Origin: Marinilongibacter aquaticus
GTDB taxonomy: Bacteria > Bacteroidota > Bacteroidia > Cytophagales > Spirosomataceae
Direction of reading: 5' to 3'
Assembly (NCBI RefSeq): GCF_020149935.1
Contig: NZ_CP083757.1
Location: 2,629,501 to 2,693,500 of the forward strand
Length of the DNA: 64,000 nucleotides
In this document: positions 1 to 64,000 of the stretch, piece after piece
How the letters are laid out: each line of letters opens with the position of its first letter
Position numbering within the stretch: the stretch's first letter is position 1
Program-made: the position numbers and the translations under genes
The notes under the pieces: model-generated
Told to the model about the DNA's origin: nothing
Seen by the model: the letters and a program-made list of their open reading frames with translations, nothing else
The model's database searches: none

Positions 1-1173
1 TTCATGAGCCGCGGTTTCTACCAATCTCTCCAAAAGATAAGTAGCCTCGGGCCTGCCCGCTCCGCGGTATGCATCCACTGCGGTAGTGTGCGTAAATGCA
101 CAAGTCATATCCAAATGGATTTTCGGTGTGGTATAAAGGCCTTGCAGCAATGTTCCGTGCAGGTAAGTAGGTACAGCCGTGGAGAAAGTAGAGAGATAGG
201 CTCCGATATTGGCAAAGGTTTTGATGCGAAGGCCCACAATTTTACCTTCATCATCAAAACCCATTTCGGCCGAAGAAATGTGATCCCGTCCGTGGGCATC
301 AGAAAGAAACGCTTCTGAGCGATCCGACGTCCATTTTATCGGAGCACCCAATTCTTTGGACGCCAAAGTAACCAAAGCTTCTTCTACATAGTGATAGATT
401 TTGCTTCCGAAACCTCCACCGACATCGGGACCCAAAACGCGTACCTTGTGCTCGGGTATCCCCAAAACAAAAGCACACATCAACAAACGAATAAGGTGTG
501 GATTTTGCGTAGACGTATATAAAGTATATTTATCGTAAACTGGGTCGTAATGCCCGACGTAGCTCCTTGGTTCTATGGCATTCGGAGCTACTCGATTGTT
601 TGTAAAATCGAGTTTGGTAATGTGTGTGGCCGTAGCCATGGCTGCGTCCACCTCTTCTTTTGGATTTCCAATCTCCCAGTCGAACACCATGTTGTCTTCA
701 AACTCATCGTGCACTTTCGGAGCTCCCGGTTCCATAGCCGCCTTGGCATTGGTCACTGCGGGCAAAACCTCCCAATCAATCCTGATTTCATCGGCGGCAT
801 CGCGAGCGGTATAATAATTATTGGCCACGACCATCGCCACTCCATCTCCGGCATGTCGGGCTTTGTCAGACACCAAAAGCGGGTGCTTGGGCTCACGCAT
901 GGTGGTGCCGTCTTTAAAATTCACTTGCCATCCGCAGGGCACGCCATTTACTTCTTCAAAGTCCTTTCCGGTGTATACCTTTACCACTCCTTCCATTTTT
1001 TCGGCACCCGAAGTATCCATGGATTTGATTCGAGCATGGGCATAAGGACTTCTCAAGATATAGGCATAAAGCATGCCCGGCAGTTTAATGTCGTCGGTAT
1101 AGCGGCCTTTTCCTGTAATGAAACGCTTGTCTTCAAGTCGTTTTACCGATTGGCCTATATAGTTTGTACTCAT
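1..1173 (-). CDS. Molybdopterin-binding (CoxL-type) hydroxylase large subunit, partial
   Basis: This is the N-terminal 391 residues of the large, molybdenum-cofactor-binding subunit of a xanthine dehydrogenase/aldehyde oxidase/CO dehydrogenase family enzyme. The reading frame is open to the window edge, so the C-terminal part lies outside. The start (reverse complement of 1171-1173) gives MSTNYIGQSVKRLEDKRF, a normal family N-terminus. Visible motifs are GPDVGGGFGSK and, near the edge, AYRGAGRPE. The last is typical of form II CoxL-like proteins; form I true CO dehydrogenases carry AYRCSFR at this place. The substrate is therefore probably an aldehyde, purine or other heterocycle and not CO. 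It lies 26 bp downstream of the 2Fe-2S subunit gene in one transcription unit. The FAD-binding medium subunit (CoxM) is not in the window and may follow beyond the left edge. Confidence 0.93.
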   Translation of the reverse strand, partial: MSTNYIGQSVKRLEDKRFITGKGRYTDDIKLPGMLYAYILRSPYAHARIKSMDTSGAEKMEGVVKVYTGKDFEEVNGVPCGWQVNFKDGTTMREPKHPLLVSDKARHAGDGVAMVVANNYYTARDAADEIRIDWEVLPAVTNAKAAMEPGAPKVHDEFEDNMVFDWEIGNPKEEVDAAMATATHITKLDFTNNRVAPNAIEPRSYVGHYDPVYDKYTLYTSTQNPHLIRLLMCAFVLGIPEHKVRVLGPDVGGGFGSKIYHYVEEALVTLASKELGAPIKWTSDRSEAFLSDAHGRDHISSAEMGFDDEGKIVGLRIKTFANIGAYLSTFSTAVPTYLHGTLLQGLYTTPKIHLDMTCAFTHTTAVDAYRGAGRPEATYLLERLVETAAHE

Positions 1174-1199
1174 TGTTTAATTCGTTTAGGTTTGAAAAA

Positions 1200-1679
1200 T
1201 CAAACAGCCACCTGGTTCATTTTTTCGCTGGCCTCTTTTACTGCTTTCACAATATTGTGATAACCCGTGCAACGACAGAAATTGCCCTCTAAAGCGGCCC
1301 GAATATCGTGTTCGGAAGGGGCGTCGTTTTGCTTCAGTAAATCTGCCGCCGACATAATCATACCCGGTGTACAAAAACCGCACTGCAAACCATGGCAGGA
1401 TTTGAACGTCTCTTGAAGCGGGTGCAAATTATCGCCATCCTGCAAGCCCTCGATTGTGGTGATCGACTTGCCATCGGCCTGAACCGCCAAGACCGTGCAA
1501 GACTTTACCGCCTTGCCGTCTATGTGTACCGTGCAGGCTCCGCAACTGCTCGTATCGCAGCCGACGTGCGTGCCGGTCAAATTCAATTTTTCTCGAAGCA
1601 AATGCACCAAGAGCATTCGCCCTTCTACCTCCAAGCTATGCTTTTGGCCATTCACTTCAATTTCTATTTTTTCCATCAT
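1200..1679 (-). CDS. 2Fe-2S (CoxS-type) small subunit of molybdenum hydroxylase
   Basis: The 159-residue protein passes electrons from the molybdenum site through two 2Fe-2S clusters. The plant-ferredoxin-like N-terminal cluster is held by Cys41, Cys46, Cys49 and Cys61 ([10 protein letters not shown] motif). The helical C-terminal cluster is held by Cys100, Cys103, Cys135 and Cys137 (CGFCTPG and CRCTGY motifs). All eight ligands are present and the length is normal for the family. There is a second possible ATG one codon downstream. The gene lies between the CoxG-like gene (28 bp upstream) and the large subunit gene, so the three form a leftward operon. Confidence 0.96.
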
Positions 1680-1707
1680 TTCATTTTTATTGGGTTGCCG
1701 TTTCTAT

Positions 1708-2151
1708 TTAGTCTCTTTTTAATTCTGCTTCGAAATTGTCGAAGAACTGCTTGGTCAATGTGTTGGCCACGCCTGTCATTACACGTCCGCCTGTACGGGC
1801 CAATAAGCCCGACACATTGGCCTTTCCATCAAAAGAAAGTCTTGTTTTGCCCTCTTCTGCGGGTTCCATTTTCATAAAAACATCTGCTGCGACATTGCCA
1901 ATTTTGCTGTTCTGCTGCACTTTTAAGGTGAGGCTTTCGTGCTCGCTTTTGTCTACAATTTGAGCTGTTCCTTCAAATCGCCCTTTCACTGGGCCAATTT
2001 TCACTTCAGCAATGGCCTTATAATTGTCTTCGCTCTCGAGTTCGAGTTGGCTGATGCCGGGTGTAATTCTGGCCAGAGTTTCCGGATCCAAAATCATTTT
2101 CCATATTGTTTCCACAGGGGCCTCAAGTACATGTGAGCCTGATAAATCCAT
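1708..2151 (-). CDS. CoxG-like SRPBCC protein
   Basis: A 147-residue protein of the CoxG/SRPBCC (START-like hydrophobic pocket) family. It opens with MDLSGSHVLEAPVETIWKMI, the usual start of CoxG proteins, and covers a single SRPBCC domain with no obvious membrane anchor. In aerobic CO dehydrogenase clusters CoxG is reported to help recruit the enzyme to the membrane or bind quinone; whether that holds for this form II enzyme is unknown. It is the first gene of the leftward hydroxylase operon and is divergent from the AraC regulator at 2328. Confidence 0.87.
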   Translation of the reverse strand: MDLSGSHVLEAPVETIWKMILDPETLARITPGISQLELESEDNYKAIAEVKIGPVKGRFEGTAQIVDKSEHESLTLKVQQNSKIGNVAADVFMKMEPAEEGKTRLSFDGKANVSGLLARTGGRVMTGVANTLTKQFFDNFEAELKRD

Positions 2152-2182
2152 AATTTGTTGACTGGTTTCGTTTTGACTTTTT

Positions 2183-2190
2183 CAAAGATA
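2183..2190 (-). promoter_or_regulatory. Bacteroidota-type -7 box ahead of the coxGSL operon
   Basis: On the minus strand the sequence reads TATCTTTG, a match to the TAnnTTTG element used by the Bacteroidota primary sigma factor. It lies about 30 bp upstream of the coxG-like start codon. A clear TTTG -33 box at the usual distance is missing; the best candidate is TTGA at 2207-2210. The divergent 176-bp region shared with the AraC gene is the likely place for regulator binding, but no clear direct repeat was recognised there. Confidence 0.4.
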
Positions 2191-2327
2191 ATATAGTCAA
2201 ATTCCATCAATTTTCAATATTCCCTTATTTTATTTAACTATTCTATCATTTCCTTTAAGCTCTTCATCATAAAACATTTAAGAATTCGTAGATTGAAAAT
2301 ATAAAGTACTCCTTAACCCAATCAGAA

Positions 2328-3302
2328 ATGCACTTAAGAAAGGACGATTTGAACCCTCATCTGCGGCAGAGGAAGCTGGAAGACATGGTAGAAAACCGCA
2401 CATCCTACACGATAGAGTTTGCAGAGCTGAACATATACGAAACACATCAAAAGGCCGAAAAGGTGGAACTCGCCTTTCCCGACCCTGTGCTGGCCAGCAT
2501 GATTCGCGGAAAGAAAATAATGCACCTTAAAAACGAGGCTCCCTTTACTTTTCTTCCGGGTGAATCGGTGATTGTTTCGGGGTACGAAAAGATGGTAATC
2601 GATTTTCCGGAAGCCGATATCGACAACCCGACACAATGCCTGGCACTGGCTCTTTCTTCCGAAAAAATATTGAAGATAATTGCCGAATTGAACGAAAAGA
2701 CGCCTTTGATAGACGACAAAAAAGGCTGGCAATTGGATAATGAAAACTTCTATTTCACCAATGATCAGGTTGTCAATTATCTACTTTCGCACCTGATCGA
2801 AATCTTCACGGAAAACAACAAAGCCAAGGATGTTTTCGCCGAATACACTTTGAAAGAGCTGATTATCCGCCTGATGCAAACAAAGGCCCGCCACTTCTTA
2901 TTGAACAATCTTCAGCAGCAATCGACATCAAACAGACTCGCCTTTGCCCTGCAATACATCGAAGAGCATTTGGACGAACGCATTACCGTGTCCAAACTCG
3001 CCGACAAAGCCTGCATGAGCGAAGCGTCTTTTTTCAGGGCTTTCAAAAACCAATTGGGACTTTCTCCGATCGAGTTCATTCAACAAAAAAGAATTGCCTT
3101 GGCTCAAGGCCTGCTGACGGATATCCAATTGACCATTGCCGATATCAGTGCCTGTTGCGGATTCAATAGCCTGAATCATTTTTTCAATGTGTTCAAAAAG
3201 TACACCAAGACCACTCCGGCACAGTATCGGAAAAGTTTTTTCGAGAAAAACCTAAAAGGCAAGATACCTTTGCATTTCCTTACCGACACTTCGCACTTTT
3301 AG
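2328..3302 (+). CDS. AraC-family transcriptional regulator
   Basis: A 324-residue one-component regulator. Residues from about 20 to 180 form an AraC N-terminal cupin-like effector domain of the kind that starts with a YTIEFAELNIYETHQ-like segment. Residues from about 205 to 305 hold the two helix-turn-helix units of the AraC DNA-binding domain (ITVSKLADKACMSEASFFRAFK, then ISACCGFNSLNHFFNVFKKYTKTTPAQYRK). It is transcribed away from the coxGSL operon and ends one base before the XdhC/CoxI gene. It most likely controls the molybdenum hydroxylase genes on one or both sides; this is inferred from position. The inducer is unknown. Confidence 0.93.
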   Translation: MHLRKDDLNPHLRQRKLEDMVENRTSYTIEFAELNIYETHQKAEKVELAFPDPVLASMIRGKKIMHLKNEAPFTFLPGESVIVSGYEKMVIDFPEADIDNPTQCLALALSSEKILKIIAELNEKTPLIDDKKGWQLDNENFYFTNDQVVNYLLSHLIEIFTENNKAKDVFAEYTLKELIIRLMQTKARHFLLNNLQQQSTSNRLAFALQYIEEHLDERITVSKLADKACMSEASFFRAFKNQLGLSPIEFIQQKRIALAQGLLTDIQLTIADISACCGFNSLNHFFNVFKKYTKTTPAQYRKSFFEKNLKGKIPLHFLTDTSHF

Positions 3303-3303
3303 C

Positions 3304-4401
3304 ATGAAAGAAATAAAGAAAATTGTAGCCGCGTTCCAACAAAAAGAATCCAATGAAAAAATGGCCTTGGCCACGGTGGTGCGTGTAGAAGGCTCTTCCT
3401 ACCGCCGAATGGGAGCACGTATGCTGGTTTCCGAACGCGGCAATTGGGTAGGGGGCATCAGCGGGGGCTGCCTCGAAGGCGACGCCCTAAAGCGGGCCCG
3501 AATGGCCATTTTGAAAGACAAAGCCTCGGTGATAACCTACGACACCAGTATCGACGACGATCACCAAATAGGTGTCGGCTTGGGTTGCAACGGCATCATC
3601 GACGTGCTTTTTACGCCAATCGACGAAAAAGACCCGAACAACCCGATTGCCCTTTTTCAAAAAATACTCTCCGAAAGACGCCAGACCCGCAGACTCCTCA
3701 CCATTTCGAAAAGCGAAAACAGTAAAGAATTGGGCAAAGTTTTCGAATTCACCGCCCCCTCAAGCCTAGAAGCTTTCGATTCGATTCCAGACAAAAATGA
3801 GCTGGCCGAAGCCTTGGCTCAATTGCAAAAATCGAAGAATTTTCACCTTTCCGAAACCTTGCACATTTTTGCGGAAGTATTGCCGCCGAGCCTTCACATC
3901 TTGCTCATGGGCCACCAATATGACCTTTACCCTTTGATCGACATGATCGACCAACTGGGCTGGGATTGCACCGTGGTTGCCCAAGCCGAAAAGGTAAAAA
4001 GCAATAAACCTCTGCAAATTTGGCCACCTGAAAAGTTGGAAAGCCTTACGGTGGACAATTGTACGGCCGTTATTCTGATGTCGCATTCGCTACAAACCGA
4101 CAAACGTAACCTGAAAACGGTAATGCAATGGCCTGTACCCTATATTGGTCTTTTAGGCCCTCTCGAACGTTCAAAACGTATTTTCAGAGAATTGGAAGAA
4201 GAAGGTCTTGCCTTTTCCGCAGAAATACAGAATCGTCTTTTTGCCCCCGTAGGCCTAAATCTGGGAGCCACAAGCCCTGAAGAAATCGCACTTTCGATGG
4301 TTGCAGAAATAAAAAGTATCTTTGCCCATCGTGATGCCCGTCCGCTCAGAGAACGGCGAGAACCCATTCACGAAAGAGACAAACCGATGAAATTCTATTG
4401 A
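3304..4401 (+). CDS. XdhC/CoxI family molybdenum hydroxylase maturation factor
   Basis: A 365-residue XdhC/CoxI-type protein. Such proteins bind the molybdenum cofactor, protect it during sulfuration and hand it to xanthine-dehydrogenase-like enzymes. The N-terminal CoxI domain carries the GGISGGCLEGD motif with Cys56 and a second GLGCNGIIDV motif near residue 95. The C-terminal Rossmann-like XdhC domain spans roughly residues 190-350. It starts one base after the AraC gene stops and ends one base before moeA starts, so the three are clearly one operon. Its presence supports the large subunit at the window edge being a functional molybdenum hydroxylase. Confidence 0.94.
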   Translation: MKEIKKIVAAFQQKESNEKMALATVVRVEGSSYRRMGARMLVSERGNWVGGISGGCLEGDALKRARMAILKDKASVITYDTSIDDDHQIGVGLGCNGIIDVLFTPIDEKDPNNPIALFQKILSERRQTRRLLTISKSENSKELGKVFEFTAPSSLEAFDSIPDKNELAEALAQLQKSKNFHLSETLHIFAEVLPPSLHILLMGHQYDLYPLIDMIDQLGWDCTVVAQAEKVKSNKPLQIWPPEKLESLTVDNCTAVILMSHSLQTDKRNLKTVMQWPVPYIGLLGPLERSKRIFRELEEEGLAFSAEIQNRLFAPVGLNLGATSPEEIALSMVAEIKSIFAHRDARPLRERREPIHERDKPMKFY

Positions 4402-4402
4402 C

Positions 4403-5587
4403 ATGCTTTCAAGCCAAAACGCCAGTGAGCTGATTCTATCCCAACAAATCGAACTGAAAAAAAGTACAGTTCCGTTTGCACAAGCTCTTGGCTGCGTCTT
4501 GGGTGAAGATATTCGAGCAGACAGAGATTTCCCGCCTTTCGACCGCGTAACTATGGACGGTTACGCATTGGCCAGCAAAAACTACGCAAAGGGGCAAAGG
4601 GCTTTTAAAGTAGAAAGCATACAATTTGCCGGAGAGCCTTTAAACACTTTGCTTGACAAAACCGCCTGTGTAGAAGTGATGACGGGCTGTATGTTGCCCG
4701 AAAACGCCGACACGGTTATTCGTTACGAAGACAGCATTCGCCAAGCCAATGAAGTTACTTTTCTGGACAATTTGGCCCTACAAAAAAACATCCACCGTCG
4801 AGGAAGCGACCGAAAAAAAGGTGATATTCTGCTCAAAGCTGGCCAGCAACTTCGGGCTCCTGATCTCGCGATTTTGGCCACTGTGGGGAAAACGAAAGTA
4901 CAAGTTTACACTTTCCCGAAAGTAGCCTTCATTACCAGCGGAGACGAACTTGTGCCTGTGGAGCAAAAACCATTGGCCCATCAAATTCGAAAATCGAATG
5001 TCTTTGCAGTCTCGGCTCTATTGAAGCCTTTTATTGAGGAGATTTCACATTTCCACTTGCCAGACGACCTGCCCGAAACTATCCGACAACTTACGGATAT
5101 TCTGCAGCAATTCGATGTCCTCATTCTTTCCGGTGGGGTATCGGCAGGCAAAAAAGACTATATCCCAGAAGCCCTCGATCGCATTGGTGTTGATCGCCTT
5201 TTTCATAAAATCGCTCAACGACCAGGCAAGCCTATGTGGTTTGGGAAAAAAGAGAATCAATTGATTTTTGCTTTGCCGGGAAATCCCGTGTCTGCATTCA
5301 TGTGTGCTGTGCGTTATGTAAAGCCTTGGTTTATGCAAAATGCTGGACTGGAAATCGAAAAACAGGAAGCCATTCTAGCCGAAAATGTGGAATTCAAACC
5401 GGATCTCAGTTATTTCATGCAGGTTACCCTGAAGCAAGAAAACGGACAATTCTGGGCCTATCCCTGCGAAGGGCACGGCAGCGGCGACCTCGCCAACCTC
5501 TCGCGAGCACAGGCATTTCTGGAGCTACCCCAAACTACAGAATCTTTGTTTGAAAAAGGGAATGTCTTTCCCCTTTGGAAGTGGTAA
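4403..5587 (+). CDS. moeA: Molybdopterin molybdotransferase MoeA
   Basis: MoeA inserts molybdate into adenylylated molybdopterin, the last step in making the molybdenum cofactor. The 394-residue length is normal. Family landmarks are the N-terminal segment DRDFPPFDRVTMDGYA, the central SGGVSAGKKDY motif of the MPT-binding domain, GDELVPV, and LPGNPVSAF. It is the third gene of the AraC-XdhC-MoeA operon, so cofactor insertion appears to be co-expressed with enzyme maturation. It may be a locus-dedicated copy beside a second housekeeping moeA elsewhere; this cannot be decided here. Confidence 0.96.
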   Translation: MLSSQNASELILSQQIELKKSTVPFAQALGCVLGEDIRADRDFPPFDRVTMDGYALASKNYAKGQRAFKVESIQFAGEPLNTLLDKTACVEVMTGCMLPENADTVIRYEDSIRQANEVTFLDNLALQKNIHRRGSDRKKGDILLKAGQQLRAPDLAILATVGKTKVQVYTFPKVAFITSGDELVPVEQKPLAHQIRKSNVFAVSALLKPFIEEISHFHLPDDLPETIRQLTDILQQFDVLILSGGVSAGKKDYIPEALDRIGVDRLFHKIAQRPGKPMWFGKKENQLIFALPGNPVSAFMCAVRYVKPWFMQNAGLEIEKQEAILAENVEFKPDLSYFMQVTLKQENGQFWAYPCEGHGSGDLANLSRAQAFLELPQTTESLFEKGNVFPLWKW

Positions 5588-5600
5588 AACCCCATTGCGA

Positions 5601-5978
5601 TTACCGTTTCCTTCCCCTCGTTTTCATTTCGTTTTGCAATTTCCGCTCGAGTAGAATTTCCACAATCACCTGCTTGGGCAATGCCTTTTCATACGGAATT
5701 TGCAGCGTCCCCTTGCTCAATTTGTAGCCTTCGAGAAGAGAGGCCCAAGTGGGATTGTTCAAAATACCACCCGGAAAAAAGCTGAAATGCTTTTGGAAGG
5801 CCCCGAAGTACACCAATATGCCCTTGTACCGATAGGCAGGCATGCGATAACTGATGCATTCTTCAGCCTCGGGTACAGTTTCGCGAATCAGCTCGCGTAT
5901 CTCTTGGAGGCGTTCCTGTTGTTTTTCTTCAAACCAGCCAATGTATTCGTCTACATCTTTCGCAATACGTTTTTCCAT
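5601..5978 (-). CDS. DUF1801 (YdhG-like) protein
   Basis: A 125-residue DUF1801 protein with the family's CISYRMPAYRYKG segment, a central FGAFQKHFSFFPGG segment and a basic C-terminus. The fold is that of the YdhG/Fra group; a role in iron handling has been suggested for some members but is not established. It starts one base downstream of the end of the yqgE-like gene and is convergent with moeA (13-bp gap). Confidence 0.85.
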   Translation of the reverse strand: MEKRIAKDVDEYIGWFEEKQQERLQEIRELIRETVPEAEECISYRMPAYRYKGILVYFGAFQKHFSFFPGGILNNPTWASLLEGYKLSKGTLQIPYEKALPKQVIVEILLERKLQNEMKTRGRKR

Positions 5979-5979
5979 A

Positions 5980-6528
5980 TCAATTGAGTCGAGGATCTAC
6001 AGGATAATTGCTTTTCACTTTGTATTCGCCGCCCATATTCCGTAAAACTTTCCGCCAAAAAACTTCGGGATCAGAATCAAAAATCATTTCAGAATCCGTG
6101 GGTGTGATAATCCAAGAATTCGATTTCATTTCTCCTTCAAGCTGCCCTTTGCCCCAACCCGAATAGCCCACAAAGAAGCGAATATCATTACTCTGCACCA
6201 GCCCGCTGTTCAACATGCTTTTCAGCACCTCGAAATCGCCCGACCAGTACAACCCGTTTTTTAATGAAACGGCATCGGGTATACGATCGCCAAGGCGGTG
6301 AATAAAGTGCAAGGTATTGTATTCAACCGGTCCGCCGATGTAAAGTGGGGCGTCGAAGTAGATTTCATCGACTGCATCATTCAAACTCAAATTGGACTTG
6401 TGATTCAATACAAGGCCAAAAGAGCCCTCTGCATTGTGCTCGCAAAGCATAACTACCGAACGCTCAAAATTTGGATCGCCCAAATAGGGCTCGGCTATCA
6501 ATAAATTCCCTTTTTTTAGCTCGTGCAT
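5980..6528 (-). CDS. YqgE/AlgH family protein
   Basis: A 182-residue YqgE/AlgH (DUF179) protein. Family hallmarks are the N-terminal GNLLIAEPYLGDPNFERSVV, the GGPVEYNTLHFIH core, and FFVGYSGWGKGQLEGE near the C-terminus. The fold is known but the biochemical function is not settled; AlgH was first linked to alginate regulation. It lies about 70 bp downstream of recF on the same strand and directly upstream of the DUF1801 gene. Confidence 0.94.
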   Translation of the reverse strand: MHELKKGNLLIAEPYLGDPNFERSVVMLCEHNAEGSFGLVLNHKSNLSLNDAVDEIYFDAPLYIGGPVEYNTLHFIHRLGDRIPDAVSLKNGLYWSGDFEVLKSMLNSGLVQSNDIRFFVGYSGWGKGQLEGEMKSNSWIITPTDSEMIFDSDPEVFWRKVLRNMGGEYKVKSNYPVDPRLN

Positions 6529-6602
6529 AGTGTTTGCTGATTTTATCTACAAAATAGCGGCCAAAGCTTGGCTTTCAAAGGAATTGCCCGACAATCCTCA
6601 AA

Positions 6603-7676
6603 CTAGAGTTCAAAAAAGCGGACATCCACCCCGACTTCGCTCAAAAATTTCGCGGTTCGCTCGGGCCGGGCATCGCTGATGAAAATCTGCCCAAACTGTT
6701 TGGTTTCGATTTTGGCAATCAATTGAGCAATTCGTGCATCGTCCAATTTATCGAAAATATCGTCGAGCAAGAGAATGGGCTTAAAACCCTTTTGTTTTTC
6801 CAGCAATTCGAAATGGGCCAACTTCATTGCCAACACAAAGGATTTTCGCTGCCCCTGCGATCCAAATTTCTTGAAAGGCTTTTCGTCGAAAAGAAAGCTA
6901 AAATCATCTTTGTGAATGCCCAGCGTTGTGCGTTGTGCGGCCACGTCTGTCCTTTGGGCATTTCGAAAGACTTTGGGAAAATCACTGCCCACTTCTGTTT
7001 CGTAGCTAATTCCCACCACTTCCTTTCCACCAGAAATTTCCTGATAATGCATTTTGACCAATGGCTCAATTTCTGCAATAAAATGCGTCCTCTTCTCCGC
7101 AATTTCCATGGCCAGTTCCACCAAAGATTGGGAGTAACTATCCAAGAGTTTCTGATCGAAATACTGCCTTTCGGCAAACTGTTTTAAAAGCTGGTTTCGC
7201 TGTTCCAGTTGCCTGTTGTATCGCTGATAAGCCGAAAGGAAATCGCCGTCGAATTGCGACATCATGCTGTCGAAAAGCTTTCTTCGCGTGTCGCTGGCAT
7301 CCCGAATCATATCCGTATCATCGGGTGCAATCAGCACCAGAGGAAATTTGCCAATGTGCTGAGCCAGTTTCTCGTAGGCTTTGCCGTCGGTCAACAACAC
7401 CTTTCGCTGGCCGTCCTTCAAGCTCAAATTAATGGTTTCGACTTCCTCCTTAAAAAATTCGCCTTCCACTACCATCAACGCTTCGCCATGGCGAATACTC
7501 AACTGATCTTTCTTTTGCACCGCACTTTTTGTAAGGGCCAACATATATATGGCGTCGAGCAAATTGGTTTTTCCGCTGCCGTTCTCACCCACGATACAAT
7601 TCACCTGCTCCGAAAATTGCAGTTTTCTTTCAGAGTGGTTTCGGAAATTGTACAAACGGATCGAACGGAGATGCAT
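6603..7676 (-). CDS. recF: DNA replication/repair protein RecF
   Basis: RecF is an SMC-like ATPase that loads RecA at gapped DNA together with RecO and RecR. Starting from the ATG at 7676 the protein has 357 residues, a normal length; a TTG seven codons further upstream (7697) would add only a non-conserved tail. The Walker A motif GENGSGKT is at residues 30-37, an ABC signature-like FGSQGQRKSF lies in the C-terminal third, and the Walker B segment is LLLDDIFDKLD. recF is divergent from pdhA and is not next to dnaA/dnaN, as is usual in Bacteroidota. Confidence 0.96.
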   Translation of the reverse strand: MHLRSIRLYNFRNHSERKLQFSEQVNCIVGENGSGKTNLLDAIYMLALTKSAVQKKDQLSIRHGEALMVVEGEFFKEEVETINLSLKDGQRKVLLTDGKAYEKLAQHIGKFPLVLIAPDDTDMIRDASDTRRKLFDSMMSQFDGDFLSAYQRYNRQLEQRNQLLKQFAERQYFDQKLLDSYSQSLVELAMEIAEKRTHFIAEIEPLVKMHYQEISGGKEVVGISYETEVGSDFPKVFRNAQRTDVAAQRTTLGIHKDDFSFLFDEKPFKKFGSQGQRKSFVLAMKLAHFELLEKQKGFKPILLLDDIFDKLDDARIAQLIAKIETKQFGQIFISDARPERTAKFLSEVGVDVRFFEL

Positions 7677-7799
7677 GGGCAAACTGTTTGAGCCCAAAGT
7701 TGAAAAAACAAATCCAAAGCAGAAAAGACCTTGAGATTATCTCTTCGCCGAAATGCCTAGAATTGTGGTTTGTCTTGCAAAGAATCGGCATTTCCGCTT

Positions 7800-7807
7800 A
7801 TCTTTGC
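7800..7807 (+). promoter_or_regulatory. Candidate -7 promoter box upstream of pdhA
   Basis: TATCTTTG matches the Bacteroidota TAnnTTTG -7 element and lies 76 bp ahead of the pdhA start. A TTTG occurs at 7770-7773, but the 26-bp spacing is longer than the usual 18-21, so the pairing is uncertain. Confidence 0.4.
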
Positions 7808-7883
7808 AATCCCTGTGTTTTTCGGAGAAAACTTTTTACTTTGAAGAACCTTAATTGAGCCTCAAAATATTATCTACAGTTTT

Positions 7884-8900
7884 ATGGCAGCTAAAAAGAA
7901 AGCAGCAGAAAAAACAAAATATTCGAAAGAGCAATACCTGTATTGGTACGAATCGATGTACCTCCAACGCAAGTTCGAGGAAAAGGCGGGTCAGCTTTAT
8001 GGCCAACAAAAAATCAGAGGGTTTTGCCACCTGTACATCGGTCAGGAAGCCTGCTCTTCAGGTGCAGTTTCTGCTTTGGACAAAGACGACAAATACATCA
8101 CTTCATACCGTGACCACGGACAACCGTTGGCTTTGGGCACCTATCCCGGTGCTGTAATGGCCGAGCTTTTTGGGAAAGCCACAGGCACCACAAAGGGCAA
8201 GGGTGGATCAATGCACATATTTGACAAAGAAGTGAATTTCATGGGCGGGCACGGGATTGTTGGAGCACAGATTCCAATGGCTGCGGGCATTGCCTTCTCA
8301 GAAAAATACCGCGGCACACAAGGCGTGTGTATCTGCTACATGGGCGACGGTGCCGTACGTCAAGGAGCTTTCCACGAAGCATTGAACTTGGCCATGACCT
8401 GGAAATTGCCTGTAATCTATGTAGTGGAAAACAACGGCTACGCGATGGGTACGTCTGTAGCCCGTTCTTCAAATGTAAAAGAGCTTTATACTTTGGCCGA
8501 AGCCTACGATATGCCTGCCGAACCGGTAGACGCCATGGATGTGGAAGCCGTGCACGAGGCAGTAAGCCGTGCGGCTGAAAGAGCTCGTAAAGGTGACGGA
8601 CCGACATTCTTGGAATTTAAAACTTACCGATTCAGAGGGCACTCGATGTCGGATCCACAAAAATACCGCACCAAAGAGGAAGTAGCCGAGTGGAAAATGC
8701 GTGATCCAGTGGAAATGGTGAAACACACTATTTTGGAAAACAAAATCGCGACGGAAGATGAGCTCAAAAGCATCGACGAGAAAGTAAAAGGTCAAGTGGC
8801 CGATGCCGTGAAGTTTGCCGAAGAATCTCCTTTCCCAGATGCTTCAGAAGCTTTCAAAGACATCTATATGCAAGAAGATTACCCCTTTGTAATGGAATAA
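7884..8900 (+). CDS. pdhA: Pyruvate dehydrogenase E1 component subunit alpha
   Basis: The 338-residue thiamine-diphosphate-dependent alpha subunit of a heterotetrameric pyruvate dehydrogenase E1. It decarboxylates pyruvate and reductively acetylates the lipoyl group of E2. The TPP-binding motif GDGAVRQGAFHEALNLA ending at ENNGYAMGT is intact, as are the FCHLYIGQEA and GHGIVGAQIPMAAG segments and the phosphorylation-loop-like YRFRGHSMSDP. The beta subunit gene is not adjacent, which is common in Bacteroidota. A strong hairpin terminator follows, so the gene is probably monocistronic. Confidence 0.96.
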   Translation: MAAKKKAAEKTKYSKEQYLYWYESMYLQRKFEEKAGQLYGQQKIRGFCHLYIGQEACSSGAVSALDKDDKYITSYRDHGQPLALGTYPGAVMAELFGKATGTTKGKGGSMHIFDKEVNFMGGHGIVGAQIPMAAGIAFSEKYRGTQGVCICYMGDGAVRQGAFHEALNLAMTWKLPVIYVVENNGYAMGTSVARSSNVKELYTLAEAYDMPAEPVDAMDVEAVHEAVSRAAERARKGDGPTFLEFKTYRFRGHSMSDPQKYRTKEEVAEWKMRDPVEMVKHTILENKIATEDELKSIDEKVKGQVADAVKFAEESPFPDASEAFKDIYMQEDYPFVME

Positions 8901-8924
8901 TTTTACTGCAAAACCGAACAGCAG

Positions 8925-8954
8925 AAAAGAGGCCGCACGTGCCTCTTTTTTGTT
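8925..8954 (+). terminator. Rho-independent terminator after pdhA
   Basis: A perfect 9-bp stem AAAAGAGGC/GCCTCTTTT (8925-8933 with 8941-8949) with a 7-base loop is followed by more T residues. It lies 25 bp downstream of the pdhA stop codon. Confidence 0.88.
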
Positions 8955-9022
8955 TTATCAGCCCACTGAAACCCCTTTATTACAATTTAGGACAATTCGA
9001 ATTCAATTTTTAACCCAAAGTA

Positions 9023-9055
9023 TTGAACGAATTAAAAATCAATTTCCTAAATTTG
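9023..9055 (+). promoter_or_regulatory. Bacteroidota-type promoter of the TPR gene
   Basis: A TTGA at 9023-9026 and TAAATTTG at 9048-9055 (21-bp spacer) fit the -33/-7 promoter pattern of Bacteroidota. The start codon of the next gene is 29 bp downstream. Confidence 0.55.
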
Positions 9056-9083
9056 CACCTCAAAAATTGTAGCTTACGCAAAA

Positions 9084-9779
9084 ATGGCGAAAAACGAGAA
9101 GTCGGGAATAGAGTTTATTGAAAGTGCCGAAGCCCTACAGAAAGAAATCGGCAAAGCCGAGGGTTTTCTTGCTCAGAACAAAAAGGTCTTGGGTATTGTA
9201 GGTGGAGTGGTTTTAGTGGCTGCTTTGGCGGTTGTTGGATATAAATATTGGGTCAATCAACAAAATCAAGAAGCCGAAACGGCCATGTTTGATTCCGTAT
9301 ATTATTTCGAGTCCGACTCTCTGGATTTGGCTTTGAATGGCACTGGTGGAAACATGGGCCTTATTGAAGTGGCCGACCAGTATGGCAACGCCCCTGCGGG
9401 CAATTTGGCGAAATTTTATGTGGGCCTCAGCTACATGAAACAAGGTAAATTTGATGAAGCGATCAACTACCTCAACGATTTCAGTGTAGACGACATCGTA
9501 TTGCAAGGCAAATCGTATGCCCTAATCGGTGATGCGTATTTGGAAAAGGGCGATGCCGCTCAAGCTGCTACATATTACGAAAAAGCCGCAAGTTACAAAC
9601 CCAGCAAATCATTGACCCCAGGTTATTTGATGAAGTTGGCGACGGCTCAAGAAGTTGCGGGCAACAAAGCCGCCGCTTTGGAAGCTTATACAGAAATTGT
9701 AAATGAATACCCAAATTCATCCGATTATTTGGCTGCATTGAAATATAAATCGATGTTGGAAACAGAAACTGGCGAATAA
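9084..9779 (+). CDS. Membrane-anchored tetratricopeptide repeat protein
   Basis: A 231-residue protein with a short cytoplasmic N-terminus, one membrane segment at about residues 35-55 (VLGIVGGVVLVAALAVVGY) and a periplasmic TPR region. At least three TPR-like helix pairs can be seen (AKFYVGLSYMKQGKFDEAINYL, SYALIGDAYLEKGDAAQAATYY, MKLATAQEVAGNKAAALEAY). The architecture resembles YfgM/TPR_21-type proteins, which act as envelope chaperone partners, but that role is only an analogy here. It is flanked by its own promoter and terminator. Confidence 0.88.
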   Translation: MAKNEKSGIEFIESAEALQKEIGKAEGFLAQNKKVLGIVGGVVLVAALAVVGYKYWVNQQNQEAETAMFDSVYYFESDSLDLALNGTGGNMGLIEVADQYGNAPAGNLAKFYVGLSYMKQGKFDEAINYLNDFSVDDIVLQGKSYALIGDAYLEKGDAAQAATYYEKAASYKPSKSLTPGYLMKLATAQEVAGNKAAALEAYTEIVNEYPNSSDYLAALKYKSMLETETGE

Positions 9780-9798
9780 CCGGACAGTAAAGAACTTG

Positions 9799-9830
9799 AA
9801 GGGATAAGCCAGTGGTTTATCCCTTTTTTT
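9799..9830 (+). terminator. Rho-independent terminator between the TPR gene and ribH
   Basis: Stem AAGGGATAA/TTATCCCTT (9799-9807 with 9817-9825) is followed by a run of T. It ends only about 14 bp before the ribH start codon, so ribH must be transcribed from read-through or from a promoter inside the TPR gene. Confidence 0.8.
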
Positions 9831-9843
9831 ATGCAAAAGAAAC

Positions 9844-10326
9844 ATGAGTACAGCACATAAAAACCTTTCGGAATACAACAGCGAAGGCTTGATCGACATT
9901 CAGGAAAAACGCTTTGCCGTCATTACTGCCGAGTGGAACGAGAAAATCACTTCCGCCCTTCGCGACGGGGCAGTGGCCACCTTGAAAATGCACGGTGCAA
10001 AAGATGAGCACATCATACAAGCGACCGTGCCCGGAAGCTATGAACTCAGCTTTGCCGCACAAATATTTGCTGCCAAAGCAGAGATCGACGCGGTAATTGC
10101 CATTGGTTGCGTAATTCAGGGTGAAACCAAGCACAATGATTACATCAACCATGCGGTGGCCCAAGGCCTGACCAACGTGGGTTTGAAATACAACAAACCG
10201 GTAATTTTTGGCGTACTCACACCCAATACCTATGCTCAGGCTGAAGACAGAGCCGGAGGAAAACATGGCAACAAAGGTGACGAAGCCGCCATTACGGCAA
10301 TAAAAATGTTGCGTTTAGTGGATTGA
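9844..10326 (+). CDS. ribH: 6,7-dimethyl-8-ribityllumazine synthase
   Basis: RibH condenses 5-amino-6-ribitylaminouracil with 3,4-dihydroxy-2-butanone 4-phosphate, the step before riboflavin synthase. The 160-residue protein carries the family segments VPGSYELSFAAQ, GCVIQGETKHNDYI with the catalytic His, and FGVLTPNTYAQAEDRAG. No FMN riboswitch is present in the very short gap to the upstream gene. Confidence 0.97.
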   Translation: MSTAHKNLSEYNSEGLIDIQEKRFAVITAEWNEKITSALRDGAVATLKMHGAKDEHIIQATVPGSYELSFAAQIFAAKAEIDAVIAIGCVIQGETKHNDYINHAVAQGLTNVGLKYNKPVIFGVLTPNTYAQAEDRAGGKHGNKGDEAAITAIKMLRLVD

Positions 10327-10551
10327 CGATTGGAGAGGTGCGATTGACGAATACAACAAAAGATTGGCCGCTCTGGAACAGTTATTTTTGAGCCTAACCT
10401 AATTAAATTTATGACTCAGAATATCCTAAATAAGCGATTCAAACCATTGTCAAAAGTGGCAAATGAGTTGTTGTCAATTACGGTGGCCGCTATAAAAACC
10501 ATGAAACAAAAGAGTTTACACGGTAAATGACAAATTCTAAAATCGTCAATC
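10321..10551. repeat. 11-bp inverted repeat spanning the ribH-lysC gap
   Basis: GATTGACGATT at 10321-10331 (overlapping the ribH stop codon) is repeated in inverse orientation at 10541-10551. The arms are too far apart to form a simple terminator hairpin. The sequence between them contains the small ORF at 10411-10530. No function can be assigned. Confidence 0.45.
10411..10530 (+). CDS. Possible 39-residue small ORF upstream of lysC
   Basis: A short open frame starting MTQNILNKRFKPLSKV and ending KTMKQKSLHGK lies in the 279-bp gap between ribH and lysC. The product would be a small basic, partly amphipathic peptide. It has no run of Lys or Thr codons that would suggest a classical attenuation leader, and no good ribosome binding site was recognised. 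It may be a chance frame; otherwise this gap holds only AT-rich sequence and an inverted repeat. Confidence 0.22.
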   Translation: MTQNILNKRFKPLSKVANELLSITVAAIKTMKQKSLHGK

Positions 10552-10605
10552 AAAAATCGCAACTCGAACAACGAAAACATAAAAACATTAAATAAACAGT
10601 TTAAA

Positions 10606-11943
10606 ATGCAAGTTTGGAAATTTGGTGGTACATCGGTTGGTAAGCCAGAAAGAATGAAATCGATCCGTAATTTGGTTACAGCCGATGCGGGGAAAAAAGT
10701 GGTGGTACTTTCGGCCCTCTCGGGTTCGACAAACGCCTTGCTCTCGATCGGTGAATCTTTGATGCGGGCCAATAAAGAAGAAGCCACGCTGAAAATCGAT
10801 GAGCTTTTGGCACATTACGAGCAGTTTGTACACGCACTTTTTGCTTCTGAAGAAGGATTGAAAAGTGGAAAAACCATTGTTGCCAACGAATTCAACTTCA
10901 TTCGCTCTTTGGCCAACTTGAATCATTACAACCAAAAGCACGACAAGCAGATGGTGGCCCAAGGCGAAATCATGAGCACCCAGCTTTTCACGGCTTATAT
11001 GAAAGAGCAAGGTGAAAGCGTTGCCCTTATTTCTGCCCTCGATTTCATGCGAATTGATGTAGACGGAGAGCCCGAACTGGCTGTAATCGCCGAAAAATTG
11101 AAAGAAGTTGTCGACAAACAAGCCGACAAACAAATACTGGTTACGCAAGGCTTTATCTGCCGAAACCCGCGAAACGAAATCGATAACCTGAAACGTGGCG
11201 GCTCGGATTATTCTGCCTCTTTGATCGGTGGAGCACTCGAAGCCGAAGAAATTCAGATTTGGACCGACATCGACGGCATGCACAACAACGACCCGCGGGT
11301 TGTAAAACGCACCTTCCCTGTGCGTGAATTGCTTTTCGAAGAAGCGGCAGAATTGGCTTATTTTGGGGCGAAAATCTTGCACCCCAGCACCATTACACCC
11401 GCCAAGCTCAAAGGCGTGCCCGTGCGTTTGAAAAACACCATGGACCCCGAAGCTCCCGGCACAGTGATCACCTCCAAGATTAGCAATCAGGTAGAAATCA
11501 AGGCCATTGCCGCAAAAGACAACATCACGGCCATTTATATTCATTCGATGCGTATGCTGAATGCCTACGGTTTCTTGCGTCGCGTATTTGATGTTTTCGA
11601 AAAGCACAAAACGCCTGTCGACATGATCACCACTTCTGAAGTTTCAGTGGCCATGACGATCGACAATTCCGAGCGTCTCGATGCCATTTCTGCTGATTTA
11701 AAGCAATTCGCCGAACTCGAAGAGCACGACCGCAACCAAAGTATTATTTGTATTGTCGGTAATTTCCTTGCCGATAAGGCGGGAATCGCCATCCGTATTT
11801 TGGAGGCCGTGAAACATATTCCTATTCGTATGATTTCTTACGGAGCATCGGAACACAACATTTCGCTGCTGGTAGATTCGAAGCATAAAAATGAGGCTCT
11901 AGAAGCCTTGAACGAAAACCTTTTTGATTTTGATCAGCCATGA
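10606..11943 (+). CDS. lysC: Aspartate kinase
   Basis: A 445-residue monofunctional aspartate kinase that phosphorylates aspartate, the entry step to lysine, threonine and methionine. The N-terminal nucleotide-binding motif is KFGGTSVGKPERM, the central substrate segment is GFICRNPRNEIDNLKRGGSDYSA, and two ACT regulatory domains fill the C-terminal third (from about residue 300; VDMITTSEVSVAM, SIICIVGNF), so feedback inhibition by an end product is expected. It is the first gene of a tight cluster: the next gene overlaps its stop codon by 4 bp. asd and metE of the same pathway are 36 kb away in this window. Confidence 0.96.
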   Translation: MQVWKFGGTSVGKPERMKSIRNLVTADAGKKVVVLSALSGSTNALLSIGESLMRANKEEATLKIDELLAHYEQFVHALFASEEGLKSGKTIVANEFNFIRSLANLNHYNQKHDKQMVAQGEIMSTQLFTAYMKEQGESVALISALDFMRIDVDGEPELAVIAEKLKEVVDKQADKQILVTQGFICRNPRNEIDNLKRGGSDYSASLIGGALEAEEIQIWTDIDGMHNNDPRVVKRTFPVRELLFEEAAELAYFGAKILHPSTITPAKLKGVPVRLKNTMDPEAPGTVITSKISNQVEIKAIAAKDNITAIYIHSMRMLNAYGFLRRVFDVFEKHKTPVDMITTSEVSVAMTIDNSERLDAISADLKQFAELEEHDRNQSIICIVGNFLADKAGIAIRILEAVKHIPIRMISYGASEHNISLLVDSKHKNEALEALNENLFDFDQP

Positions 11944-12389
11944 AAAACGCATTGAAAAACCTCTATCTAAAAAACCTCGACCAGTTGGAAAAGGAACTTT
12001 TGGCCTATGAAAGCGAAGAATTGCTTTATGCCAAAGTAGATTCCATCCCCAATTCGGGAGGAAACCTTGTGCACCACCTTTGCGGTAACGTGCAACATTT
12101 CATCGGAGCCATTTTGGGCAAAACGGGCTATGTACGCGATCGTGACGCCGAGTTTTCGGCCAAAATCGACCGTGACGAACTGCTCGAATATATTCAAGAT
12201 GCCCGCGGTGCAATTGAGGCCGCCTTCGATGAAACAGAAGAAAGCGATATGGAAAACCTTTATCCGATCGAGGTTTTTGGCGGACAAAAACTTGCAATTG
12301 TCGACATGCTCTTGCACCTTTTGGCTCATTTCAATTATCATGTCGGCCAAATAAACTATCATAGACGACTCATTCAACATACCGTATAA
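11940..12389 (+). CDS. DinB-like (DUF1572-type) four-helix protein
   Basis: A 149-residue protein that looks like a DinB/YfiT-type four-helix bundle of the DUF1572 kind. Conserved His residues are in LVHHLCGNVQHFIG near the N-terminus and in LLHLLAHFNYHVGQINYHRRL near the C-terminus, the usual places for the metal-binding triad. Family members are metal-dependent thiol transferases or unknown. It overlaps lysC by four bases (ATGA) and ends three bases before serS, so translational coupling is likely; a functional link to aspartate kinase is not known. Confidence 0.8.
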   Translation: MKNALKNLYLKNLDQLEKELLAYESEELLYAKVDSIPNSGGNLVHHLCGNVQHFIGAILGKTGYVRDRDAEFSAKIDRDELLEYIQDARGAIEAAFDETEESDMENLYPIEVFGGQKLAIVDMLLHLLAHFNYHVGQINYHRRLIQHTV

Positions 12390-12392
12390 ACC

Positions 12393-13664
12393 ATGTTACA
12401 AGTTGCCTTTATTCGGGAAAGCAAAGAATTGGCCATCGCAGGCCTAAACAAAAGAAATTTCAAAGACGCCGAACAGGCCATTGAAAAGGTCTTGGATCTC
12501 GACCAAAAAAGAAGAGAAACACAAGCTCAACTCGATGCCCAATTGGCCGAAGCCAACCAGTTGGCCAAGACCATCGGTGGCCTGATGAAAGCAGGAAAAA
12601 GAGACGAGGCCGAAGGCATAAAAGCCCAAACGGCCGAATTGAAAGTTTCTTCCAAAACACTGGAAGAGAGCCTGAAGAGCCTCGAAAGTGAATTGCAAGA
12701 AAACCTTTACAATATACCGAACATCCCTCATGAATCTGTACCGGCGGGTAAATCTGCCGACGACAACGAAGAGGTCTTCCGTTTTGGCGACATCCCCGCA
12801 TTGCACGATGAAGCCAAACCGCATTGGGAACTGATCAAAGAATACGACATTGTCGACTTCGATTTGGGCAATAAAGTAAGCGGGGCGGGGTTTCCCTTCT
12901 ACAAAGGTAAGGGTGCCCGACTGCAAAGAGCCATGATCAACTTTTTCTTGGACGAAGCCCTGGACGCAGGCTATTTTGAGGTACAACCGCCCATTCTGAT
13001 CAACGAAGACTCGGGATTCGGCACAGGCCAATTGCCCGACAAAGAGGGTCAAATGTACGAAGCCACTGCCGATAAGCTTTTCCTCATTCCCACTGCCGAA
13101 GTGCCGATCACGAACATGTATCGTGATGTGATATTGAACGAAGAGCAAATTCCCGCAAAAAATGTGGGCCATACACCCTGTTTTCGTCGCGAAGCCGGAA
13201 GCTGGGGAGCTCACGTGCGTGGCCTCAACCGCCTGCATCAATTCGATAAAGTGGAAATTGTACAAGTGCGAAAGCCGGAAGATTCCTATAAGGCATTGGA
13301 TGAGATGGTTGACCATGTAAAAGGCCTGCTTGAAAAGCTAGAATTGCCCTACCGCATTTTGCGTTTGTGTGGCGGCGACATGGGCTTTACTTCGGCTCTT
13401 ACTTACGATTTTGAGGTGTTTTCGGCCGCCCAGCAACGTTGGTTGGAAGTGAGCTCGGTCAGCAATTTCGAAACCTACCAGTCGAACCGCCTGAAACTCC
13501 GTTACAAAGTAGATGGGAAAACACAGCTTTTGCATACGTTGAACGGGTCGGCTTTGGCTTTGCCACGCATTTTAGCCGCCATTTTGGAAAACAATCAGAG
13601 TGAGAAAGGTATTGCTATTCCAAAAGCTTTGCAAGCCTATTGCGGCTTTGAACACATTGCCTGA
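12393..13664 (+). CDS. serS: Seryl-tRNA synthetase
   Basis: A 423-residue class II aminoacyl-tRNA synthetase. Residues 1 to about 110 form the long antiparallel coiled-coil arm that contacts tRNA-Ser. The catalytic core has TAEVPITN, motif 2 FRREAGSWGAHVRGLNRLHQF and motif 3 LNGSALALPRILAAILEN. Length and motifs are normal. The stop codon shares one base with the start of the next gene (TGATG). Confidence 0.97.
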   Translation: MLQVAFIRESKELAIAGLNKRNFKDAEQAIEKVLDLDQKRRETQAQLDAQLAEANQLAKTIGGLMKAGKRDEAEGIKAQTAELKVSSKTLEESLKSLESELQENLYNIPNIPHESVPAGKSADDNEEVFRFGDIPALHDEAKPHWELIKEYDIVDFDLGNKVSGAGFPFYKGKGARLQRAMINFFLDEALDAGYFEVQPPILINEDSGFGTGQLPDKEGQMYEATADKLFLIPTAEVPITNMYRDVILNEEQIPAKNVGHTPCFRREAGSWGAHVRGLNRLHQFDKVEIVQVRKPEDSYKALDEMVDHVKGLLEKLELPYRILRLCGGDMGFTSALTYDFEVFSAAQQRWLEVSSVSNFETYQSNRLKLRYKVDGKTQLLHTLNGSALALPRILAAILENNQSEKGIAIPKALQAYCGFEHIA

Positions 13665-14239
13665 TGCATAAAACGGCTCTTCGTGAAAAATACCTGAAAC
13701 TTCGAGAGGAGCTTTCTCCCGAAGAAATTGGACGAAGAAACCGTCTGATAGTTGATTTGTTTTTTAGTCGATTAATGATCCATCGCTACGATAAAGTGCA
13801 CGTGTACCTGCCTGTTTTGGCACGAAACGAGGTGGATACACGTGCAATCATTCATACTTTATTGGCCGATTTTCCTGCCGAGGTATTTGTGCCCAAAATG
13901 CAGAAGGCACACCAACTCAGCCATCATCATTTCGACAAATATACCGTTACCGAAACCAACAAGTGGGGCATTCCCGAACCGACGAATAAAGGCATGAGCA
14001 GTGCCGATTTTTTCAAAACTGAAGAAGATATTCTGGTGATTGTACCGCTGCTCAGCTTCGATAAAACCCTGCATCGCGTGGGTTATGGAGGCGGTTTTTA
14101 CGATCGTTTTTTGGCCCACAAAACCAGCAATACCCTCACTGTGGGCTTATCTTATTTTCCAGCCGCAGAAAAAATCGAAGGCCTAGACGACACCGATTTG
14201 CCTTTGAATCACGTCATCAGTCCAGAAAGGGTTTGGTAA
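13664..14239 (+). CDS. 5-formyltetrahydrofolate cyclo-ligase
   Basis: A 191-residue enzyme that converts 5-formyl-THF to 5,10-methenyl-THF with ATP. The signature GYGGGFYDRFLA is present, with EVFVPKM and ILVIVPLLSFDKTLHRVG upstream of it. It is translationally coupled to serS (one shared base) and closes the lysC-dinB-serS cluster. It is convergent with the CotH gene, with 21 bp between the stops and no obvious terminator. Confidence 0.95.
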   Translation: MHKTALREKYLKLREELSPEEIGRRNRLIVDLFFSRLMIHRYDKVHVYLPVLARNEVDTRAIIHTLLADFPAEVFVPKMQKAHQLSHHHFDKYTVTETNKWGIPEPTNKGMSSADFFKTEEDILVIVPLLSFDKTLHRVGYGGGFYDRFLAHKTSNTLTVGLSYFPAAEKIEGLDDTDLPLNHVISPERVW

Positions 14240-14260
14240 TACACCTTTTCCAAAAAGTAC

Positions 14261-17200
14261 TCAATCCGTGCAGTCGGCAATATTGGCCCTGAAAACCGTA
14301 CCCTGGCCCGTTTCAAAACCCGGATTGAGCAAAATATTTCCACCCGCTTCCAATTCAAAACGCACCGCGGGATTGACCACATTCTGGGCCTCGATCAAAC
14401 GAAACGTATCGTAAATCTCATCCACAATCACGGGAGTCTCAAGTTTTAAGTTGGATTGCAGACGCACATCATCCAAACGAATCTCGTCACGTGCTCCGCT
14501 TTCTTCATCGTTTCGCACACCTGTGAAATAATACCGCCACAGAATTTGCACATATTCCCGATTCATTAATTCGGCGGGCAGGTTCAATTCAAAATTCTCG
14601 CTTTGTCCGCTCGTCGACGAACGCATGTATTCCACAGGTTCATTGTTTTCATCAAGCCAATCGGCAAAAGGCAATTTGTCGCCAATTCTGTATTGCAGCC
14701 GCAAATTGTATTCTCTTGAATTCGCCTCCACCGTACCTGCCGTAAAAAGCAGTTTCAAGCTATCCATTCCACTGGTGTTGACCGAAAGAATGGCTCCGCC
14801 CAATTTTGTGTCGGGATAGCCCTCGCGTCCGCTTCCTGTATTGATAAACGAGATGCCCTCTTCACCCAATCCGCTGATTCTGGTCTTGCTCGTATAGTCG
14901 TAATTGCCATTGGTAAAACCCTCAATTTCACTTTCCAAAGTAGGGTCCTCCTCGTTCATGTACACAAAAGCCATATGTGCAGGGAAAGAACCTTTGGGCG
15001 AATCTTCATCCCAAAAAGTAAATTGGTATCCGCAGGCAGAAGCTTCAAAAGCGACAGGCATTGGATTCTCCGATGTAAAGTCCTCTTCGAAAACGGCCCG
15101 ATAGGTTTCGTTTGCCAAGAGATTGATTGTCAAAACACTATCGGTGAGAATTTCGGCATTGTGCTCCCAATGCAAAAACTTGTAGCCAAAATTGGCCCTT
15201 GCATGAATTTGAAACGGCTTATCCTTAAAATATGTCCCACTCCATGGATAGGGCGACTCGTCGATCCCTTCGGTATCCGACAAAATATCGATGGAATTGA
15301 CATGCACAAATCCCGCCTCTTCTGCCGACACCTCCACGGTAAGTGTGTAAGCATCAGACATCCCCAGCACACTTCGCAATTGATCTCTTTGTATGTTCTC
15401 TCGAATCTGTAAACTTTCCAAAGCCTTGTCAATCTCCGATTCCCAATATGCATAATTGGGCGGCGTACCCCAACGGGCGATGTGCTTGTCGATGGCATGA
15501 CTGAGGTTCTCTTTATTTGCCAAAATAAAAGGAGCCACATAATCATAGGCAAAGCTTGTATTCAACATATCACTGAATCGATTCACAAACTTGTTTTTGA
15601 AATCGGTATTCTGAAGTAGTTTTCTCAAAAACAATGTCGATTCACCAAAATCCGGATTCACCGCCAACTGCATGCTGTTGTCTTCAATCCAAGGTCTGAT
15701 CAGCACGCCGTCTACATCGTACATAAACCACCTCCATCGTCCGTCTCGCCCTTGCTCGGCATTGGGATTGTAAGCCACTTTCTCTCGCCACAATCCGTGA
15801 TTGTTTCCTCCTGCCCAATCGCCATTCAGGAAAAAGATTTCGGCAATGTGGTAATCGATAAAATTATCGACATCCATTTGTGTTTGAATGTATTCGTATT
15901 CCGAATTGGAATAAAATTCATGCGACCAGAAATAGGCACTGAGGGCCGCATAATGAGCGGGGTCGCCTTCTTCCATATTGTCGTTGGTCGGATAAAGCGT
16001 TTTTGTGATATCCAGATTGTCTTCATCCACCCCGTATTTCTGAGCGAAATAATGTTTATCGTAGCGTTCGCGTATATGGTGAATTCCCCAGATTTCGCCA
16101 TTGATGAAAACCATGGCCGATTTCCCCGCCTGTGTATCGAAATTCAAATGCGAGGCGGCTTTTTGTATACTCAGGTCTTTGATCAAAGTCAGATAATCTT
16201 GTCCCGCCGAATGCAGAATTAACCTTTTGTAGGCGTCGTAAGACCTGTCTTCGAAAAAAGGATACTCCAATTCGTTGTGCTCATATTCTGTTCGAGCGTA
16301 TACACGAAGCGATTTCATTTGCTGCGACCGTGTTGTTGCTCCTTGCAGACGGAAACCCACATTTTGTTCGAAACTTTCGCCCAAGTCCTCACTCAAATAA
16401 TTGAAGTTGGCCGGATATTCATACGCATCGCCCCTCCGCTGATAATTGGCATAGGCATACACATTGGCCGGCACACTGGGATTGGTCGCTCGCCAATTGT
16501 CGTATTCTACACCCGGTACATAAATCCCCTTCTGATAATCGAAAAGAAAATCGGGCTGAATGTTCAAACTGATCAGTGGCAATTGATAGGGATTGTTTCC
16601 GTTGGCACTGAAAAAATACGAACGGCTCACTTGCTTGCTCGGCAAATAACCTTCTTTGTAGGCCACCGCATTGATCACCCTGCACTTGTCGATCGAATTG
16701 GGCGGAGAAAAAAGAGCGTGCGGATGATAGGTTGTGGTTATCCCCGCAATTTTATTTGGTTCATTTTGCGGATCGCTAATGGCAATCGCGGCTCCCGAAT
16801 ATTCAAAAGATCGATACGTGTTGTCGTAAAGCGGAAACGGTTGGCCATAGGTGTCGTAAGGATAACCAAACTTCACATGGTATGTTACCGGATTGACGGC
16901 ATCTGGACTGGGAATCGAGCCGTCGGTAGAATAGTAAATTTCTACATCGTTGTTTTCATGTGAAATATCCAAATTGAAACTACTTTGATAAAAGCCCGAT
17001 TCATGCGAAAAAACAGGCGGTTCCAAAAAACCCAAATAGGCATTTGCTGCATTGTTCGGGCCGTTGTAAGAAGATGGACTGAAAAATCGCAAGACATCGC
17101 TTCCGTCGGTTTCTCGACCATACGACACATCCGTTTTCTGTTTCCCGAAACGCAGCGAATCGACAATTTCTTCTTCTGGAGAAACCAGTCCTAGCCATTC

Positions 17201-17560
17201 GCCATCGGCCGAAAGCGAAAAATCCAAATGATTGATACCCAATTCGGGCTTGCCACTGGCCCAGAGCACCAGCCGACCATTTGCGGGAACCACCAAAGAG
17301 CCCTCGATCTCGAATTTATCCCATTCTTTCTCATCGTCGCTCAGGAAATATCCATTCAAATCGATGTCTTCTGAAGTGGTATTGAAAAGTTCGATCCAAT
17401 CCGAATCATCGCCTTCTTCATCCAAAGCCGATTCGTTGTTGCTGGCCATTACCTCATTGATAAGCAATGGGCTGGACGATTGAATTCGGGCGGTGTTTCC
17501 GCCTTGAGCATTTACCTGAAACGTGGCGAAAAGTGAAAGACAGAATAAAGTTTTCTTCAT
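14261..17560 (-). CDS. Secreted CotH-kinase/lamin-tail surface protein
   Basis: A 1099-residue exported protein. After a signal peptide (cleavage near FQVNAQ, residue 19), a lamin-tail domain covers about residues 30-135 (SPLLINEVMASN, DWIELFNTT, LNGYFLSDD). A chitobiase-C-terminal/Fn3-like unit follows around 185-225 (YYSTDGSIPSP). The CotH kinase-like domain spans about 350-650, with GVEYDNWR, FRLQGATTRSQQMKS and the acidic RWRWFMYDVDG motif. The last part (about 1020-1099) ends in NPGFETGQGTVFRANIADC, the 'PGF..G..F.A.I..C' terminal module also seen in the esterase at 21715. CotH proteins phosphorylate extracellular proteins in spore coats; the bacterial surface role here is unknown. Confidence 0.9.
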   Translation of the reverse strand: MKKTLFCLSLFATFQVNAQGGNTARIQSSSPLLINEVMASNNESALDEEGDDSDWIELFNTTSEDIDLNGYFLSDDEKEWDKFEIEGSLVVPANGRLVLWASGKPELGINHLDFSLSADGEWLGLVSPEEEIVDSLRFGKQKTDVSYGRETDGSDVLRFFSPSSYNGPNNAANAYLGFLEPPVFSHESGFYQSSFNLDISHENNDVEIYYSTDGSIPSPDAVNPVTYHVKFGYPYDTYGQPFPLYDNTYRSFEYSGAAIAISDPQNEPNKIAGITTTYHPHALFSPPNSIDKCRVINAVAYKEGYLPSKQVSRSYFFSANGNNPYQLPLISLNIQPDFLFDYQKGIYVPGVEYDNWRATNPSVPANVYAYANYQRRGDAYEYPANFNYLSEDLGESFEQNVGFRLQGATTRSQQMKSLRVYARTEYEHNELEYPFFEDRSYDAYKRLILHSAGQDYLTLIKDLSIQKAASHLNFDTQAGKSAMVFINGEIWGIHHIRERYDKHYFAQKYGVDEDNLDITKTLYPTNDNMEEGDPAHYAALSAYFWSHEFYSNSEYEYIQTQMDVDNFIDYHIAEIFFLNGDWAGGNNHGLWREKVAYNPNAEQGRDGRWRWFMYDVDGVLIRPWIEDNSMQLAVNPDFGESTLFLRKLLQNTDFKNKFVNRFSDMLNTSFAYDYVAPFILANKENLSHAIDKHIARWGTPPNYAYWESEIDKALESLQIRENIQRDQLRSVLGMSDAYTLTVEVSAEEAGFVHVNSIDILSDTEGIDESPYPWSGTYFKDKPFQIHARANFGYKFLHWEHNAEILTDSVLTINLLANETYRAVFEEDFTSENPMPVAFEASACGYQFTFWDEDSPKGSFPAHMAFVYMNEEDPTLESEIEGFTNGNYDYTSKTRISGLGEEGISFINTGSGREGYPDTKLGGAILSVNTSGMDSLKLLFTAGTVEANSREYNLRLQYRIGDKLPFADWLDENNEPVEYMRSSTSGQSENFELNLPAELMNREYVQILWRYYFTGVRNDEESGARDEIRLDDVRLQSNLKLETPVIVDEIYDTFRLIEAQNVVNPAVRFELEAGGNILLNPGFETGQGTVFRANIADCTD

Positions 17561-17646
17561 TTATGGCTATTTAAAAGAAACGAAGATATGGGCTTGTCTG
17601 CTTCTTTCAAAGCCCAAAAGGCTCTTACTCGAAACCCCGCCTTGTT

Positions 17647-18021
17647 TTAGGCCTCTGTCTTTTCTTCGATGCGTGCGTCTATTTTCTTTTGGATAATGGC
17701 TTGCAAATGGCTTTTGAACCAGTCTTTTTGCACAATTAAACCCACAAAAAAAGCACAAACCAAGGTGGTGATAATATATAAACCGTACGGCTCGCCCAAC
17801 CATTGATCGAGGGCATAGGCCAAGACCTGCAAAACAAAAACGAGCAGAATGCTTCCTACCAACAAAAGCACAACCTGCAAAGCCAACTCAGCCACTACGC
17901 TTTCGGCCTTTTCTTGCACTTCAAGCTTTTTCAGCTCCACTTTGGCTTCGATCAGTTTGAGAATATCGTTTTTAAGCTCGTTCAAATTCAACAACTCCGA
18001 TACAGATTGCTTCAATCCCAT
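17647..18021 (-). CDS. Holin-like phage_holin_3_6 (DUF1469) membrane protein
   Basis: A 124-residue protein starting MGLKQSVSELLNL. I chose the ATG at 18021 because it is preceded by a purine-rich GAAAAGAGAGAA stretch and avoids overlap with priA. It has an N-terminal helix for membrane-surface contact (KLIEAKVELKKLEVQEKAE), two membrane segments (LALQVVLLLVGSILLVFVLQVLAY and YGLYIITTLVCAFFVGLIV) and a charged C-terminus. These proteins are chromosomal and despite the name are not evidence of a prophage. Confidence 0.85.
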   Translation of the reverse strand: MGLKQSVSELLNLNELKNDILKLIEAKVELKKLEVQEKAESVVAELALQVVLLLVGSILLVFVLQVLAYALDQWLGEPYGLYIITTLVCAFFVGLIVQKDWFKSHLQAIIQKKIDARIEEKTEA

Positions 18022-18106
18022 GGTTCTCTCTTTTCTGTTTCTGAAAATTACGTCATTTTTTAAGGATTTGCGAAAGAGCGGGGCGATATTCACCGCTTTG
18101 CAAAAT

Positions 18107-20599
18107 TTAGAGCACATCCACATTCACCACCACACGCACGGCCTTGAACTCTTTCTCGGTATTGAGTGAAACAATTTCTTCGCGAATAAAACGCTTCACT
18201 TCGGCCATGTTCACCTTGTCCTTTTCCAGTTTTACCCACACTTCAAAAATATACTGATTGCGTATACGCTCTACCAAAGCCTTTTCGGGGCCCAATATCC
18301 GCTCTGCACCCAGCTGGCTTCTCAGTTTTTCGGCCAATTTACCCGCCGCTTTGTGCGAAAGGTTTCTATCGATGTGCTTTGTGCTGATGCTGATGATACG
18401 CGAAAAAGGCGGATAATTGAATTGCCCCCTCTCGCCAATTTCTGCTGCGTAGAAACTGGGGAAATCATTATTGAGCACAAATTGCAATACACTGTGTTCG
18501 GGGCTTCCCGTTTGAATCAGTACTCGGCCTGGTTTGTCTTTTCGTCCGGCCCTTCCGCTCACTTGGGTAATCATCTGAAAAGCCCTTTCTGCCGCTCGAA
18601 AGTCGGGGAAGTAGATCATCTTATCGGCATTGAAAATCCCCACCAGACTCACATTGTCAAAATCCAAACCCTTGGAAATCATTTGCGTACCCACAAGAAT
18701 ATCGACTTCACCTTCGGCAAATTCATTGATAATTTGCTGATAGGCATTTTTCGAGCGGGTGGTATCCAAATCCATACGTAAGATTTTGGCCGAAGGAAAA
18801 AATTCCTGCAATTGCTCTTCGATCTTTTCCGTGCCCACACCCACCGATTTCAACTGGGTAGAGCTGCACGCGGGGCAAACTTTGGGAGCCGCCTCTTTAT
18901 GCCCACAGTAATGACAAACCAAGGTATTGTCGTACATATGGTGTGTCAACGTAACGGCACATTGATGGCACTGCCCAATCCAATTGCAGGTTTCACAATT
19001 GAGGTAGGGAGCATAGCCACGGCGGTTTTGAAAGACTATCGTTTGTTCTTTTCGCTCGATATTGGCGGCAATGGCTTCGATCAACTCTTCGCTGAAACCC
19101 TGTTTCACTTGCTCTTGTTTTCGGGCTTCTTTCATATCCACGAATATAAAATCCGGAAGCTTGGCCTTGCCAAATCGTGTATGCAATTCGACCAGTCCGT
19201 AACGCCCCGCCTTGGCCTGCCAGTACGATTCGAAAGAAGGGGTAGCCGAGCCCAAAAGCACTTTGGCATGTTGTTTATGGGCCATCATAATGGCCACATC
19301 GCGGGCGTGATAGCGTGGAGCGGGATCAAACTGTTTGTACGATGTTTCGTGCTCTTCATCCACAATCACCAAACCCAAATTGCTGAAAGGAAGGAATATC
19401 GACGAACGCACGCCAACCACAAATTGGTATTGCCCTTTCAACACGCCCATATACACTTCTACCCTTTCATTCGCCGAAAACTTAGAATGGTACACGCCCA
19501 TTTTATCCCCAAAAACCTTTTGCAGACGACTTACGATTTGCGTGGTCAAGGCAATTTCGGGCAACATAAACAAAACCTGCGATCCGCTGTCGAGCACCTG
19601 TTGGATAAGCTGAATATACACTTCCGTTTTACCGCTGCCGGTAATACCGTGAAAAAGCACCGTTTGTTGTGTTTGAAAATGCTGCATGATACGGTCTGCC
19701 GCCTCCTGTTGTTTTTCAGTCAGCTGTACTTTGCCAAACTGTTCTTTCTCATTGAATGGAAAACGAGAAACCCGCACTTCAAACTCTTCGAAAACGCCAT
19801 TTCTCGTCAGTGTTCGCAAAGAAGAATCGGAAGTTTCAGCATCCCTGAAAAAGGCCTTGTCTATGCCATGCAGGTTATCTTCTTCCAATTTTTCAATAGG
19901 CAGGTGATTCAAATAGGTGAGCAGCACCTCGAGTTGCTTCTCCTTTTTTTCCAGCTTTTCAATCAAGGCCAACACCGCGTGCTCATGGGTAAATTCACTT
20001 TTCAGCCTTATTTTTCGTACCTTTTTGGGCACGTAGCGTTCCTTTACTTGCTCGAAAACAATGACTGCCTGCTTGGCAATTAAGCTTTTAATCACCTTGT
20101 TCACTTGGCTGTGCTCCAAGTATTTTCCCAGGTCGTCGTAAGAAAGAGAATCGTTTTCCTGCAAAGTTTTTACAATGTCGCTCTCTTCATTGCTCAGGTG
20201 CTCAAAGGCTTCAAAATCAGGGTTCAATTCCATCCGCGATTCGCTGTTCACCTTCATACCCGAAGGCAAAGCCATGTTCATCACCTCGCCCGCATAGCTC
20301 ATGTAGTAATCGGCCACCCAGCGAAAAAGCCACAGTTGTTCGTCTGTAACCACGGGCTCATTGTCCATTAGGTCGGAAATATACTTGGCTTTGTATTTTT
20401 TGGGCGGACGATCGTGCACCTCCGAAACAATCCCTGTCAATACCCTATTTTTTCCAAAAGGCACAATCACGCGACAGCCCACCGCCACCTCGGCAGCAAG
20501 CTCGCGGGGCACACGGTAGGTGAACGCTCCGGGAATAGGCACCGGAAGCCACACATCGACAAAGACCGTATCATTCTGAAAGAGTTCGATATCTTCCAA
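18107..20599 (-). CDS. priA: Primosomal replication restart helicase PriA
   Basis: An 830-residue PriA that reloads the replisome at stalled forks. The N-terminal 3'-DNA-binding domain begins VFVDVWLPVPIPGAFTYRVP. The helicase core has Walker A GITGSGKTEVY and the DEEH box. The zinc-binding insert has eight Cys in CETCNWIGQCHQC, CHYCG and CPAC. Helicase motif V/VI segments (GTQMISKGLDFDNVSLVGI, QVSGRAGRKDKPG) are intact. It is longer than the E. coli protein, mainly by an insert of about residues 140-300, common in Bacteroidota. Confidence 0.97.
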   Translation of the reverse strand: MEDIELFQNDTVFVDVWLPVPIPGAFTYRVPRELAAEVAVGCRVIVPFGKNRVLTGIVSEVHDRPPKKYKAKYISDLMDNEPVVTDEQLWLFRWVADYYMSYAGEVMNMALPSGMKVNSESRMELNPDFEAFEHLSNEESDIVKTLQENDSLSYDDLGKYLEHSQVNKVIKSLIAKQAVIVFEQVKERYVPKKVRKIRLKSEFTHEHAVLALIEKLEKKEKQLEVLLTYLNHLPIEKLEEDNLHGIDKAFFRDAETSDSSLRTLTRNGVFEEFEVRVSRFPFNEKEQFGKVQLTEKQQEAADRIMQHFQTQQTVLFHGITGSGKTEVYIQLIQQVLDSGSQVLFMLPEIALTTQIVSRLQKVFGDKMGVYHSKFSANERVEVYMGVLKGQYQFVVGVRSSIFLPFSNLGLVIVDEEHETSYKQFDPAPRYHARDVAIMMAHKQHAKVLLGSATPSFESYWQAKAGRYGLVELHTRFGKAKLPDFIFVDMKEARKQEQVKQGFSEELIEAIAANIERKEQTIVFQNRRGYAPYLNCETCNWIGQCHQCAVTLTHHMYDNTLVCHYCGHKEAAPKVCPACSSTQLKSVGVGTEKIEEQLQEFFPSAKILRMDLDTTRSKNAYQQIINEFAEGEVDILVGTQMISKGLDFDNVSLVGIFNADKMIYFPDFRAAERAFQMITQVSGRAGRKDKPGRVLIQTGSPEHSVLQFVLNNDFPSFYAAEIGERGQFNYPPFSRIISISTKHIDRNLSHKAAGKLAEKLRSQLGAERILGPEKALVERIRNQYIFEVWVKLEKDKVNMAEVKRFIREEIVSLNTEKEFKAVRVVVNVDVL

Positions 20600-20652
20600 T
20601 GGAAAGTGCGTTTTGATGGAACCGAAATAACGTGCGAATCAGACTTTAAGTT

Positions 20653-21552
20653 TTACTTTCTGGCCTGCCAAGAAATCAATATGCCGGAAATGATCACCAA
20701 AGCTATACCGAAAAAGGCCAAAAGCTGCGGACTCGGGTCGCCCAAGAGCAAACCAAAGAATACGGAAAAAACAATATTGCTGAAACCCACAGCCGAAATT
20801 ATCCCCGCTTTGCCAAAACTGAAAGCCTTTGTGAGGTAAATTTGACCAATCATGGCCGCCACTCCCAAAGTGAGAATCCAAAGCCAATCTTTTTGCTGAG
20901 GCATCACAAACTCAGCAATGAGAAAATCGAGCGAAGGAAGCGTATAGTAAGCTCCCAAAATCATGGAAATGATGGGCAGCACAATACCCGAAATCATAAA
21001 AGAAAGCACGATGCTCCGTGAATCGTAAAAACTACTGAGCTTACGGATACTCATATAAGCAAACGCTGTAAGCACGGCATTGCCAATTCCGATCACGTGA
21101 TTTCGAGCCGATAACAATCCACCCGACATCTGTGGCACGAAAATAAAGCAGATTCCAATGAAGCCCAACAGCACCGCAAGCCATTCCTTTCCCTTTAAGC
21201 CCTCGCCCACAATGAAAACCGAAAACACGGCAATGAAAATGGGATAAGTTTGCTGATAGGTGATCGCCTCGGCTAAGCCGATTTTGGTCACGCTGTAAAA
21301 AAAAGTATACAGGGCAATTGTGCCCACTACTCCGCGGAAAACCAAAAGCAAAGGTTTGCCGCCAACTTGCTGTAAAGGCCTACGAAAAACAGAATAACCG
21401 ATAAAAAGCACACCGATGAGGTTTCGGAAAAACACGATTTCAACCGAACTGATCGAATGCCTGAGCAGACGTGTGCAGGCTCCAACCAAGGCAAAACAAA
21501 ACGAAGCCAAAAGCATTGACAAGATGCCTCTTTTCAATTGTTCTCTATCCAT
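20653..21552 (-). CDS. EamA/DMT family transporter
   Basis: A 299-residue drug/metabolite transporter superfamily protein from the ATG at 21552 (MDREQLKRGILSML); an upstream ATG at 21585 would add 11 non-hydrophobic residues. It has about ten hydrophobic segments in two EamA repeats, with the typical ACTRLLRHSISSVEIVFFRN and EAITYQQTYPIFIAVF segments. Substrate unknown. It is 53 bp upstream of priA on the same strand. Confidence 0.9.
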   Translation of the reverse strand: MDREQLKRGILSMLLASFCFALVGACTRLLRHSISSVEIVFFRNLIGVLFIGYSVFRRPLQQVGGKPLLLVFRGVVGTIALYTFFYSVTKIGLAEAITYQQTYPIFIAVFSVFIVGEGLKGKEWLAVLLGFIGICFIFVPQMSGGLLSARNHVIGIGNAVLTAFAYMSIRKLSSFYDSRSIVLSFMISGIVLPIISMILGAYYTLPSLDFLIAEFVMPQQKDWLWILTLGVAAMIGQIYLTKAFSFGKAGIISAVGFSNIVFSVFFGLLLGDPSPQLLAFFGIALVIISGILISWQARK

Positions 21553-21670
21553 TGGAAATGCGAAATGGGTTGTTGGGCAAGACACTAAAAGAGAAGCCTG
21601 TTTTCACAAACTTCCAAAAGATCTTTAAAATCAAATAAAACTGGAAACAGGAAAAGCAAAACTACATGAT

Positions 21671-21678
21671 TACCTTTG
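21671..21678 (+). promoter_or_regulatory. Candidate -7 box upstream of the SASA esterase
   Basis: TACCTTTG matches the TAnnTTTG -7 element, 36 bp ahead of the start codon. No clear TTTG at -33 is visible. Confidence 0.35.
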
Positions 21679-21714
21679 TCTGTTCGTTAATATCGCTAGA
21701 TAATCAAAAGATTT

Positions 21715-23622
21715 ATGGCCAAAAGACTATATTTTCTTGCTTGCATTCTTTTCAGCTTCTTCAACGCCTCTTCGCAAATCAGTTTAAGCTTTCCCGTTGA
21801 ACGTCAGGTTTTTCAGCGTAACAACACCAACGAAGCCTACATTCAAATTGCGGGAAATTTCACCGTAGAATACGACAGCATTACAGCCAAAGTAGAGCCT
21901 GTTGCCCCAGGGCAAGGCACGGCCACGGCTTGGCAAACCATCGATTATCTTGACGGCAAGCCGTATTTTTACGGCAAATTGCTCGCTTCCGGTGGTTGGT
22001 ATACTTTAAATGTGCGTGCCCACAAAAACGGAGCGGTAGTGGGTACAGCTTCACGGGCAAAAGTAGGCGTGGGCGAGGTGTTTGTTATCGCGGGGCAATC
22101 GAACGCTTCGGGTATTACGGATTATGTAGAAGGCAGTATTCCCTATGGAATCGGACTAGAAACTTCGGAAGATCGCTCGAATATCATGCATTGGTCGAAT
22201 GGCACGAACGAACAAAGCAAACTCCCCTTTGGGTTTTCCCAAATGAGTGCCGCCAGCGTAGCCAGCGATACTGTTTTTATAGGCCCTTTTCAAACTGCTC
22301 CTTGGTGTTGGGGAAAAGTTTCGGAGCAACTTGTGGATTCCTTGAACGTCCCAGTCTTGTTTTACGGTGCGGCTTTTGGAGGAACCAAAGTGCAATGGTG
22401 GAAAGAATCTGCGAATGGCGAACATTTGACCAATCCCTCCTTTTTTATTCATGAAGAACTCCAGCATCCTTACGGAGCCTTACGTTCTGTCATGCAATAT
22501 TATTTGAGTTTAACAGGTATTCGGGCAGTACTTTGGCACCAAGGCGAAGCCGATCAAGGAATATACGCAAGCACATACAAAGATTATTTGCAACAGGTAA
22601 TTGCCCGAACGCGTCTCGAAAGCGATGAAGCCGATCTTGTCTGGATGGTCGCCCGGGCCTCTTGGGCACAAGGCTCCAGTTACAGTGTAATCGATGGACA
22701 AAACCAAACCATCAATGCGGATGTGAATGTTTTTCCTGGTCCGGAAACAGACAATTTGGGTGGCTATTATTATCGTCACGACAACATCCATATGGACAAG
22801 CCTCCGGGACTGGCCGAACACGCCAATTATTGGACAAACTACCTCGCCGACACTTCTTTTCTGAGTAATTCGCAGCCGATACTGGCCAAAGATTTACTTG
22901 AACTCGATTTTGCCTGCAACAACAATTCCACTGTAAGCTTAAGTACTGCCGAAAGTTTTGACAACTACTCTTGGTCTAATCGCGACAATACGGACGCCGA
23001 AGCATTGGGCACAGCAAACGACTGCTGCATGACACACACGGTACTGCCCGATACGGATTATTTACGCTTGCATTGGGGCTACGACAGCACGAACAGCATT
23101 GCTGTTGGGCCGGGCAAATATGCCTTAAATGTTCGTAAGGCAGGTTCCGGCAAAATCCTGTTCAGCCCTGTTGTGGACCTGAATACCCTAACTTTTCCTA
23201 CGGAACCTTCGTTTGTGAGTTCGGCCAGTCAAATACGGCCCGGCGAAGCACTGACATTGACAGGCAGCGACTGCAATGGCGAGTACCTTTGGAGCACCAA
23301 TTTCTTAGGTAGTCCTTATACTTTTTCGCCCCCGAGCACCGACACCTATACCGTGCAATGCAAGACCTTGTATTGCTTGAGTTCGGCCTCGGCAGCCACA
23401 GAAGTGCTTGTATCTTCCTGTTTCCCAGATCCCTTGAACCTTTCGGGCACGGTATCAAGTACAGAATCGCCGTATCAAAGTCAGGAAACGGTAGAAAGTG
23501 TGCAACAGATCAGCACGCCTGGCCAAATCGATTATAAAGCCCAAAAAAGTGTGGCACTTAAACCCGGATTCTCCGCAGAAAAGGGCACACTTTTCAGAGC
23601 AGAAATAGGCAATTGTCCTTGA
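21715..23622 (+). CDS. Secreted SGNH/sialate O-acetylesterase-like protein
   Basis: A 635-residue exported protein with signal peptide MAKRLYFLACILFSFFNASSQ. The SASA (DUF303-type) esterase domain covers about residues 110-390. The nucleophile Ser is in VFVIAGQSNASG (near residue 128), the central block is AVLWHQGEADQG, and the catalytic Asp-His pair is in RHDNIHM (near residue 356). The following 240 residues are Ser/Thr-rich and contain Ig-like sequence (RPGEALTLTGSDCNGEYLW). The protein ends in ALKPGFSAEKGTLFRAEIGNC, the terminal module shared with the CotH protein. The likely substrate is an O-acetylated glycan. Confidence 0.88.
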   Translation: MAKRLYFLACILFSFFNASSQISLSFPVERQVFQRNNTNEAYIQIAGNFTVEYDSITAKVEPVAPGQGTATAWQTIDYLDGKPYFYGKLLASGGWYTLNVRAHKNGAVVGTASRAKVGVGEVFVIAGQSNASGITDYVEGSIPYGIGLETSEDRSNIMHWSNGTNEQSKLPFGFSQMSAASVASDTVFIGPFQTAPWCWGKVSEQLVDSLNVPVLFYGAAFGGTKVQWWKESANGEHLTNPSFFIHEELQHPYGALRSVMQYYLSLTGIRAVLWHQGEADQGIYASTYKDYLQQVIARTRLESDEADLVWMVARASWAQGSSYSVIDGQNQTINADVNVFPGPETDNLGGYYYRHDNIHMDKPPGLAEHANYWTNYLADTSFLSNSQPILAKDLLELDFACNNNSTVSLSTAESFDNYSWSNRDNTDAEALGTANDCCMTHTVLPDTDYLRLHWGYDSTNSIAVGPGKYALNVRKAGSGKILFSPVVDLNTLTFPTEPSFVSSASQIRPGEALTLTGSDCNGEYLWSTNFLGSPYTFSPPSTDTYTVQCKTLYCLSSASAATEVLVSSCFPDPLNLSGTVSSTESPYQSQETVESVQQISTPGQIDYKAQKSVALKPGFSAEKGTLFRAEIGNCP

Positions 23623-23736
23623 GTAAATTTGGCACAGAAAAAATAATTAGTATGCTTGCATAACATTATAAATTTCTGTTAATTTGTTCGTGTTCGTTAC
23701 AGACGAACCCTTTACACGAATTAAAGAAAGAATGAT

Positions 23737-25533
23737 ATGTCAGCCGTAGCCGAAAAAACAGCTCTTAAAGGGGGCGAATTTCTAATCAAAGAAACGCAAG
23801 CCCAAGATGTCTTCATCCCTGAAGAGTTTGATGAAGAGCAAAATATGATCGCCGCATCTTGCCGCGATTTCCTCCGTACCGAAATTCATCCCATTCTTGA
23901 CGAGATCGATTCGGCCAAAAGCCCCGAATTGATGTCTTCTTTGATGGATAAAGCAGGCGAGTTGGGCCTCTTGGGCACAGCCGTCCCCGAAGAATACGAA
24001 GGCTTTGGCATGAGTTTCAACACCTCGATGTTGGTCGCCGAAATGCTTGGAGCCGGATATTCCTTTTCCGTTGCTCAATCTGCACACACGGGCATCGGAA
24101 CATTGCCGATTTTGTATTATGGCAATGAAGAGCAAAAAAAGAAATACCTGCCCAAACTGGCTACAGGCGAATGGAAGGCAGCCTACTGCCTAACTGAGCC
24201 CGATTCTGGATCGGATGCCAACTCGGGAAAGACAAAGGCTGTGCTTTCTTCCGATGGCAAAAGCTACGCCATTACTGGGCAAAAAATGTGGATCACCAAC
24301 GGCGGTTTTGCCGATCTGTTTATAGTATTTGCCAAAATCGAAGACGATGAAAATCTTACGGCTTTTATTGTAGAAAAGTCGTTTGGTGGCATCACCATGA
24401 ATGAGCCCGAGCACAAAATGGGCATCAAGGGTTCGGATACACGTCAAATATTTTTCAACGATTGTCCCGTGCCTGCTGAAAACATGCTCTCCGAGCGTGG
24501 AAAAGGCTTCAAAATTGCCGTAAACATATTGAATGTCGGTCGCATCAAATTGGCTATCGCAGCCGTAGGAGGCTCTAAAAATGTATTGGCCTCTGCGGTA
24601 AATTACGCAAACGAACGCAAACAGTTCGGTATTTCCATTGGGCGTTTTGGGGCAATCAAACACAAACTGGGTGAAATGGCCGCCCGAATTTGGGCTTGCG
24701 AATCGGCTTCGTACCGTGCAGGACAGAACATCGACGACCTGATTGAAAAGTTGAAAGCAGAGGGCAAATCGGATGCCGAAGCCAAGTTGAAAGGATTGGA
24801 GCAATTTGCCATAGAATGTGCCATCATGAAAGTGCATGGCTCTGAAGTCTTGGATTTCGTAGCCGATGAAGGGGTTCAGGTATACGGTGGAATGGGCTAT
24901 TCAGCCGAAGCTCCCATGGATCGGGCCTACCGCGATTCCCGTATCAACCGTATTTTCGAAGGCACCAACGAAATCAATCGTTTACTGATTGTCGACATGC
25001 TCTTGAAAAGAGCCATGAAAGGCGAATTGGACCTCATGGGCCCGGCCCAAGAAGTGGCCAAGGAAATTATGGCCATCCCTTCCTTTGGAGAGGAAGAAGA
25101 AGGTCTCTTCACTGCGGAAAAGAAAGTTTTGCAGAACCTGAAAAAAGCCGTGTTGATGATTGCCGGTGCGGCTGTGCAGAAATTCATGATGAAACTCTCG
25201 CACGAGCAAGAAATACTTATGCACTGTGCAGACATGATAATCGAAATATATACAGCCGAATCGGCTCTCTTGCGTCTTGAAAAACGCATAAGCCTGTATG
25301 GAGAAGAGGCCAACGCTCTTCACAAAGATTTGATGAAGATTACTTTGCAAAAAGCACTCATCAATGCTCAGGCGGCAGGCCGTGAAGCCATTCAGTCATT
25401 TGCCGAAGGCGACGAACTTCGTGTGATGTTGTTGGGCTTGAAACGTTTTACGAAAATGGAGCCTTTCAACAGCAAAGAAGCACGCCGAAGGGTGGCCGAC
25501 GCCATGTTGGCCGAAAACAGCTACACCTTCTAA
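23737..25533 (+). CDS. Acyl-CoA dehydrogenase
   Basis: A 598-residue flavin enzyme that makes 2-enoyl-CoA from acyl-CoA in fatty acid oxidation. The ACAD fold covers residues from about 25 to 420: CLTEPDSGSDANSGKT, MWITNGGFADLFIVFAK, ERKQFG and GMGYSAEAPMDRAYRDSRI. The catalytic Glu is Glu408 in IFEGTNEINR. The extra C-terminal 170-residue helical region makes it as long as the VLCAD/ACAD9-type enzymes common in Bacteroidota. No electron-transfer flavoprotein or thiolase gene is adjacent. Confidence 0.95.
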   Translation: MSAVAEKTALKGGEFLIKETQAQDVFIPEEFDEEQNMIAASCRDFLRTEIHPILDEIDSAKSPELMSSLMDKAGELGLLGTAVPEEYEGFGMSFNTSMLVAEMLGAGYSFSVAQSAHTGIGTLPILYYGNEEQKKKYLPKLATGEWKAAYCLTEPDSGSDANSGKTKAVLSSDGKSYAITGQKMWITNGGFADLFIVFAKIEDDENLTAFIVEKSFGGITMNEPEHKMGIKGSDTRQIFFNDCPVPAENMLSERGKGFKIAVNILNVGRIKLAIAAVGGSKNVLASAVNYANERKQFGISIGRFGAIKHKLGEMAARIWACESASYRAGQNIDDLIEKLKAEGKSDAEAKLKGLEQFAIECAIMKVHGSEVLDFVADEGVQVYGGMGYSAEAPMDRAYRDSRINRIFEGTNEINRLLIVDMLLKRAMKGELDLMGPAQEVAKEIMAIPSFGEEEEGLFTAEKKVLQNLKKAVLMIAGAAVQKFMMKLSHEQEILMHCADMIIEIYTAESALLRLEKRISLYGEEANALHKDLMKITLQKALINAQAAGREAIQSFAEGDELRVMLLGLKRFTKMEPFNSKEARRRVADAMLAENSYTF

Positions 25534-25570
25534 ATACACAGAAGCAGCAAACAATTGAAAATCAAATAAG

Positions 25571-25603
25571 GATCGCCCTGTTTCTCGGGGCGATCTATTT
25601 TTA
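25571..25603 (+). terminator. Rho-independent terminator after acyl-CoA dehydrogenase
   Basis: Stem GATCGCCC/GGGCGATC (25571-25578 with 25588-25595) and a 9-base loop, followed by TATTTTTAT. It lies 37 bp after the stop codon. Confidence 0.85.
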
Positions 25604-25676
25604 TGGGCCTCCACCACTCCTTTTTGCTCGCTATTGTTTATTTTGGCCTGTGACCAAACCCAATCTGTACTTAAGC

Positions 25677-27659
25677 ATGACAGATTACCCTTTCTTGAAT
25701 CAACTCGATGCAGACCTAAAAACCTTGCTTCTGCACAAAGCACGGGAAAAAACGCTGCAGCCGGGAGATACCGTAACAAGCCAGTACGACTTGGGACAGC
25801 ATTTCTATTTCCTTGTCGAAGGGGCCGTCGAATTCTCCATCAAAGTTGAACAAGAGATGGAAGAACTGACCGTAGGCCATAGTCAAAGGCCATTTACACC
25901 TGTGGGCTGGTCGGGTTTTCGAGAGCCTTATCGTTATGCCACCACCGTCCGTTGTACGCAAGAGTCACGGTTTGTTTGCTGGACACACGCTGAACTCAGA
26001 GATATTTTCTCAACATCGCCAGCCGAAAGCATGGCCTTTTTGGCTTTTATAGTGCAGCAAAGCCAGCCCATGTTGCAGCAAACACGCCAGATTTTAGCCC
26101 TAATGGTTCCCGTGGCCGAGCAAAGCTTTTTGGATTTGATTCCCGAACAAAGCCTCGACCAAACGCCCGAAGAACCTGTGATCGACGTACTCAAGCGTTC
26201 GCCCTTTTTCGAGGTTTTTGATGAAGACACGCTGCTGCATTTTGCAGCTCTTGGAGAAACACAAGCCTTGGAACGAGGCGAAAAGCTCTTTGTACAAGAT
26301 AACCTTTCACACAGCTTCGACATGCTTTTGCAAGGCAAAGCCGTGCTCGTTTATTCGGAAGATCGGGAAAACACGCAACTCGACAAACGCATAGTACAAC
26401 ATGCGGGCTATCTTTTGGGAACGGGCTGCTTTTCGATGGGACAGAAAAATACGGTGAGCTGCGTTGCTTTGCTGCCAAGCTCTGTTTTCAGAATACCCTT
26501 CGACAAACTCGCCGATTATTTAAAAAACAACCCGTGGGTAGGCATGGATTTCTATATCCGTCTCCTTTGGTATTTTAGCAATCGCCTGCGGTCTGCTCGT
26601 GCCAAATTGATCCGCATCCGTTTCGATGGCGAGATCAGTGCGGTGAAAAACCTAATCGAGCAGAACTGTACACAACTGGATGTACTTTCCAGCCTGCACA
26701 AGGTGCCTCATCTGCTTCGCAGCCCCTTGACATTGCAAGATGCCTTAGCTCTCTTACACACTTTACGGATTTCGGGCAGTTCTTTGGAAAAGAGACTGGC
26801 CGCTTCTGCCCTCGATATACTCACCGAAGTTGTGCGTGAAAATGAGTTTTACAATGGTCTTTCGCAGGTCTACTCTTTAGTGGTGAACGCTCCAAAAGAA
26901 TGGCCTCACGACAAAGTACGCAAAGCCTGTGCCGAGGCCTTTATTCAAGTGTTCGAAAAAACGCAATATGCTTTACAAGGCTGGGAAAATCTCCCCGATG
27001 AGCCGGCGATATTCATTTACAATCATTTGGAAAACCATGTGTACAATACCTTGCCCAACAATTTCCAATTGACGCTCGACTCACACTTTATTTCGTCGGT
27101 GGTGCTGAACAAAAAATACGGCAACCCGGGCGTCCGGGTAGTGCGTGTACCCCGAGGTGAAGAATACGGGCACCAATATTACTACGAACGCTTGGGGCAC
27201 ATTCCAGTATACACCAATGAATCTGCGATTCCCGAAGGCGATGAACAGTACAAAAAACAGCAACGCGGGCTTTTCTACCAATTGGCTGCCGAATACTTGG
27301 AAAAAGGCACCAGCATAATGATTGCCCCGGAAGGGCAAAGCAGCAGCACCGAACAATCACCTTCGGCATTTAAAGCGGGGGCATTTTTGCTGGCCGCCAG
27401 AATGAAAAAAGAGCCTTTGATTGTGCCCGTGGCGGTGGCCAATTTCGACAAAAGATTGAACCGGACAACCTTTTCGGTGGTTATCAAAGAGCCTTTTCGG
27501 ATTTCGGAGCTTGTCGAAAACCCCGAAGACCGAGGCGAACTGGCCGCATTTTTGAAAAATTATACGCGACAATACAAAACATACATTCGCGAAGCCCAAG
27601 AGCTTGCCAAAACAAACCCTTGGGCCAAACTTTTGAACCCGTTCTCTGATGGAATTTGA
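25677..27659 (+). CDS. Double cNMP-binding domain / PlsC-like acyltransferase fusion
   Basis: A 660-residue protein from the ATG at 25677; a GTG at 25650 would add nine residues. Two cyclic-nucleotide-binding (CAP_ED-like) domains can be seen at about residues 5-130 (QPGDTVTSQYDLGQHFYFLVEGAVEF) and 170-300 (FFEVFDEDTLLHFAALGE, LERGEKLFVQDNLSHSFDMLLQGKAVL). A helical linker follows, then from about 425 an acyltransferase domain with IFIYNHLENHVYN, IMIAPEGQSSS (the EGTRS-like block), AFKAGAFLLAARM and LIVPVAVANFDKRL. The normal HX4D catalytic motif is not met exactly: the His of YNHLENHV is not followed by Asp at +5. The next gene starts 11 bp inside its 3' end. An allosterically controlled glycerophospholipid or related acyltransferase is a reasonable inference. 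Confidence 0.8.
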   Translation: MTDYPFLNQLDADLKTLLLHKAREKTLQPGDTVTSQYDLGQHFYFLVEGAVEFSIKVEQEMEELTVGHSQRPFTPVGWSGFREPYRYATTVRCTQESRFVCWTHAELRDIFSTSPAESMAFLAFIVQQSQPMLQQTRQILALMVPVAEQSFLDLIPEQSLDQTPEEPVIDVLKRSPFFEVFDEDTLLHFAALGETQALERGEKLFVQDNLSHSFDMLLQGKAVLVYSEDRENTQLDKRIVQHAGYLLGTGCFSMGQKNTVSCVALLPSSVFRIPFDKLADYLKNNPWVGMDFYIRLLWYFSNRLRSARAKLIRIRFDGEISAVKNLIEQNCTQLDVLSSLHKVPHLLRSPLTLQDALALLHTLRISGSSLEKRLAASALDILTEVVRENEFYNGLSQVYSLVVNAPKEWPHDKVRKACAEAFIQVFEKTQYALQGWENLPDEPAIFIYNHLENHVYNTLPNNFQLTLDSHFISSVVLNKKYGNPGVRVVRVPRGEEYGHQYYYERLGHIPVYTNESAIPEGDEQYKKQQRGLFYQLAAEYLEKGTSIMIAPEGQSSSTEQSPSAFKAGAFLLAARMKKEPLIVPVAVANFDKRLNRTTFSVVIKEPFRISELVENPEDRGELAAFLKNYTRQYKTYIREAQELAKTNPWAKLLNPFSDGI

Positions 27660-28230
27660 CCAAGAAGTGGCCCAATTGGCACAAAACAAACTCCCCTCAA
27701 AAATTGACAATCCCTGTGTTTTTTACGGAAGCAGCTCCTTTCGGCTTTGGGAAAGCCTCGACAAAGACATTCCCGAACTCGACTGCCTGAATTTGGCTTT
27801 TGGCGGATCTCAAATCTCCGATTGTCTTTATTATTTCGACAAGCTGATCGGCCAAACCGAACCCAGCCGTATTTTCTTCTATGCGGGCGACAACGACATT
27901 GCCACCGAAATTGCTCCCGAAGCTATTTTCGAGCGTTTCCAAAAGTTGTTCGAAAAAATACAAACACAATTCACTTCCGTTCCCTTTGCCTACTTGAGCA
28001 TCAAGCCCAGTCCCATTCGCGAAAACCTATTGGGCAACATTCAGCAAACGAATGCCTTGATCGCCAACTTTTTGAAAGACAAAAAAGGAGCCGACTTTAT
28101 CGACATACACACGCCGATGTTGAACCAAGGCCGCCCCAGACCCGAACTGTTCACCGAAGACGAGTTGCATATGAACGCATCCGGCTATGCCATTTGGGCC
28201 GAAGCCATACGGGATTATTTGAAAAAATAA
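27649..28230 (+). CDS. SGNH/GDSL hydrolase
   Basis: A 193-residue SGNH-fold esterase/lipase. Block I is VFYGSSSFRLW with the nucleophile Ser, block II is NLAFGGSQI (Gly), block III is YAGDNDI (Asn) and block V is DELHMNASGY with the Asp-His pair. There is no signal peptide, so it acts in the cytoplasm. It overlaps the end of the acyltransferase fusion gene by 11 bp in another frame, a strong sign of co-translation. An acyltransferase and an esterase acting on related lipids is a plausible pairing. Confidence 0.9.
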   Translation: MEFDQEVAQLAQNKLPSKIDNPCVFYGSSSFRLWESLDKDIPELDCLNLAFGGSQISDCLYYFDKLIGQTEPSRIFFYAGDNDIATEIAPEAIFERFQKLFEKIQTQFTSVPFAYLSIKPSPIRENLLGNIQQTNALIANFLKDKKGADFIDIHTPMLNQGRPRPELFTEDELHMNASGYAIWAEAIRDYLKK

Positions 28231-28456
28231 GTTTTCTATGGATTAGCTGTTTTAGTCAAAACCATCCAACATACAAATAACTTTTTTTAACCTTCGTGTT
28301 CAGGCTATCAGCAAAACAGAAACACGATTGCAGTATGCTGAAGCCTTGAGGCTAAAACATTTCCAAGAGCCATACTTTAAAAGTATAAAAATAAAAGTCG
28401 AGCATTTGACGGGCGAAAACCTTCTCTTTATTTTAAACATTCTGGCCCAGTTCTTG

Positions 28457-28486
28457 TTTGCAATTTCCCTACAATTAGTACGTTTG
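28457..28486 (+). promoter_or_regulatory. Bacteroidota-type promoter of the GldA-like gene
   Basis: TTTG at 28457-28460 and TACGTTTG at 28479-28486 with an 18-bp spacer are close to the ideal -33/-7 elements. Start codon at 28507. It is the clearest promoter in the window. The rest of the 276-bp gap upstream holds AT-rich sequence with only weak imperfect hairpins. Confidence 0.65.
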
Positions 28487-28506
28487 AAAAACGAAAACAG
28501 TAAATA

Positions 28507-29217
28507 ATGTCCATTTCTATCCAAAACCTCACGAAACAATACGGCAGCCAAAAAGCTGTGGACAATTTAAGTTTCGAGATTCCGAAAGGGCAAATTGTGG
28601 GTTTTCTTGGGCCCAATGGTGCCGGAAAAAGCACCACAATGAAAATACTCACGGGTTACCTGAACGCTTCTTCGGGCCAAGCTTTTGTCAATGCTTTGAA
28701 TGTCGCCGAAGAACCTTTGGCGGTTCAGGGGAAAATCGGCTATCTGCCCGAGCACAATCCCTTGTATTTGGAAATGTACGTGAAAGAATTTCTCGGTTTC
28801 GTGGCCGAGCTGTACGGACTCAAGGCTGCGGAATGCAAAAAACGCATTGCCGAAGTAATTGAAGAAGTGGGCTTGGAAAGGGAGCAACATAAGAAAATCG
28901 GGCAGCTTTCAAAAGGATATCGCCAGCGTGTTGGGCTCGCACAAGCCCTCATTCACAAACCCGATGTCTTGATTCTGGATGAACCTACCACCGGTCTCGA
29001 CCCCAACCAATTGGTGGAAATTCGACAATTGATAAAAAACGCGGGCAAAGACAAAACTGTGATTTTGAGCACGCACATTATGCAGGAAGTGGAATCGATC
29101 TGCGAAAGAGCCATTATCATTCACAAAGGAAAGATCGTAGCCGACGAAAAAATCGAGGCCCTAAAAACACGTGGCGAAAGCATGGAAGAGCTGTTCAAAA
29201 AAGTTACGCTGGGCTAG
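28507..29217 (+). CDS. GldA-like ABC transporter ATPase
   Basis: A 236-residue ABC ATPase. Walker A is GPNGAGKST at residues 35-43, the signature is LSKGYRQRVGLAQAL, Walker B is VLILDEPTTGLD and the switch His is in STHIMQEV. The segment KIGYLPEHNPLYLEMYVKEFL is typical of GldA, the gliding-motility ABC ATPase of Bacteroidota. GldA proteins are usually about 300 residues long; this one stops soon after the ATPase core (EELFKKVTLG) and lacks the C-terminal extension. No permease genes (gldF, gldG) are adjacent. It may serve an ABC-2 exporter encoded elsewhere. Confidence 0.85.
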   Translation: MSISIQNLTKQYGSQKAVDNLSFEIPKGQIVGFLGPNGAGKSTTMKILTGYLNASSGQAFVNALNVAEEPLAVQGKIGYLPEHNPLYLEMYVKEFLGFVAELYGLKAAECKKRIAEVIEEVGLEREQHKKIGQLSKGYRQRVGLAQALIHKPDVLILDEPTTGLDPNQLVEIRQLIKNAGKDKTVILSTHIMQEVESICERAIIIHKGKIVADEKIEALKTRGESMEELFKKVTLG

Positions 29218-29247
29218 TTTCCAACAAATGGGCAAACGCGTGTTTGA

Positions 29248-29279
29248 TTTGCACCAAAGTCTGAACTTCAATATAATTG
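29248..29279 (+). promoter_or_regulatory. Candidate promoter of the UbiE-like methyltransferase
   Basis: TTTG at 29248-29251 and TATAATTG at 29272-29279 (20-bp spacer) resemble the Bacteroidota -33/-7 pair; the -7 box has one mismatch. Start codon at 29325. Confidence 0.4.
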
Positions 29280-29324
29280 CAGCTCAAATATCCCTGATCT
29301 CCAAATTGCCCTTTCCCAAGTGCC

Positions 29325-30068
29325 ATGAAAAGCAAAAATCTCGTATTCGCTCATAAAAAATCTGAAATCTATGATCCAGAATTTGTGAGTGGGATGTTTG
29401 ACAGAATGTCAAAAACATATGGTTTAGCCAATTTGATCACTTCCTTTGGCTTTACCGCTAAATGGAGAAGCCAATGCTTGCACGATTTACCCGCCGTAAA
29501 ACCAAACGCCCTTGGTTACGACTTGATGTCGGGCATGGGCGAATCATGGGGAGACATTCAAAATACACTAGGCAACACCTGCCAAATTATAGCTCTAGAC
29601 ATTTCTGAAGAAATGAACAGAAAAGCGTCGCATCATCTGCAAAGACTAAAAACAAAAAACATTGAGTTGAAAAAGGCCAATATCCTGCACAACGATATTC
29701 CCAGCAATTCGGCCGATTTTGTTGTCTCGACTTTTGGCATCAAAACTTTTGATGAAAAACAGCAACGCTTACTCGCATCAGAAGTGGATCGCATTTTAAA
29801 ACCCGGAGGAGCCTTTGCCTTTATCGAAATTTCAAAACCCAAAGGCTTTTTCCTTAAAGGCCTTTATATGTTTTACCTTAAAATTGTCATTCCAATAATC
29901 GGTAAAGTCTTTATGGGAAATTCTGATGATTATCGAATGCTCGGAAAGTATTGCTCGCATTTCAACAACTGCCACCATTTTCACTCTTGTTTGGGCGACT
30001 TAGGCCTTAATTCGAAATACAAAGATTATTTCTTTGGCTGTGCCTCTGGAGTACATGGAACCAAATAA
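29325..30068 (+). CDS. UbiE/MenG-like class I methyltransferase
   Basis: A 247-residue SAM-dependent methyltransferase. The opening EIYDPEFVSGMFDRMSKTYGLAN and the SAM-binding YDLMSGMGESWGDI, ALDISEEMN and ADFVVSTFGIKTF segments place it near the UbiE/COQ5 group. The segment DEKQQRLLASEVDRILKPGGAFAFIEISKP is a standard motif for this fold. It is not obviously menaquinone MenG itself, since no men genes are adjacent and the C-terminus (NNCHHFHSCLGDLGL) is Cys/His-rich. It sits next to a polyprenyl synthase gene on the opposite strand, which hints at an isoprenoid or quinone substrate. Confidence 0.82.
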   Translation: MKSKNLVFAHKKSEIYDPEFVSGMFDRMSKTYGLANLITSFGFTAKWRSQCLHDLPAVKPNALGYDLMSGMGESWGDIQNTLGNTCQIIALDISEEMNRKASHHLQRLKTKNIELKKANILHNDIPSNSADFVVSTFGIKTFDEKQQRLLASEVDRILKPGGAFAFIEISKPKGFFLKGLYMFYLKIVIPIIGKVFMGNSDDYRMLGKYCSHFNNCHHFHSCLGDLGLNSKYKDYFFGCASGVHGTK

Positions 30069-30083
30069 TTTCGGTTAACACAC

Positions 30084-31046
30084 TCACCGCTCTCTTCCGT
30101 AAAGGTATTTGGCAAAGTCGACAAGCTCTTGCTTGCGTGAAAAGGATACGGGCAGGGCATCGATGCCTGAAAAACCCCTTTCAAAATACTCGTTCATTTT
30201 GGCCTCCGCCTTCTCTTTGATTTCGTAGCGAGCGTAAATGGCTTTCACCGCTTCTATTTTTTCTTCGGGCTCGAATTCTGTTTGGCCAATCCAATGCAGC
30301 AAGCTGCTGTCTTCGCAAGCTTCCAGAGCTTTGATCATCAACCAAGTTTTTTTATTCTCAAGAATATCTCCACCCACTTGTTTCCCAAATTTTTCGGGAT
30401 CGCCATACACATCCAGAATATCGTCTTTCAACTGAAAACCTAAACCCAAATTTATCCCAATTGCATAGAGCTGGTTCACAATTTCATCCGCTTGCCCGGC
30501 CAAGCGACCGCCCAGTTCAAGGGCAAAAGCCAGCAGTACCGAGGTTTTCAAACGAATCATTTCCAAATACTCCGCTTCGTCTACTGTCTGGCGTTGCGAG
30601 AAATTCATGTCCATTTGCTGGCCTTCGCAAACTTCCGCCGCCGTGCGGTTGAAGCGTTTCAAAATGACTTTGAAATCGCCGCATTCCGATTCCGCCAAAA
30701 GATCATAGGCCCCGACCAACATCACATCGCCAGAAAGAATAGCCACATCGCGATTCCACTTTTCATGAACCGTGGGTTTGCCCCTACGCAAAGGAGCTTC
30801 GTCCATGATGTCGTCGTGCATCAGGGTGAAATTGTGGAAAACCTCCACCGCCAATGCCGGTTTCAAAACTTTTTGCCAATCGTCGAGAAACAAGTGATAG
30901 GCCATCAAGACCAAAGAAGGACGCAAACGCTTGCCGCCAAGATCCATTAAATAGTGGATCGGCTCGTACAGTTCAATTGGCGACTCGCCATACCGGTGGT
31001 TTTTCAGTGCATGCTCTATGGCGGCCAAATAAGACTTTAGGGGCAT
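30084..31046 (-). CDS. Polyprenyl (FPP/GGPP-type) diphosphate synthase
   Basis: A 320-residue trans-isoprenyl diphosphate synthase from the ATG at 31046, which shares one base with the stop codon of the upstream permease gene (TGATG). The first Asp-rich motif is LMHDDIMDEAPLRRG and the second is GFQLKDDILDVYGD, with GGKRLRPSLVLMA before them. It makes short- to medium-chain isoprenyl diphosphates; chain length is not obvious from sequence. dxs, which starts the isoprenoid pathway, is 10 kb away. Confidence 0.93.
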   Translation of the reverse strand: MPLKSYLAAIEHALKNHRYGESPIELYEPIHYLMDLGGKRLRPSLVLMAYHLFLDDWQKVLKPALAVEVFHNFTLMHDDIMDEAPLRRGKPTVHEKWNRDVAILSGDVMLVGAYDLLAESECGDFKVILKRFNRTAAEVCEGQQMDMNFSQRQTVDEAEYLEMIRLKTSVLLAFALELGGRLAGQADEIVNQLYAIGINLGLGFQLKDDILDVYGDPEKFGKQVGGDILENKKTWLMIKALEACEDSSLLHWIGQTEFEPEEKIEAVKAIYARYEIKEKAEAKMNEYFERGFSGIDALPVSFSRKQELVDFAKYLYGRER

Positions 31047-32371
31047 CAGGATTTCGATTGCTTTGCTTTCAGGAGCAAATAAAGCGGATATGTGATACAA
31101 AGAAAAGCAATCGCAAATTTACTGTTCTTCCAATCGCCCCAAACCGTGCCCATCAAAAACAAACTGGAACACACCAACATAAACCAAGGCAAGAAAGGAT
31201 ACAAAGGCACTTTGAAAGGTCTTTCGAGCTCAGGTTCCGCATTTCGCAGACGAATCAAAGAAGCAAAGCCCATGGTGTACGACATGACAAAGAAAAAAGT
31301 GGCGATATCCGACAAACGCCCTGAAGTCTCTTTTCCCGAAATAACCAAGAGCACAGACAACAGCACGGTGGTGATCAATCCAATGGCGGGTGTGCCAAAC
31401 TTGTTGATTTGCATCATCCCCTTAAAAAACAGCCCATCTCTGCCCATAGAGTAAATGACACGCGGAGCAAACATGACCTGGGCGTTCATCAAACCCAAAA
31501 TGGAAATCAGCAAAAAAATCGTCACCCATTTGCCTGCCTGTTTTCCCGCCAAAAGCGTGACCGCATCGGCAGCAGCCAGCTTACTCTCCATCAGCTGATC
31601 CATCGGCAAAACATATAAAATGGCCAGGTTCACCAACAAGTATATTACAATGATTGTAAACACTCCGCCAATCATGGCTTTGGGCAAATTTTTGGTGCTG
31701 TCCGTATTTTCTTCTGCAAAATAGGCCGCCGTATGCCAGCCGTCAAAGGTATAAAAAACCGCCTGCATGGCCCCAATGATACCCAGCCATAAGCCCGACT
31801 TTGCCACATGGGCCTGCTCCTGTACAGACCAAGCCGCTTCGCCATGTACGAAACAAAAACCAACAAAAAGCACCAAGGCCAAGGCCTTAATGGCAGAAAC
31901 AATTTCTTGCGAACGCCCGCCCAGTTTGGTACCCAGCATATGAAAAGCCATGAGGGTCAATAAAATGGCCACGGAACAAAGTCGAAGCCAATTGTTTACC
32001 TCAGGAAAAAGCAGCCCCAAATATTCGCTAATGGTATATGCCCCAAAACCCAGGGAGGTCACCGTACCCAGCCAGCTCGTTATTCCTGTAAAAAAACCAA
32101 CAAATTCGCCAAAGGCCCGTCGGGCGTACACATACCAGGCTCCCGCTTTCGGAATGGCCACACCCAATTCGATCGCACAAAGCACACCCAGAAAGGCATA
32201 CAGGCTGATTGCCACCCAAACGCCCATGATCAACCAAGGGTCTTGCAGTTCTGCGGCCACCGGCCCGGGCTTGCGAAGTATTCCCGTGCCTATCGTACCG
32301 CCTACGGTTACGGCAATGCCAAAACCTACGCCCAGTAATTTCAGCAATTGCTTTGGCTCCTTTTCTGCCAT
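31046..32371 (-). CDS. APC-family amino acid permease
   Basis: A 441-residue protein with about twelve hydrophobic segments and the APC family N-terminal motif GFGIAVTVGGTIGTGILRKPGPVA. Further family signs are VVEYAYARRAFGEF-like (WYVYARRAFGEFVGFFTG) and FYTFDGWHTAAYFAEE. It imports or exchanges amino acids across the inner membrane; substrate unknown. It is translationally coupled to the polyprenyl synthase gene downstream. Confidence 0.92.
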   Translation of the reverse strand: MAEKEPKQLLKLLGVGFGIAVTVGGTIGTGILRKPGPVAAELQDPWLIMGVWVAISLYAFLGVLCAIELGVAIPKAGAWYVYARRAFGEFVGFFTGITSWLGTVTSLGFGAYTISEYLGLLFPEVNNWLRLCSVAILLTLMAFHMLGTKLGGRSQEIVSAIKALALVLFVGFCFVHGEAAWSVQEQAHVAKSGLWLGIIGAMQAVFYTFDGWHTAAYFAEENTDSTKNLPKAMIGGVFTIIVIYLLVNLAILYVLPMDQLMESKLAAADAVTLLAGKQAGKWVTIFLLISILGLMNAQVMFAPRVIYSMGRDGLFFKGMMQINKFGTPAIGLITTVLLSVLLVISGKETSGRLSDIATFFFVMSYTMGFASLIRLRNAEPELERPFKVPLYPFLPWFMLVCSSLFLMGTVWGDWKNSKFAIAFLCITYPLYLLLKAKQSKS

Positions 32372-32404
32372 TCGGTTAAGATTTTAGTTTGGACAAAGTA
32401 TTCT

Positions 32405-32412
32405 TAGATTTG
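32405..32412 (+). promoter_or_regulatory. Candidate -7 box of crcB
   Basis: TAGATTTG fits TAnnTTTG and is 26 bp upstream of the crcB TTG start. A TTTG at 32388-32391 is too close (13 bp) for an ideal -33 box. Confidence 0.35.
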
Positions 32413-32438
32413 AGCAAATAACAAACGAATTATCGAAA

Positions 32439-32798
32439 TTGAAAACATTGCTATACATTTTCATTGGCGGTGGAGCCGGAAGTATTCTACGTTATTTGGT
32501 GGCCAAGTTCAGTTTGCAGTACCTGCACGAAAACCTGCCCTTCGGTACGATAATTGCCAATGTTTTGGCCAGCTTGGTTTTGGGTTTTATCACCGTAAAG
32601 ACCATGCACTCCCCTCAAGTGTGGAAGCCCATGATCGCGGTGGGTTTTTGTGGTGGATTTAGTACCTATTCTACTTTTAGCAATGAAACCTTCGCTCTCT
32701 TGCAAAGTGGTCAATATGGCGTAGCCGGCATGAATGCCCTGCTCAATCTGGTTTTCTGCTTGGCCGCCATCGGATTGGGCATGTTTTTGGGTAGATAA
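32439..32798 (+). CDS. crcB: Fluoride exporter CrcB/Fluc
   Basis: A 119-residue dual-topology fluoride channel with four hydrophobic segments. Signature motifs are FIGGGAGSILRYLV near the N-terminus, GTIIANVLASLVLGF and VGFCGGFSTYSTFSNET. The start codon appears to be TTG at 32439, since no in-frame ATG precedes the conserved first helix. Only one crcB copy is present here. No fluoride riboswitch was recognised in the 67-bp region upstream. Confidence 0.95.
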   Translation: MKTLLYIFIGGGAGSILRYLVAKFSLQYLHENLPFGTIIANVLASLVLGFITVKTMHSPQVWKPMIAVGFCGGFSTYSTFSNETFALLQSGQYGVAGMNALLNLVFCLAAIGLGMFLGR

Positions 32799-32836
32799 TC
32801 GGGAGCTCTGCAGCACAAAGCCCCCGATAAATTCAT

Positions 32837-35104
32837 TTAGAACCTTAAGCGGATGGCCGCCAAAAAATTCGTCCCGGCTTGGGGATACAAGAAGTTTTCG
32901 GTGATTTTCTCACCATACAAATAGCTGTAGGTGTAGCCATTCGAAGAATACTGTGCATTGAACACATTATTCACAAGCAAGCTCACGCCCAAAGCTTTCG
33001 CCCAAGTAGGGTTCAATTCAAAATTGATTCGGAAATCACTCACAAAATAAGGGTCGATTGTTCGGTCTTCGCTCGAGGTGTTGTCGAGGTACTGTTTGCC
33101 CACATATTTCGGCAAAATGGCCAACTCCATTACCTTGCATGGCTTGTAAGACAATGATGCCCCCGCAATCACACTGGGCGAGAAAGAAATATCCGTGTCG
33201 GTGTAGCGGTTGTACTCATCGGGGGTTTCGCCATCGTAGCTGGGCACAAACTCATTGAATTCTTTGATTTTATTGCGGCTCAAAGTCACGTTTCCATTGA
33301 ATAAAAACTTCTCGGAAAGCTGCTGAGCCAATTGCAATTCGATACCCGCCCGATAACTGTCCGGCACATTCAAGCGAATAGACTCGCCCACGTTGTTGAT
33401 CGCTCCGGTGAGCACAAGCTGATCTTTATATTTCATGAAATAGGCATTGGCCTGCACCTGTGTGCCTTTCGAAAGAAAACGGTAACCCAATTCAAAATCC
33501 TGCAGATTTTCGGGTTTCACTTTCGGCTGGCGTTGAATTTCTCCATTCGATACCGTATACGAATAATAGTTCACGATATCTTGGCGACTAGGCTCTTTGT
33601 TCCCCACGGCGTACGATAAATAAGCCGATGATTGACGATCAATGGCGTAGTTCAGTCCCAATTTCGGATTGAAGAAATTGTAGGTGTTGTCTGTGTGTAC
33701 ATCCGCATACGGATCGGTAATGCCATTCACAGAAATACCCACACTACGGTATTGCATATCGGCGTAGGCGTTCAACTTTTCATTGAACTGATAGAAGCCT
33801 TTGGCATACACGTTGAAATCTGTTTTGATTCCCTTGTTATCGTACCAATGTTGACGGATTTCGCTATCGGAAGCGTATCGTGCCCAGATAATTTCTCCAA
33901 AATGGTCGCCGTCGTATTTGTTCCAGCCTCCACCAAAAGAACCCGTAAGTTTAGATTTCCCTTCGTATACCAAAGACCACACACCGCCATAAAAGCGGTT
34001 GTCGAGCCATTTCCTTTGAATCAAATCTGTGGTATTGATTTCAGTATCGCCGATCGTAATGGGCGTCAATCCGTATTCGGCAAAGTCACGGTCGTTCTTG
34101 TACTGTTCATAATAACCCCTTCCGTAGGTATAATGCAAAGTTGGGTTGAAACGCCAATTCTGGGCGATCTTAAAAGAAGAGATCAATTGATAATGATCTT
34201 GTTGGTAATTGTCTGTTTCGTTTTCGTACTGATACCAATTGTATTGCCGGCCGGCCTTCCAAAGCTCGTTTGCAAAATCGTCGCTGTAATAGTTTCTGGC
34301 AATGAAATCGTCGAAACCCGCACGATCTCCTTTCGCCAAGCTTTCGGGCACACCGTACCACGACTGGTACGTTTTCTCTTTTCCTGAAAACACATTCAAG
34401 CGAACAAAATTCTCTTTGGCATAATAGCCTCCGGATACGTAAAAAGATTTCAGGTCTGAGCTTGCCCGATCGACATAGCCATCGGAAACAATTCGCGACA
34501 AACGGGCATCCAAGACAAAATGATCGTTCATCAGCCCCGTGCTCGCCAAAACATTGGTTTTGAGCGTATTGAAAGACCCCACAGACGAATTGATTTCCGC
34601 GTAAGGTTCTTGGCTGTATTTCAGGGTATTCACGTTGATCGAAGCCCCGAAAGCCCCGGCCCCGTTGGTCGATGTGCCTACTCCGCGTTGCACTTGGATA
34701 CTACTGATCGAACTGGCAAAATCGGGCATGTTCACCCAAAACACACCCTGCGATTCTGAATCATTGTACGGAATCCCGTTCAGCGTTACATTGATTCGTG
34801 TGGCATCCGTACCGCGTATGCGTATGCCCGTGTATCCCACTCCTGCTCCGGCATCGGAGGTGACCACCACCGAAGGCATTTGATTGAGCAGAAATGGAAT
34901 GTCTTGTCCTAGGTTTTGTTTTTTGATTTGCTTTTCGCGGATTGTACTGTAGGCCATGCCTGTCTTTTCGCTGGCACGAGTGGCACTGACCACCACCTCT
35001 GTCAAATCGACCGTACTTAAGCTATCTTGGGCAAAACTGTTTCCCCGAAAGCCCAGCAAAAGGCCCAAAAAGAAAAGAAATTTGATGTTTAAAAATTTGT
35101 TCAT
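32837..35104 (-). CDS. TonB-dependent outer membrane receptor under TPP riboswitch control
   Basis: A 755-residue outer membrane TonB-dependent receptor with a signal peptide (GFRGNSFAQ). There is no N-terminal carboxypeptidase-like repeat. The TonB-box region is DLTEVVVSATRAS, and the plug covers about residues 45-165 (QDIPFLLNQMPSVVVTSDAG, GIRIRGTDATRINVTLNGIPYND). The barrel ends in the usual aromatic-terminal strand (NFLAAIRLRF). A TPP riboswitch lies in its leader, so the substrate is very likely thiamine or a thiamine precursor. This matches known THI-element-controlled receptors in Bacteroidota, but the substrate remains an inference. It is convergent with crcB. Confidence 0.93.
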   Translation of the reverse strand: MNKFLNIKFLFFLGLLLGFRGNSFAQDSLSTVDLTEVVVSATRASEKTGMAYSTIREKQIKKQNLGQDIPFLLNQMPSVVVTSDAGAGVGYTGIRIRGTDATRINVTLNGIPYNDSESQGVFWVNMPDFASSISSIQVQRGVGTSTNGAGAFGASINVNTLKYSQEPYAEINSSVGSFNTLKTNVLASTGLMNDHFVLDARLSRIVSDGYVDRASSDLKSFYVSGGYYAKENFVRLNVFSGKEKTYQSWYGVPESLAKGDRAGFDDFIARNYYSDDFANELWKAGRQYNWYQYENETDNYQQDHYQLISSFKIAQNWRFNPTLHYTYGRGYYEQYKNDRDFAEYGLTPITIGDTEINTTDLIQRKWLDNRFYGGVWSLVYEGKSKLTGSFGGGWNKYDGDHFGEIIWARYASDSEIRQHWYDNKGIKTDFNVYAKGFYQFNEKLNAYADMQYRSVGISVNGITDPYADVHTDNTYNFFNPKLGLNYAIDRQSSAYLSYAVGNKEPSRQDIVNYYSYTVSNGEIQRQPKVKPENLQDFELGYRFLSKGTQVQANAYFMKYKDQLVLTGAINNVGESIRLNVPDSYRAGIELQLAQQLSEKFLFNGNVTLSRNKIKEFNEFVPSYDGETPDEYNRYTDTDISFSPSVIAGASLSYKPCKVMELAILPKYVGKQYLDNTSSEDRTIDPYFVSDFRINFELNPTWAKALGVSLLVNNVFNAQYSSNGYTYSYLYGEKITENFLYPQAGTNFLAAIRLRF

Positions 35105-35223
35105 AACAAACGTTAAAATTCATTACGAAGCAGATCAAGGAGTAAAATCGCCGTCGTGGTTTGACATTAATTTTAATTGTCCATGGAGAAAGCAAAAAAG
35201 CAAGGCCTTACCGTTCTACTCTT

Positions 35224-35310
35224 TCTCAATTTCCCTTCGCCGGTACTAACCGGAATCAGGTTCAATGGGTATGATCTCAGCCCGCTGTATTAGGGCACCC
35301 CTTTTTGAGA
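35224..35310 (-). ncRNA. TPP riboswitch (THI element)
   Basis: On the minus strand the conserved THI blocks appear in order: GGGGTGCCC, GCTGAGATCATACCC, GAACCTGATTCCGG and CGAAGGGAAA. The closing P1 stem is TCTCAA/TTGAGA (35305-35310 with 35224-35229). The aptamer ends about 120 nt before the start codon of the TonB receptor. A possible further pair GAGAAAG/CTTTCTC lies in the expression platform, which could form a terminator or anti-terminator; this is not resolved. Confidence 0.95.
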
Positions 35311-35318
35311 TTTTCGAA

Positions 35319-35326
35319 CAAAGGTA
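35319..35326 (-). promoter_or_regulatory. -7 promoter box for the riboswitch-TonB receptor transcript
   Basis: The minus strand reads TACCTTTG, a perfect TAnnTTTG element. It would place transcription start just ahead of the riboswitch P1 stem at 35310, as expected. An upstream TTTG lies 15 bp away, slightly close. The remainder of the 323-bp divergent gap (35105-35427) holds the riboswitch, its expression platform and AT-rich sequence. Confidence 0.55.
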
Positions 35327-35427
35327 AACCATATCTAATCCCAAATCGTTAGATTAGAGTATATTTTTAGGAAAACGCCCCACAAAAGGGATTTTTCGAA
35401 TCTGAAATTTTATTTTACAAAGATTCT

Positions 35428-35724
35428 ATGGCTCAGTTCATGGTCGAATTTGATCTCCCCACTCCCTATTCAGAGGACTTTCTGACGAAAATCCCTGTGC
35501 AGAAAATGGTGGTCGACGAGTTTATGGAAGAAGGAAAAATCATTTCCTATGCCCTGTCTTTGGACAGGGGCCGACTTTGGATGATCATGAATGCCAATTC
35601 GGATTTTGAGGTTTTGGACGTGCTCAATGAATTTCCCCTGATCGACGACATGCACTATGCCATTACCGAGCTCATGTTCAACCACGCCGGAGCAATCCAC
35701 GTACCTGCCTTCTCGCTCAATTAG
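35428..35724 (+). CDS. Muconolactone isomerase-like small protein
   Basis: A 98-residue protein whose size and layout (MAQFMVEFDLPTPYSEDF at the N-terminus, FEVLDVLNEFPLIDDMHYAITEL in the middle) resemble the ferredoxin-like muconolactone delta-isomerase/YciI group. No other catechol-degradation gene is nearby, so the true role is probably different. It is the first gene of a likely three-gene operon with the ribonuclease and barstar-like genes (3 bp gap). I give the family with moderate confidence. Confidence 0.6.
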   Translation: MAQFMVEFDLPTPYSEDFLTKIPVQKMVVDEFMEEGKIISYALSLDRGRLWMIMNANSDFEVLDVLNEFPLIDDMHYAITELMFNHAGAIHVPAFSLN

Positions 35725-35727
35725 ATC

Positions 35728-36099
35728 ATGAAACGCCTCCTGCTCCTTTTTGTCGCCTGCCTCTCGCTCTTGGCCTGTCGGCACGCAGAAAACGACACCA
35801 TTTTACAAAGCAATGCGGGCACTCCGCAGGCCGCTCTCGAAACCTTGGAATACATCCAAATTCACCATCAGGCACCAAAAGGCTATGTGGGGGGTAGGAA
35901 ATTTGGAAATTATGAGCAATTATTGCCTAAAAAAACGCCAAGCGGTGAAGGCATTCAATATCAAGAATGGGATATCTATCCCAAAATCAAAGGGAAAAAC
36001 CGAGGAGCAGAACGTTTGGTCACGGGATCAGACAAATCGGCCTATTACACACCAGACCATTATGCCCACTTTATTCCCATAAAAACACTTTTGCATTGA
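35728..36099 (+). CDS. Barnase-like guanyl-specific ribonuclease, predicted lipoprotein
   Basis: A 123-residue exported ribonuclease of the barnase/RNase Sa fold. The N-terminus MKRLLLLFVACLSLLAC contains a lipobox with Cys17, so it is probably attached to the membrane. The family core is present: KGYVGGRKFGNYEQLLP, YQEWDIYP, NRGAERLVTGS and YYTPDHYAHF. The catalytic Glu (Glu80), Arg (Arg96) and His (His111) of barnase are all conserved, so it should be active. The next gene encodes a barstar-like inhibitor, forming a toxin-immunity pair. Whether the enzyme acts on nucleic acids outside the cell or in competition is unknown. Confidence 0.9.
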   Translation: MKRLLLLFVACLSLLACRHAENDTILQSNAGTPQAALETLEYIQIHHQAPKGYVGGRKFGNYEQLLPKKTPSGEGIQYQEWDIYPKIKGKNRGAERLVTGSDKSAYYTPDHYAHFIPIKTLLH

Positions 36100-36144
36100 T
36101 CAATTTTTCCCATATTTATCCCAATTTTTTGATTCGGTAAACTG

Positions 36145-36597
36145 ATGAACAATCTATTCTTAACTGACAGCCCAGAAGAACTAGACGACTATGCCTTGAT
36201 TGAAATCAACAGCAAATCTTGTAAGACACTTCGCAGCTTCTACGAAGCCTTGGCCCAAAAGCTGCATTTCCCCGATTACTTCGCATTCAATATGGATTCG
36301 TTCGATGAAATCATGAATGACCTCTCGTGGATAGAAGACGAACGCCTCTTGCTCTATTTCAGTCATTCAGAAGAATTTTTGATCAATGAGCGGAACGATC
36401 AAAAGGTAGTCAAGCTATTGGAAATGCTCGATGCCACCTGCGAAGACTGGAAATTCATGGATGAAGAAGCCGAAATGGAGACCGTGGCCGAAGAAGACGG
36501 CGAGGTAGAAGACGATTATTTCATTCCCAAAAAAGAATTGATCATCGGCTTTTCCAATACCGAAAGAATGGAAGGCTTTCTTCAAGAGCTTTTCTAA
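36145..36597 (+). CDS. Barstar-like ribonuclease inhibitor
   Basis: A 150-residue barstar (RNAase_inh) family protein. The typical core is SKSCKTLRSFYEALAQKL followed by HFPDYFAFNMDSFDEIMNDL, where the Asp of NMD matches the key Asp35 of barstar. A strongly acidic stretch at about 110-130 (DEEAEMETVAEEDGEVEDD) is an extra feature that may help neutralise the basic ribonuclease. It has no signal peptide, so it stays in the cytoplasm and can protect the cell from unexported enzyme. It lies 45 bp after the ribonuclease gene. Confidence 0.88.
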   Translation: MNNLFLTDSPEELDDYALIEINSKSCKTLRSFYEALAQKLHFPDYFAFNMDSFDEIMNDLSWIEDERLLLYFSHSEEFLINERNDQKVVKLLEMLDATCEDWKFMDEEAEMETVAEEDGEVEDDYFIPKKELIIGFSNTERMEGFLQELF

Positions 36598-36608
36598 AGG
36601 CGACTGTT

Positions 36609-37133
36609 TTACTTCACCTCAAATTCCACTGCGGTATGATCCCAGTGCAAATTGACTAAAATTTGCTCGTCTTGCCCTTCCGAGAGGCTAATGGTAAACA
36701 TTTCCTGCATGGTGTCGGTCTGCTTTGAGGGTACCGAAAAACGCAGCACGTCTTTGCTGTCGTCGTAATTGGTACCCCATTGGCCCACTTCTTTGTTGAT
36801 GACGATCACCCAATCTTCTTTTTCGGGCACACTCCAAAGCGAGTATTTTCCTGCTTTTAGAGAATGGTCGTTCAAGCTTACATCGCGACTGAAACGAATG
36901 CTTGTAGCCGTATTGGCTCCCGTTCGCCAAACTTGGCCATAGGGCACAAGTTCGCCAAAAATGGTTCGCCCTTTTACCGCGGGTTGGCAATAATTTATCC
37001 TGACCTCCAAATCGCCGGAAGTCATCTCGACAGTATCTTCTGGGCTCAGCCTTTCTGTCCAAGTACGGAAGGCCACAAAGGCGATAACCAAGAGCAGGGG
37101 TATCATTAAAATAAGCTTTGCAAAACGCGACAT
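36609..37133 (-). CDS. DUF2911 exported protein
   Basis: A 174-residue protein from the ATG at 37133 (MSRFAKLILMIPLLL), with an N-terminal signal anchor. It has the DUF2911 core: VRINYCQPAVKGRTIFGELVPYGQVWRTGANTATSI, LKAGKYSLWSVPE and VIVINKEVGQWG. This is a common Bacteroidota family of unknown function. It is convergent with the barstar gene and divergent from mutL. Confidence 0.9.
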   Translation of the reverse strand: MSRFAKLILMIPLLLVIAFVAFRTWTERLSPEDTVEMTSGDLEVRINYCQPAVKGRTIFGELVPYGQVWRTGANTATSIRFSRDVSLNDHSLKAGKYSLWSVPEKEDWVIVINKEVGQWGTNYDDSKDVLRFSVPSKQTDTMQEMFTISLSEGQDEQILVNLHWDHTAVEFEVK

Positions 37134-37255
37134 CTTCGGTAGGTCTGTTAGTGGGTTATTAGAAAACAGCAAGTACTTCCAAAAAATTCAATTCGTTTTC
37201 GATCGGAATTCCTTGTGGGTTTTCCCAAATTTGCGGTAAGCCAAAAATTCTAAAA

Positions 37256-39091
37256 ATGGACATCATTCATTTGCTCTCAGACCATATTGCCAACCAAATT
37301 GCCGCAGGCGAAGTGGTGCAAAGGCCCTCGTCTGTGGTCAAAGAGCTGCTGGAAAATGCGATAGATGCCCAAGCCACCAGCATAAAGTTGATCATCAAAG
37401 ATTCAGGCAAAACGCTTGTCCAAGTGATAGACGACGGGCAAGGTATGTCGATAACCGACTGCAGGATGTGCTTTGAAAGACACGCAACCTCGAAAATCAG
37501 TCAATCCGATGATCTTTATGCCATTCGGACAATGGGTTTCCGCGGCGAAGCTTTGGCATCCATTGCTGCCGTGGCTCAAGTTGAGGTGAGAACTCGCCGT
37601 GAAGCAGACGAGCTGGGCACCCAGCTACGCATTGAAGGTTCCGAATTTCTTGGACAAGAACCTATCTCGACTGCAAAGGGCACGAATATGCTCGTACGCA
37701 ATATTTTTTTCAATGTACCCGCAAGACGCAAGTTTCTGAAGAGCAACTCGGTGGAAATGAAACACATTTTGGATGAATTCCAAAAGGTGGCTTTGGCCTA
37801 CCCCGAAATCGCATTCGAGTTACATCACAACGACATTGAGATGTACAAATTGGTTGCAGAAAACCTGCCCAAGCGAATTGTCGATCTTTTCGGAAAAAAT
37901 TACCGTCAGCAACTGGCCCACTGCGAAGAAGCCACGCCCTATGTAAGCATCAGTGGTTTTGTGGGAAAACCCGAATCGGCCAAGAAAACACGGGGAGATC
38001 AATACTTTTTCATCAACCGTCGATTCGTTAAAAGCAATTACCTGCACCACGCCATCACCACGGCTTTCGAAGGTACAATTGCCGAGGGTTACCACCCTTT
38101 CTATGTGCTCAATATCGATATCGACCCTTCGCATATCGACATCAATATCCATCCGCAAAAAACAGAAATCAAATTCGACGACGAAAGGGCCGTATACGGT
38201 ATTTTGCGGTCGGCCGTACGGCAGGCCATTGGCGTGTACAACCTGACACCCAGTATTGATTTCGAATCGGATATTAATTTCGGCAACCTCACCAACAGAC
38301 CCTTGCCCGAAAAAAAACCTTCGGCCTTTGAACGTTCAGGCTCTTCTATCCAAAATTTTGAAAGAAAAGAACCCAGCCAATGGAAACCGCTCTACGAAGG
38401 CCTGGAAAGTGCGGCCAATCGGCAAGAAAGCACAGGACATATTTCGTTGAGTTCCAAAGCCAACAAAACAGCTGAGCAGCAAGCAGAAGATCAGGATTTC
38501 AAACCGGAAACGGAAGAAGTGGACGCCATCCAAATACACCTTAAATATCTGGTCTTACAAGTAAAAAGCGGCATGTTGTTGATCGATCAAAAGGCCGCTT
38601 GGGAACGTATTCTTTTCGAACAATACTTGAAAAATCTGCAAAACAAATCGGGAGCCTCGCAGCAATTGTTGTTCCAGAAAACCCTTGAACTCGACCCCGC
38701 CTCGTTTGCATTGGCACAGGAACTGAAAACGGAGATTCATGCTTTGGGCTTTGCTTTTGAAATTTTCGGGAAATCGAGCCTGATTATACACGGCATTCCT
38801 GCGGAGCTGAACGACGACGACGGAGCAAAAATCTTGAAAGACCTGATTGCTCAATATAAAGAAAACGAAACAGAGCTGAACCTGAACAAGGTGCAAAACC
38901 TAGCCCAATCGCTTTCGAAAAGGGCCGCAGGCAAACAAATGAAAGTAATGGACAAACGAGAAATTCGGGCGATGATCAACAGGCTATTCGAATCCAGCTT
39001 GCCCAATTACACGCCAGACGGTCAAAAGGTAATGAAAATCATTCCCTTGGCCGAAATCGCCGAACTCATTTCCAAAAGCAATGGTTTTTAA
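37256..39091 (+). CDS. mutL: DNA mismatch repair protein MutL
   Basis: A 611-residue MutL. The GHKL ATPase N-terminal domain is intact: IAAGEVVQRPSSVVKELLENAIDA, DDGQGM, RHATSKI and GFRGEALASIAAVA. The C-terminal domain has DQKAAWERILFE where endonuclease-type MutL has DQHAxxE, and TPDGQK in the place of CPHGRP; the ACR-like segment is AAGKQM. The nuclease metal ligands therefore appear lost, and this MutL probably acts as a non-nicking matchmaker or depends on another nuclease. Confidence 0.95.
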   Translation: MDIIHLLSDHIANQIAAGEVVQRPSSVVKELLENAIDAQATSIKLIIKDSGKTLVQVIDDGQGMSITDCRMCFERHATSKISQSDDLYAIRTMGFRGEALASIAAVAQVEVRTRREADELGTQLRIEGSEFLGQEPISTAKGTNMLVRNIFFNVPARRKFLKSNSVEMKHILDEFQKVALAYPEIAFELHHNDIEMYKLVAENLPKRIVDLFGKNYRQQLAHCEEATPYVSISGFVGKPESAKKTRGDQYFFINRRFVKSNYLHHAITTAFEGTIAEGYHPFYVLNIDIDPSHIDINIHPQKTEIKFDDERAVYGILRSAVRQAIGVYNLTPSIDFESDINFGNLTNRPLPEKKPSAFERSGSSIQNFERKEPSQWKPLYEGLESAANRQESTGHISLSSKANKTAEQQAEDQDFKPETEEVDAIQIHLKYLVLQVKSGMLLIDQKAAWERILFEQYLKNLQNKSGASQQLLFQKTLELDPASFALAQELKTEIHALGFAFEIFGKSSLIIHGIPAELNDDDGAKILKDLIAQYKENETELNLNKVQNLAQSLSKRAAGKQMKVMDKREIRAMINRLFESSLPNYTPDGQKVMKIIPLAEIAELISKSNGF

Positions 39092-39105
39092 ACTAAATAG
39101 ATTCT

Positions 39106-39777
39106 ATGTTTGATCGAATAACACCGATGGTCAAAAACCTCCTCATTGTCAACGGGGTCGTTTTTTTGCTATCCAATTTTGCTGAACAATTCTTTTTCTC
39201 GCAATTCGCCTTTTTCAATCCCATTTTGCCGGGGAGCGATCAACTGATCAACCCCAATTTCAAAATTTGGCAAGTGATCACTTATATGTTCATGCATGGC
39301 GGCATTGGCCACATTTTCAGCAACATGTTTGGTTTATTCATTTTCGGTCCTGCTTTGGAAAGCTACATGGGCTCGAAGAAATTCCTTACTTATTATTTGA
39401 TCACGGGTGTGGGTGCGGCGGTGCTCAATTCGGTTTTGAATACGTACGAAATGTCGCAGCTCACAGTGGACTCCGCGGCCTATTGGCGTCAGGCGGTAAT
39501 CCCAATGGTTGGGGCCTCGGGAGCCATATTTGGCATTTTGGTCGCCTTCGGGGTACTGTTTCCTAATGTAGAATTGTTCCTTTTGTTTTTTCCTATTCCA
39601 ATTAAAGCCAAATATTTTGTAGTTTTATATGGTCTATATGAGCTTTACGCAGGTACTGCGGGAATTCAGCAGGGCGTTGCCCATTTTGCTCATATCGGCG
39701 GACTGATAACCGGTTATATTCTGCTCAAATTTTTCGGTTTTGATCGGCGATTTGGAGGGAATTTTCGTTCTTGGTGA
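39106..39777 (+). CDS. Rhomboid-family intramembrane serine protease (active type)
   Basis: A 223-residue rhomboid with six hydrophobic segments. The catalytic Ser138 is in GASGAIFG and the catalytic His196 in AHIGGLITGY; the HGGIGHIFSNMFGLFIFG loop (with the conserved His/Asn) is also present. It is expected to cleave membrane proteins within the membrane. It lies 14 bp downstream of mutL and 18 bp upstream of a degenerate rhomboid gene on the same strand. Confidence 0.93.
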   Translation: MFDRITPMVKNLLIVNGVVFLLSNFAEQFFFSQFAFFNPILPGSDQLINPNFKIWQVITYMFMHGGIGHIFSNMFGLFIFGPALESYMGSKKFLTYYLITGVGAAVLNSVLNTYEMSQLTVDSAAYWRQAVIPMVGASGAIFGILVAFGVLFPNVELFLLFFPIPIKAKYFVVLYGLYELYAGTAGIQQGVAHFAHIGGLITGYILLKFFGFDRRFGGNFRSW

Positions 39778-39795
39778 TAATAACGTCTTTAAACA

Positions 39796-40710
39796 ATGGG
39801 AAGTGTTGGAGATGACATACGGCAAGCTTTCAGCAGAGGCAACGGATCGCACATTCAGCTGATCCTGATAAACCTATTTGTGTTCATCGGGCTCTTCGGA
39901 ATCAAGTTTATCCTTTCTCTTGCTCCCGAAACCAAAGCTTTGGTGCCCGCCATTGACGAGAATTTCTTGTTCAGCACAGATGTGCCCACCCTGCTCACCC
40001 ATCCTTGGACCATCCTCACCTACGGTTTTACAAATCGATCTATCCTTGGATTGCTATTCAATGCGATCTCGCTCTTTTGGTTTGGGATGATCATGCAGGA
40101 TTTTCTGGGCAACCGCAAGCTTTTGAACGTCTACTTTCTGGGCTACATTTTTGCCGGACTTTTCTACTTTGTTTTGTTTCATTTGGTTGCCTTATTGAAA
40201 CTCAACTTTACGCTTCCTCTCACATTGAGCGGCTCTACACCAGCCGTTTATGCAGTCATGTTTGCGGCCATCACGCTTGTACCCGATTACGAATTCTACC
40301 TTTTCCGTAGCTTTTACGTGAAAATTAAATACCTGGCCCTGCTCTTTTTGGTACTTTCTTTTCTGCAACCAGCCTTTGGTCTATTGAACCTGGGCGGTGC
40401 GTTTTTGGGCTACTTATACATCAAACTGCTTCGCCTCGGTGTCGATTTGGGTTCGCCGATCGAATCCATTCAAGATTGGTTTCGGGGCATTCGCACGCCG
40501 CCTAAAAGTAGTAAAAAGCCAACAACCAAGCGTTTCAGCCACAGCACCGTCGGCCATTCGCTTTATCAAGCCCACGAAGAGGGCGACTTTCTACCGGACC
40601 AAGAAGAGATCGATTCGCTCTTAGACAAGATCAGCGTTTCGGGATACGACAGCCTTACGCGTCAAGAAAAAGAGCGTCTGCATTTGGCCTCGAAAAACCA
40701 AAAACTGTAG
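39796..40710 (+). CDS. Pseudo-rhomboid with C-terminal DUF6576-like tail
   Basis: A 304-residue rhomboid-fold membrane protein without the catalytic residues. The GASG motif is replaced by GSTP (Thr148 at the Ser position), and the catalytic His is replaced by Asn198 in LNLGGAFLGY. About six hydrophobic segments remain. The soluble C-terminus ends in LLDKISVSGYDSLTRQEKERLHLASK, a tail typical of Bacteroidota rhomboid-like proteins. Like eukaryotic iRhoms it may bind clients or regulate the active rhomboid encoded just upstream; this is an inference. Confidence 0.88.
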   Translation: MGSVGDDIRQAFSRGNGSHIQLILINLFVFIGLFGIKFILSLAPETKALVPAIDENFLFSTDVPTLLTHPWTILTYGFTNRSILGLLFNAISLFWFGMIMQDFLGNRKLLNVYFLGYIFAGLFYFVLFHLVALLKLNFTLPLTLSGSTPAVYAVMFAAITLVPDYEFYLFRSFYVKIKYLALLFLVLSFLQPAFGLLNLGGAFLGYLYIKLLRLGVDLGSPIESIQDWFRGIRTPPKSSKKPTTKRFSHSTVGHSLYQAHEEGDFLPDQEEIDSLLDKISVSGYDSLTRQEKERLHLASKNQKL

Positions 40711-40749
40711 TTTTTTATTGAACGTTTCGTTTTGACACCCAAAGCTTTG

Positions 40750-40757
40750 TATTTTTG
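40750..40757 (+). promoter_or_regulatory. Candidate -7 box of dxs
   Basis: TATTTTTG fits TAnnTTTG and lies 51 bp upstream of the dxs start codon. A TTTG occurs 15 bp further upstream, slightly closer than usual. Confidence 0.4.
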
Positions 40758-40808
40758 TTTCTATTTTCGTTTGGGCTTTGGCTTTGACGCGTAAAAAATT
40801 TAAGGATT

Positions 40809-42743
40809 ATGCTGGTGACACCGGGTAAACTACTGGAAGGCGTACAAACGCCAAAAGATCTGCGAAAACTAAAAAAAGATCAACTTCCCCAATTGTGCGA
40901 TGAGCTAAGGCAGTACATCATCGATACGGTGTCTATCCACGGTGGCCACTTCGGAGCCAGCTTGGGCGTGGTGGAACTCACCGCCGCTTTGCATTACGTA
41001 TTCAATACACCGTCTGATAAATTGATTTGGGATGTGGGGCATCAGGCCTACGGGCATAAAATATTAACCGGACGTCGCGATCGCTTTTATACCAACCGTA
41101 TTTATGGTGGGATTTCAGGTTTCCCGAAAATTTCCGAAAGCGAATACGATGCCTTTGGGGTTGGGCATTCCTCCACATCCATTTCCGCCGCCTTGGGCAT
41201 GGCCATGGGGTCTTTGCACAATGGCGACAAAAAAGCTCAACATATTGCGGTTATCGGAGATGGAGCCATGACCGCGGGAATGGCTTTCGAAGCCATGAAC
41301 CACGCGGGCTCGTTGAAGGATGCCAATTTGTTGATTATCCTGAACGACAACTGCATGTCTATAGATCCAAATGTGGGTGCCCTTCGGGAATATCTGACAG
41401 ACATCACGACCTCAAAATCTTACAATAAAGTAAAAGACGAGGTCTGGAATCTGCTGGGTAAAATGAGCACCTTCGGCAAAAGTGCGAGAGAGATTGTTTC
41501 GAAAATTGAAAACTCGCTCAAGGGTGCCGTGACAGGAAACAGCAACCTTTTCGAAGCCTTGAATCTGCGTTATTTCGGCCCTATCGACGGGCATGACATC
41601 GACCATCTTGTGGCCGTGCTCGAAGATTTAAAGAATATTCCTGGGCCGAAAATCCTGCACTGCATCACAAAAAAAGGCAAGGGCTATGGCCCAGCCGAAA
41701 AAGACCAAACCAAATGGCACGCTCCCGGACTTTTTGACAAAGTAACTGGTGAAATAAAAAAGAGCAACTCGCCCATTCCGCAACCACCGAAATACCAAGA
41801 TGTGTTCGGCCATACTTTAGTCGAATTGGCTGAAAAGAATGATAAAATTGTGGGTGTAACCCCCGCCATGCCTTCTGGCTCATCCTTGAATATCATGATG
41901 AAAGCCATGCCCGACAGGGCCTTTGATGTGGCCATTGCCGAACAGCATGCGGTCACTTTCTCGGCTGGCATGGCCACAAAGGGACTGGTCGCTTATTGCA
42001 ACATATACTCCACTTTCATGCAGAGAGCCTACGATCAGGTGATTCACGATGTTTGCCTTCAAGGCCTTCCGGTCGTCTTCTGTTTGGATCGTGCAGGTTT
42101 TGCAGGAGCAGATGGCCCCACACACCATGGAGCATACGACCTCGCGTACATGCGTTGCATTCCGAACATGATTGTGTCGGCTCCGATGAATGAAGAAGAG
42201 CTTCGCAATTTGATGTATACGGCACAGTTGCCCAAAATCCAAAACGATAAAAACGCCTTTACGATTCGCTATCCTCGCGGAAAAGGCGTAATGGTCGATT
42301 GGAGAAGGCCATTGCAAGAAATCGAAATCGGTAAAGGCCGCAAACTGAAAAACGGGAGTGACTTGGCCATCTTGAGCATCGGCCATATTGGAAACCAAGC
42401 CGCAGAGGCCATCGAAAAGCTTGAAAAAGAAGGCTTAGAAATTGCACACTACGATTTACGCTTTGTCAAACCTTTGGACGAAAAAATGCTGCACGAGGTT
42501 TTCCAACAATTCGACAAGGTTATCACAGTGGAAGACGGCTGCCTCATGGGCGGCACGGGTACCGCGGTGATGGAATTCATGGCCGATCAAGGCTATTCTG
42601 CCAAACTGAAACGTCTGGGTATACCCGATCGATTGGTGGAGCACGGTGAACAAGAAGAGCTACAGGCCGAATGCGGCTTTGATGCGGAAGGAATCCGACT
42701 GGCCTGTCTGGAAATGTTGGTAGAGAAAAAATTGGAGGCCTAA
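40809..42743 (+). CDS. dxs: 1-deoxy-D-xylulose-5-phosphate synthase
   Basis: A 644-residue TPP-dependent enzyme that joins pyruvate and glyceraldehyde 3-phosphate, the first step of the MEP isoprenoid pathway. Landmarks: [39 protein letters not shown], the TPP motif [18 protein letters not shown] ending at ILNDNCMSI, the [13 protein letters not shown] segment with the catalytic Glu, and [18 protein letters not shown]. Length and motifs are normal. Confidence 0.97.
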
Positions 42744-42777
42744 GATTGAGAACCCGAAACGCGTAAGCAACTGTTTC

Positions 42778-43575
42778 ATGTCGCCAATTCTCAACTCCTT
42801 CAGCATCCGAAATTACCCTGAAACAGAGGCCTTTCCATTCAATTTGCCCCTGATCAAAAACTTCGAATCGCTTGCCTTTTCTTCAAATGTCACCTTTTTC
42901 GTTGGAGAGAACGGAGCTGGAAAAAGCACGATTCTCGAAGCCTTGGCGGCCAATCTCAATCTACCCACGGCGGGCTCGTCAAGTGTAGAAATCGACCCAC
43001 TTTTGGCTCCCGCACGTCATTTGGCCAGCTATCTCCGCCTGCGGATGGCCTACAAAACCACCCAAGGCTTTTTTTCTCGAGCCGAAGATTTTATTGGTTT
43101 CGTGAAAGGCCTTCAAAGGCAAATCGCCGAACTCAATGCCGAAATCGAAGAAATAGAAAACACGTGGCAAGGCGGCGATATCACATTGGCACTCGGCCCA
43201 CTCAAAGGAGAAAGAGATGCCCTGATTTCACGCTACGGCGAAGACCTCGACGCCATGAGTCATGGTGAAGGCTTTCTGAAATTTTTCCTTTCGCGAATTA
43301 CCGGCAAAGGTCTATACTTAATCGACGAACCCGAGGCCGCCCTCTCTCCGCAGCGGCAGCTTTCTCTAATCTCATTGATCATGCAGAAAGTTAAGGAAAA
43401 CGGAAGCCAGTTTATTATCGCCACACATAGCCCTATTATTATGTCTATTCCTGAGGCTGAAATTCTGGAATTCAAAGAAGGGAAAATCAGCCCCATCGCA
43501 TACCAAGACACCGAACACTATCAAATCACCAAAATGTTCCTGGATAGACCCGGGGCGTTTTTGAGAGGGCTGTGA
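42778..43575 (+). CDS. AAA-family ATPase (ABC-like predicted ATPase)
   Basis: A 265-residue single-domain ATPase of the RecF/ABC-like AAA_15/21 type. Walker A is GENGAGKST near residue 45, a signature-like SHGEGFLKFF follows, Walker B is LYLIDEPEAALSP and the His-loop is ATHSPIIM. A short coiled segment (ELNAEIEEIENTW) sits between. It starts 34 bp after dxs. Its last 40 codons are repeated as a truncated copy 1.6 kb downstream; its own 3' end may have been replaced during insertion of the AT-rich module. Confidence 0.9.
   Translation: MSPILNSFSIRNYPETEAFPFNLPLIKNFESLAFSSNVTFFVGENGAGKSTILEALAANLNLPTAGSSSVEIDPLLAPARHLASYLRLRMAYKTTQGFFSRAEDFIGFVKGLQRQIAELNAEIEEIENTWQGGDITLALGPLKGERDALISRYGEDLDAMSHGEGFLKFFLSRITGKGLYLIDEPEAALSPQRQLSLISLIMQKVKENGSQFIIATHSPIIMSIPEAEILEFKEGKISPIAYQDTEHYQITKMFLDRPGAFLRGL
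43456..43547 (+). repeat. Left copy of the 92-bp identical repeat in the ATPase 3' end
   Basis: This 92-bp segment of the ATPase gene is repeated without a mismatch at 45032-45123, in the same orientation and at an offset of 1576 bp. On both sides the two copies stay homologous at protein level but differ at DNA level. Confidence 0.95.
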
Positions 43576-43577
43576 GG

Positions 43578-44270
43578 TTATTGAACAAAAGCCTTCATAA
43601 TTTGAATTATTTTATCCGCTCTCAAAGCGGAATTTGAAGGCTCAATATTGCTTATAATCTCCTCTTCAATATTAGGTCTTTCCAGTAAGCTCCTAACTTC
43701 TTTCCTGAGATAGTCGATTGCTGGATTCTCCTTGGTTTGAAGCTCTTCAATTATGTTTAAGCGGTTATCAAAAACATATATAATATCCTCAAAATCACTA
43801 TTAAAGCGAAAATCTTTACCGTGACGAAATGAATTCAAGGCCTCAAATTTTGATGCCAGAAAATATTCAAGATTGAAAATCAGGATTTCAACATCGTCGT
43901 CTAATAGTATTGGCGAAGTGTTCTTCAGGCCTTCGCTGTACCAGGAATTCGTAAAACCAAGAATTTTACCATCTTCTGGCATTACATCCACTACTATATC
44001 ATGGTATTTATATCGACAAATGACCCCGGAATCCATATCATTTTTAAAACCAATTGCCCTTAATTTCTCTTCAAGAAGGGCGTGGTTTGATCGGTTTATC
44101 ATCTCAATGAGAACATCAATATCATCGGTAGGCCTTACTTCACCCCGTGCCGGGTCATCTGTGTATAACTCTACCACTGCTCCGCCCACAAAAACGATCT
44201 TATGGCTAAGTTCAGAGAGAGCCCGGCCAATAACTTTAAGGCGTACAATATTTTTATAGCTATTTACCAT
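43578..44270 (-). CDS. AbiEii-like nucleotidyltransferase
   Basis: A 230-residue polymerase-beta-fold nucleotidyltransferase. The active-site pattern is VFVGGAVVELYTDD (GG motif), RPTDDIDVLIE (paired Asp) and a third acidic residue in IVVDVMPEDG. Such enzymes occur as AbiEii/AbiGii and MenT toxins, which modify tRNA ends or other targets. It starts inside the stop codon of the upstream winged-helix gene (TAATG), and its stop lies 3 bp after the ATPase stop. The gene is clearly more AT-rich than its neighbours, in line with horizontal transfer. The toxin role is inferred. Confidence 0.82.
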   Translation of the reverse strand: MVNSYKNIVRLKVIGRALSELSHKIVFVGGAVVELYTDDPARGEVRPTDDIDVLIEMINRSNHALLEEKLRAIGFKNDMDSGVICRYKYHDIVVDVMPEDGKILGFTNSWYSEGLKNTSPILLDDDVEILIFNLEYFLASKFEALNSFRHGKDFRFNSDFEDIIYVFDNRLNIIEELQTKENPAIDYLRKEVRSLLERPNIEEEIISNIEPSNSALRADKIIQIMKAFVQ

Positions 44271-44875
44271 TACTCCAGAATTCTATTTTTTATCAATTCT
44301 GCCGAAAGATTGAAAACTCTTGAATTGCCTGTTCTTAGACCATCAGTTAATGTAAGTAACTCATAAATGAAGGTGTTGCTTTTTATGATATTGGGTATGG
44401 TCTTATACAGGGGTTCTATAATCAGACCTCTTACATTGCCTTCTGGGTGCTCCCATATATAATTCTCATCTGACACTATTTTTTCATTTAATGGAGGTGC
44501 AGTATGGGCTGTTGCGTATCCACGCCCAATTCCTGAAGGTCTTGTTGGGAACACATACCTAAGGCCATATATTAGAAAATCTAAAAAAGCCTGTTTGTTT
44601 ACAGACTTCATACTTACATCACGTATTAAACCAGAATATTCAGAGCGGCGTAACGATTCAGAAATTTCAGATTCACTTAACTGTAAATTATACGCCATTT
44701 CTTTATTTGTTAAAGGAATATTAGCAAATGGAGATAGGTTTCTCAAGTCAATATTTAGTGCCTCTTCAACGGAGTTCTTTTTATTTCGAACTATTTCACG
44801 TGATTTTTCACACTCCGCCAGAATTGCCAGAATGATCAGGACGTCCTGAGGCCGCATTCCATTATGTTTTCTCAT
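44270..44875 (-). CDS. Winged-helix regulator / predicted antitoxin
   Basis: A 201-residue protein from the ATG at 44875 (MRKHNGMRPQDVLIILAIL). A longer frame from 44932 would run through the perfect palindrome and is unlikely. A winged-helix DNA-binding region is visible at about residues 50-95 (PLTNKEMAYNLQLSESEISESLRRSEYSGLI). The C-terminal half (YATAHTAPPLNEKIV, NVRGLIIEPLYKTIP) is not recognised. It is the first gene of the AT-rich pair and shares one base with the nucleotidyltransferase start. Binding to the palindrome directly ahead of it would give autoregulation, as in many toxin-antitoxin pairs. Confidence 0.78.
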   Translation of the reverse strand: MRKHNGMRPQDVLIILAILAECEKSREIVRNKKNSVEEALNIDLRNLSPFANIPLTNKEMAYNLQLSESEISESLRRSEYSGLIRDVSMKSVNKQAFLDFLIYGLRYVFPTRPSGIGRGYATAHTAPPLNEKIVSDENYIWEHPEGNVRGLIIEPLYKTIPNIIKSNTFIYELLTLTDGLRTGNSRVFNLSAELIKNRILE

Positions 44876-44882
44876 AATTGTT

Positions 44883-44922
44883 AATTTGTGATTCGCAATT
44901 TGCAAATTGCGAATCACAAATT
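44883..44922. promoter_or_regulatory. Perfect 40-bp palindrome, likely operator
   Basis: Half-site AATTTGTGATTCGCAATTT, a central GC, then its exact reverse complement: 40 bp with no mismatch. The near edge is 7 bp from the start codon of the winged-helix gene (44873-44875), so the site covers the 5' leader and ribosome binding region. It could bind the winged-helix protein, or fold as a cruciform or an RNA hairpin that hides the start. Confidence 0.9.
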
Positions 44923-44998
44923 CAAGTTTCATCTAAAATAACTCAACTCCTGAATACGGTTCTCACTGAAGTAATCAATTCAATATCACAAATGGTCA

Positions 44999-45151
44999 AC
45001 ACTGTTACCCATCATCATGGCCATGCCAGAAGCTGAAATTCTGGAATTCAAAGAAGGGAAAATCAGCCCCATCGCATACCAAGACACCGAACACTATCAA
45101 ATCACCAAAATGTTCCTGGATAGGCCGGAGGCGTTTTTGCGGGGCTTGTAA
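44999..45151 (+). pseudogene. Truncated second copy of the ATPase 3' end
   Basis: The frame ...PIIMAMPEAEILEFKEGK... to DRPEAFLRGL-stop repeats the last 45 or so codons of the ATPase at 42778. It has no 5' part and no start codon. Before 45032 and after 45123 it differs from the first copy at many third positions, while 45032-45123 is identical. It is best read as a remnant left by recombination at the ATPase gene. Confidence 0.9.
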
Positions 45152-45153
45152 AC

Positions 45154-45179
45154 CTCCCCTCACCCAAAGGCAAGGGGAG
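45154..45179. terminator. Hairpin at the 3' end of metE
   Basis: CTCCCCT at 45154-45160 pairs with AGGGGAG at 45173-45179 (12-base loop). It lies 12 bp beyond the metE stop. A strong T-run is absent on either strand, so it may be an mRNA-stabilising or factor-dependent end and not a classical terminator. Confidence 0.5.
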
Positions 45180-45190
45180 AAAAGGTATTG

Positions 45191-47452
45191 TTAATTTCGC
45201 ATCTGTTTTGCGGCATCCACCATGTTTCTAAGAGCTTGTTCGGTTTCGGGCCAAGCCCTGGTTTTCAGGCCGCAATCCGGGTTTACCCACAATCTTTCTT
45301 TGGGAATAACCTCCGAAGCTTTTTCCAATAGCGACACCATTTCATTTACACTGGGCACTCTCGGGCTATGAATATCATACACACCCGGGCCGATTTCGTT
45401 TGGATACCTGTGCTTGCCAAAAGCTTCTAGCAAAGCCATTTGCGATCGCGAAGTTTCGATTGTAATTACGTCGGCATCCATTTGCTCGATCTTCGACACA
45501 ATGCTGTTGAAATCGGAATAGCACATATGCGTATGTATTTGGGTTTCGTCCCTCACCCCAGACGAGGCCAAACAAAATGCTTCAGTCGCCATTTCGATAT
45601 ACGCCGCACGTTTTTCGTTTCGCAAGGGCAGGGCTTCGCGATAAGCGGCTTCATCTATCTGAATAATGCGGATGCCCGCCTCTTCCAAATCAAGTACCTC
45701 GTCGCGAATGGCCAAAGCTATTTGCTTGCGGGTTTCGTGTTCAGCCTGATCGTTTCGCACAAAAGACCATTTCATAATTGTGATCGGCCCTGTAAGCATG
45801 CCTTTCACAGGTCTATTTGTAAGAGATTGAGCATATTTCGCCCAATTTACCGTCATCGCCCGCTTTCGCTCCACATCCCCAAAAATAATGGGCGGCTTCA
45901 CACAGCGGCTCCCGTAGCTTTGCACCCAACCGTTTTCTGTAAAGGCAAATCCACTGAGCAATTCTCCGAAATATTCAACCATATCGTTTCGCTCAAACTC
46001 GCCGTGCACCAAGACATCCAGGCCAATTTCCTCTTGCCAGCGAATCAGTTCGGCCGTTTCTCTTTTCAATTCGTTTTCGTATTCCAGATCGGAGACCTCG
46101 CCCTTTTTCCATTTTCTTCGTAGGGCTCGTATAGCTTTGGTTTGCGGGAAAGAACCGATTGTGGTGGTCGGGAAAGCGGGCAGTTGCAAGAGTCTATTCT
46201 GAGCATCCAGCCTATCCAAGAATGCAGATTTTCGTTTCAAGTTCGTGCTTGCCGATTCAGAAAGCCTACGCTTTACATCAGGATTGTGAATCAATTCGGA
46301 AGCTTCGCGGCGGGCAAAGACCTTTTTATTCTCTTCAAGAGCCTCCGTATTTCCCTTCACGATTTCCGCGAGTTCGGCCAACTCGTTCAATTTTTGTTTG
46401 GCAAAAGCCATCCATTCTTTCAATTCCGGATGCAGGGCCTTTTCCCCATCCAAATCTATGGGCACATGCAATAGCGAGCAGGATGGAGCCAGCATTAAAC
46501 GGTCGAAACCGACTTTTTGGGCCGCCCTTTGCACCAACTGCAAAGCCTTTGTGTAATTGGTTTTCCAGATGTTTCGTCCATCGATCACACCCAAAGAAAG
46601 TGCCGTATTTTCATTTAACCTGTCTAAAACCGCATCCAAGTCACCGCGAATCAAATCAATGTGCAGCACATCCACCGGCAAATTGACTGCGGCAAGTGTG
46701 TTGTTTTCAAGGCCTTCGAAATACGTAGTAAGAATAATCTTGAGATTGGGTACAGCTTTACGAATCGCATGAAAAGCTTTGCGGTAGGCTTCCTTTTCAA
46801 TATAGCCAATATCCATAGCCAAAAATGGCTCGTCGATCTGCACATAATCGGCACCCAGCTCACTCAACTTAGTCAAAAGCTGTTGATACACGGGCAGCAA
46901 CCTATCCAAAAGATCCAATGCCCTATAATCCGCATTTTTTACTTTGCCCAAAAGCAGATAGCTGATCGGCCCGATGAGTACGGGTTTCGTGTTTATCCCC
47001 TGTGCTTTTGCCTCCAGAAACTCATCAATCACTTTGGTTTGGGCAAGATGAAAAGTCTGATACGGCCCAAACTCGGGCACCAAATAATGGTAGTTGGTAT
47101 CAAACCACTTTGTCAATTCCAGGGCCTTGATATCATAGCCCTCTTTTTGAAAACCACGGGCCATGGCAAAATACTTCTCCAAGGCCGAATAATGCCTTAG
47201 TGCCTCGAAACGAGCAGGCTCTACACCAAACATCAAGCTGTGGTCGAGCACCTGATCGTAAAAGGAAAAATCATTCGACGGGATCAGGTCAATTCCCAAA
47301 TCCTTTTGCAGTGCCCAATTGCCCAAACGAATAGCCCGACCCACTTCTACGAGTCGATCTTCATCTATTTTTCCAGCCCAAAAATCTTCACAAGCCCTTT
47401 TGAGCTCTCTTTTCTCCCCGATTCTGGGGTAACCTAAATTGTTTTTTAGCAT
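45191..47452 (-). CDS. metE: Cobalamin-independent methionine synthase
   Basis: MetE transfers the methyl group of 5-methyltetrahydropteroyl-triglutamate to homocysteine without B12. From the ATG at 47452 (MLKNNLGYPRIGEKRELK) it has 753 residues, the normal length; the upstream extension of the frame runs into the riboswitch and is not coding. The C-terminal catalytic barrel carries the zinc ligands in IHTHMCYSDF and NPDCGLKTR, and TTIGSFPQT starts the second barrel. Control by a cobalamin riboswitch means it is shut down when B12 is available, so a B12-dependent MetH probably exists elsewhere. Confidence 0.97.
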   Translation of the reverse strand: MLKNNLGYPRIGEKRELKRACEDFWAGKIDEDRLVEVGRAIRLGNWALQKDLGIDLIPSNDFSFYDQVLDHSLMFGVEPARFEALRHYSALEKYFAMARGFQKEGYDIKALELTKWFDTNYHYLVPEFGPYQTFHLAQTKVIDEFLEAKAQGINTKPVLIGPISYLLLGKVKNADYRALDLLDRLLPVYQQLLTKLSELGADYVQIDEPFLAMDIGYIEKEAYRKAFHAIRKAVPNLKIILTTYFEGLENNTLAAVNLPVDVLHIDLIRGDLDAVLDRLNENTALSLGVIDGRNIWKTNYTKALQLVQRAAQKVGFDRLMLAPSCSLLHVPIDLDGEKALHPELKEWMAFAKQKLNELAELAEIVKGNTEALEENKKVFARREASELIHNPDVKRRLSESASTNLKRKSAFLDRLDAQNRLLQLPAFPTTTIGSFPQTKAIRALRRKWKKGEVSDLEYENELKRETAELIRWQEEIGLDVLVHGEFERNDMVEYFGELLSGFAFTENGWVQSYGSRCVKPPIIFGDVERKRAMTVNWAKYAQSLTNRPVKGMLTGPITIMKWSFVRNDQAEHETRKQIALAIRDEVLDLEEAGIRIIQIDEAAYREALPLRNEKRAAYIEMATEAFCLASSGVRDETQIHTHMCYSDFNSIVSKIEQMDADVITIETSRSQMALLEAFGKHRYPNEIGPGVYDIHSPRVPSVNEMVSLLEKASEVIPKERLWVNPDCGLKTRAWPETEQALRNMVDAAKQMRN

Positions 47453-47547
47453 ACTTATTAAAATTGAGTATGCTTTCCGCCAAAGTTGTTCGAAACTGTG
47501 CACAAATTCTGACCAATGCCTTAGACGTGAAAGCATTATTGTCAATG

Positions 47548-47660
47548 TATCGTGGGCAAGTATTCCGGCTTGGTTTGTGTATTCAATCCACACGGTTGCA
47601 CGTCAGCTCGCGATTTGCACGCGATTCCCTTCTGCATTCTTTCGAAAAACCCACAATAGA
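47548..47660 (-). ncRNA. Cobalamin (B12) riboswitch
   Basis: On the minus strand the B12-box elements appear in order: GGGAATCGCGTGCAAATCGC, GAGCTGACGTGCAACCGTG and AAGCCGGAATACTTGCCCACG. They match the conserved core of cobalamin aptamers (GGGAA..GGTG, GCTG.CCCGCAACTGT, GCC.G.ATACCTGCC), with some divergence in the B12 box. P1 forms from GTGGG and CCCAC (47650-47655 with 47551-47556). It lies in the leader of metE, a classic B12-riboswitch target. Confidence 0.88.
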
Positions 47661-47666
47661 ACGTTG

Positions 47667-47674
47667 CAAAGCTA
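47667..47674 (-). promoter_or_regulatory. -7 promoter box of the riboswitch-metE transcript
   Basis: The minus strand reads TAGCTTTG, a TAnnTTTG match. Transcription would begin just before the riboswitch P1 strand. No clean TTTG lies at the expected -33 position. Confidence 0.5.
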
Positions 47675-47685
47675 GCACTCTTTTT

Positions 47686-47727
47686 GATATATAATCTATA
47701 TTTATCCATATATTTAGATTATATATC
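47686..47727. repeat. AT-rich 13-bp inverted repeat between metE and asd
   Basis: GATATATAATCTA at 47686-47698 is followed after 16 bp by its exact reverse complement at 47715-47727, within a strongly AT-rich block (about 47680-47790). It sits just upstream of the metE promoter and could be a regulator site. The rest of the 530-bp gap (47453-47982) holds the B12 riboswitch and the asd leader. Confidence 0.6.
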
Positions 47728-47856
47728 CAATATATATTCCATTAATGGATAATAAATCTATCAAATACAATATTCATAGATAATCACACGAACCCAAAAT
47801 CCATGCACGACTTGCATAAAAACAAGCCACAATTTCCAAGGTCCGTATTTTCCCAT

Positions 47857-47864
47857 TACTTTTG
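47857..47864 (+). promoter_or_regulatory. Candidate -7 box of asd
   Basis: TACTTTTG matches TAnnTTTG and lies 118 bp upstream of the asd start codon. A convincing -33 box was not seen. Confidence 0.35.
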
Positions 47865-47982
47865 CAGCCCAAACAGTTTAAGGTCAAGGGTATCAAGCTC
47901 TTGAACAAAAGAAAGAAGGATAGACCTGCCTTCTTATTTACCATAAAATGCCCTGCCATGGGTCGGGGGGCTTTTTACAAAA

Positions 47983-48975
47983 ATGAAAGTTGCAGTAGTA
48001 GGGGCCACCGGACTTGTAGGTGGCGAAATCCTGAAAGTATTGGAGGAAAGAAATTTCCCCGTTACAGAAATCATTCCGGTGGCTTCGGAGAAGTCGATCG
48101 GCAACAAGGTGCAATTTAAAGGCCAATCTTTCTCGGTGGTCGGCTATGAAACTGCCATCGAAATGAAACCCAATGTAGCCATCTTCTCGGCAGGAGGCGG
48201 CACGTCGACAGCCCTCGCTCCCAAATTTGCGGAAGCGGGCATTACCGTGATCGACAATTCCTCTGCCTGGCGTATGGATCCTACCAAAAAGCTTATTGTA
48301 CCTGAGGTGAATGCCGACGTATTGACCGACGAGGACAAAATCATCGCCAATCCAAATTGCTCGACCATTCAGATGGTTGTGGTGTTGAAACCTTTGCACG
48401 ATGCCTACAAAATCAAACGCGTGGTGGTTTCGACTTACCAATCCGTTACTGGATCGGGCAAAAAAGCCGTTGATCAGCTTTTCAACGAGCGTGACGGAAA
48501 AGCCGTGGAAAACCCTGCATATCCTCATAAAATAGACCTCAATGTATTGCCTCATATCGATGTTTTCCAAGATAACGGCTATACGAAAGAGGAAATGAAA
48601 ATGATCAAAGAAACCAACAAGATCATTGGAGACGACAGCATCAAGGTTACGGCCACTACGGTGCGTATCCCTACCGTTGGGGGACATTCGGAAGCCATCA
48701 ATATTGAGTTCGAAAATGACTTCGATTTGGCTAAAGTTCGCGAACTTATCGCATCTGTGCCCGGTGTGGTGGTGATGGACGACCCCGCAAACAATGTATA
48801 TCCAATGCCTTTGAATGCTCACGGAAAAGACGAAGTTTTTGTCGGACGTATTCGTAGAGACGAATCACAAGCGAACACCTTGAACCTTTGGTGTGTGGCC
48901 GATAACCTGCGTAAAGGTGCCGCCACCAATGCCGTGCAGATTGCAGAATATCTACTTTCGAAAGAAATGATCTGA
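47983..48975 (+). CDS. asd: Aspartate-semialdehyde dehydrogenase
   Basis: A 330-residue enzyme that reduces aspartyl phosphate to aspartate semialdehyde for lysine, threonine and methionine synthesis. The NADP-binding motif is VVGATGLVGGEILK at the N-terminus, the catalytic Cys126 is in NPNCSTIQMV, and the VVSTYQSVTGSGKKA and RIPTVGGHSEAINIEF segments are normal. It is divergent from metE, another enzyme of the same amino acid family. Confidence 0.97.
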   Translation: MKVAVVGATGLVGGEILKVLEERNFPVTEIIPVASEKSIGNKVQFKGQSFSVVGYETAIEMKPNVAIFSAGGGTSTALAPKFAEAGITVIDNSSAWRMDPTKKLIVPEVNADVLTDEDKIIANPNCSTIQMVVVLKPLHDAYKIKRVVVSTYQSVTGSGKKAVDQLFNERDGKAVENPAYPHKIDLNVLPHIDVFQDNGYTKEEMKMIKETNKIIGDDSIKVTATTVRIPTVGGHSEAINIEFENDFDLAKVRELIASVPGVVVMDDPANNVYPMPLNAHGKDEVFVGRIRRDESQANTLNLWCVADNLRKGAATNAVQIAEYLLSKEMI

Positions 48976-49000
48976 GATCCTAAAAGTGAATAGGTATAAA

Positions 49001-49033
49001 AAAATACCCGTGCTAAGCACGGGTATTTTTTGT
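49001..49033. terminator. Bidirectional terminator between asd and the sugar dehydrogenase gene
   Basis: A perfect 13-bp stem AAAATACCCGTGC/GCACGGGTATTTT (49001-49013 with 49017-49029) with a 3-base loop has A on one side and T on the other. It can stop transcription from both convergent genes. Confidence 0.9.
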
Positions 49034-49050
49034 TGCAAAACTCGGCCCTT

Positions 49051-50748
49051 TTATTTCACCAACTTATAAACCATCCCATCGGGTTTGGTGAAAATATACA
49101 TTTCGCCATCCTTATCTCGGCCCAAACGCAAATCGACACGGCTGTTTTTTGTTATCTCTCTTAAGCTTTGCACCTTACCATTCAAACGCACCTGCCATTC
49201 TTTGATTTCGGCAAGTTTGCCATTTTCAATGTCTTTGAGGTCGATATAAAACAAACGCCCTTTCACTATTGTACCAAAGAGATATTTGCCCTTCAACTCT
49301 GGAATGGCCTCTCCCCAATATTCAAACCCGCCCGAAATGGCGTTTGCTTCACCGTGGTCAAATTGAGCCAAAGGCAATTTATATTTCCCTTCCTTCAGTT
49401 CATTTTCAGATAATGGATACACATAATTGATGTCGCTGTTCTTGTAAATTTTGAAAGTGCCCTCTCGCTCAGGCCAGCCGAAATCGTCACCCTTTTTAAC
49501 CAGATTCAATGTTTCTATTTGCCTTTGCCCGATGTTCGACACAATCATGTCTCCACTTTTTGTCCAAGAAATACGGTGCGGATTCCGAAAACCCCTGGCA
49601 TAAATTTCGCCCACATGTCCTTTCCCCGCAAAGGGATTGCTCGAAGGTATACCGTAATGCCCGTTTTTGCTGTTGTTTCCACGTGGATCAAAGCGAAACA
49701 CATTTCCCCAAGCATGATCCAAATTATGCGGAATTCCCGGGAAGCCGGCTTCCACGGCACCGCCATCTCCCAAACCCAAATACAGCAACCCGTAATCTTC
49801 ATCGCCCGGTTTTGCCAATGGATTAAATGTCAATTCCTGTGCCCCGTGTATTTGGCTTACGAAATCCACACGGAAAAGTTCGCGGTGCCATCCCTGAAAA
49901 GGTACGGCCAAAGTATTATCCGTTTTCCATTCCGTCACAACCCACTGCAATTGACGCGGAGCATGTGCCTTGTCGTTCTGAATGCTGTCGACATAGGCAA
50001 AGTCTGCGGGAGCCGAACCAAATGCTTCGGTATGTGTGGTGTACAACAAACCGTTTTTCTCAAATTCGGGATGAAAAGCAAAGCTTCCGAAACCTGTAGC
50101 CAAACCCGGCTTATTGATGAAATTGGGGAAGAATTCGGCCATGTTCAAATAAGCCTCTGGCTTCTGATCATGAATGCGATACATTACGCCGTTCAGATCG
50201 ACAATGTAGTTTTCTTTGGTAATGGGATGAAAATCCATCTTGCAGATTCTCGTCCTCGGCGACTGTTCACTGGAAAAGGGAATTTGTGTATATGGGGCAA
50301 TGTTCACCACCAGTTCCGACATTGGAATTGGCACGGGAATCGGGTCTTCCACAGCCCCACTTTCTATAGCCACTTTCTTTACCCCAGAGCTCTTCACCGA
50401 CTCCACTTGAATGTAGTCGAGTAGAGCGTTCAATTCGTCTGCTTTGAGATAATTGAAATCGGGCATTACCACTTTATAAGAATCGAATAGAGCCTTTGCC
50501 CTTTTGTCGCCTGCGTCTATTTTTGCTTTAGGACTTTTAATAAATTCGGCAATCCACTCGCGTTTCACGGCTTTATGAATCCCGCCCAAAGAAGGCCCAA
50601 TTCCATCGACACGGAAATGGTGGCAAGAGCCGCAATAATTGGCAAATAATTTTCTGCCCGCATCCACCGACTTCGTATCTTGAGCCCGAAGCCACAAGGC
50701 AGAGAAAAACAAAAAGAGAAAAGAGGTGCTTATTCTAATAAATTTCAT
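49051..50748 (-). CDS. Exported cytochrome c / PQQ-type sugar dehydrogenase fusion
   Basis: A 565-residue exported protein from the ATG at 50748 (MKFIRISTSFLFLFFSALWLRAQ signal peptide). The N-terminal domain is a c-type cytochrome: heme motif CGSCH at residues 39-43 and an axial Met candidate in VVMPDFN. From about residue 190 a glucose/sorbosone dehydrogenase-type beta-propeller follows, with FGSFAFHPEFEKNGLLYTTHTE, LYLGLGDGGAVEAG and YARGFRNPHRISW. It probably oxidises a periplasmic sugar and passes electrons to its own heme. It lies 113 bp downstream of the GH106-like gene on the same strand. Confidence 0.88.
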   Translation of the reverse strand: MKFIRISTSFLFLFFSALWLRAQDTKSVDAGRKLFANYCGSCHHFRVDGIGPSLGGIHKAVKREWIAEFIKSPKAKIDAGDKRAKALFDSYKVVMPDFNYLKADELNALLDYIQVESVKSSGVKKVAIESGAVEDPIPVPIPMSELVVNIAPYTQIPFSSEQSPRTRICKMDFHPITKENYIVDLNGVMYRIHDQKPEAYLNMAEFFPNFINKPGLATGFGSFAFHPEFEKNGLLYTTHTEAFGSAPADFAYVDSIQNDKAHAPRQLQWVVTEWKTDNTLAVPFQGWHRELFRVDFVSQIHGAQELTFNPLAKPGDEDYGLLYLGLGDGGAVEAGFPGIPHNLDHAWGNVFRFDPRGNNSKNGHYGIPSSNPFAGKGHVGEIYARGFRNPHRISWTKSGDMIVSNIGQRQIETLNLVKKGDDFGWPEREGTFKIYKNSDINYVYPLSENELKEGKYKLPLAQFDHGEANAISGGFEYWGEAIPELKGKYLFGTIVKGRLFYIDLKDIENGKLAEIKEWQVRLNGKVQSLREITKNSRVDLRLGRDKDGEMYIFTKPDGMVYKLVK

Positions 50749-50861
50749 AGGAATGGGTTGATCAATGAATCGCCTAAAATAAGCGAATACATTTAAATAT
50801 CCACTCTGTGCCCTCTTTAGAATCTCGCCCCTCGGCAGTACTCGGCCAAAGAGCTCATCCC

Positions 50862-53714
50862 CTATTCCGCTCTCAGCAACTCTACCGGCCCAAAAAGGCC
50901 CGAAGGCTCCAATGCCCAATCTTCACGTACAGTGATGTTCGTTTTCGTGCTTTTCTGATCCTCAGGCAAACTGCGGTCGCCAATCAAACGATTTCGCCAG
51001 GAGTTCACCACCTCGATTTCAACAGTATTCCAGCCCTTTTGAAGAGCCCCATTCAGAGCAATACGGTATGGCGGAGTCCAATAAATACCCAAATCCACCC
51101 CGTTTAATTTTACACGACAAATGCCCACATCCTTCAGTTCTCCCAATTGAAGATGCGTGGCTTGTTTTTCAGCAAAAAACGCCTTTCGGTAAGTCGCCAC
51201 GCCGCTGTAAAAGCGAATTCGGGGATCATTTGATTTCGTCCAATCTTTCAATTCGGAAAAAACCACCTTACCCGGCCCGCCAGCCTCTTCGCGAAAATCA
51301 AGCTCCCAGGCCCCTTTCAAGGTTTGAACCTTCTTGTATTTTTGGAAATCCGGCTTGAAGATCGATGCCGAAAAGGGCAATTCGACATTTCGAAAAACAA
51401 CGAAATACGATTGAAAGGTGGTGAAATCGAGTTGAATATGCAGGTATCCTTCATCGTCAATGGAAAAGTGCCGTAAATTCCGACTTTCACCTGTCATCGG
51501 GTCCCACAGTTCGGGCTGGCGTCCTTTTGCATCAAAAATAAATTCAGCATGCTTGGCTTCTGGATTTTGGTTGCTGATAAAGAAAAAATCGTCTGCCTCT
51601 TTACGTCTATGGATAAATTCAAACTCCCTTTCCCCATCTGCTTTTACCGCATTGGGCAAAATACGCAAACCCGGACGCTGCCCTTCTTCCAATAAAGTTT
51701 TGGATACAGCACCGGCTCTCCAATACATTTTTCCTAAACCCGTTTGCTTGAACCCGCCCTTTTCCTTTGGCCACAACCTTTCGATAATGCCTTGGCTTTC
51801 CAAATCGCCTTGCTCAGCACCTACCAAACTCGCCGTACCCCAGGGCTTTTCTCCCTGAACAATCGCCCCCTTTTTCACCAAACTTTCTAGCTTTTTCAAG
51901 ACAGCCAAAGACAAGACACCATGATTGGGCAAGGTTAAAATCGCGTATTCTTCCCCGTACGGCAATACAATTCGGCCATCCCTTACATCCAATTCGAGCA
52001 GCTTATCTTCGTTGATTAAATCGTAATCGAACAAGGGCAATGCCCCCGCTGGATCATCCGATTTCAAACGCCCCAAAACCGGCACATGATCTCCGTAATA
52101 ATACAGCACTTCGGCCACCGAACGTGTACTTTGAGCTACATATTGAATACGTTTCAGATAATCGAAAAATGCTCCAGCCAAAGGCCACCACGTTACATTG
52201 GGGTTTACGTGCGTTCCGGCAAAATACTCTTGCCCGGGCAAGCCCATTTCTTTCGGCGAATTGGTAAAAGTATGTAAAAACACCAGATTCAAACCCGCCG
52301 AAAACTCGTGGTCGGCGGCAGGTTTCATTGTTTTCCAAGGCACATCGTTCCAATGCGGCCCGATGGTTGTAAAACTCTCAGCACCCACCAGTTTTTTGTT
52401 GAAAATCTTCGCTGCACTGGCCGCTTGTTTTACGAAAAAACGGTCAACGGGTTTTGAACGGTGCGGCGAGGGCGACCAAAACTCCGACATCATCAATTCT
52501 GAATGGCTATAATTCTGCAATCCATCAAAGGGCCCGGCATGCGGCCCAGCCGATTCGGGCTGAATACCCATACCATAGGCCGCGGCTTTCTCTGCAAAAA
52601 GTCGATAATGGTGCTCAGAAACCAACTCCCCAATTGTCTTCCGGAAATCATTTAAAAAATCTGCTGAAACTTCCCTGTTTTCAATAATTCTCCCTGCTAG
52701 AATAGGCAAATAGGGTATTGGGTCGTAACCCATTCTGGACTGGAACTCCTCTGCAAAATTATCCGTCCAATTCATCCCGCCCGCCTCAAAACTGTCGGTC
52801 TGCAAATAGCGAAGCGAATGCCCCGCACGGGATCCAATTTTATCGAGAATGGGTTTTACGTTTCTGGCCCAATACGCATTGAAAGCCTCCTCACTGAGAT
52901 AATCAATCACGCGGCCTTGCCATTTTCCACTGGATGTAGACACCTCCGCGGTGGTGGTGCTATAGCCCATGCGTAAAATCGCCCACTCGCCTTTGGGAGC
53001 TTTCCAATTCAAATAGCCCTCTTTCACGAAAGCGGTCAGATCGATCACTTGACTCAATCTTGCGTCTTCTTCCCCAGGAGTCGACTCGATATCCACCAAT
53101 AAATTGCGGGTTTCGGGCACTGACCAACCGACTTCTTTTCGAGCAGATTTGTTCTCAAAATCACGAATGGCAGGACGATCTTCTGGAATTTGCTTTAAAG
53201 GATAAGCCAGAACCGCGATTTCACGGTAAAAGTCGTCGTGCATCGGCGGTTTGGGCAACTCTACCTTTACACGTTTTCCGCCTTTAATTTTCAGTTCAGA
53301 AAATACTGTTTGTTTCGCAGCTTCCTCAGGCGAGACCCTCGGGCCGCCAAGATTCCAGCCACTTTGAATACTGAGCGAAAGCTCCAAGCCCAGCCTCTCG
53401 GCTTCGTTGACCGCATGCACAAATAATTTTTGCCAAGCCGGAGAACCCCAAAGCGGCCCAGCGGGCACATCTGCATTTCCTCTTTGGTTTTGCCCGCCCG
53501 CATCGAAAACACAGGCTCCGCTAAAGCCTTTGGCTTTCATGGCCTCCAAATCGCGAGTAATGCTGGCCTTTGTCACATTGCTGTTCAGCCACCACCACCA
53601 GCAACGTATTCCAAACTCATCTGGCGGGGCTGCAAATATTTTTGTAGTTGGGGCCTTTTGCCCAAAAGCAAAAAATGAACAAAGTAGCAAAAAGGCAGCT
53701 AAGGTTCTTTTCAT
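50862..53714 (-). CDS. GH106-like alpha-L-rhamnosidase
   Basis: A 950-residue exported glycoside hydrolase from the ATG at 53714 (signal peptide MKRTLAAFLLLCSFFAFGQ). The opening EFGIRCWWWWLNSNVTKASITRDLEAMKAKGFSG, the internal LRYLQTDSFEAGGMNWTDNFAEEF and MGIQPESAGPHAGPFDG are typical of GH106. The C-terminal part is a galactose-binding-like domain (LQLGELKDVGICRVKLNGVDLGIYWTPPYRI). It likely removes rhamnose from plant or algal polysaccharides such as rhamnogalacturonan or ulvan-like glycans; the exact substrate is not known. Confidence 0.9.
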   Translation of the reverse strand: MKRTLAAFLLLCSFFAFGQKAPTTKIFAAPPDEFGIRCWWWWLNSNVTKASITRDLEAMKAKGFSGACVFDAGGQNQRGNADVPAGPLWGSPAWQKLFVHAVNEAERLGLELSLSIQSGWNLGGPRVSPEEAAKQTVFSELKIKGGKRVKVELPKPPMHDDFYREIAVLAYPLKQIPEDRPAIRDFENKSARKEVGWSVPETRNLLVDIESTPGEEDARLSQVIDLTAFVKEGYLNWKAPKGEWAILRMGYSTTTAEVSTSSGKWQGRVIDYLSEEAFNAYWARNVKPILDKIGSRAGHSLRYLQTDSFEAGGMNWTDNFAEEFQSRMGYDPIPYLPILAGRIIENREVSADFLNDFRKTIGELVSEHHYRLFAEKAAAYGMGIQPESAGPHAGPFDGLQNYSHSELMMSEFWSPSPHRSKPVDRFFVKQAASAAKIFNKKLVGAESFTTIGPHWNDVPWKTMKPAADHEFSAGLNLVFLHTFTNSPKEMGLPGQEYFAGTHVNPNVTWWPLAGAFFDYLKRIQYVAQSTRSVAEVLYYYGDHVPVLGRLKSDDPAGALPLFDYDLINEDKLLELDVRDGRIVLPYGEEYAILTLPNHGVLSLAVLKKLESLVKKGAIVQGEKPWGTASLVGAEQGDLESQGIIERLWPKEKGGFKQTGLGKMYWRAGAVSKTLLEEGQRPGLRILPNAVKADGEREFEFIHRRKEADDFFFISNQNPEAKHAEFIFDAKGRQPELWDPMTGESRNLRHFSIDDEGYLHIQLDFTTFQSYFVVFRNVELPFSASIFKPDFQKYKKVQTLKGAWELDFREEAGGPGKVVFSELKDWTKSNDPRIRFYSGVATYRKAFFAEKQATHLQLGELKDVGICRVKLNGVDLGIYWTPPYRIALNGALQKGWNTVEIEVVNSWRNRLIGDRSLPEDQKSTKTNITVREDWALEPSGLFGPVELLRAE

Positions 53715-53754
53715 CAGGTATAGGGTTTTGCCCAAAGATAAGAAATTCTCGAAC

Positions 53755-55050
53755 CTACTCTATTCCGTATTTTTGCTCGTATTTATGATAAAGCCTTTTC
53801 TGCTTGTCGTCCAAATTCACCTCTCTGCCTTGAATAAAGGCCCTTTCTACTCTGGCCGTTCGCATGTCCAAGGCATCTCCCGAAGAGATAAACAAAGTGG
53901 CTTGTTTTCCCGCTTCCAAACTACCCACCTTATCGGCAATACCAAGAATCTCGGCATTCGATAGGGTAATCATTTGCAAAGCCTCTTCTTTTTCTAAACC
54001 AAAGGCGGCGGTGGTTCCTGCCACGAATGGAAGGTTACGAGATCGCCAGAATTCATCATTATAATAAAGCCCTACTTTTAAACCCGCCTTTTTCAGTTCT
54101 GCAGGCAATTTATACGGAGCCCATACATCCTGATCGGTGCTCTCCGGTAGCCTGTGCGTGCCCTCAACCAAAACAGGAATCTCGTATTTCTTTAAAAGAT
54201 CTTTGACCAGAAGAGCTTCTCTTCCTCCCACCAAAACCACGTTTCCGATCTTCATTTCACGAAAGAAGGCCATAGCCGCCACGATTTGTTTGGCCGAGTT
54301 GGCGACTACATACACTTTTGTGTCTCCTGAATAAACACCCTGCAAAGCTCCAAGATTTTGATTGGACAAAGCATTGGCCCCCTCGAGATATGCCTTCGCC
54401 TCTTCAAAAAGCAGACGAAGCGTCTCAACCTGTTCTTCGTATTTCTCGCTCTTCTCGTGTACCCGTTTGCCCAAATCCTTTTTGTACGTATCGACGAACA
54501 CTCTTGGCCAATTGATCCAAAGACCGTCATCGGCTCGCAAAACAGCATCTTCCCAATTCCAACCGTCGTAATTCATGATGGAAGAACGACCAGATACCAA
54601 ACCACCCAAAGGTGCCGTTTGCCCAATCAGCACGCCGTTTCCACGCACTGTCGGAATTACTTCAGAGTCCGTATTGTAAGCAATCAAGGCCCTTACAGAA
54701 GGGTTCATTTCCCCCATTTCATTGTAATCGTGCGTAGGCCGAAGTGAACTTGTTTCGTTCAAACCCACCGTACTGAAAGGAGAAATAATGCCGGGATAAA
54801 CCCTTTTTCCTGTGGCATTTATTCTTTCTGCATCTTTGGGCACGTTTTCAAGGTGTTCTGCCACTTTACTTATTTGGCCATTTTCAAACAAAATATCGCC
54901 TTCAAACACTTGGCCATTGCCCACATGTATTTCACCGTTTTCAATCAAAATCGGGTGGTCCTGCACTTTCCCCGGTGCGGGATTTTGAGCCAATGCCTGA
55001 CCAGCAAATGCGACCGAAATTATATAAACCAGATATCTTTTCATTTTCAT
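53755..55050 (-). CDS. Amidohydrolase-fold protein with degenerate metal site
   Basis: A 431-residue exported protein (signal peptide ending AFAGQALAQ). It has the composite-domain start of amidohydrolases (ILIENGEIHVGNGQVFEGDILFENGQI) and the closing GIADKVGSLEAGKQATLFI. The usual metal-binding HxH after the first beta strand is absent: the segment reads RVYPGIISPFSTVGLNE. It may therefore be catalytically inactive or act differently. It starts 6 bp downstream of a larger two-unit paralogue, whose N-terminal half shares the same loss. Confidence 0.85.
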   Translation of the reverse strand: MKMKRYLVYIISVAFAGQALAQNPAPGKVQDHPILIENGEIHVGNGQVFEGDILFENGQISKVAEHLENVPKDAERINATGKRVYPGIISPFSTVGLNETSSLRPTHDYNEMGEMNPSVRALIAYNTDSEVIPTVRGNGVLIGQTAPLGGLVSGRSSIMNYDGWNWEDAVLRADDGLWINWPRVFVDTYKKDLGKRVHEKSEKYEEQVETLRLLFEEAKAYLEGANALSNQNLGALQGVYSGDTKVYVVANSAKQIVAAMAFFREMKIGNVVLVGGREALLVKDLLKKYEIPVLVEGTHRLPESTDQDVWAPYKLPAELKKAGLKVGLYYNDEFWRSRNLPFVAGTTAAFGLEKEEALQMITLSNAEILGIADKVGSLEAGKQATLFISSGDALDMRTARVERAFIQGREVNLDDKQKRLYHKYEQKYGIE

Positions 55051-55056
55051 TATCGA

Positions 55057-58000
55057 TTAAAGTTCATCCAAGCTGATTCCACCAAGCTCCAACACCGAAT
55101 CGCAATGCACACGGTCAGATCCCGCTTTCTTTTCCATTGAACCCGACTTTCCTCCTTTTGCATTTTTCATGGCCTGAATCAATTGGTTTTTCTCCAAAGC
55201 TATTTCCTCTGTTTTTTTCTCGTATTCCTTCTCATCAAAATAAATCACGCCCTCGATCATGGTAAACTCCGGGCGAGCATAGATGGAAAGCGGGTTGGCA
55301 TTCCAAAGCACCAAATCGGCATCCTTTCCTACTTTTATGCTGCCCATTCTTTCGTCGAGGTGAAGCATCGTGGCCGGATAAAGAGTTACCGTTTTCCAAG
55401 CTTCCTCTTCCGAAAGCCCACCATAAAGCATTGTTTTAGCGGCTTCCTGATTCAGCCTTCGGGCCATTTCGGCATCATCCGAATTGATTGCCGTTTTCAC
55501 TCCGACTTTATTCATAATCGCATTGTTATACGGAATGGCTTCACGCACCTCAAATTTATAAGCCCACCAATCGGAGAAAGTGGAGCCATAAATGCCCCGC
55601 TCTTTCATTTTATCGGCCACTTTATAACCTTCCAAAATGTGGGTAAATGTATTGATTTTGAAATCCATCGTATCGGCTACATGCATCAACATATTGATCT
55701 CGGATTGCACATACGAATGACAGGTAATGTGCAAATCGTCGTTCAAAATATCGACCAACGCTTCCATTTTCAGATCCTTTCTTGGAGGCAGCACGCCCTT
55801 TTTATTTCCCAAAGCATTGTACGCTTTCCATTGTCTCTGGTAATCTTTCGCTCGTGAAAACGCATCCATATACACTTGTTCGACACCCATTCTGGTAACC
55901 GGATAACGGTTTGTGCCCGAAAAAGCATTACCACGTTTCACATTCTCGCCCAAGGCAAATTTGATAAACCTCGGAGCCCTTTCGATCAAAAGACCATCCG
56001 CCGCTTCGCCCCATTTCATCTTGATTAAAGCCGATTGGCCGCCAATACAGTCGGCAGAGCCGTGCAAGAGTTGAGCTGCGGTCACACCACCCGCCAACTG
56101 ACGATAAATATTGATGTCGTTGGAGCGAAGTGCATCGCGTTGCCGCACCTGTGCCGAAACAGTTTCCAACTCGTTGATGGAATACAAAGCAATGTGGCTG
56201 TGCTCATCAATTATTCCTGAAGTCAGGTGCATTCCACGACCGTCAATTTCTTTTACCTGTTCTTTAGTCGACAAGTTTTTCCCTACAGAGGCAATCTTTC
56301 CATTCTTCACTAAAACATCTGCTTCATCCAAAATCCCCGCCTTTTCGTTTGTCCAAACCGTGGCGTTTCGGATCAAATAATTTGCAGCTTGGGGTTGTTC
56401 ATCAAAGCCATAGGGAGCAAAAGGAAACTGCATTTTTGCAATCAAGCCCTCTTCCTTTTTCTTGCCCTTCTTGTCTTCATTTATGCTTTCCGAAAGCTCC
56501 GAAGCCGGCTTTGCAGACCACGCTACGGTTTCTCCATTACCCAAAATCGCCTTTCCGGCAAAATGCCCATCGGGCCAAAGGAAACCTTGCATGAGGCCCT
56601 CGCCAAGACTGTCCAAGTCGATTTCGATGGAAATGGATTCGTCTTCGAAACCAATTTTCGATTTCACCTTTACCGAATCTGATTTGAAAACGGAGAACTT
56701 GTTCTTTCCGTTTTCCTGTTTCACCTCTAAGCGATACTCAGGAATTTCGCTACCAATTTTCAGAACAAAACGCTCATCCAAAATCCTATCGGGAATATTC
56801 AGTTTATATTCCTTTCCAGAAATCCAAAGGCTCAACCTTTGCGATTTTTCATCAAAAACCGGCTTATCGGTTACCAATATATTCGCTTCAAAACCTTTTT
56901 CGATTTTCCCAAGCTGAGCAGACAAACCCATCATCTCTGCCGGCACGCTTGTCAGAGCCGCCAAAGCCGCTTCCTCAGGCAAGCCCCTGCCAATGGCCTT
57001 TCTTAAGTTGTCGAAAAAGCCCTTGCTATCCCCCGCCGAAATGGCAAAAGGAATTTTAGCTTCATACAACATTTTGGGATTGCTCGGAGCCAAGTTCCAG
57101 TGACGCAAGGCCATCAGCTCCATTTCTTGGGCTTCCAGAGGGTCGATGAATTTTTCGGCCTCGGGAAAATCAATAGGAACAATTAACGAAGCTCCCGTTT
57201 TTTTGATCAAGTCCAATTTTTGATATTCATCGCCATTCCCTTTGATCAAATATTGTTCATTGAATTCATCCCCGACAAAATCGGCCCGTAGAATATCGTC
57301 CACATTTTTAGCCGCAAAAACGGGCTTCAATTTCTTACTCGCATTGAAGGCCTCTAAAGAAAGGTTTCTTTCCTTCTGCCATCCGCCCTTCGCATACCAA
57401 TCGGCATCCAAATACGTTTGCCGCAACAAGGACACCATACCCATAATTGAAATGGGGAAAGACATGGTGGAAGAACCCCGATCGAAGGCAAAAAATCGAC
57501 CGACATCCGCTTTCAAAACACTTTCGTTCTCCTGTGCTTCCGCAAAACTCACCACAGCACCTGTACCTCTAGAAATGCCATCGGGCACATGAACCCAAGC
57601 TGTGGCAAATCCCAAATCCCGCATTTTTTCAGCCTTTTTCTTGTCCATTTTAAACTGTTCTGCCGCCGAATTTTCCGACTTGATGGCTTCGTTGTTGTTG
57701 AATGGCCCAGACTTGGCTGACGCAAACTTGTTGTTATACCAATTGACACCTTTGGCTGGTTCGACATTGGGCATTCCGTAATCGGAAAAGGCGTCCACAA
57801 ATGCAGGATAAATATGCTTACCTGCCAGATCAATCTCTACCGCACCATTGGGTGCTGAAAGGCCAGAGCCAACTGCCACAATTTTTCCATTCTGAAACAA
57901 CACGTCGGCATTATCCAAAACCTCATGGGCATTTATGTGCACATAAGCCCCTTTCAACAAGTAGGGAATACTCTTTTTATTGCTAAGGCCATTGAGGTGA

Positions 58001-58071
58001 AATGTCTCTTGACCGAAAAGTAAAATGCCGGAACACCAAAAGATAAAAAACAGGGATATACGTTTAATCAT
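55057..58071 (-). CDS. Two-unit amidohydrolase-family protein (one unit degenerate)
   Basis: A 1004-residue exported protein made of two amidohydrolase-like units in tandem. Unit 1 (about 30-430) has KHIYPAFVDAFSDYGMPN in place of the HxH site and so looks inactive. A linker with Asp/Lys-rich sequence follows. Unit 2 (about 570-960) has a complete set: GIIDEHSHIALYS, LHITCHSYVQSE, FTHILEGYK and AINSDDAEMARR. It closes with GSIKVGKDADLVLWNANPLSIYARPE. Such pairs of active and degenerate units occur in Bacteroidota imidazolonepropionase-like proteins. The substrate is unknown. Confidence 0.88.
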   Translation of the reverse strand: MIKRISLFFIFWCSGILLFGQETFHLNGLSNKKSIPYLLKGAYVHINAHEVLDNADVLFQNGKIVAVGSGLSAPNGAVEIDLAGKHIYPAFVDAFSDYGMPNVEPAKGVNWYNNKFASAKSGPFNNNEAIKSENSAAEQFKMDKKKAEKMRDLGFATAWVHVPDGISRGTGAVVSFAEAQENESVLKADVGRFFAFDRGSSTMSFPISIMGMVSLLRQTYLDADWYAKGGWQKERNLSLEAFNASKKLKPVFAAKNVDDILRADFVGDEFNEQYLIKGNGDEYQKLDLIKKTGASLIVPIDFPEAEKFIDPLEAQEMELMALRHWNLAPSNPKMLYEAKIPFAISAGDSKGFFDNLRKAIGRGLPEEAALAALTSVPAEMMGLSAQLGKIEKGFEANILVTDKPVFDEKSQRLSLWISGKEYKLNIPDRILDERFVLKIGSEIPEYRLEVKQENGKNKFSVFKSDSVKVKSKIGFEDESISIEIDLDSLGEGLMQGFLWPDGHFAGKAILGNGETVAWSAKPASELSESINEDKKGKKKEEGLIAKMQFPFAPYGFDEQPQAANYLIRNATVWTNEKAGILDEADVLVKNGKIASVGKNLSTKEQVKEIDGRGMHLTSGIIDEHSHIALYSINELETVSAQVRQRDALRSNDINIYRQLAGGVTAAQLLHGSADCIGGQSALIKMKWGEAADGLLIERAPRFIKFALGENVKRGNAFSGTNRYPVTRMGVEQVYMDAFSRAKDYQRQWKAYNALGNKKGVLPPRKDLKMEALVDILNDDLHITCHSYVQSEINMLMHVADTMDFKINTFTHILEGYKVADKMKERGIYGSTFSDWWAYKFEVREAIPYNNAIMNKVGVKTAINSDDAEMARRLNQEAAKTMLYGGLSEEEAWKTVTLYPATMLHLDERMGSIKVGKDADLVLWNANPLSIYARPEFTMIEGVIYFDEKEYEKKTEEIALEKNQLIQAMKNAKGGKSGSMEKKAGSDRVHCDSVLELGGISLDEL

Positions 58072-58297
58072 TTGAGTTTACAGTAATAGTTTGGAACGAA
58101 GTTTTGCCGAAACCGTAATCAAAAGATAAAATGATCAAGCTTTGGGCTGCACGCAAGATAAACATCTATTTTTAAAACTTTTCAAAATGTGGGCATAAGC
58201 TCTGTTTTCTTGGATAAAATCGATTTTTAACAGTTTGTAAACAACCCGCACGCCGCTTTGTGCATCTAATGAGAAAAGGACTTAAATAAGCATAAAT

Positions 58298-59269
58298 ATG
58301 AAAAAGCTAATAACAATGCTGGCCGTTTTATTGGTAGCCCTTTCATCGGCTACCGCCCAGCGATACTACGACGACAGGTATTTTTACGATGAAGAGTTCG
58401 ACTGGCATTGGGACATCCGCGTGCGAATATCCGATGGCATCAATTCGGGATACCTTACAAATTGGGAAGCCAATCGCCTTTACAGGAGACTCGAAAGGGT
58501 TGAACAAAAAGAATACCGCTATATGGCCGATGGCCGCTACACCTCCTGGGAACAGAATATCATTTGGAATGATGTGGTGTGGCTCAACCGCCAGGTGGGT
58601 ATTTATCTTGCAGATATAGATATGCCGTTTTATGGCTTTGGGCACATATATGTGGGGTTCAATACGTATCCCTTCTGGTACAATAGGTATTATATAAATG
58701 GATGGAATTTCCATCGTTTCGACCGTCTTGGCTGGGGAAGTGTCCGTTACGGATACACGCCGAGATACTATTATCCCAGAAACAACCGGTATGTGCACAA
58801 GAATTACAATGGCAATCACGGCAGCCGTCCGAGCTATAATCCCAGAGCCAACGGTAATGTGGTTCGACGCGACCGCACAGATCCGCAAAACCGCGTAGGC
58901 GTTCGTCGCGACACGAGCCCAGCGAATAGAAATAGTGCTGGCTTTGACAAGCGTGCAAACTCAAGACAAAGCCCTGCATATTCTTCGCCAAGAAACGGAA
59001 GCCGAAGCTCATCGACCCCCACTCCGAGGTATAATGGCTCTTCTTCAAGAGGTTCATCTACCGCCCGGGAGTCGCGACCTACGCGTACCTATAACAGTGC
59101 CCCTTCGTCTCGAAGCTCGTCTTCGGTAAGCAAACCAAAGCCAGCCCAACGAAGCAGCTCTGCGTCACCGAGAACATCGAACAATAAGTCTTCCCGCTCG
59201 GCCTCAAATAGCCACTCATCGGGATCCAGCCGAAGCAGCAGTTCCAGAAGCAGCCGAAGCCCCAGATAA
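58298..59269 (+). CDS. Exported protein with Arg/Ser-rich low-complexity tail
   Basis: A 323-residue protein with signal peptide MKKLITMLAVLLVALSSATAQ. The first half is aromatic and acidic/basic (YYDDRYFYDEEFDWHWDIRV, YITNWEANRLYRRLERVEQ-like helices, then GYTPRYYYPRNNRYVHKNY). Residues from about 170 on are low complexity, built mainly of Ser, Arg, Asn and Pro, ending in SSSRSSRSPR. The tail is strongly basic and probably disordered; binding to acidic polymers is a possible role. I do not recognise a named family. Both flanks are intergenic and a terminator follows. Confidence 0.85.
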   Translation: MKKLITMLAVLLVALSSATAQRYYDDRYFYDEEFDWHWDIRVRISDGINSGYLTNWEANRLYRRLERVEQKEYRYMADGRYTSWEQNIIWNDVVWLNRQVGIYLADIDMPFYGFGHIYVGFNTYPFWYNRYYINGWNFHRFDRLGWGSVRYGYTPRYYYPRNNRYVHKNYNGNHGSRPSYNPRANGNVVRRDRTDPQNRVGVRRDTSPANRNSAGFDKRANSRQSPAYSSPRNGSRSSSTPTPRYNGSSSRGSSTARESRPTRTYNSAPSSRSSSSVSKPKPAQRSSSASPRTSNNKSSRSASNSHSSGSSRSSSSRSSRSPR

Positions 59270-59289
59270 AAAATCCCATTCTATACAAA

Positions 59290-59320
59290 AAAGGCCCGCA
59301 CCAATGTGCGGGCCTTTGAC
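59290..59320. terminator. Bidirectional terminator after the Arg/Ser-rich gene
   Basis: Stem AAAGGCCCGCAC/GTGCGGGCCTTT (59290-59301 with 59306-59317) and a 4-base loop, with A before and T after. It serves the convergent susD gene as well. Confidence 0.9.
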
Positions 59321-59339
59321 ATTTTATCAATGCAAAACT

Positions 59340-60980
59340 TTATTCTCCGAGTTGGGGGTTTACGTTTAACTCCGATTGCGGAATTGGCCAAATATAGTCA
59401 CTCTGCCTGAATGCCTTGCTTGTGACAAACCATCGCTTATCCCCTGTGGGATCTACCTTTTTTGTTGCAGTGGCATATTTCTGGGACTCGGGAAAAGATG
59501 CTCCCCAAAAATCGCCCTGAAGCACTTCATCTGCAATTTCCCAGCGGAATAAATCCCACAGTCGCACACCTTCAAAAGCCATCTCTATTCTCCGCTCTTT
59601 TCTCAAAACGGCTCGAAGCGGCTCTGCATTTGTTTCTGTTATTGCTGGCATATTCACCGAAGCTCTTCCTCTCACCTGATTGATTGTTTGGTCCAATAAG
59701 GCTTGGTCGATCGCATCTCCTGCCTCAAGTTTGGCTTCCAAATAACTCAACAATATCTCTGCATAACGGATAATGGGCAGGTTTCCGCCGTAGCCCACCT
59801 GAAGGTCTCCATTGAAAGAATCGTTGAAAAACTTACGCATGCCGTATCCCGAGCGTGTCGCTTGTTTCGAATATGTAAGTTGATCCAATGAACTGCTCGA
59901 ATCTGGATTGCAAATGTATTTTTTTCCTCCAAAAGTGGTGTTGTCGTACAAAAGATTGTATCGAAAACGAGGGTCGCGGTTCGCTCCCATATCACTCGGA
60001 TCGAAGCGAGGGTCGTCGTATGAAAAAGCCGAGCCGTCATCGAACCCGTATTCAGACGCCAAACTTTCCAAAGGGTTTATGAAGTGCCAGCCCCCAAGTA
60101 CTGCCGGATACGTATGCTGCGGCATAAAGTTTGGAGCCTGTCCGGCATAAAACTGTGCACTGAAAATCGTTTCCTTGCTCATTTCATTGGTGTCGTTGAA
60201 AAGGGAGCTGTAGTCTGGGTCTATTTCATTTTCACCCATATCAATCACTTGTTTGTACACCGCGGCTGCCTCTGCAAAGCGTTGCTCGGCCAAGTAAAGC
60301 CTGCCCAAAAAGCCCATCGCCGCTTGCTTACTGGCTCGTCCAGATTCAGAAGAAGGGATGCTTCCAAAATTAGGCAGGTCTTCTATGGCTGCTTTCAATT
60401 CGCTTTCAACAAAACCTACGATTTCTTGTTTCGGAGTTCTGGTTACGTTGTTGGCCTCGTCGGGTGTGAGAGTTTGCGTAACCAAGGGCACATCTCCCCA
60501 AAACTGCGACATATAGAAATAAGTAGTTGCTCTTAAAAAACGTACTTCCGCCTTCATTCGGCTAATTATAGCTGGAGAGATTTCCACTTTATCAATGTTC
60601 TCCAAGAAATCGTTGCAAATCGAAATTCTTTTGTAAGAACCCTTCCAATAGCCCTCCACCACATTGTTGTTTTGTAAGAGCGTACCGTCTGTCAAGCGGT
60701 TTATTGTAGAATTATCCCCACGTCTGTCGTATGCATTATCGGTGGCCATATCCATAAATACGAGCCCACAGTAAGTCCACCAATCGGTTGGCACGGTTTG
60801 AAATCCATACTCAATCCCTCCGCGATATGCACCAATCAAAGCAATATTGGCATTGGCTTCAGAGCTCCAAAAATTATCCTTGGCAAAGGCATTGGTCGGG
60901 AAAAGCTCCAGTTTCTTCTCGCATGATGTGCCGACGGCCATTATCATGCTGAGTACAAGTATTTTCTTAATATTAATCAT
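59340..60980 (-). CDS. SusD/RagB-type glycan-binding lipoprotein
   Basis: A 546-residue outer membrane lipoprotein that forms the lid of the SusC channel. The signal peptide ends at a lipobox with Cys20 (AVGTSCEKKLELFP). The SusD helical core is visible in RMKAEVRFLRATTYFYMSQFWGDVPLVTQ and KQAAMGFLGRLYLAEQRFAEA. The C-terminal RagB segment has ILLSYLEAKLEAGD and VLRKERRIEMAFEGVRLWDLFRWE. It lies 19 bp after susC in the same operon. Confidence 0.95.
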   Translation of the reverse strand: MINIKKILVLSMIMAVGTSCEKKLELFPTNAFAKDNFWSSEANANIALIGAYRGGIEYGFQTVPTDWWTYCGLVFMDMATDNAYDRRGDNSTINRLTDGTLLQNNNVVEGYWKGSYKRISICNDFLENIDKVEISPAIISRMKAEVRFLRATTYFYMSQFWGDVPLVTQTLTPDEANNVTRTPKQEIVGFVESELKAAIEDLPNFGSIPSSESGRASKQAAMGFLGRLYLAEQRFAEAAAVYKQVIDMGENEIDPDYSSLFNDTNEMSKETIFSAQFYAGQAPNFMPQHTYPAVLGGWHFINPLESLASEYGFDDGSAFSYDDPRFDPSDMGANRDPRFRYNLLYDNTTFGGKKYICNPDSSSSLDQLTYSKQATRSGYGMRKFFNDSFNGDLQVGYGGNLPIIRYAEILLSYLEAKLEAGDAIDQALLDQTINQVRGRASVNMPAITETNAEPLRAVLRKERRIEMAFEGVRLWDLFRWEIADEVLQGDFWGASFPESQKYATATKKVDPTGDKRWFVTSKAFRQSDYIWPIPQSELNVNPQLGE

Positions 60981-60999
60981 CGTTCTGTTCGGTAAATAG

Positions 61000-63900
61000 T
61001 TAAAAGCTCAAGTTGACACCAACAGTGTATGTTCTCAACAGAGGATAGTACGCTCCTCCTGTCACAGTTTCGGGATCCCATCCCGGACGAAACTTCTTGA
61101 TCGTCAATAGGTTTTCAATACTGGTATAAAGCCTAATCTTGTCGGCTTTTATGCTTTTCGTCCACGCCTCAGGAAAGCTGTATCCCAATTGCAATTTCTT
61201 CACACGCATATACGATGCATTCAAAACCCAGAAATCGGACAACAGCGTATTGCCCGAACCGCTGTTCGTCAGCACTTCCAACCTGGGATAACTAGGGTAG
61301 CGTGTAGGGTCATTCGGATCAAAACGGCCATCCATCATCCAACGTTGGATATTGCCCAAATTATAAAATGCATAGCCCGCGTAAGAATTCAGCATCCCTT
61401 TCACTCCGGCCACGCCTTGCAGCAAAACAGACAAATCGAAGCCTTTGAAGCTGGCATTCAAATTGGCTCCATAGGTGTAGTGGGGAATCCGGCTGCCCAA
61501 ATATGTTCTGTCGTAATTGGCATCCACTTTTCCATCGGGCACACCATCTGGGCCACTTATATCCACATAGCGAATATCTCCAGTCTGCGAAGTAGGGTTC
61601 ACGGCCGATTGATCGGCCCAATCTTTCACCTCATCATTCGACAAGAAAACACCATCCGTTTTATATCCATAATACATTTGCATCGGATAACCAATGAACA
61701 AATCCGACCCGTTGCCCACAAAACCGTTGGGTTGGTTGGCATTGCCAAGTCCCAATGTCAATACCTTGTTGTTTATGATCGACATATTGGCCGTGATACC
61801 GTAATGAAAATCGCGTGCACTTCCACGGTAGCCCAGCTCAAACTCCCAGCCCGTGTTTTGAGCTTTCCCTGTATTGGTTTCGCTGATGCTCACACCCAGT
61901 ACCGAAGACACGCTGGCCGAAGGTTTGAAAAGAATGTCGCGGGTTGTGCGATCGAAATAAGTGGTATTGAAAGTCAAACGCCCGCTGAAAAAAGAGGATT
62001 CGAAACCAATGTCCTTGGTCTCTGTCGACTCCCATTTAATGCCAGCATCGCGGTAGGTCGAATATGCCGCTCCAGTGGCCAAGCCCCCGCCGATTGAATA
62101 ATTTCGGCCAGACTCCAACACCGTTTGGTATGGATAGTTTCCGATGTTTTGGTTACCGAGAATCCCCCAAGAAGCCTTCAGTTTCAAATTGCTCAAGAAC
62201 TTGACATCCCGCAAAAACTCTTCTTCAGAAATACGCCAGCCCAATGCCGCAGAAGGAAAAATCGCATATTTCTGCGATTTCGGAAAACGAGAAGACCCAT
62301 CGTAACGCACAGTTGATTCCAATAGATAGCGTTCGTTCCAGCTGTATTGTACACGACCAAAGACCGATTCTATCGCCCACTCTTCATTGAAACCATTCAC
62401 TTGCTGGTTGTCTGCACTACCCAAATCGATTACAGTATAATCGTTGCTCGCGAAGTTTTGACGATAGCCGCTGAAATAATCGTTCTTTTGGTTCTCGAAA
62501 GCATAGCCTAAGAGTACATCCAGATTGCTTACACCAATGTTTCGGTTATAATTAGCCGTAAATTGTGCGGTACGATAAATGAACTTGTTGCTTATTTGCT
62601 CCAAAAAGCTCTGGGCATTGCTCACGTTGTTGTTCAACTTCTGCGAAGCCAAAAAGGACTTCATATTATCGAAACCAAAATTATAGCCGCCAATGGCCGA
62701 CAAGGTTAACCCTTTGAGGGGCTTGTAGTCCAACTTCATATTCACACCGGCCTTGGTGGTGTTGTTTGTCAGGTAAGAATCTGAATTGATCCAAGCCACG
62801 GGCGTGCCCCCACTTTCTGGGCCAATTCCAAAATCTCCGTTCGATGCTTGCCCAAGAAAAATGGCCGGATAACGCACCGCATTTTGCACCAGCTGATTCA
62901 ACATAGTACTGTTGTTGGGCACGAAAGAAGAGCGATCTCCCGTCGATGAGCGACTGCCCTTGTTGGCCGTCACCTGCGGTTCGTTGCGGTTTTCAATCGA
63001 ACCGTAAAGTCGAGTGGTAAGAGTAAATTGCTTGCCCAATTCATTGATCAAGTTCGCTCGGAGGTTATACCTATCGTAGTTGTTTTTTGGGATAATCCCA
63101 TTTTGGTTCAAATATCCCCCCGAAATAAAATATTTCTGCTTTTGATTGCCCCCGTTCAACGTGAGGTTGTGCCCTTGCTGAAACCCATTCTTGGCCATCA
63201 AATCTTCCAAAAATTGCGTATTCGGATAATTATCGGGATCACTTTGCGATTTGTACTTGTCTATCTCTTCTTGCGTAAAGCTGTTTGTCCCATTTGCTTC
63301 ATTGTACAATTCGGCATACTCCCAAGAGTTTGCATATTTCGGAAGGAACGTCGGTGTATTTGTGCCCACATATCCCGTATAATTGATTTTGAGTTTTTCT
63401 TCCGCTCCGCTGTTCGTTGTGATCAAAATCACCCCATTGGCCGAACGGGCTCCATAAATAGCTGCCGAAGACGCATCTTTCAGTACCGAAATCGACTTGA
63501 TATCGTATGGGTTCACTTCATTGAGCGTGCCGGGAATCCCATCGATCAAAACCAGAGCATTGGGCGAGGCCCCAAAAGAACCTACACCCCGAACGCGGAT
63601 TTCGCCCTGGCCTACCCCTGGTTGGCCACTTCTTTGAATGACCGTAACCCCGGGCATTTGTCCCGTAATGGCTTGTGAAAGCTGGGTCACTGGCCTGTTG
63701 GCAATCTCTTTATTCGAAATCTGAGAAATCGAACCGATGACATTTACCTTCTTCTGCTCTCCATACCCAATGACCATCACTTCGTCGAGCATGGCATTGT
63801 TTTCTTCAAGTTGTACATCCAGCTGCCCGTTGTTACCCACTTGTACCTCTTTGGTTTTGTATCCCACAAAAGAAAACACAAGCATAGCCTTGGGCTCGCT

Positions 63901-64000
63901 CACGCTAATCTGGTAATGTCCCGAAGCATCGGTCACCACCCCATTGGTAGTCCCTTTTTGCGTCACGTTCACCCCGGGAATTTGCATTCCCGACGCATCG
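61000..64000 (-). CDS. SusC/RagA TonB-dependent receptor, 5' end missing
   Basis: Nearly a full SusC: about 1000 residues are in the window and the frame is open through the right edge (upstream codons read ...DASGMQIPGVNV). The visible part starts inside the carboxypeptidase-like regulatory domain (TDASGHYQISV), followed by the TonB-box-like EVMVIGYGEQKKVNVIGSI and a plug with GVTVIQRSGQPGVGQGEIRVRGVGSFG and VLKDASSAAIYGARSANGVILIT. The last strand ends YTVGVNLSF. Together with the following susD gene it takes up an oligosaccharide; the substrate cannot be told. Signal peptide and start lie outside the window. Confidence 0.96.
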   Translation of the reverse strand, partial: DASGMQIPGVNVTQKGTTNGVVTDASGHYQISVSEPKAMLVFSFVGYKTKEVQVGNNGQLDVQLEENNAMLDEVMVIGYGEQKKVNVIGSISQISNKEIANRPVTQLSQAITGQMPGVTVIQRSGQPGVGQGEIRVRGVGSFGASPNALVLIDGIPGTLNEVNPYDIKSISVLKDASSAAIYGARSANGVILITTNSGAEEKLKINYTGYVGTNTPTFLPKYANSWEYAELYNEANGTNSFTQEEIDKYKSQSDPDNYPNTQFLEDLMAKNGFQQGHNLTLNGGNQKQKYFISGGYLNQNGIIPKNNYDRYNLRANLINELGKQFTLTTRLYGSIENRNEPQVTANKGSRSSTGDRSSFVPNNSTMLNQLVQNAVRYPAIFLGQASNGDFGIGPESGGTPVAWINSDSYLTNNTTKAGVNMKLDYKPLKGLTLSAIGGYNFGFDNMKSFLASQKLNNNVSNAQSFLEQISNKFIYRTAQFTANYNRNIGVSNLDVLLGYAFENQKNDYFSGYRQNFASNDYTVIDLGSADNQQVNGFNEEWAIESVFGRVQYSWNERYLLESTVRYDGSSRFPKSQKYAIFPSAALGWRISEEEFLRDVKFLSNLKLKASWGILGNQNIGNYPYQTVLESGRNYSIGGGLATGAAYSTYRDAGIKWESTETKDIGFESSFFSGRLTFNTTYFDRTTRDILFKPSASVSSVLGVSISETNTGKAQNTGWEFELGYRGSARDFHYGITANMSIINNKVLTLGLGNANQPNGFVGNGSDLFIGYPMQMYYGYKTDGVFLSNDEVKDWADQSAVNPTSQTGDIRYVDISGPDGVPDGKVDANYDRTYLGSRIPHYTYGANLNASFKGFDLSVLLQGVAGVKGMLNSYAGYAFYNLGNIQRWMMDGRFDPNDPTRYPSYPRLEVLTNSGSGNTLLSDFWVLNASYMRVKKLQLGYSFPEAWTKSIKADKIRLYTSIENLLTIKKFRPGWDPETVTGGAYYPLLRTYTVGVNLSF

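Follow-up and report, generated by a model that had tools for sequence, protein, structure and literature searches.

Architecture of the ATPase locus

In the analysed window, a 64,000-nt stretch of Marinilongibacter aquaticus DNA (genome G000), a complete gene for an AAA/ABC-type ATPase (Pfam AAA_15/AAA_21) occupies positions 42778..43575 of the forward strand. It encodes the full-length protein of 265 aa, similar to the 263-267 aa of its relatives, save one with a longer listed upstream start. The 3' end of the gene, which appears to have been rebuilt, is present twice. The left copy (43432..43575, +) is in frame and extends from a fixed start point as far as the stop codon, and the displaced right copy (45008..45151, +) has an intact frame that ends in the stop codon TAA, with the rest of the gene missing. 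The full repeat of about 142 bp that spans the stretch from the fixed point to the stop codon (43432-43573 versus 45008-45149, 142 nt) shows 89% identity. Its middle is a 92-bp core, a maximal exact match between 43456..43547 (+) in the left copy and 45032..45123 (+) in the right copy, which are offset by 1576 bp; the right core is probably an overwritten tract. Outside the core, the two copies differ mostly at third codon positions on both sides, and a clean run of 92 was obtained in none of 200,000 permutations in which the 16 differences were shuffled over the 144 sites. The displaced copy starts with the 16-mer CCCATCATCATGGCCA (45008..45023, +), which is exact in all three displaced copies described below. 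A DNA search of the M. aquaticus genome with its ATPase gene matched these two places only, and ARAGORN detected no tRNA in the window. The 92-bp repeat is unlikely to be an assembly artefact, because two other assemblies show the same architecture.

Two adjacent genes on the reverse strand lie between the copies. The first (43578..44270, -) encodes a PDC-M21B-like nucleotidyltransferase of the AbiEii type (PADLOC PDC-M21B, E=1.9e-50; Pfam AbiEii PF08843, 25.3 bits against a cut-off of 22.5), and the second encodes a PDC-M21A-like regulator (PADLOC PDC-M21A, E=8.8e-40) with weak helix-turn-helix matches. The regulator ORF covers 44270-44932 (-), but comparison with homologues places the likelier start at 44875 (MRKHNGMRP), giving a gene of 44270..44875 (-). 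A perfect, operator-like palindrome of 40 bp (44883..44922) is located 7 bp upstream of this start, and 38 bp of it are identical in the relative G002. From the palindrome to the displaced copy extends a non-coding arm (44923..45007), 77 of whose 85 bases are identical in G002. Among 50 M21 loci, the regulator start is recognisable in 38, and 28 of these 38 (a raw count) have a palindrome with a score of at least 9 within 110 bp upstream of the start. The 40-bp palindrome is probably the operator of the M21A regulator. The insert has a GC content of 0.365, compared to 0.458 for the window. No recombinase family was matched by the genes of the M21 insert, nor by those of the second insert described below. 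A previous sequence-only reading of this DNA had reported a 92-bp identical repeat, 1576 bp apart and surrounded by third-position differences, which flanks an AT-rich regulator/nucleotidyltransferase pair and in which no integrase is seen; its coordinates are exact, and the remaining observations agree with the GC values, with the match of both PDC-M21 subunits in adjacent genes and with the lack of recombinase matches in the M21 insert.

The M21 pair is predicted to be toxin-antitoxin-like and is a candidate phage-defence pair. Similar to the AbiE type IV toxin-antitoxin system, an AbiEii-type nucleotidyltransferase adjoins a regulator; unlike in AbiE, the M21 regulator gives no AbiEi match, having the weak helix-turn-helix matches instead. 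The motifs GG...DID and DxxD were found by eye in M21B, with 19 residues separating GG and DID; the corresponding gap in the AbiE nucleotidyltransferase is 15 residues (PMC3985639). The name PDC-M21 is absent from the literature searched.

Displaced gene ends with a shared start point

A close full-length orthologue of the ATPase (at least 58% identity) is present in 15 of the 222 family genomes, each representing one species, and in 13 of the 15 dxs is found within 1.5 kb upstream. Searching the 3' end of each gene against its own downstream DNA revealed a displaced second 3' end in three of the 15, namely M. aquaticus, G002 and G022. Each of these displaced copies begins at CCCATCATCATGGCCA, 140-141 nt before the stop. 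None was present in four more distant homologues, the other matches of this search being short or weak, the strongest a 24-bp inverted one (G023) and one of 26 residues (G184), nor in 20 further homologues, in which two short matches fall outside the displaced block. Inspection by eye of the ORFs listed for the 15 ATPase loci showed no integrase.

The insert of G002 is the same M21 pair. Compared to the M21 insert of ~1.4 kb, that of G022 is 5 kb in length and has five genes, one coding for a DUF6175 protein and four without a Pfam match; the DUF6175 gene was not found (E 1e-10) in 33 of 34 other relatives, and the remaining one gave a weak match. In G001, the ATPase gene is followed at +153 by a gene of 429 aa, an aminotransferase as judged by eye, and the same gene follows the displaced copy of G022. 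The gene end of G001 together with its downstream DNA forms one continuous alignment with the G022 sequence beyond the insert; therefore, G022 represents an insertion, in which the displaced copy is located where the old gene end had been. The genes after the displaced copy differ between M. aquaticus and G002, and the genome set has no closely related empty site for M. aquaticus. G001, the nearest empty relative, matches each M. aquaticus copy at 17 of 24 positions before the core, and the left and right copies at 20 and 22 of 28 positions after it. Neither a full-length tandem ATPase pair nor an empty relative with both copies was seen in the loci read. In G185 (L088, 7508-9778), a tetratricopeptide-repeat gene of 756 aa separates the ATPase from the next shared gene; it is absent from this place in G179, G180 and G181.

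The C-terminus of the ATPase was also matched in 16 viral-contig loci and two phage records. Seven of the 16 viral loci were tested and gave no second gene end, with a short inverted match in each of two; an attP-like carrier was sought and none was recognised in the viral contigs. The two viral loci with listed genes, L146 (3350-8094) and L147 (1-3761), have a complete ATPase gene, and in both a recG-like gene, the ATPase relative and phage-tail-like genes follow each other, as identified by eye; such an ATPase, probably from another phylum, is thus bordered on its 3' side by a prophage or tail cluster. In genome contigs, there was no near relative of the ATPase among the matches listed, and 12 tested of the 23 genome-contig loci among the matches listed yielded nothing, weak repeats, or stretches resembling a related ATPase.

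Divergence of the copies and the 92-bp block

The two copies within a genome share 88.9%, 88.9% and 93.8% identity, compared to 61.8-82.6% for pairs between genomes (ten copies compared). Of the 41 within-genome differences, 31 are at third codon positions and one is in the stop codon, with neither an indel nor a premature stop. This third-position excess is significant against an expectation of one third (p = 4e-8) and against a rough model of occasional conversion (p = 1e-4), and the pattern indicates that both copies diverged inside working genes, of which they were parts until fairly recently.

Further comparison with G002 revealed a mosaic in the right copy of M. aquaticus. The left copy is evenly distant from the left copy of G002, with 75% identity in the flanks and 76% in the core. 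In contrast, the right copy matches the G002 left copy at 49 of 52 flanking positions and at 70 of 92 core positions (p = 0.006), and the G002 right copy at 46 of 52 and 67 of 92, respectively (p = 0.035), the sequence of its core being that of the local gene. Outside the core, only six positions distinguish the M. aquaticus right copy from that of G002, spread 2, 2 and 2 over the three codon positions, as would be expected of a dead remnant. In the simplest reading, the module brought the displaced copy along, and the local gene later overwrote the middle of this copy, a conversion that would account for the 92-bp block; alternatively, much the same trace would result from a single crossover in which the mismatches were repaired to the local sequence.

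The sequence-only reading had proposed that the old 3' end was displaced and the gene end rebuilt without an integrase, and that a single crossover left the 92-bp identity. The insertion that rebuilds the ATPase 3' end is supported, and the insert of G022 against the empty G001 shows such a displacement in that genome. The single crossover is not supported as the sole cause of the identity, because a crossover alone does not make two different alleles identical, and right-copy flanks that resemble G002 around a core of local sequence point to a conversion-like tract.

Distribution and movement of M21

At fourfold sites, the M21 genes of M. aquaticus and G002 are identical in 77 of 136 cases, compared to 219 of 658 in five neighbouring genes (Fisher p = 5e-7). 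M21 is thus more conserved than its neighbours, and therefore movement or recombination of the module postdates the split of the hosts. M21B was found in 35 of the 222 family genomes (E 1e-20 or better) and the close ATPase in 15, with both in three, which makes a three-gene system of M21 and ATPase unlikely. The three genomes with both are M. aquaticus, G002 and G183, and in each M21B is within 1.7 kb of the ATPase. In a tree of 37 rows, built from 37 of the 50 loci with the broken gene of G183 entered as two joined pieces, their M21B sequences form one clade with a support of 100/99. A single clade at the ATPase implies that M21 itself reached the locus once and then remained there, which is what plain homologous exchange would produce, and M21 seems to have been tied to the ATPase locus once, then lost and exchanged there. 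In G183 (L091), the M21 pair is situated 1.6-2.9 kb after the ATPase, separated from it by one oxidoreductase-like gene, and the nucleotidyltransferase gene is frame-broken; a displaced end of the ATPase gene was not found in G183, which speaks against the insertion history proposed below.

In addition, a lone M21-type palindrome lies 0-4 bp after the ATPase stop in G179, G180, G181 and G185 (L086, L089, L087 and L088, respectively), in which M21B was not found; these palindromes are perhaps the footprint of a lost M21. Inspection by eye suggests a degenerate form in G186. A 22-base pattern of the palindrome occurs once per genome in eight of 12 genomes, at M21A starts (five) or at the ATPase stop (three), and is missing from the other four. 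A repetitive palindrome was considered and rejected, as the pattern is single-copy where present. A shorter 16-mer of the palindrome occurs at 22 places in 20 of the 222 family genomes: five are M21A starts, four are the stop of this ATPase, and the other 13, which lack the longer palindrome, are chance-like.

We also considered M21 itself as the carrier of the repeat habit. In a check of the flanks of the 50 M21 loci, one of which (L109) has almost no right flank, clear repeats besides those of M. aquaticus and G002 were present at L117 (63 bp), L105 (182 bp, 84%, apparently non-coding) and L099 (85 bp, 81%), with weaker matches at L119, L132, L139, L141 and L145. None of them corresponds to the 3' end of this ATPase. 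The repeat is thus a property of the ATPase site rather than of M21, and this candidate was discarded.

Elsewhere, M21 is found in various surroundings. Relatives with less than 60% identity occur on plasmids, in 116 of 72,556 records. Judging by eye from translations, M21 adjoins relaxase-like genes in L112, L113, L120, L124 and L129, and tyrosine-recombinase-like genes in L131 and L134. The 63-bp repeats of L117 (1222-1284 and 2990-3052) are identical and flank the M21 pair, one of them overlapping the end of a tRNA-Val gene, and the locus has the appearance of a common tRNA-type island. A single shared location of M21 was seen in four genomes from the same genus (L104, L106, L110 and L111), between an acyltransferase-like gene (MBOAT-like, by eye) and a MoxR-like region.

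Proposed history of the insertion

We propose that DNA with the candidate defence pair PDC-M21 entered the ATPase gene at a fixed point ~141 bp before its stop. The incoming DNA would have supplied a substitute 3' end that kept the gene whole, leaving the other 3' end beyond the module. The same point would have been used at least twice, by the M21 lineage of M. aquaticus and G002 and by the unrelated gene set of G022. Later, the module together with its far-side copy may have moved among related bacteria via recombination in the ATPase copies, and in M. aquaticus the local gene would have overwritten the central 92 bp of the displaced copy. We regard such an integrase-less, CIME-like insertion in the ATPase 3' end as probable, a judgement that holds whichever process made the first joint and thus overlaps with the recombination-only reading below. 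That joint could, with a prospect not far from even, have been made by a site-specific recombinase that acted in trans or has since been lost; a combination of homologous and illegitimate joining is a substantial possibility as well. Most likely, the history is mixed, with insertion at the fixed point first, and homologous exchange and conversion afterwards.

The start point itself provides evidence both ways. The 16-mer is identical in both ends of G002 and of G022, and exact in 3/3 displaced copies compared to 1/12 genes without a displaced copy (p = 0.009 in a post hoc test); counted on the left copies instead, it is exact in 2/3 (p = 0.08, also post hoc). Because M. aquaticus and G002 share their start point by descent, as the same arm indicates, the shared start point represents two independent joints only. 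Even so, a start point common to two unrelated cargoes favours a specific joint. On the other hand, the left copy of M. aquaticus differs from the 16-mer at 5/16 positions, which does not fit a crossover at the start point in this genome, unless the gene was replaced later. After the core, the right copy matches G002 at 25/28 positions and the left copy at 23/28, so that the right copy is, if anything, the closer of the two, whereas the opposite would be expected had a G002-like tail simply entered. Neither a recombinase nor a circular form nor a closely related empty site was found for M. aquaticus, which likewise counts against the proposed insertion. The mismatched 16-mer, the locus-bound M21 clade and the lack of recombinases favour homologous exchange.

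Homologous recombination only, which we hold to be possible but doubtful as the whole account, would have brought in cargo from downstream of the ATPase of relatives, through a homologous event on one side and an illegitimate short-match joint on the other, in the manner of homology-facilitated illegitimate recombination, later moves using the two ATPase copies and a site-specific recombinase never being involved. It agrees with the absence of recombinase matches in the M21 and G022 inserts, the single M21 clade at the ATPase locus, the mosaic and conversion traces, the close relatedness of the gene ends within each genome (89-94%) and the CCCC common to the G002 junction and the gene. Precedents for both of its steps have been described: many integrase-less hotspots recombine at flanking core genes, as stated in part of PMC5635113, and joining via micro-homology of 3-10 bp appears in an excerpt of PMC3240628. 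What this reading leaves unexplained is the same start base in two unrelated cargoes, the rough chance of which is 0.4-1.6% by our own estimate. Moreover, the events in that excerpt of PMC3240628 are generally accompanied by a deletion about as long as the insert, whereas the comparison of G022 with G001 shows no such loss.

A single ancient insertion, lost in most descendants, with the cargo of G022 swapped and the copies kept alike by repeated conversion, seems unlikely. The M21 clade tied to the locus, the isolated M21-type palindromes that four relatives lacking M21B have at the ATPase stop, and the conversion-like tract in M. aquaticus would be in keeping with it. However, a rough model of a refreshed remnant gives 46% of differences at third positions, compared to the observed 31/41 without an indel or a stop (p = 1e-4), and M21 is more conserved than its neighbours. 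A tandem ATPase duplication, with most of the second gene deleted and the module slipped in between, would yield two gene-end copies in the same orientation, but is highly improbable given the single full-length gene in the loci of all 15 close orthologues, the absence of a second gene end from 20 further loci, the insertion evident between G022 and G001, and the same start point in three genomes. The distant family members G098, G109 and G141 have two ATPase homologues each, at separate places.

Comparison with known systems

The e14 prophage is recombined by its own integrase. At icd of E. coli, where other prophages insert as well, its insertion displaces a 163-bp 3' end, and the end borne by the element keeps the gene working, as the excerpts of PMC6379469 and PMC10111431 describe. 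For this icd type, the latter excerpt gives an att identity block of up to about 250 bp and an attP that carries the replacement sequence. The present locus resembles this case, in the respects covered there, by the displaced 3' end of the target, which is about 144 bp here; it differs in that e14 is a prophage of 15 kb, whereas the inserts here are 1.4 and 5 kb in length and have no recombinase match. By analogy, the two gene-end copies of M. aquaticus would form attL- and attR-like ends, which we take as putative att sites. The closest known counterpart would be an e14-type insertion at icd that has been reduced to a CIME-like remnant and has later undergone homologous exchange. A second counterpart is the CIME (cis-mobilizable element), an element that retains its ends but has no integration and transfer genes, in the partial account of PMC5704250. 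The M21 insert has a pair of end copies, putatively att ends, and no integration or transfer genes were matched in it, but neither a parent element nor a tandem partner was found.

Many hotspots of gene transfer possess no recombinases; in many integrase-less hotspots, recombination takes place at flanking core genes, according to the portion of PMC5635113 considered. As described there, such hotspots share with the present locus the absence of mobility genes and the recombination traces in the flanking gene, but here the end of the flanking gene is itself duplicated, starting from a fixed point. The scars kept at this locus, namely a displaced gene end that begins at a fixed point, differences of the coding type and a tract that was probably converted, allow the loading of hotspots by a trans-acting recombinase or by plain homologous exchange to be addressed. 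More speculatively, there might be a class of small recombinase-less modules that insert at one fixed codon position of a chromosomal gene by bringing a working version of its tail, are moved by host recombination or a recombinase in trans, and have varied cargoes with a common landing point, although we consider it rather unlikely. Altogether, the locus is a small, integrase-free variant of the known gene-sparing insertion.
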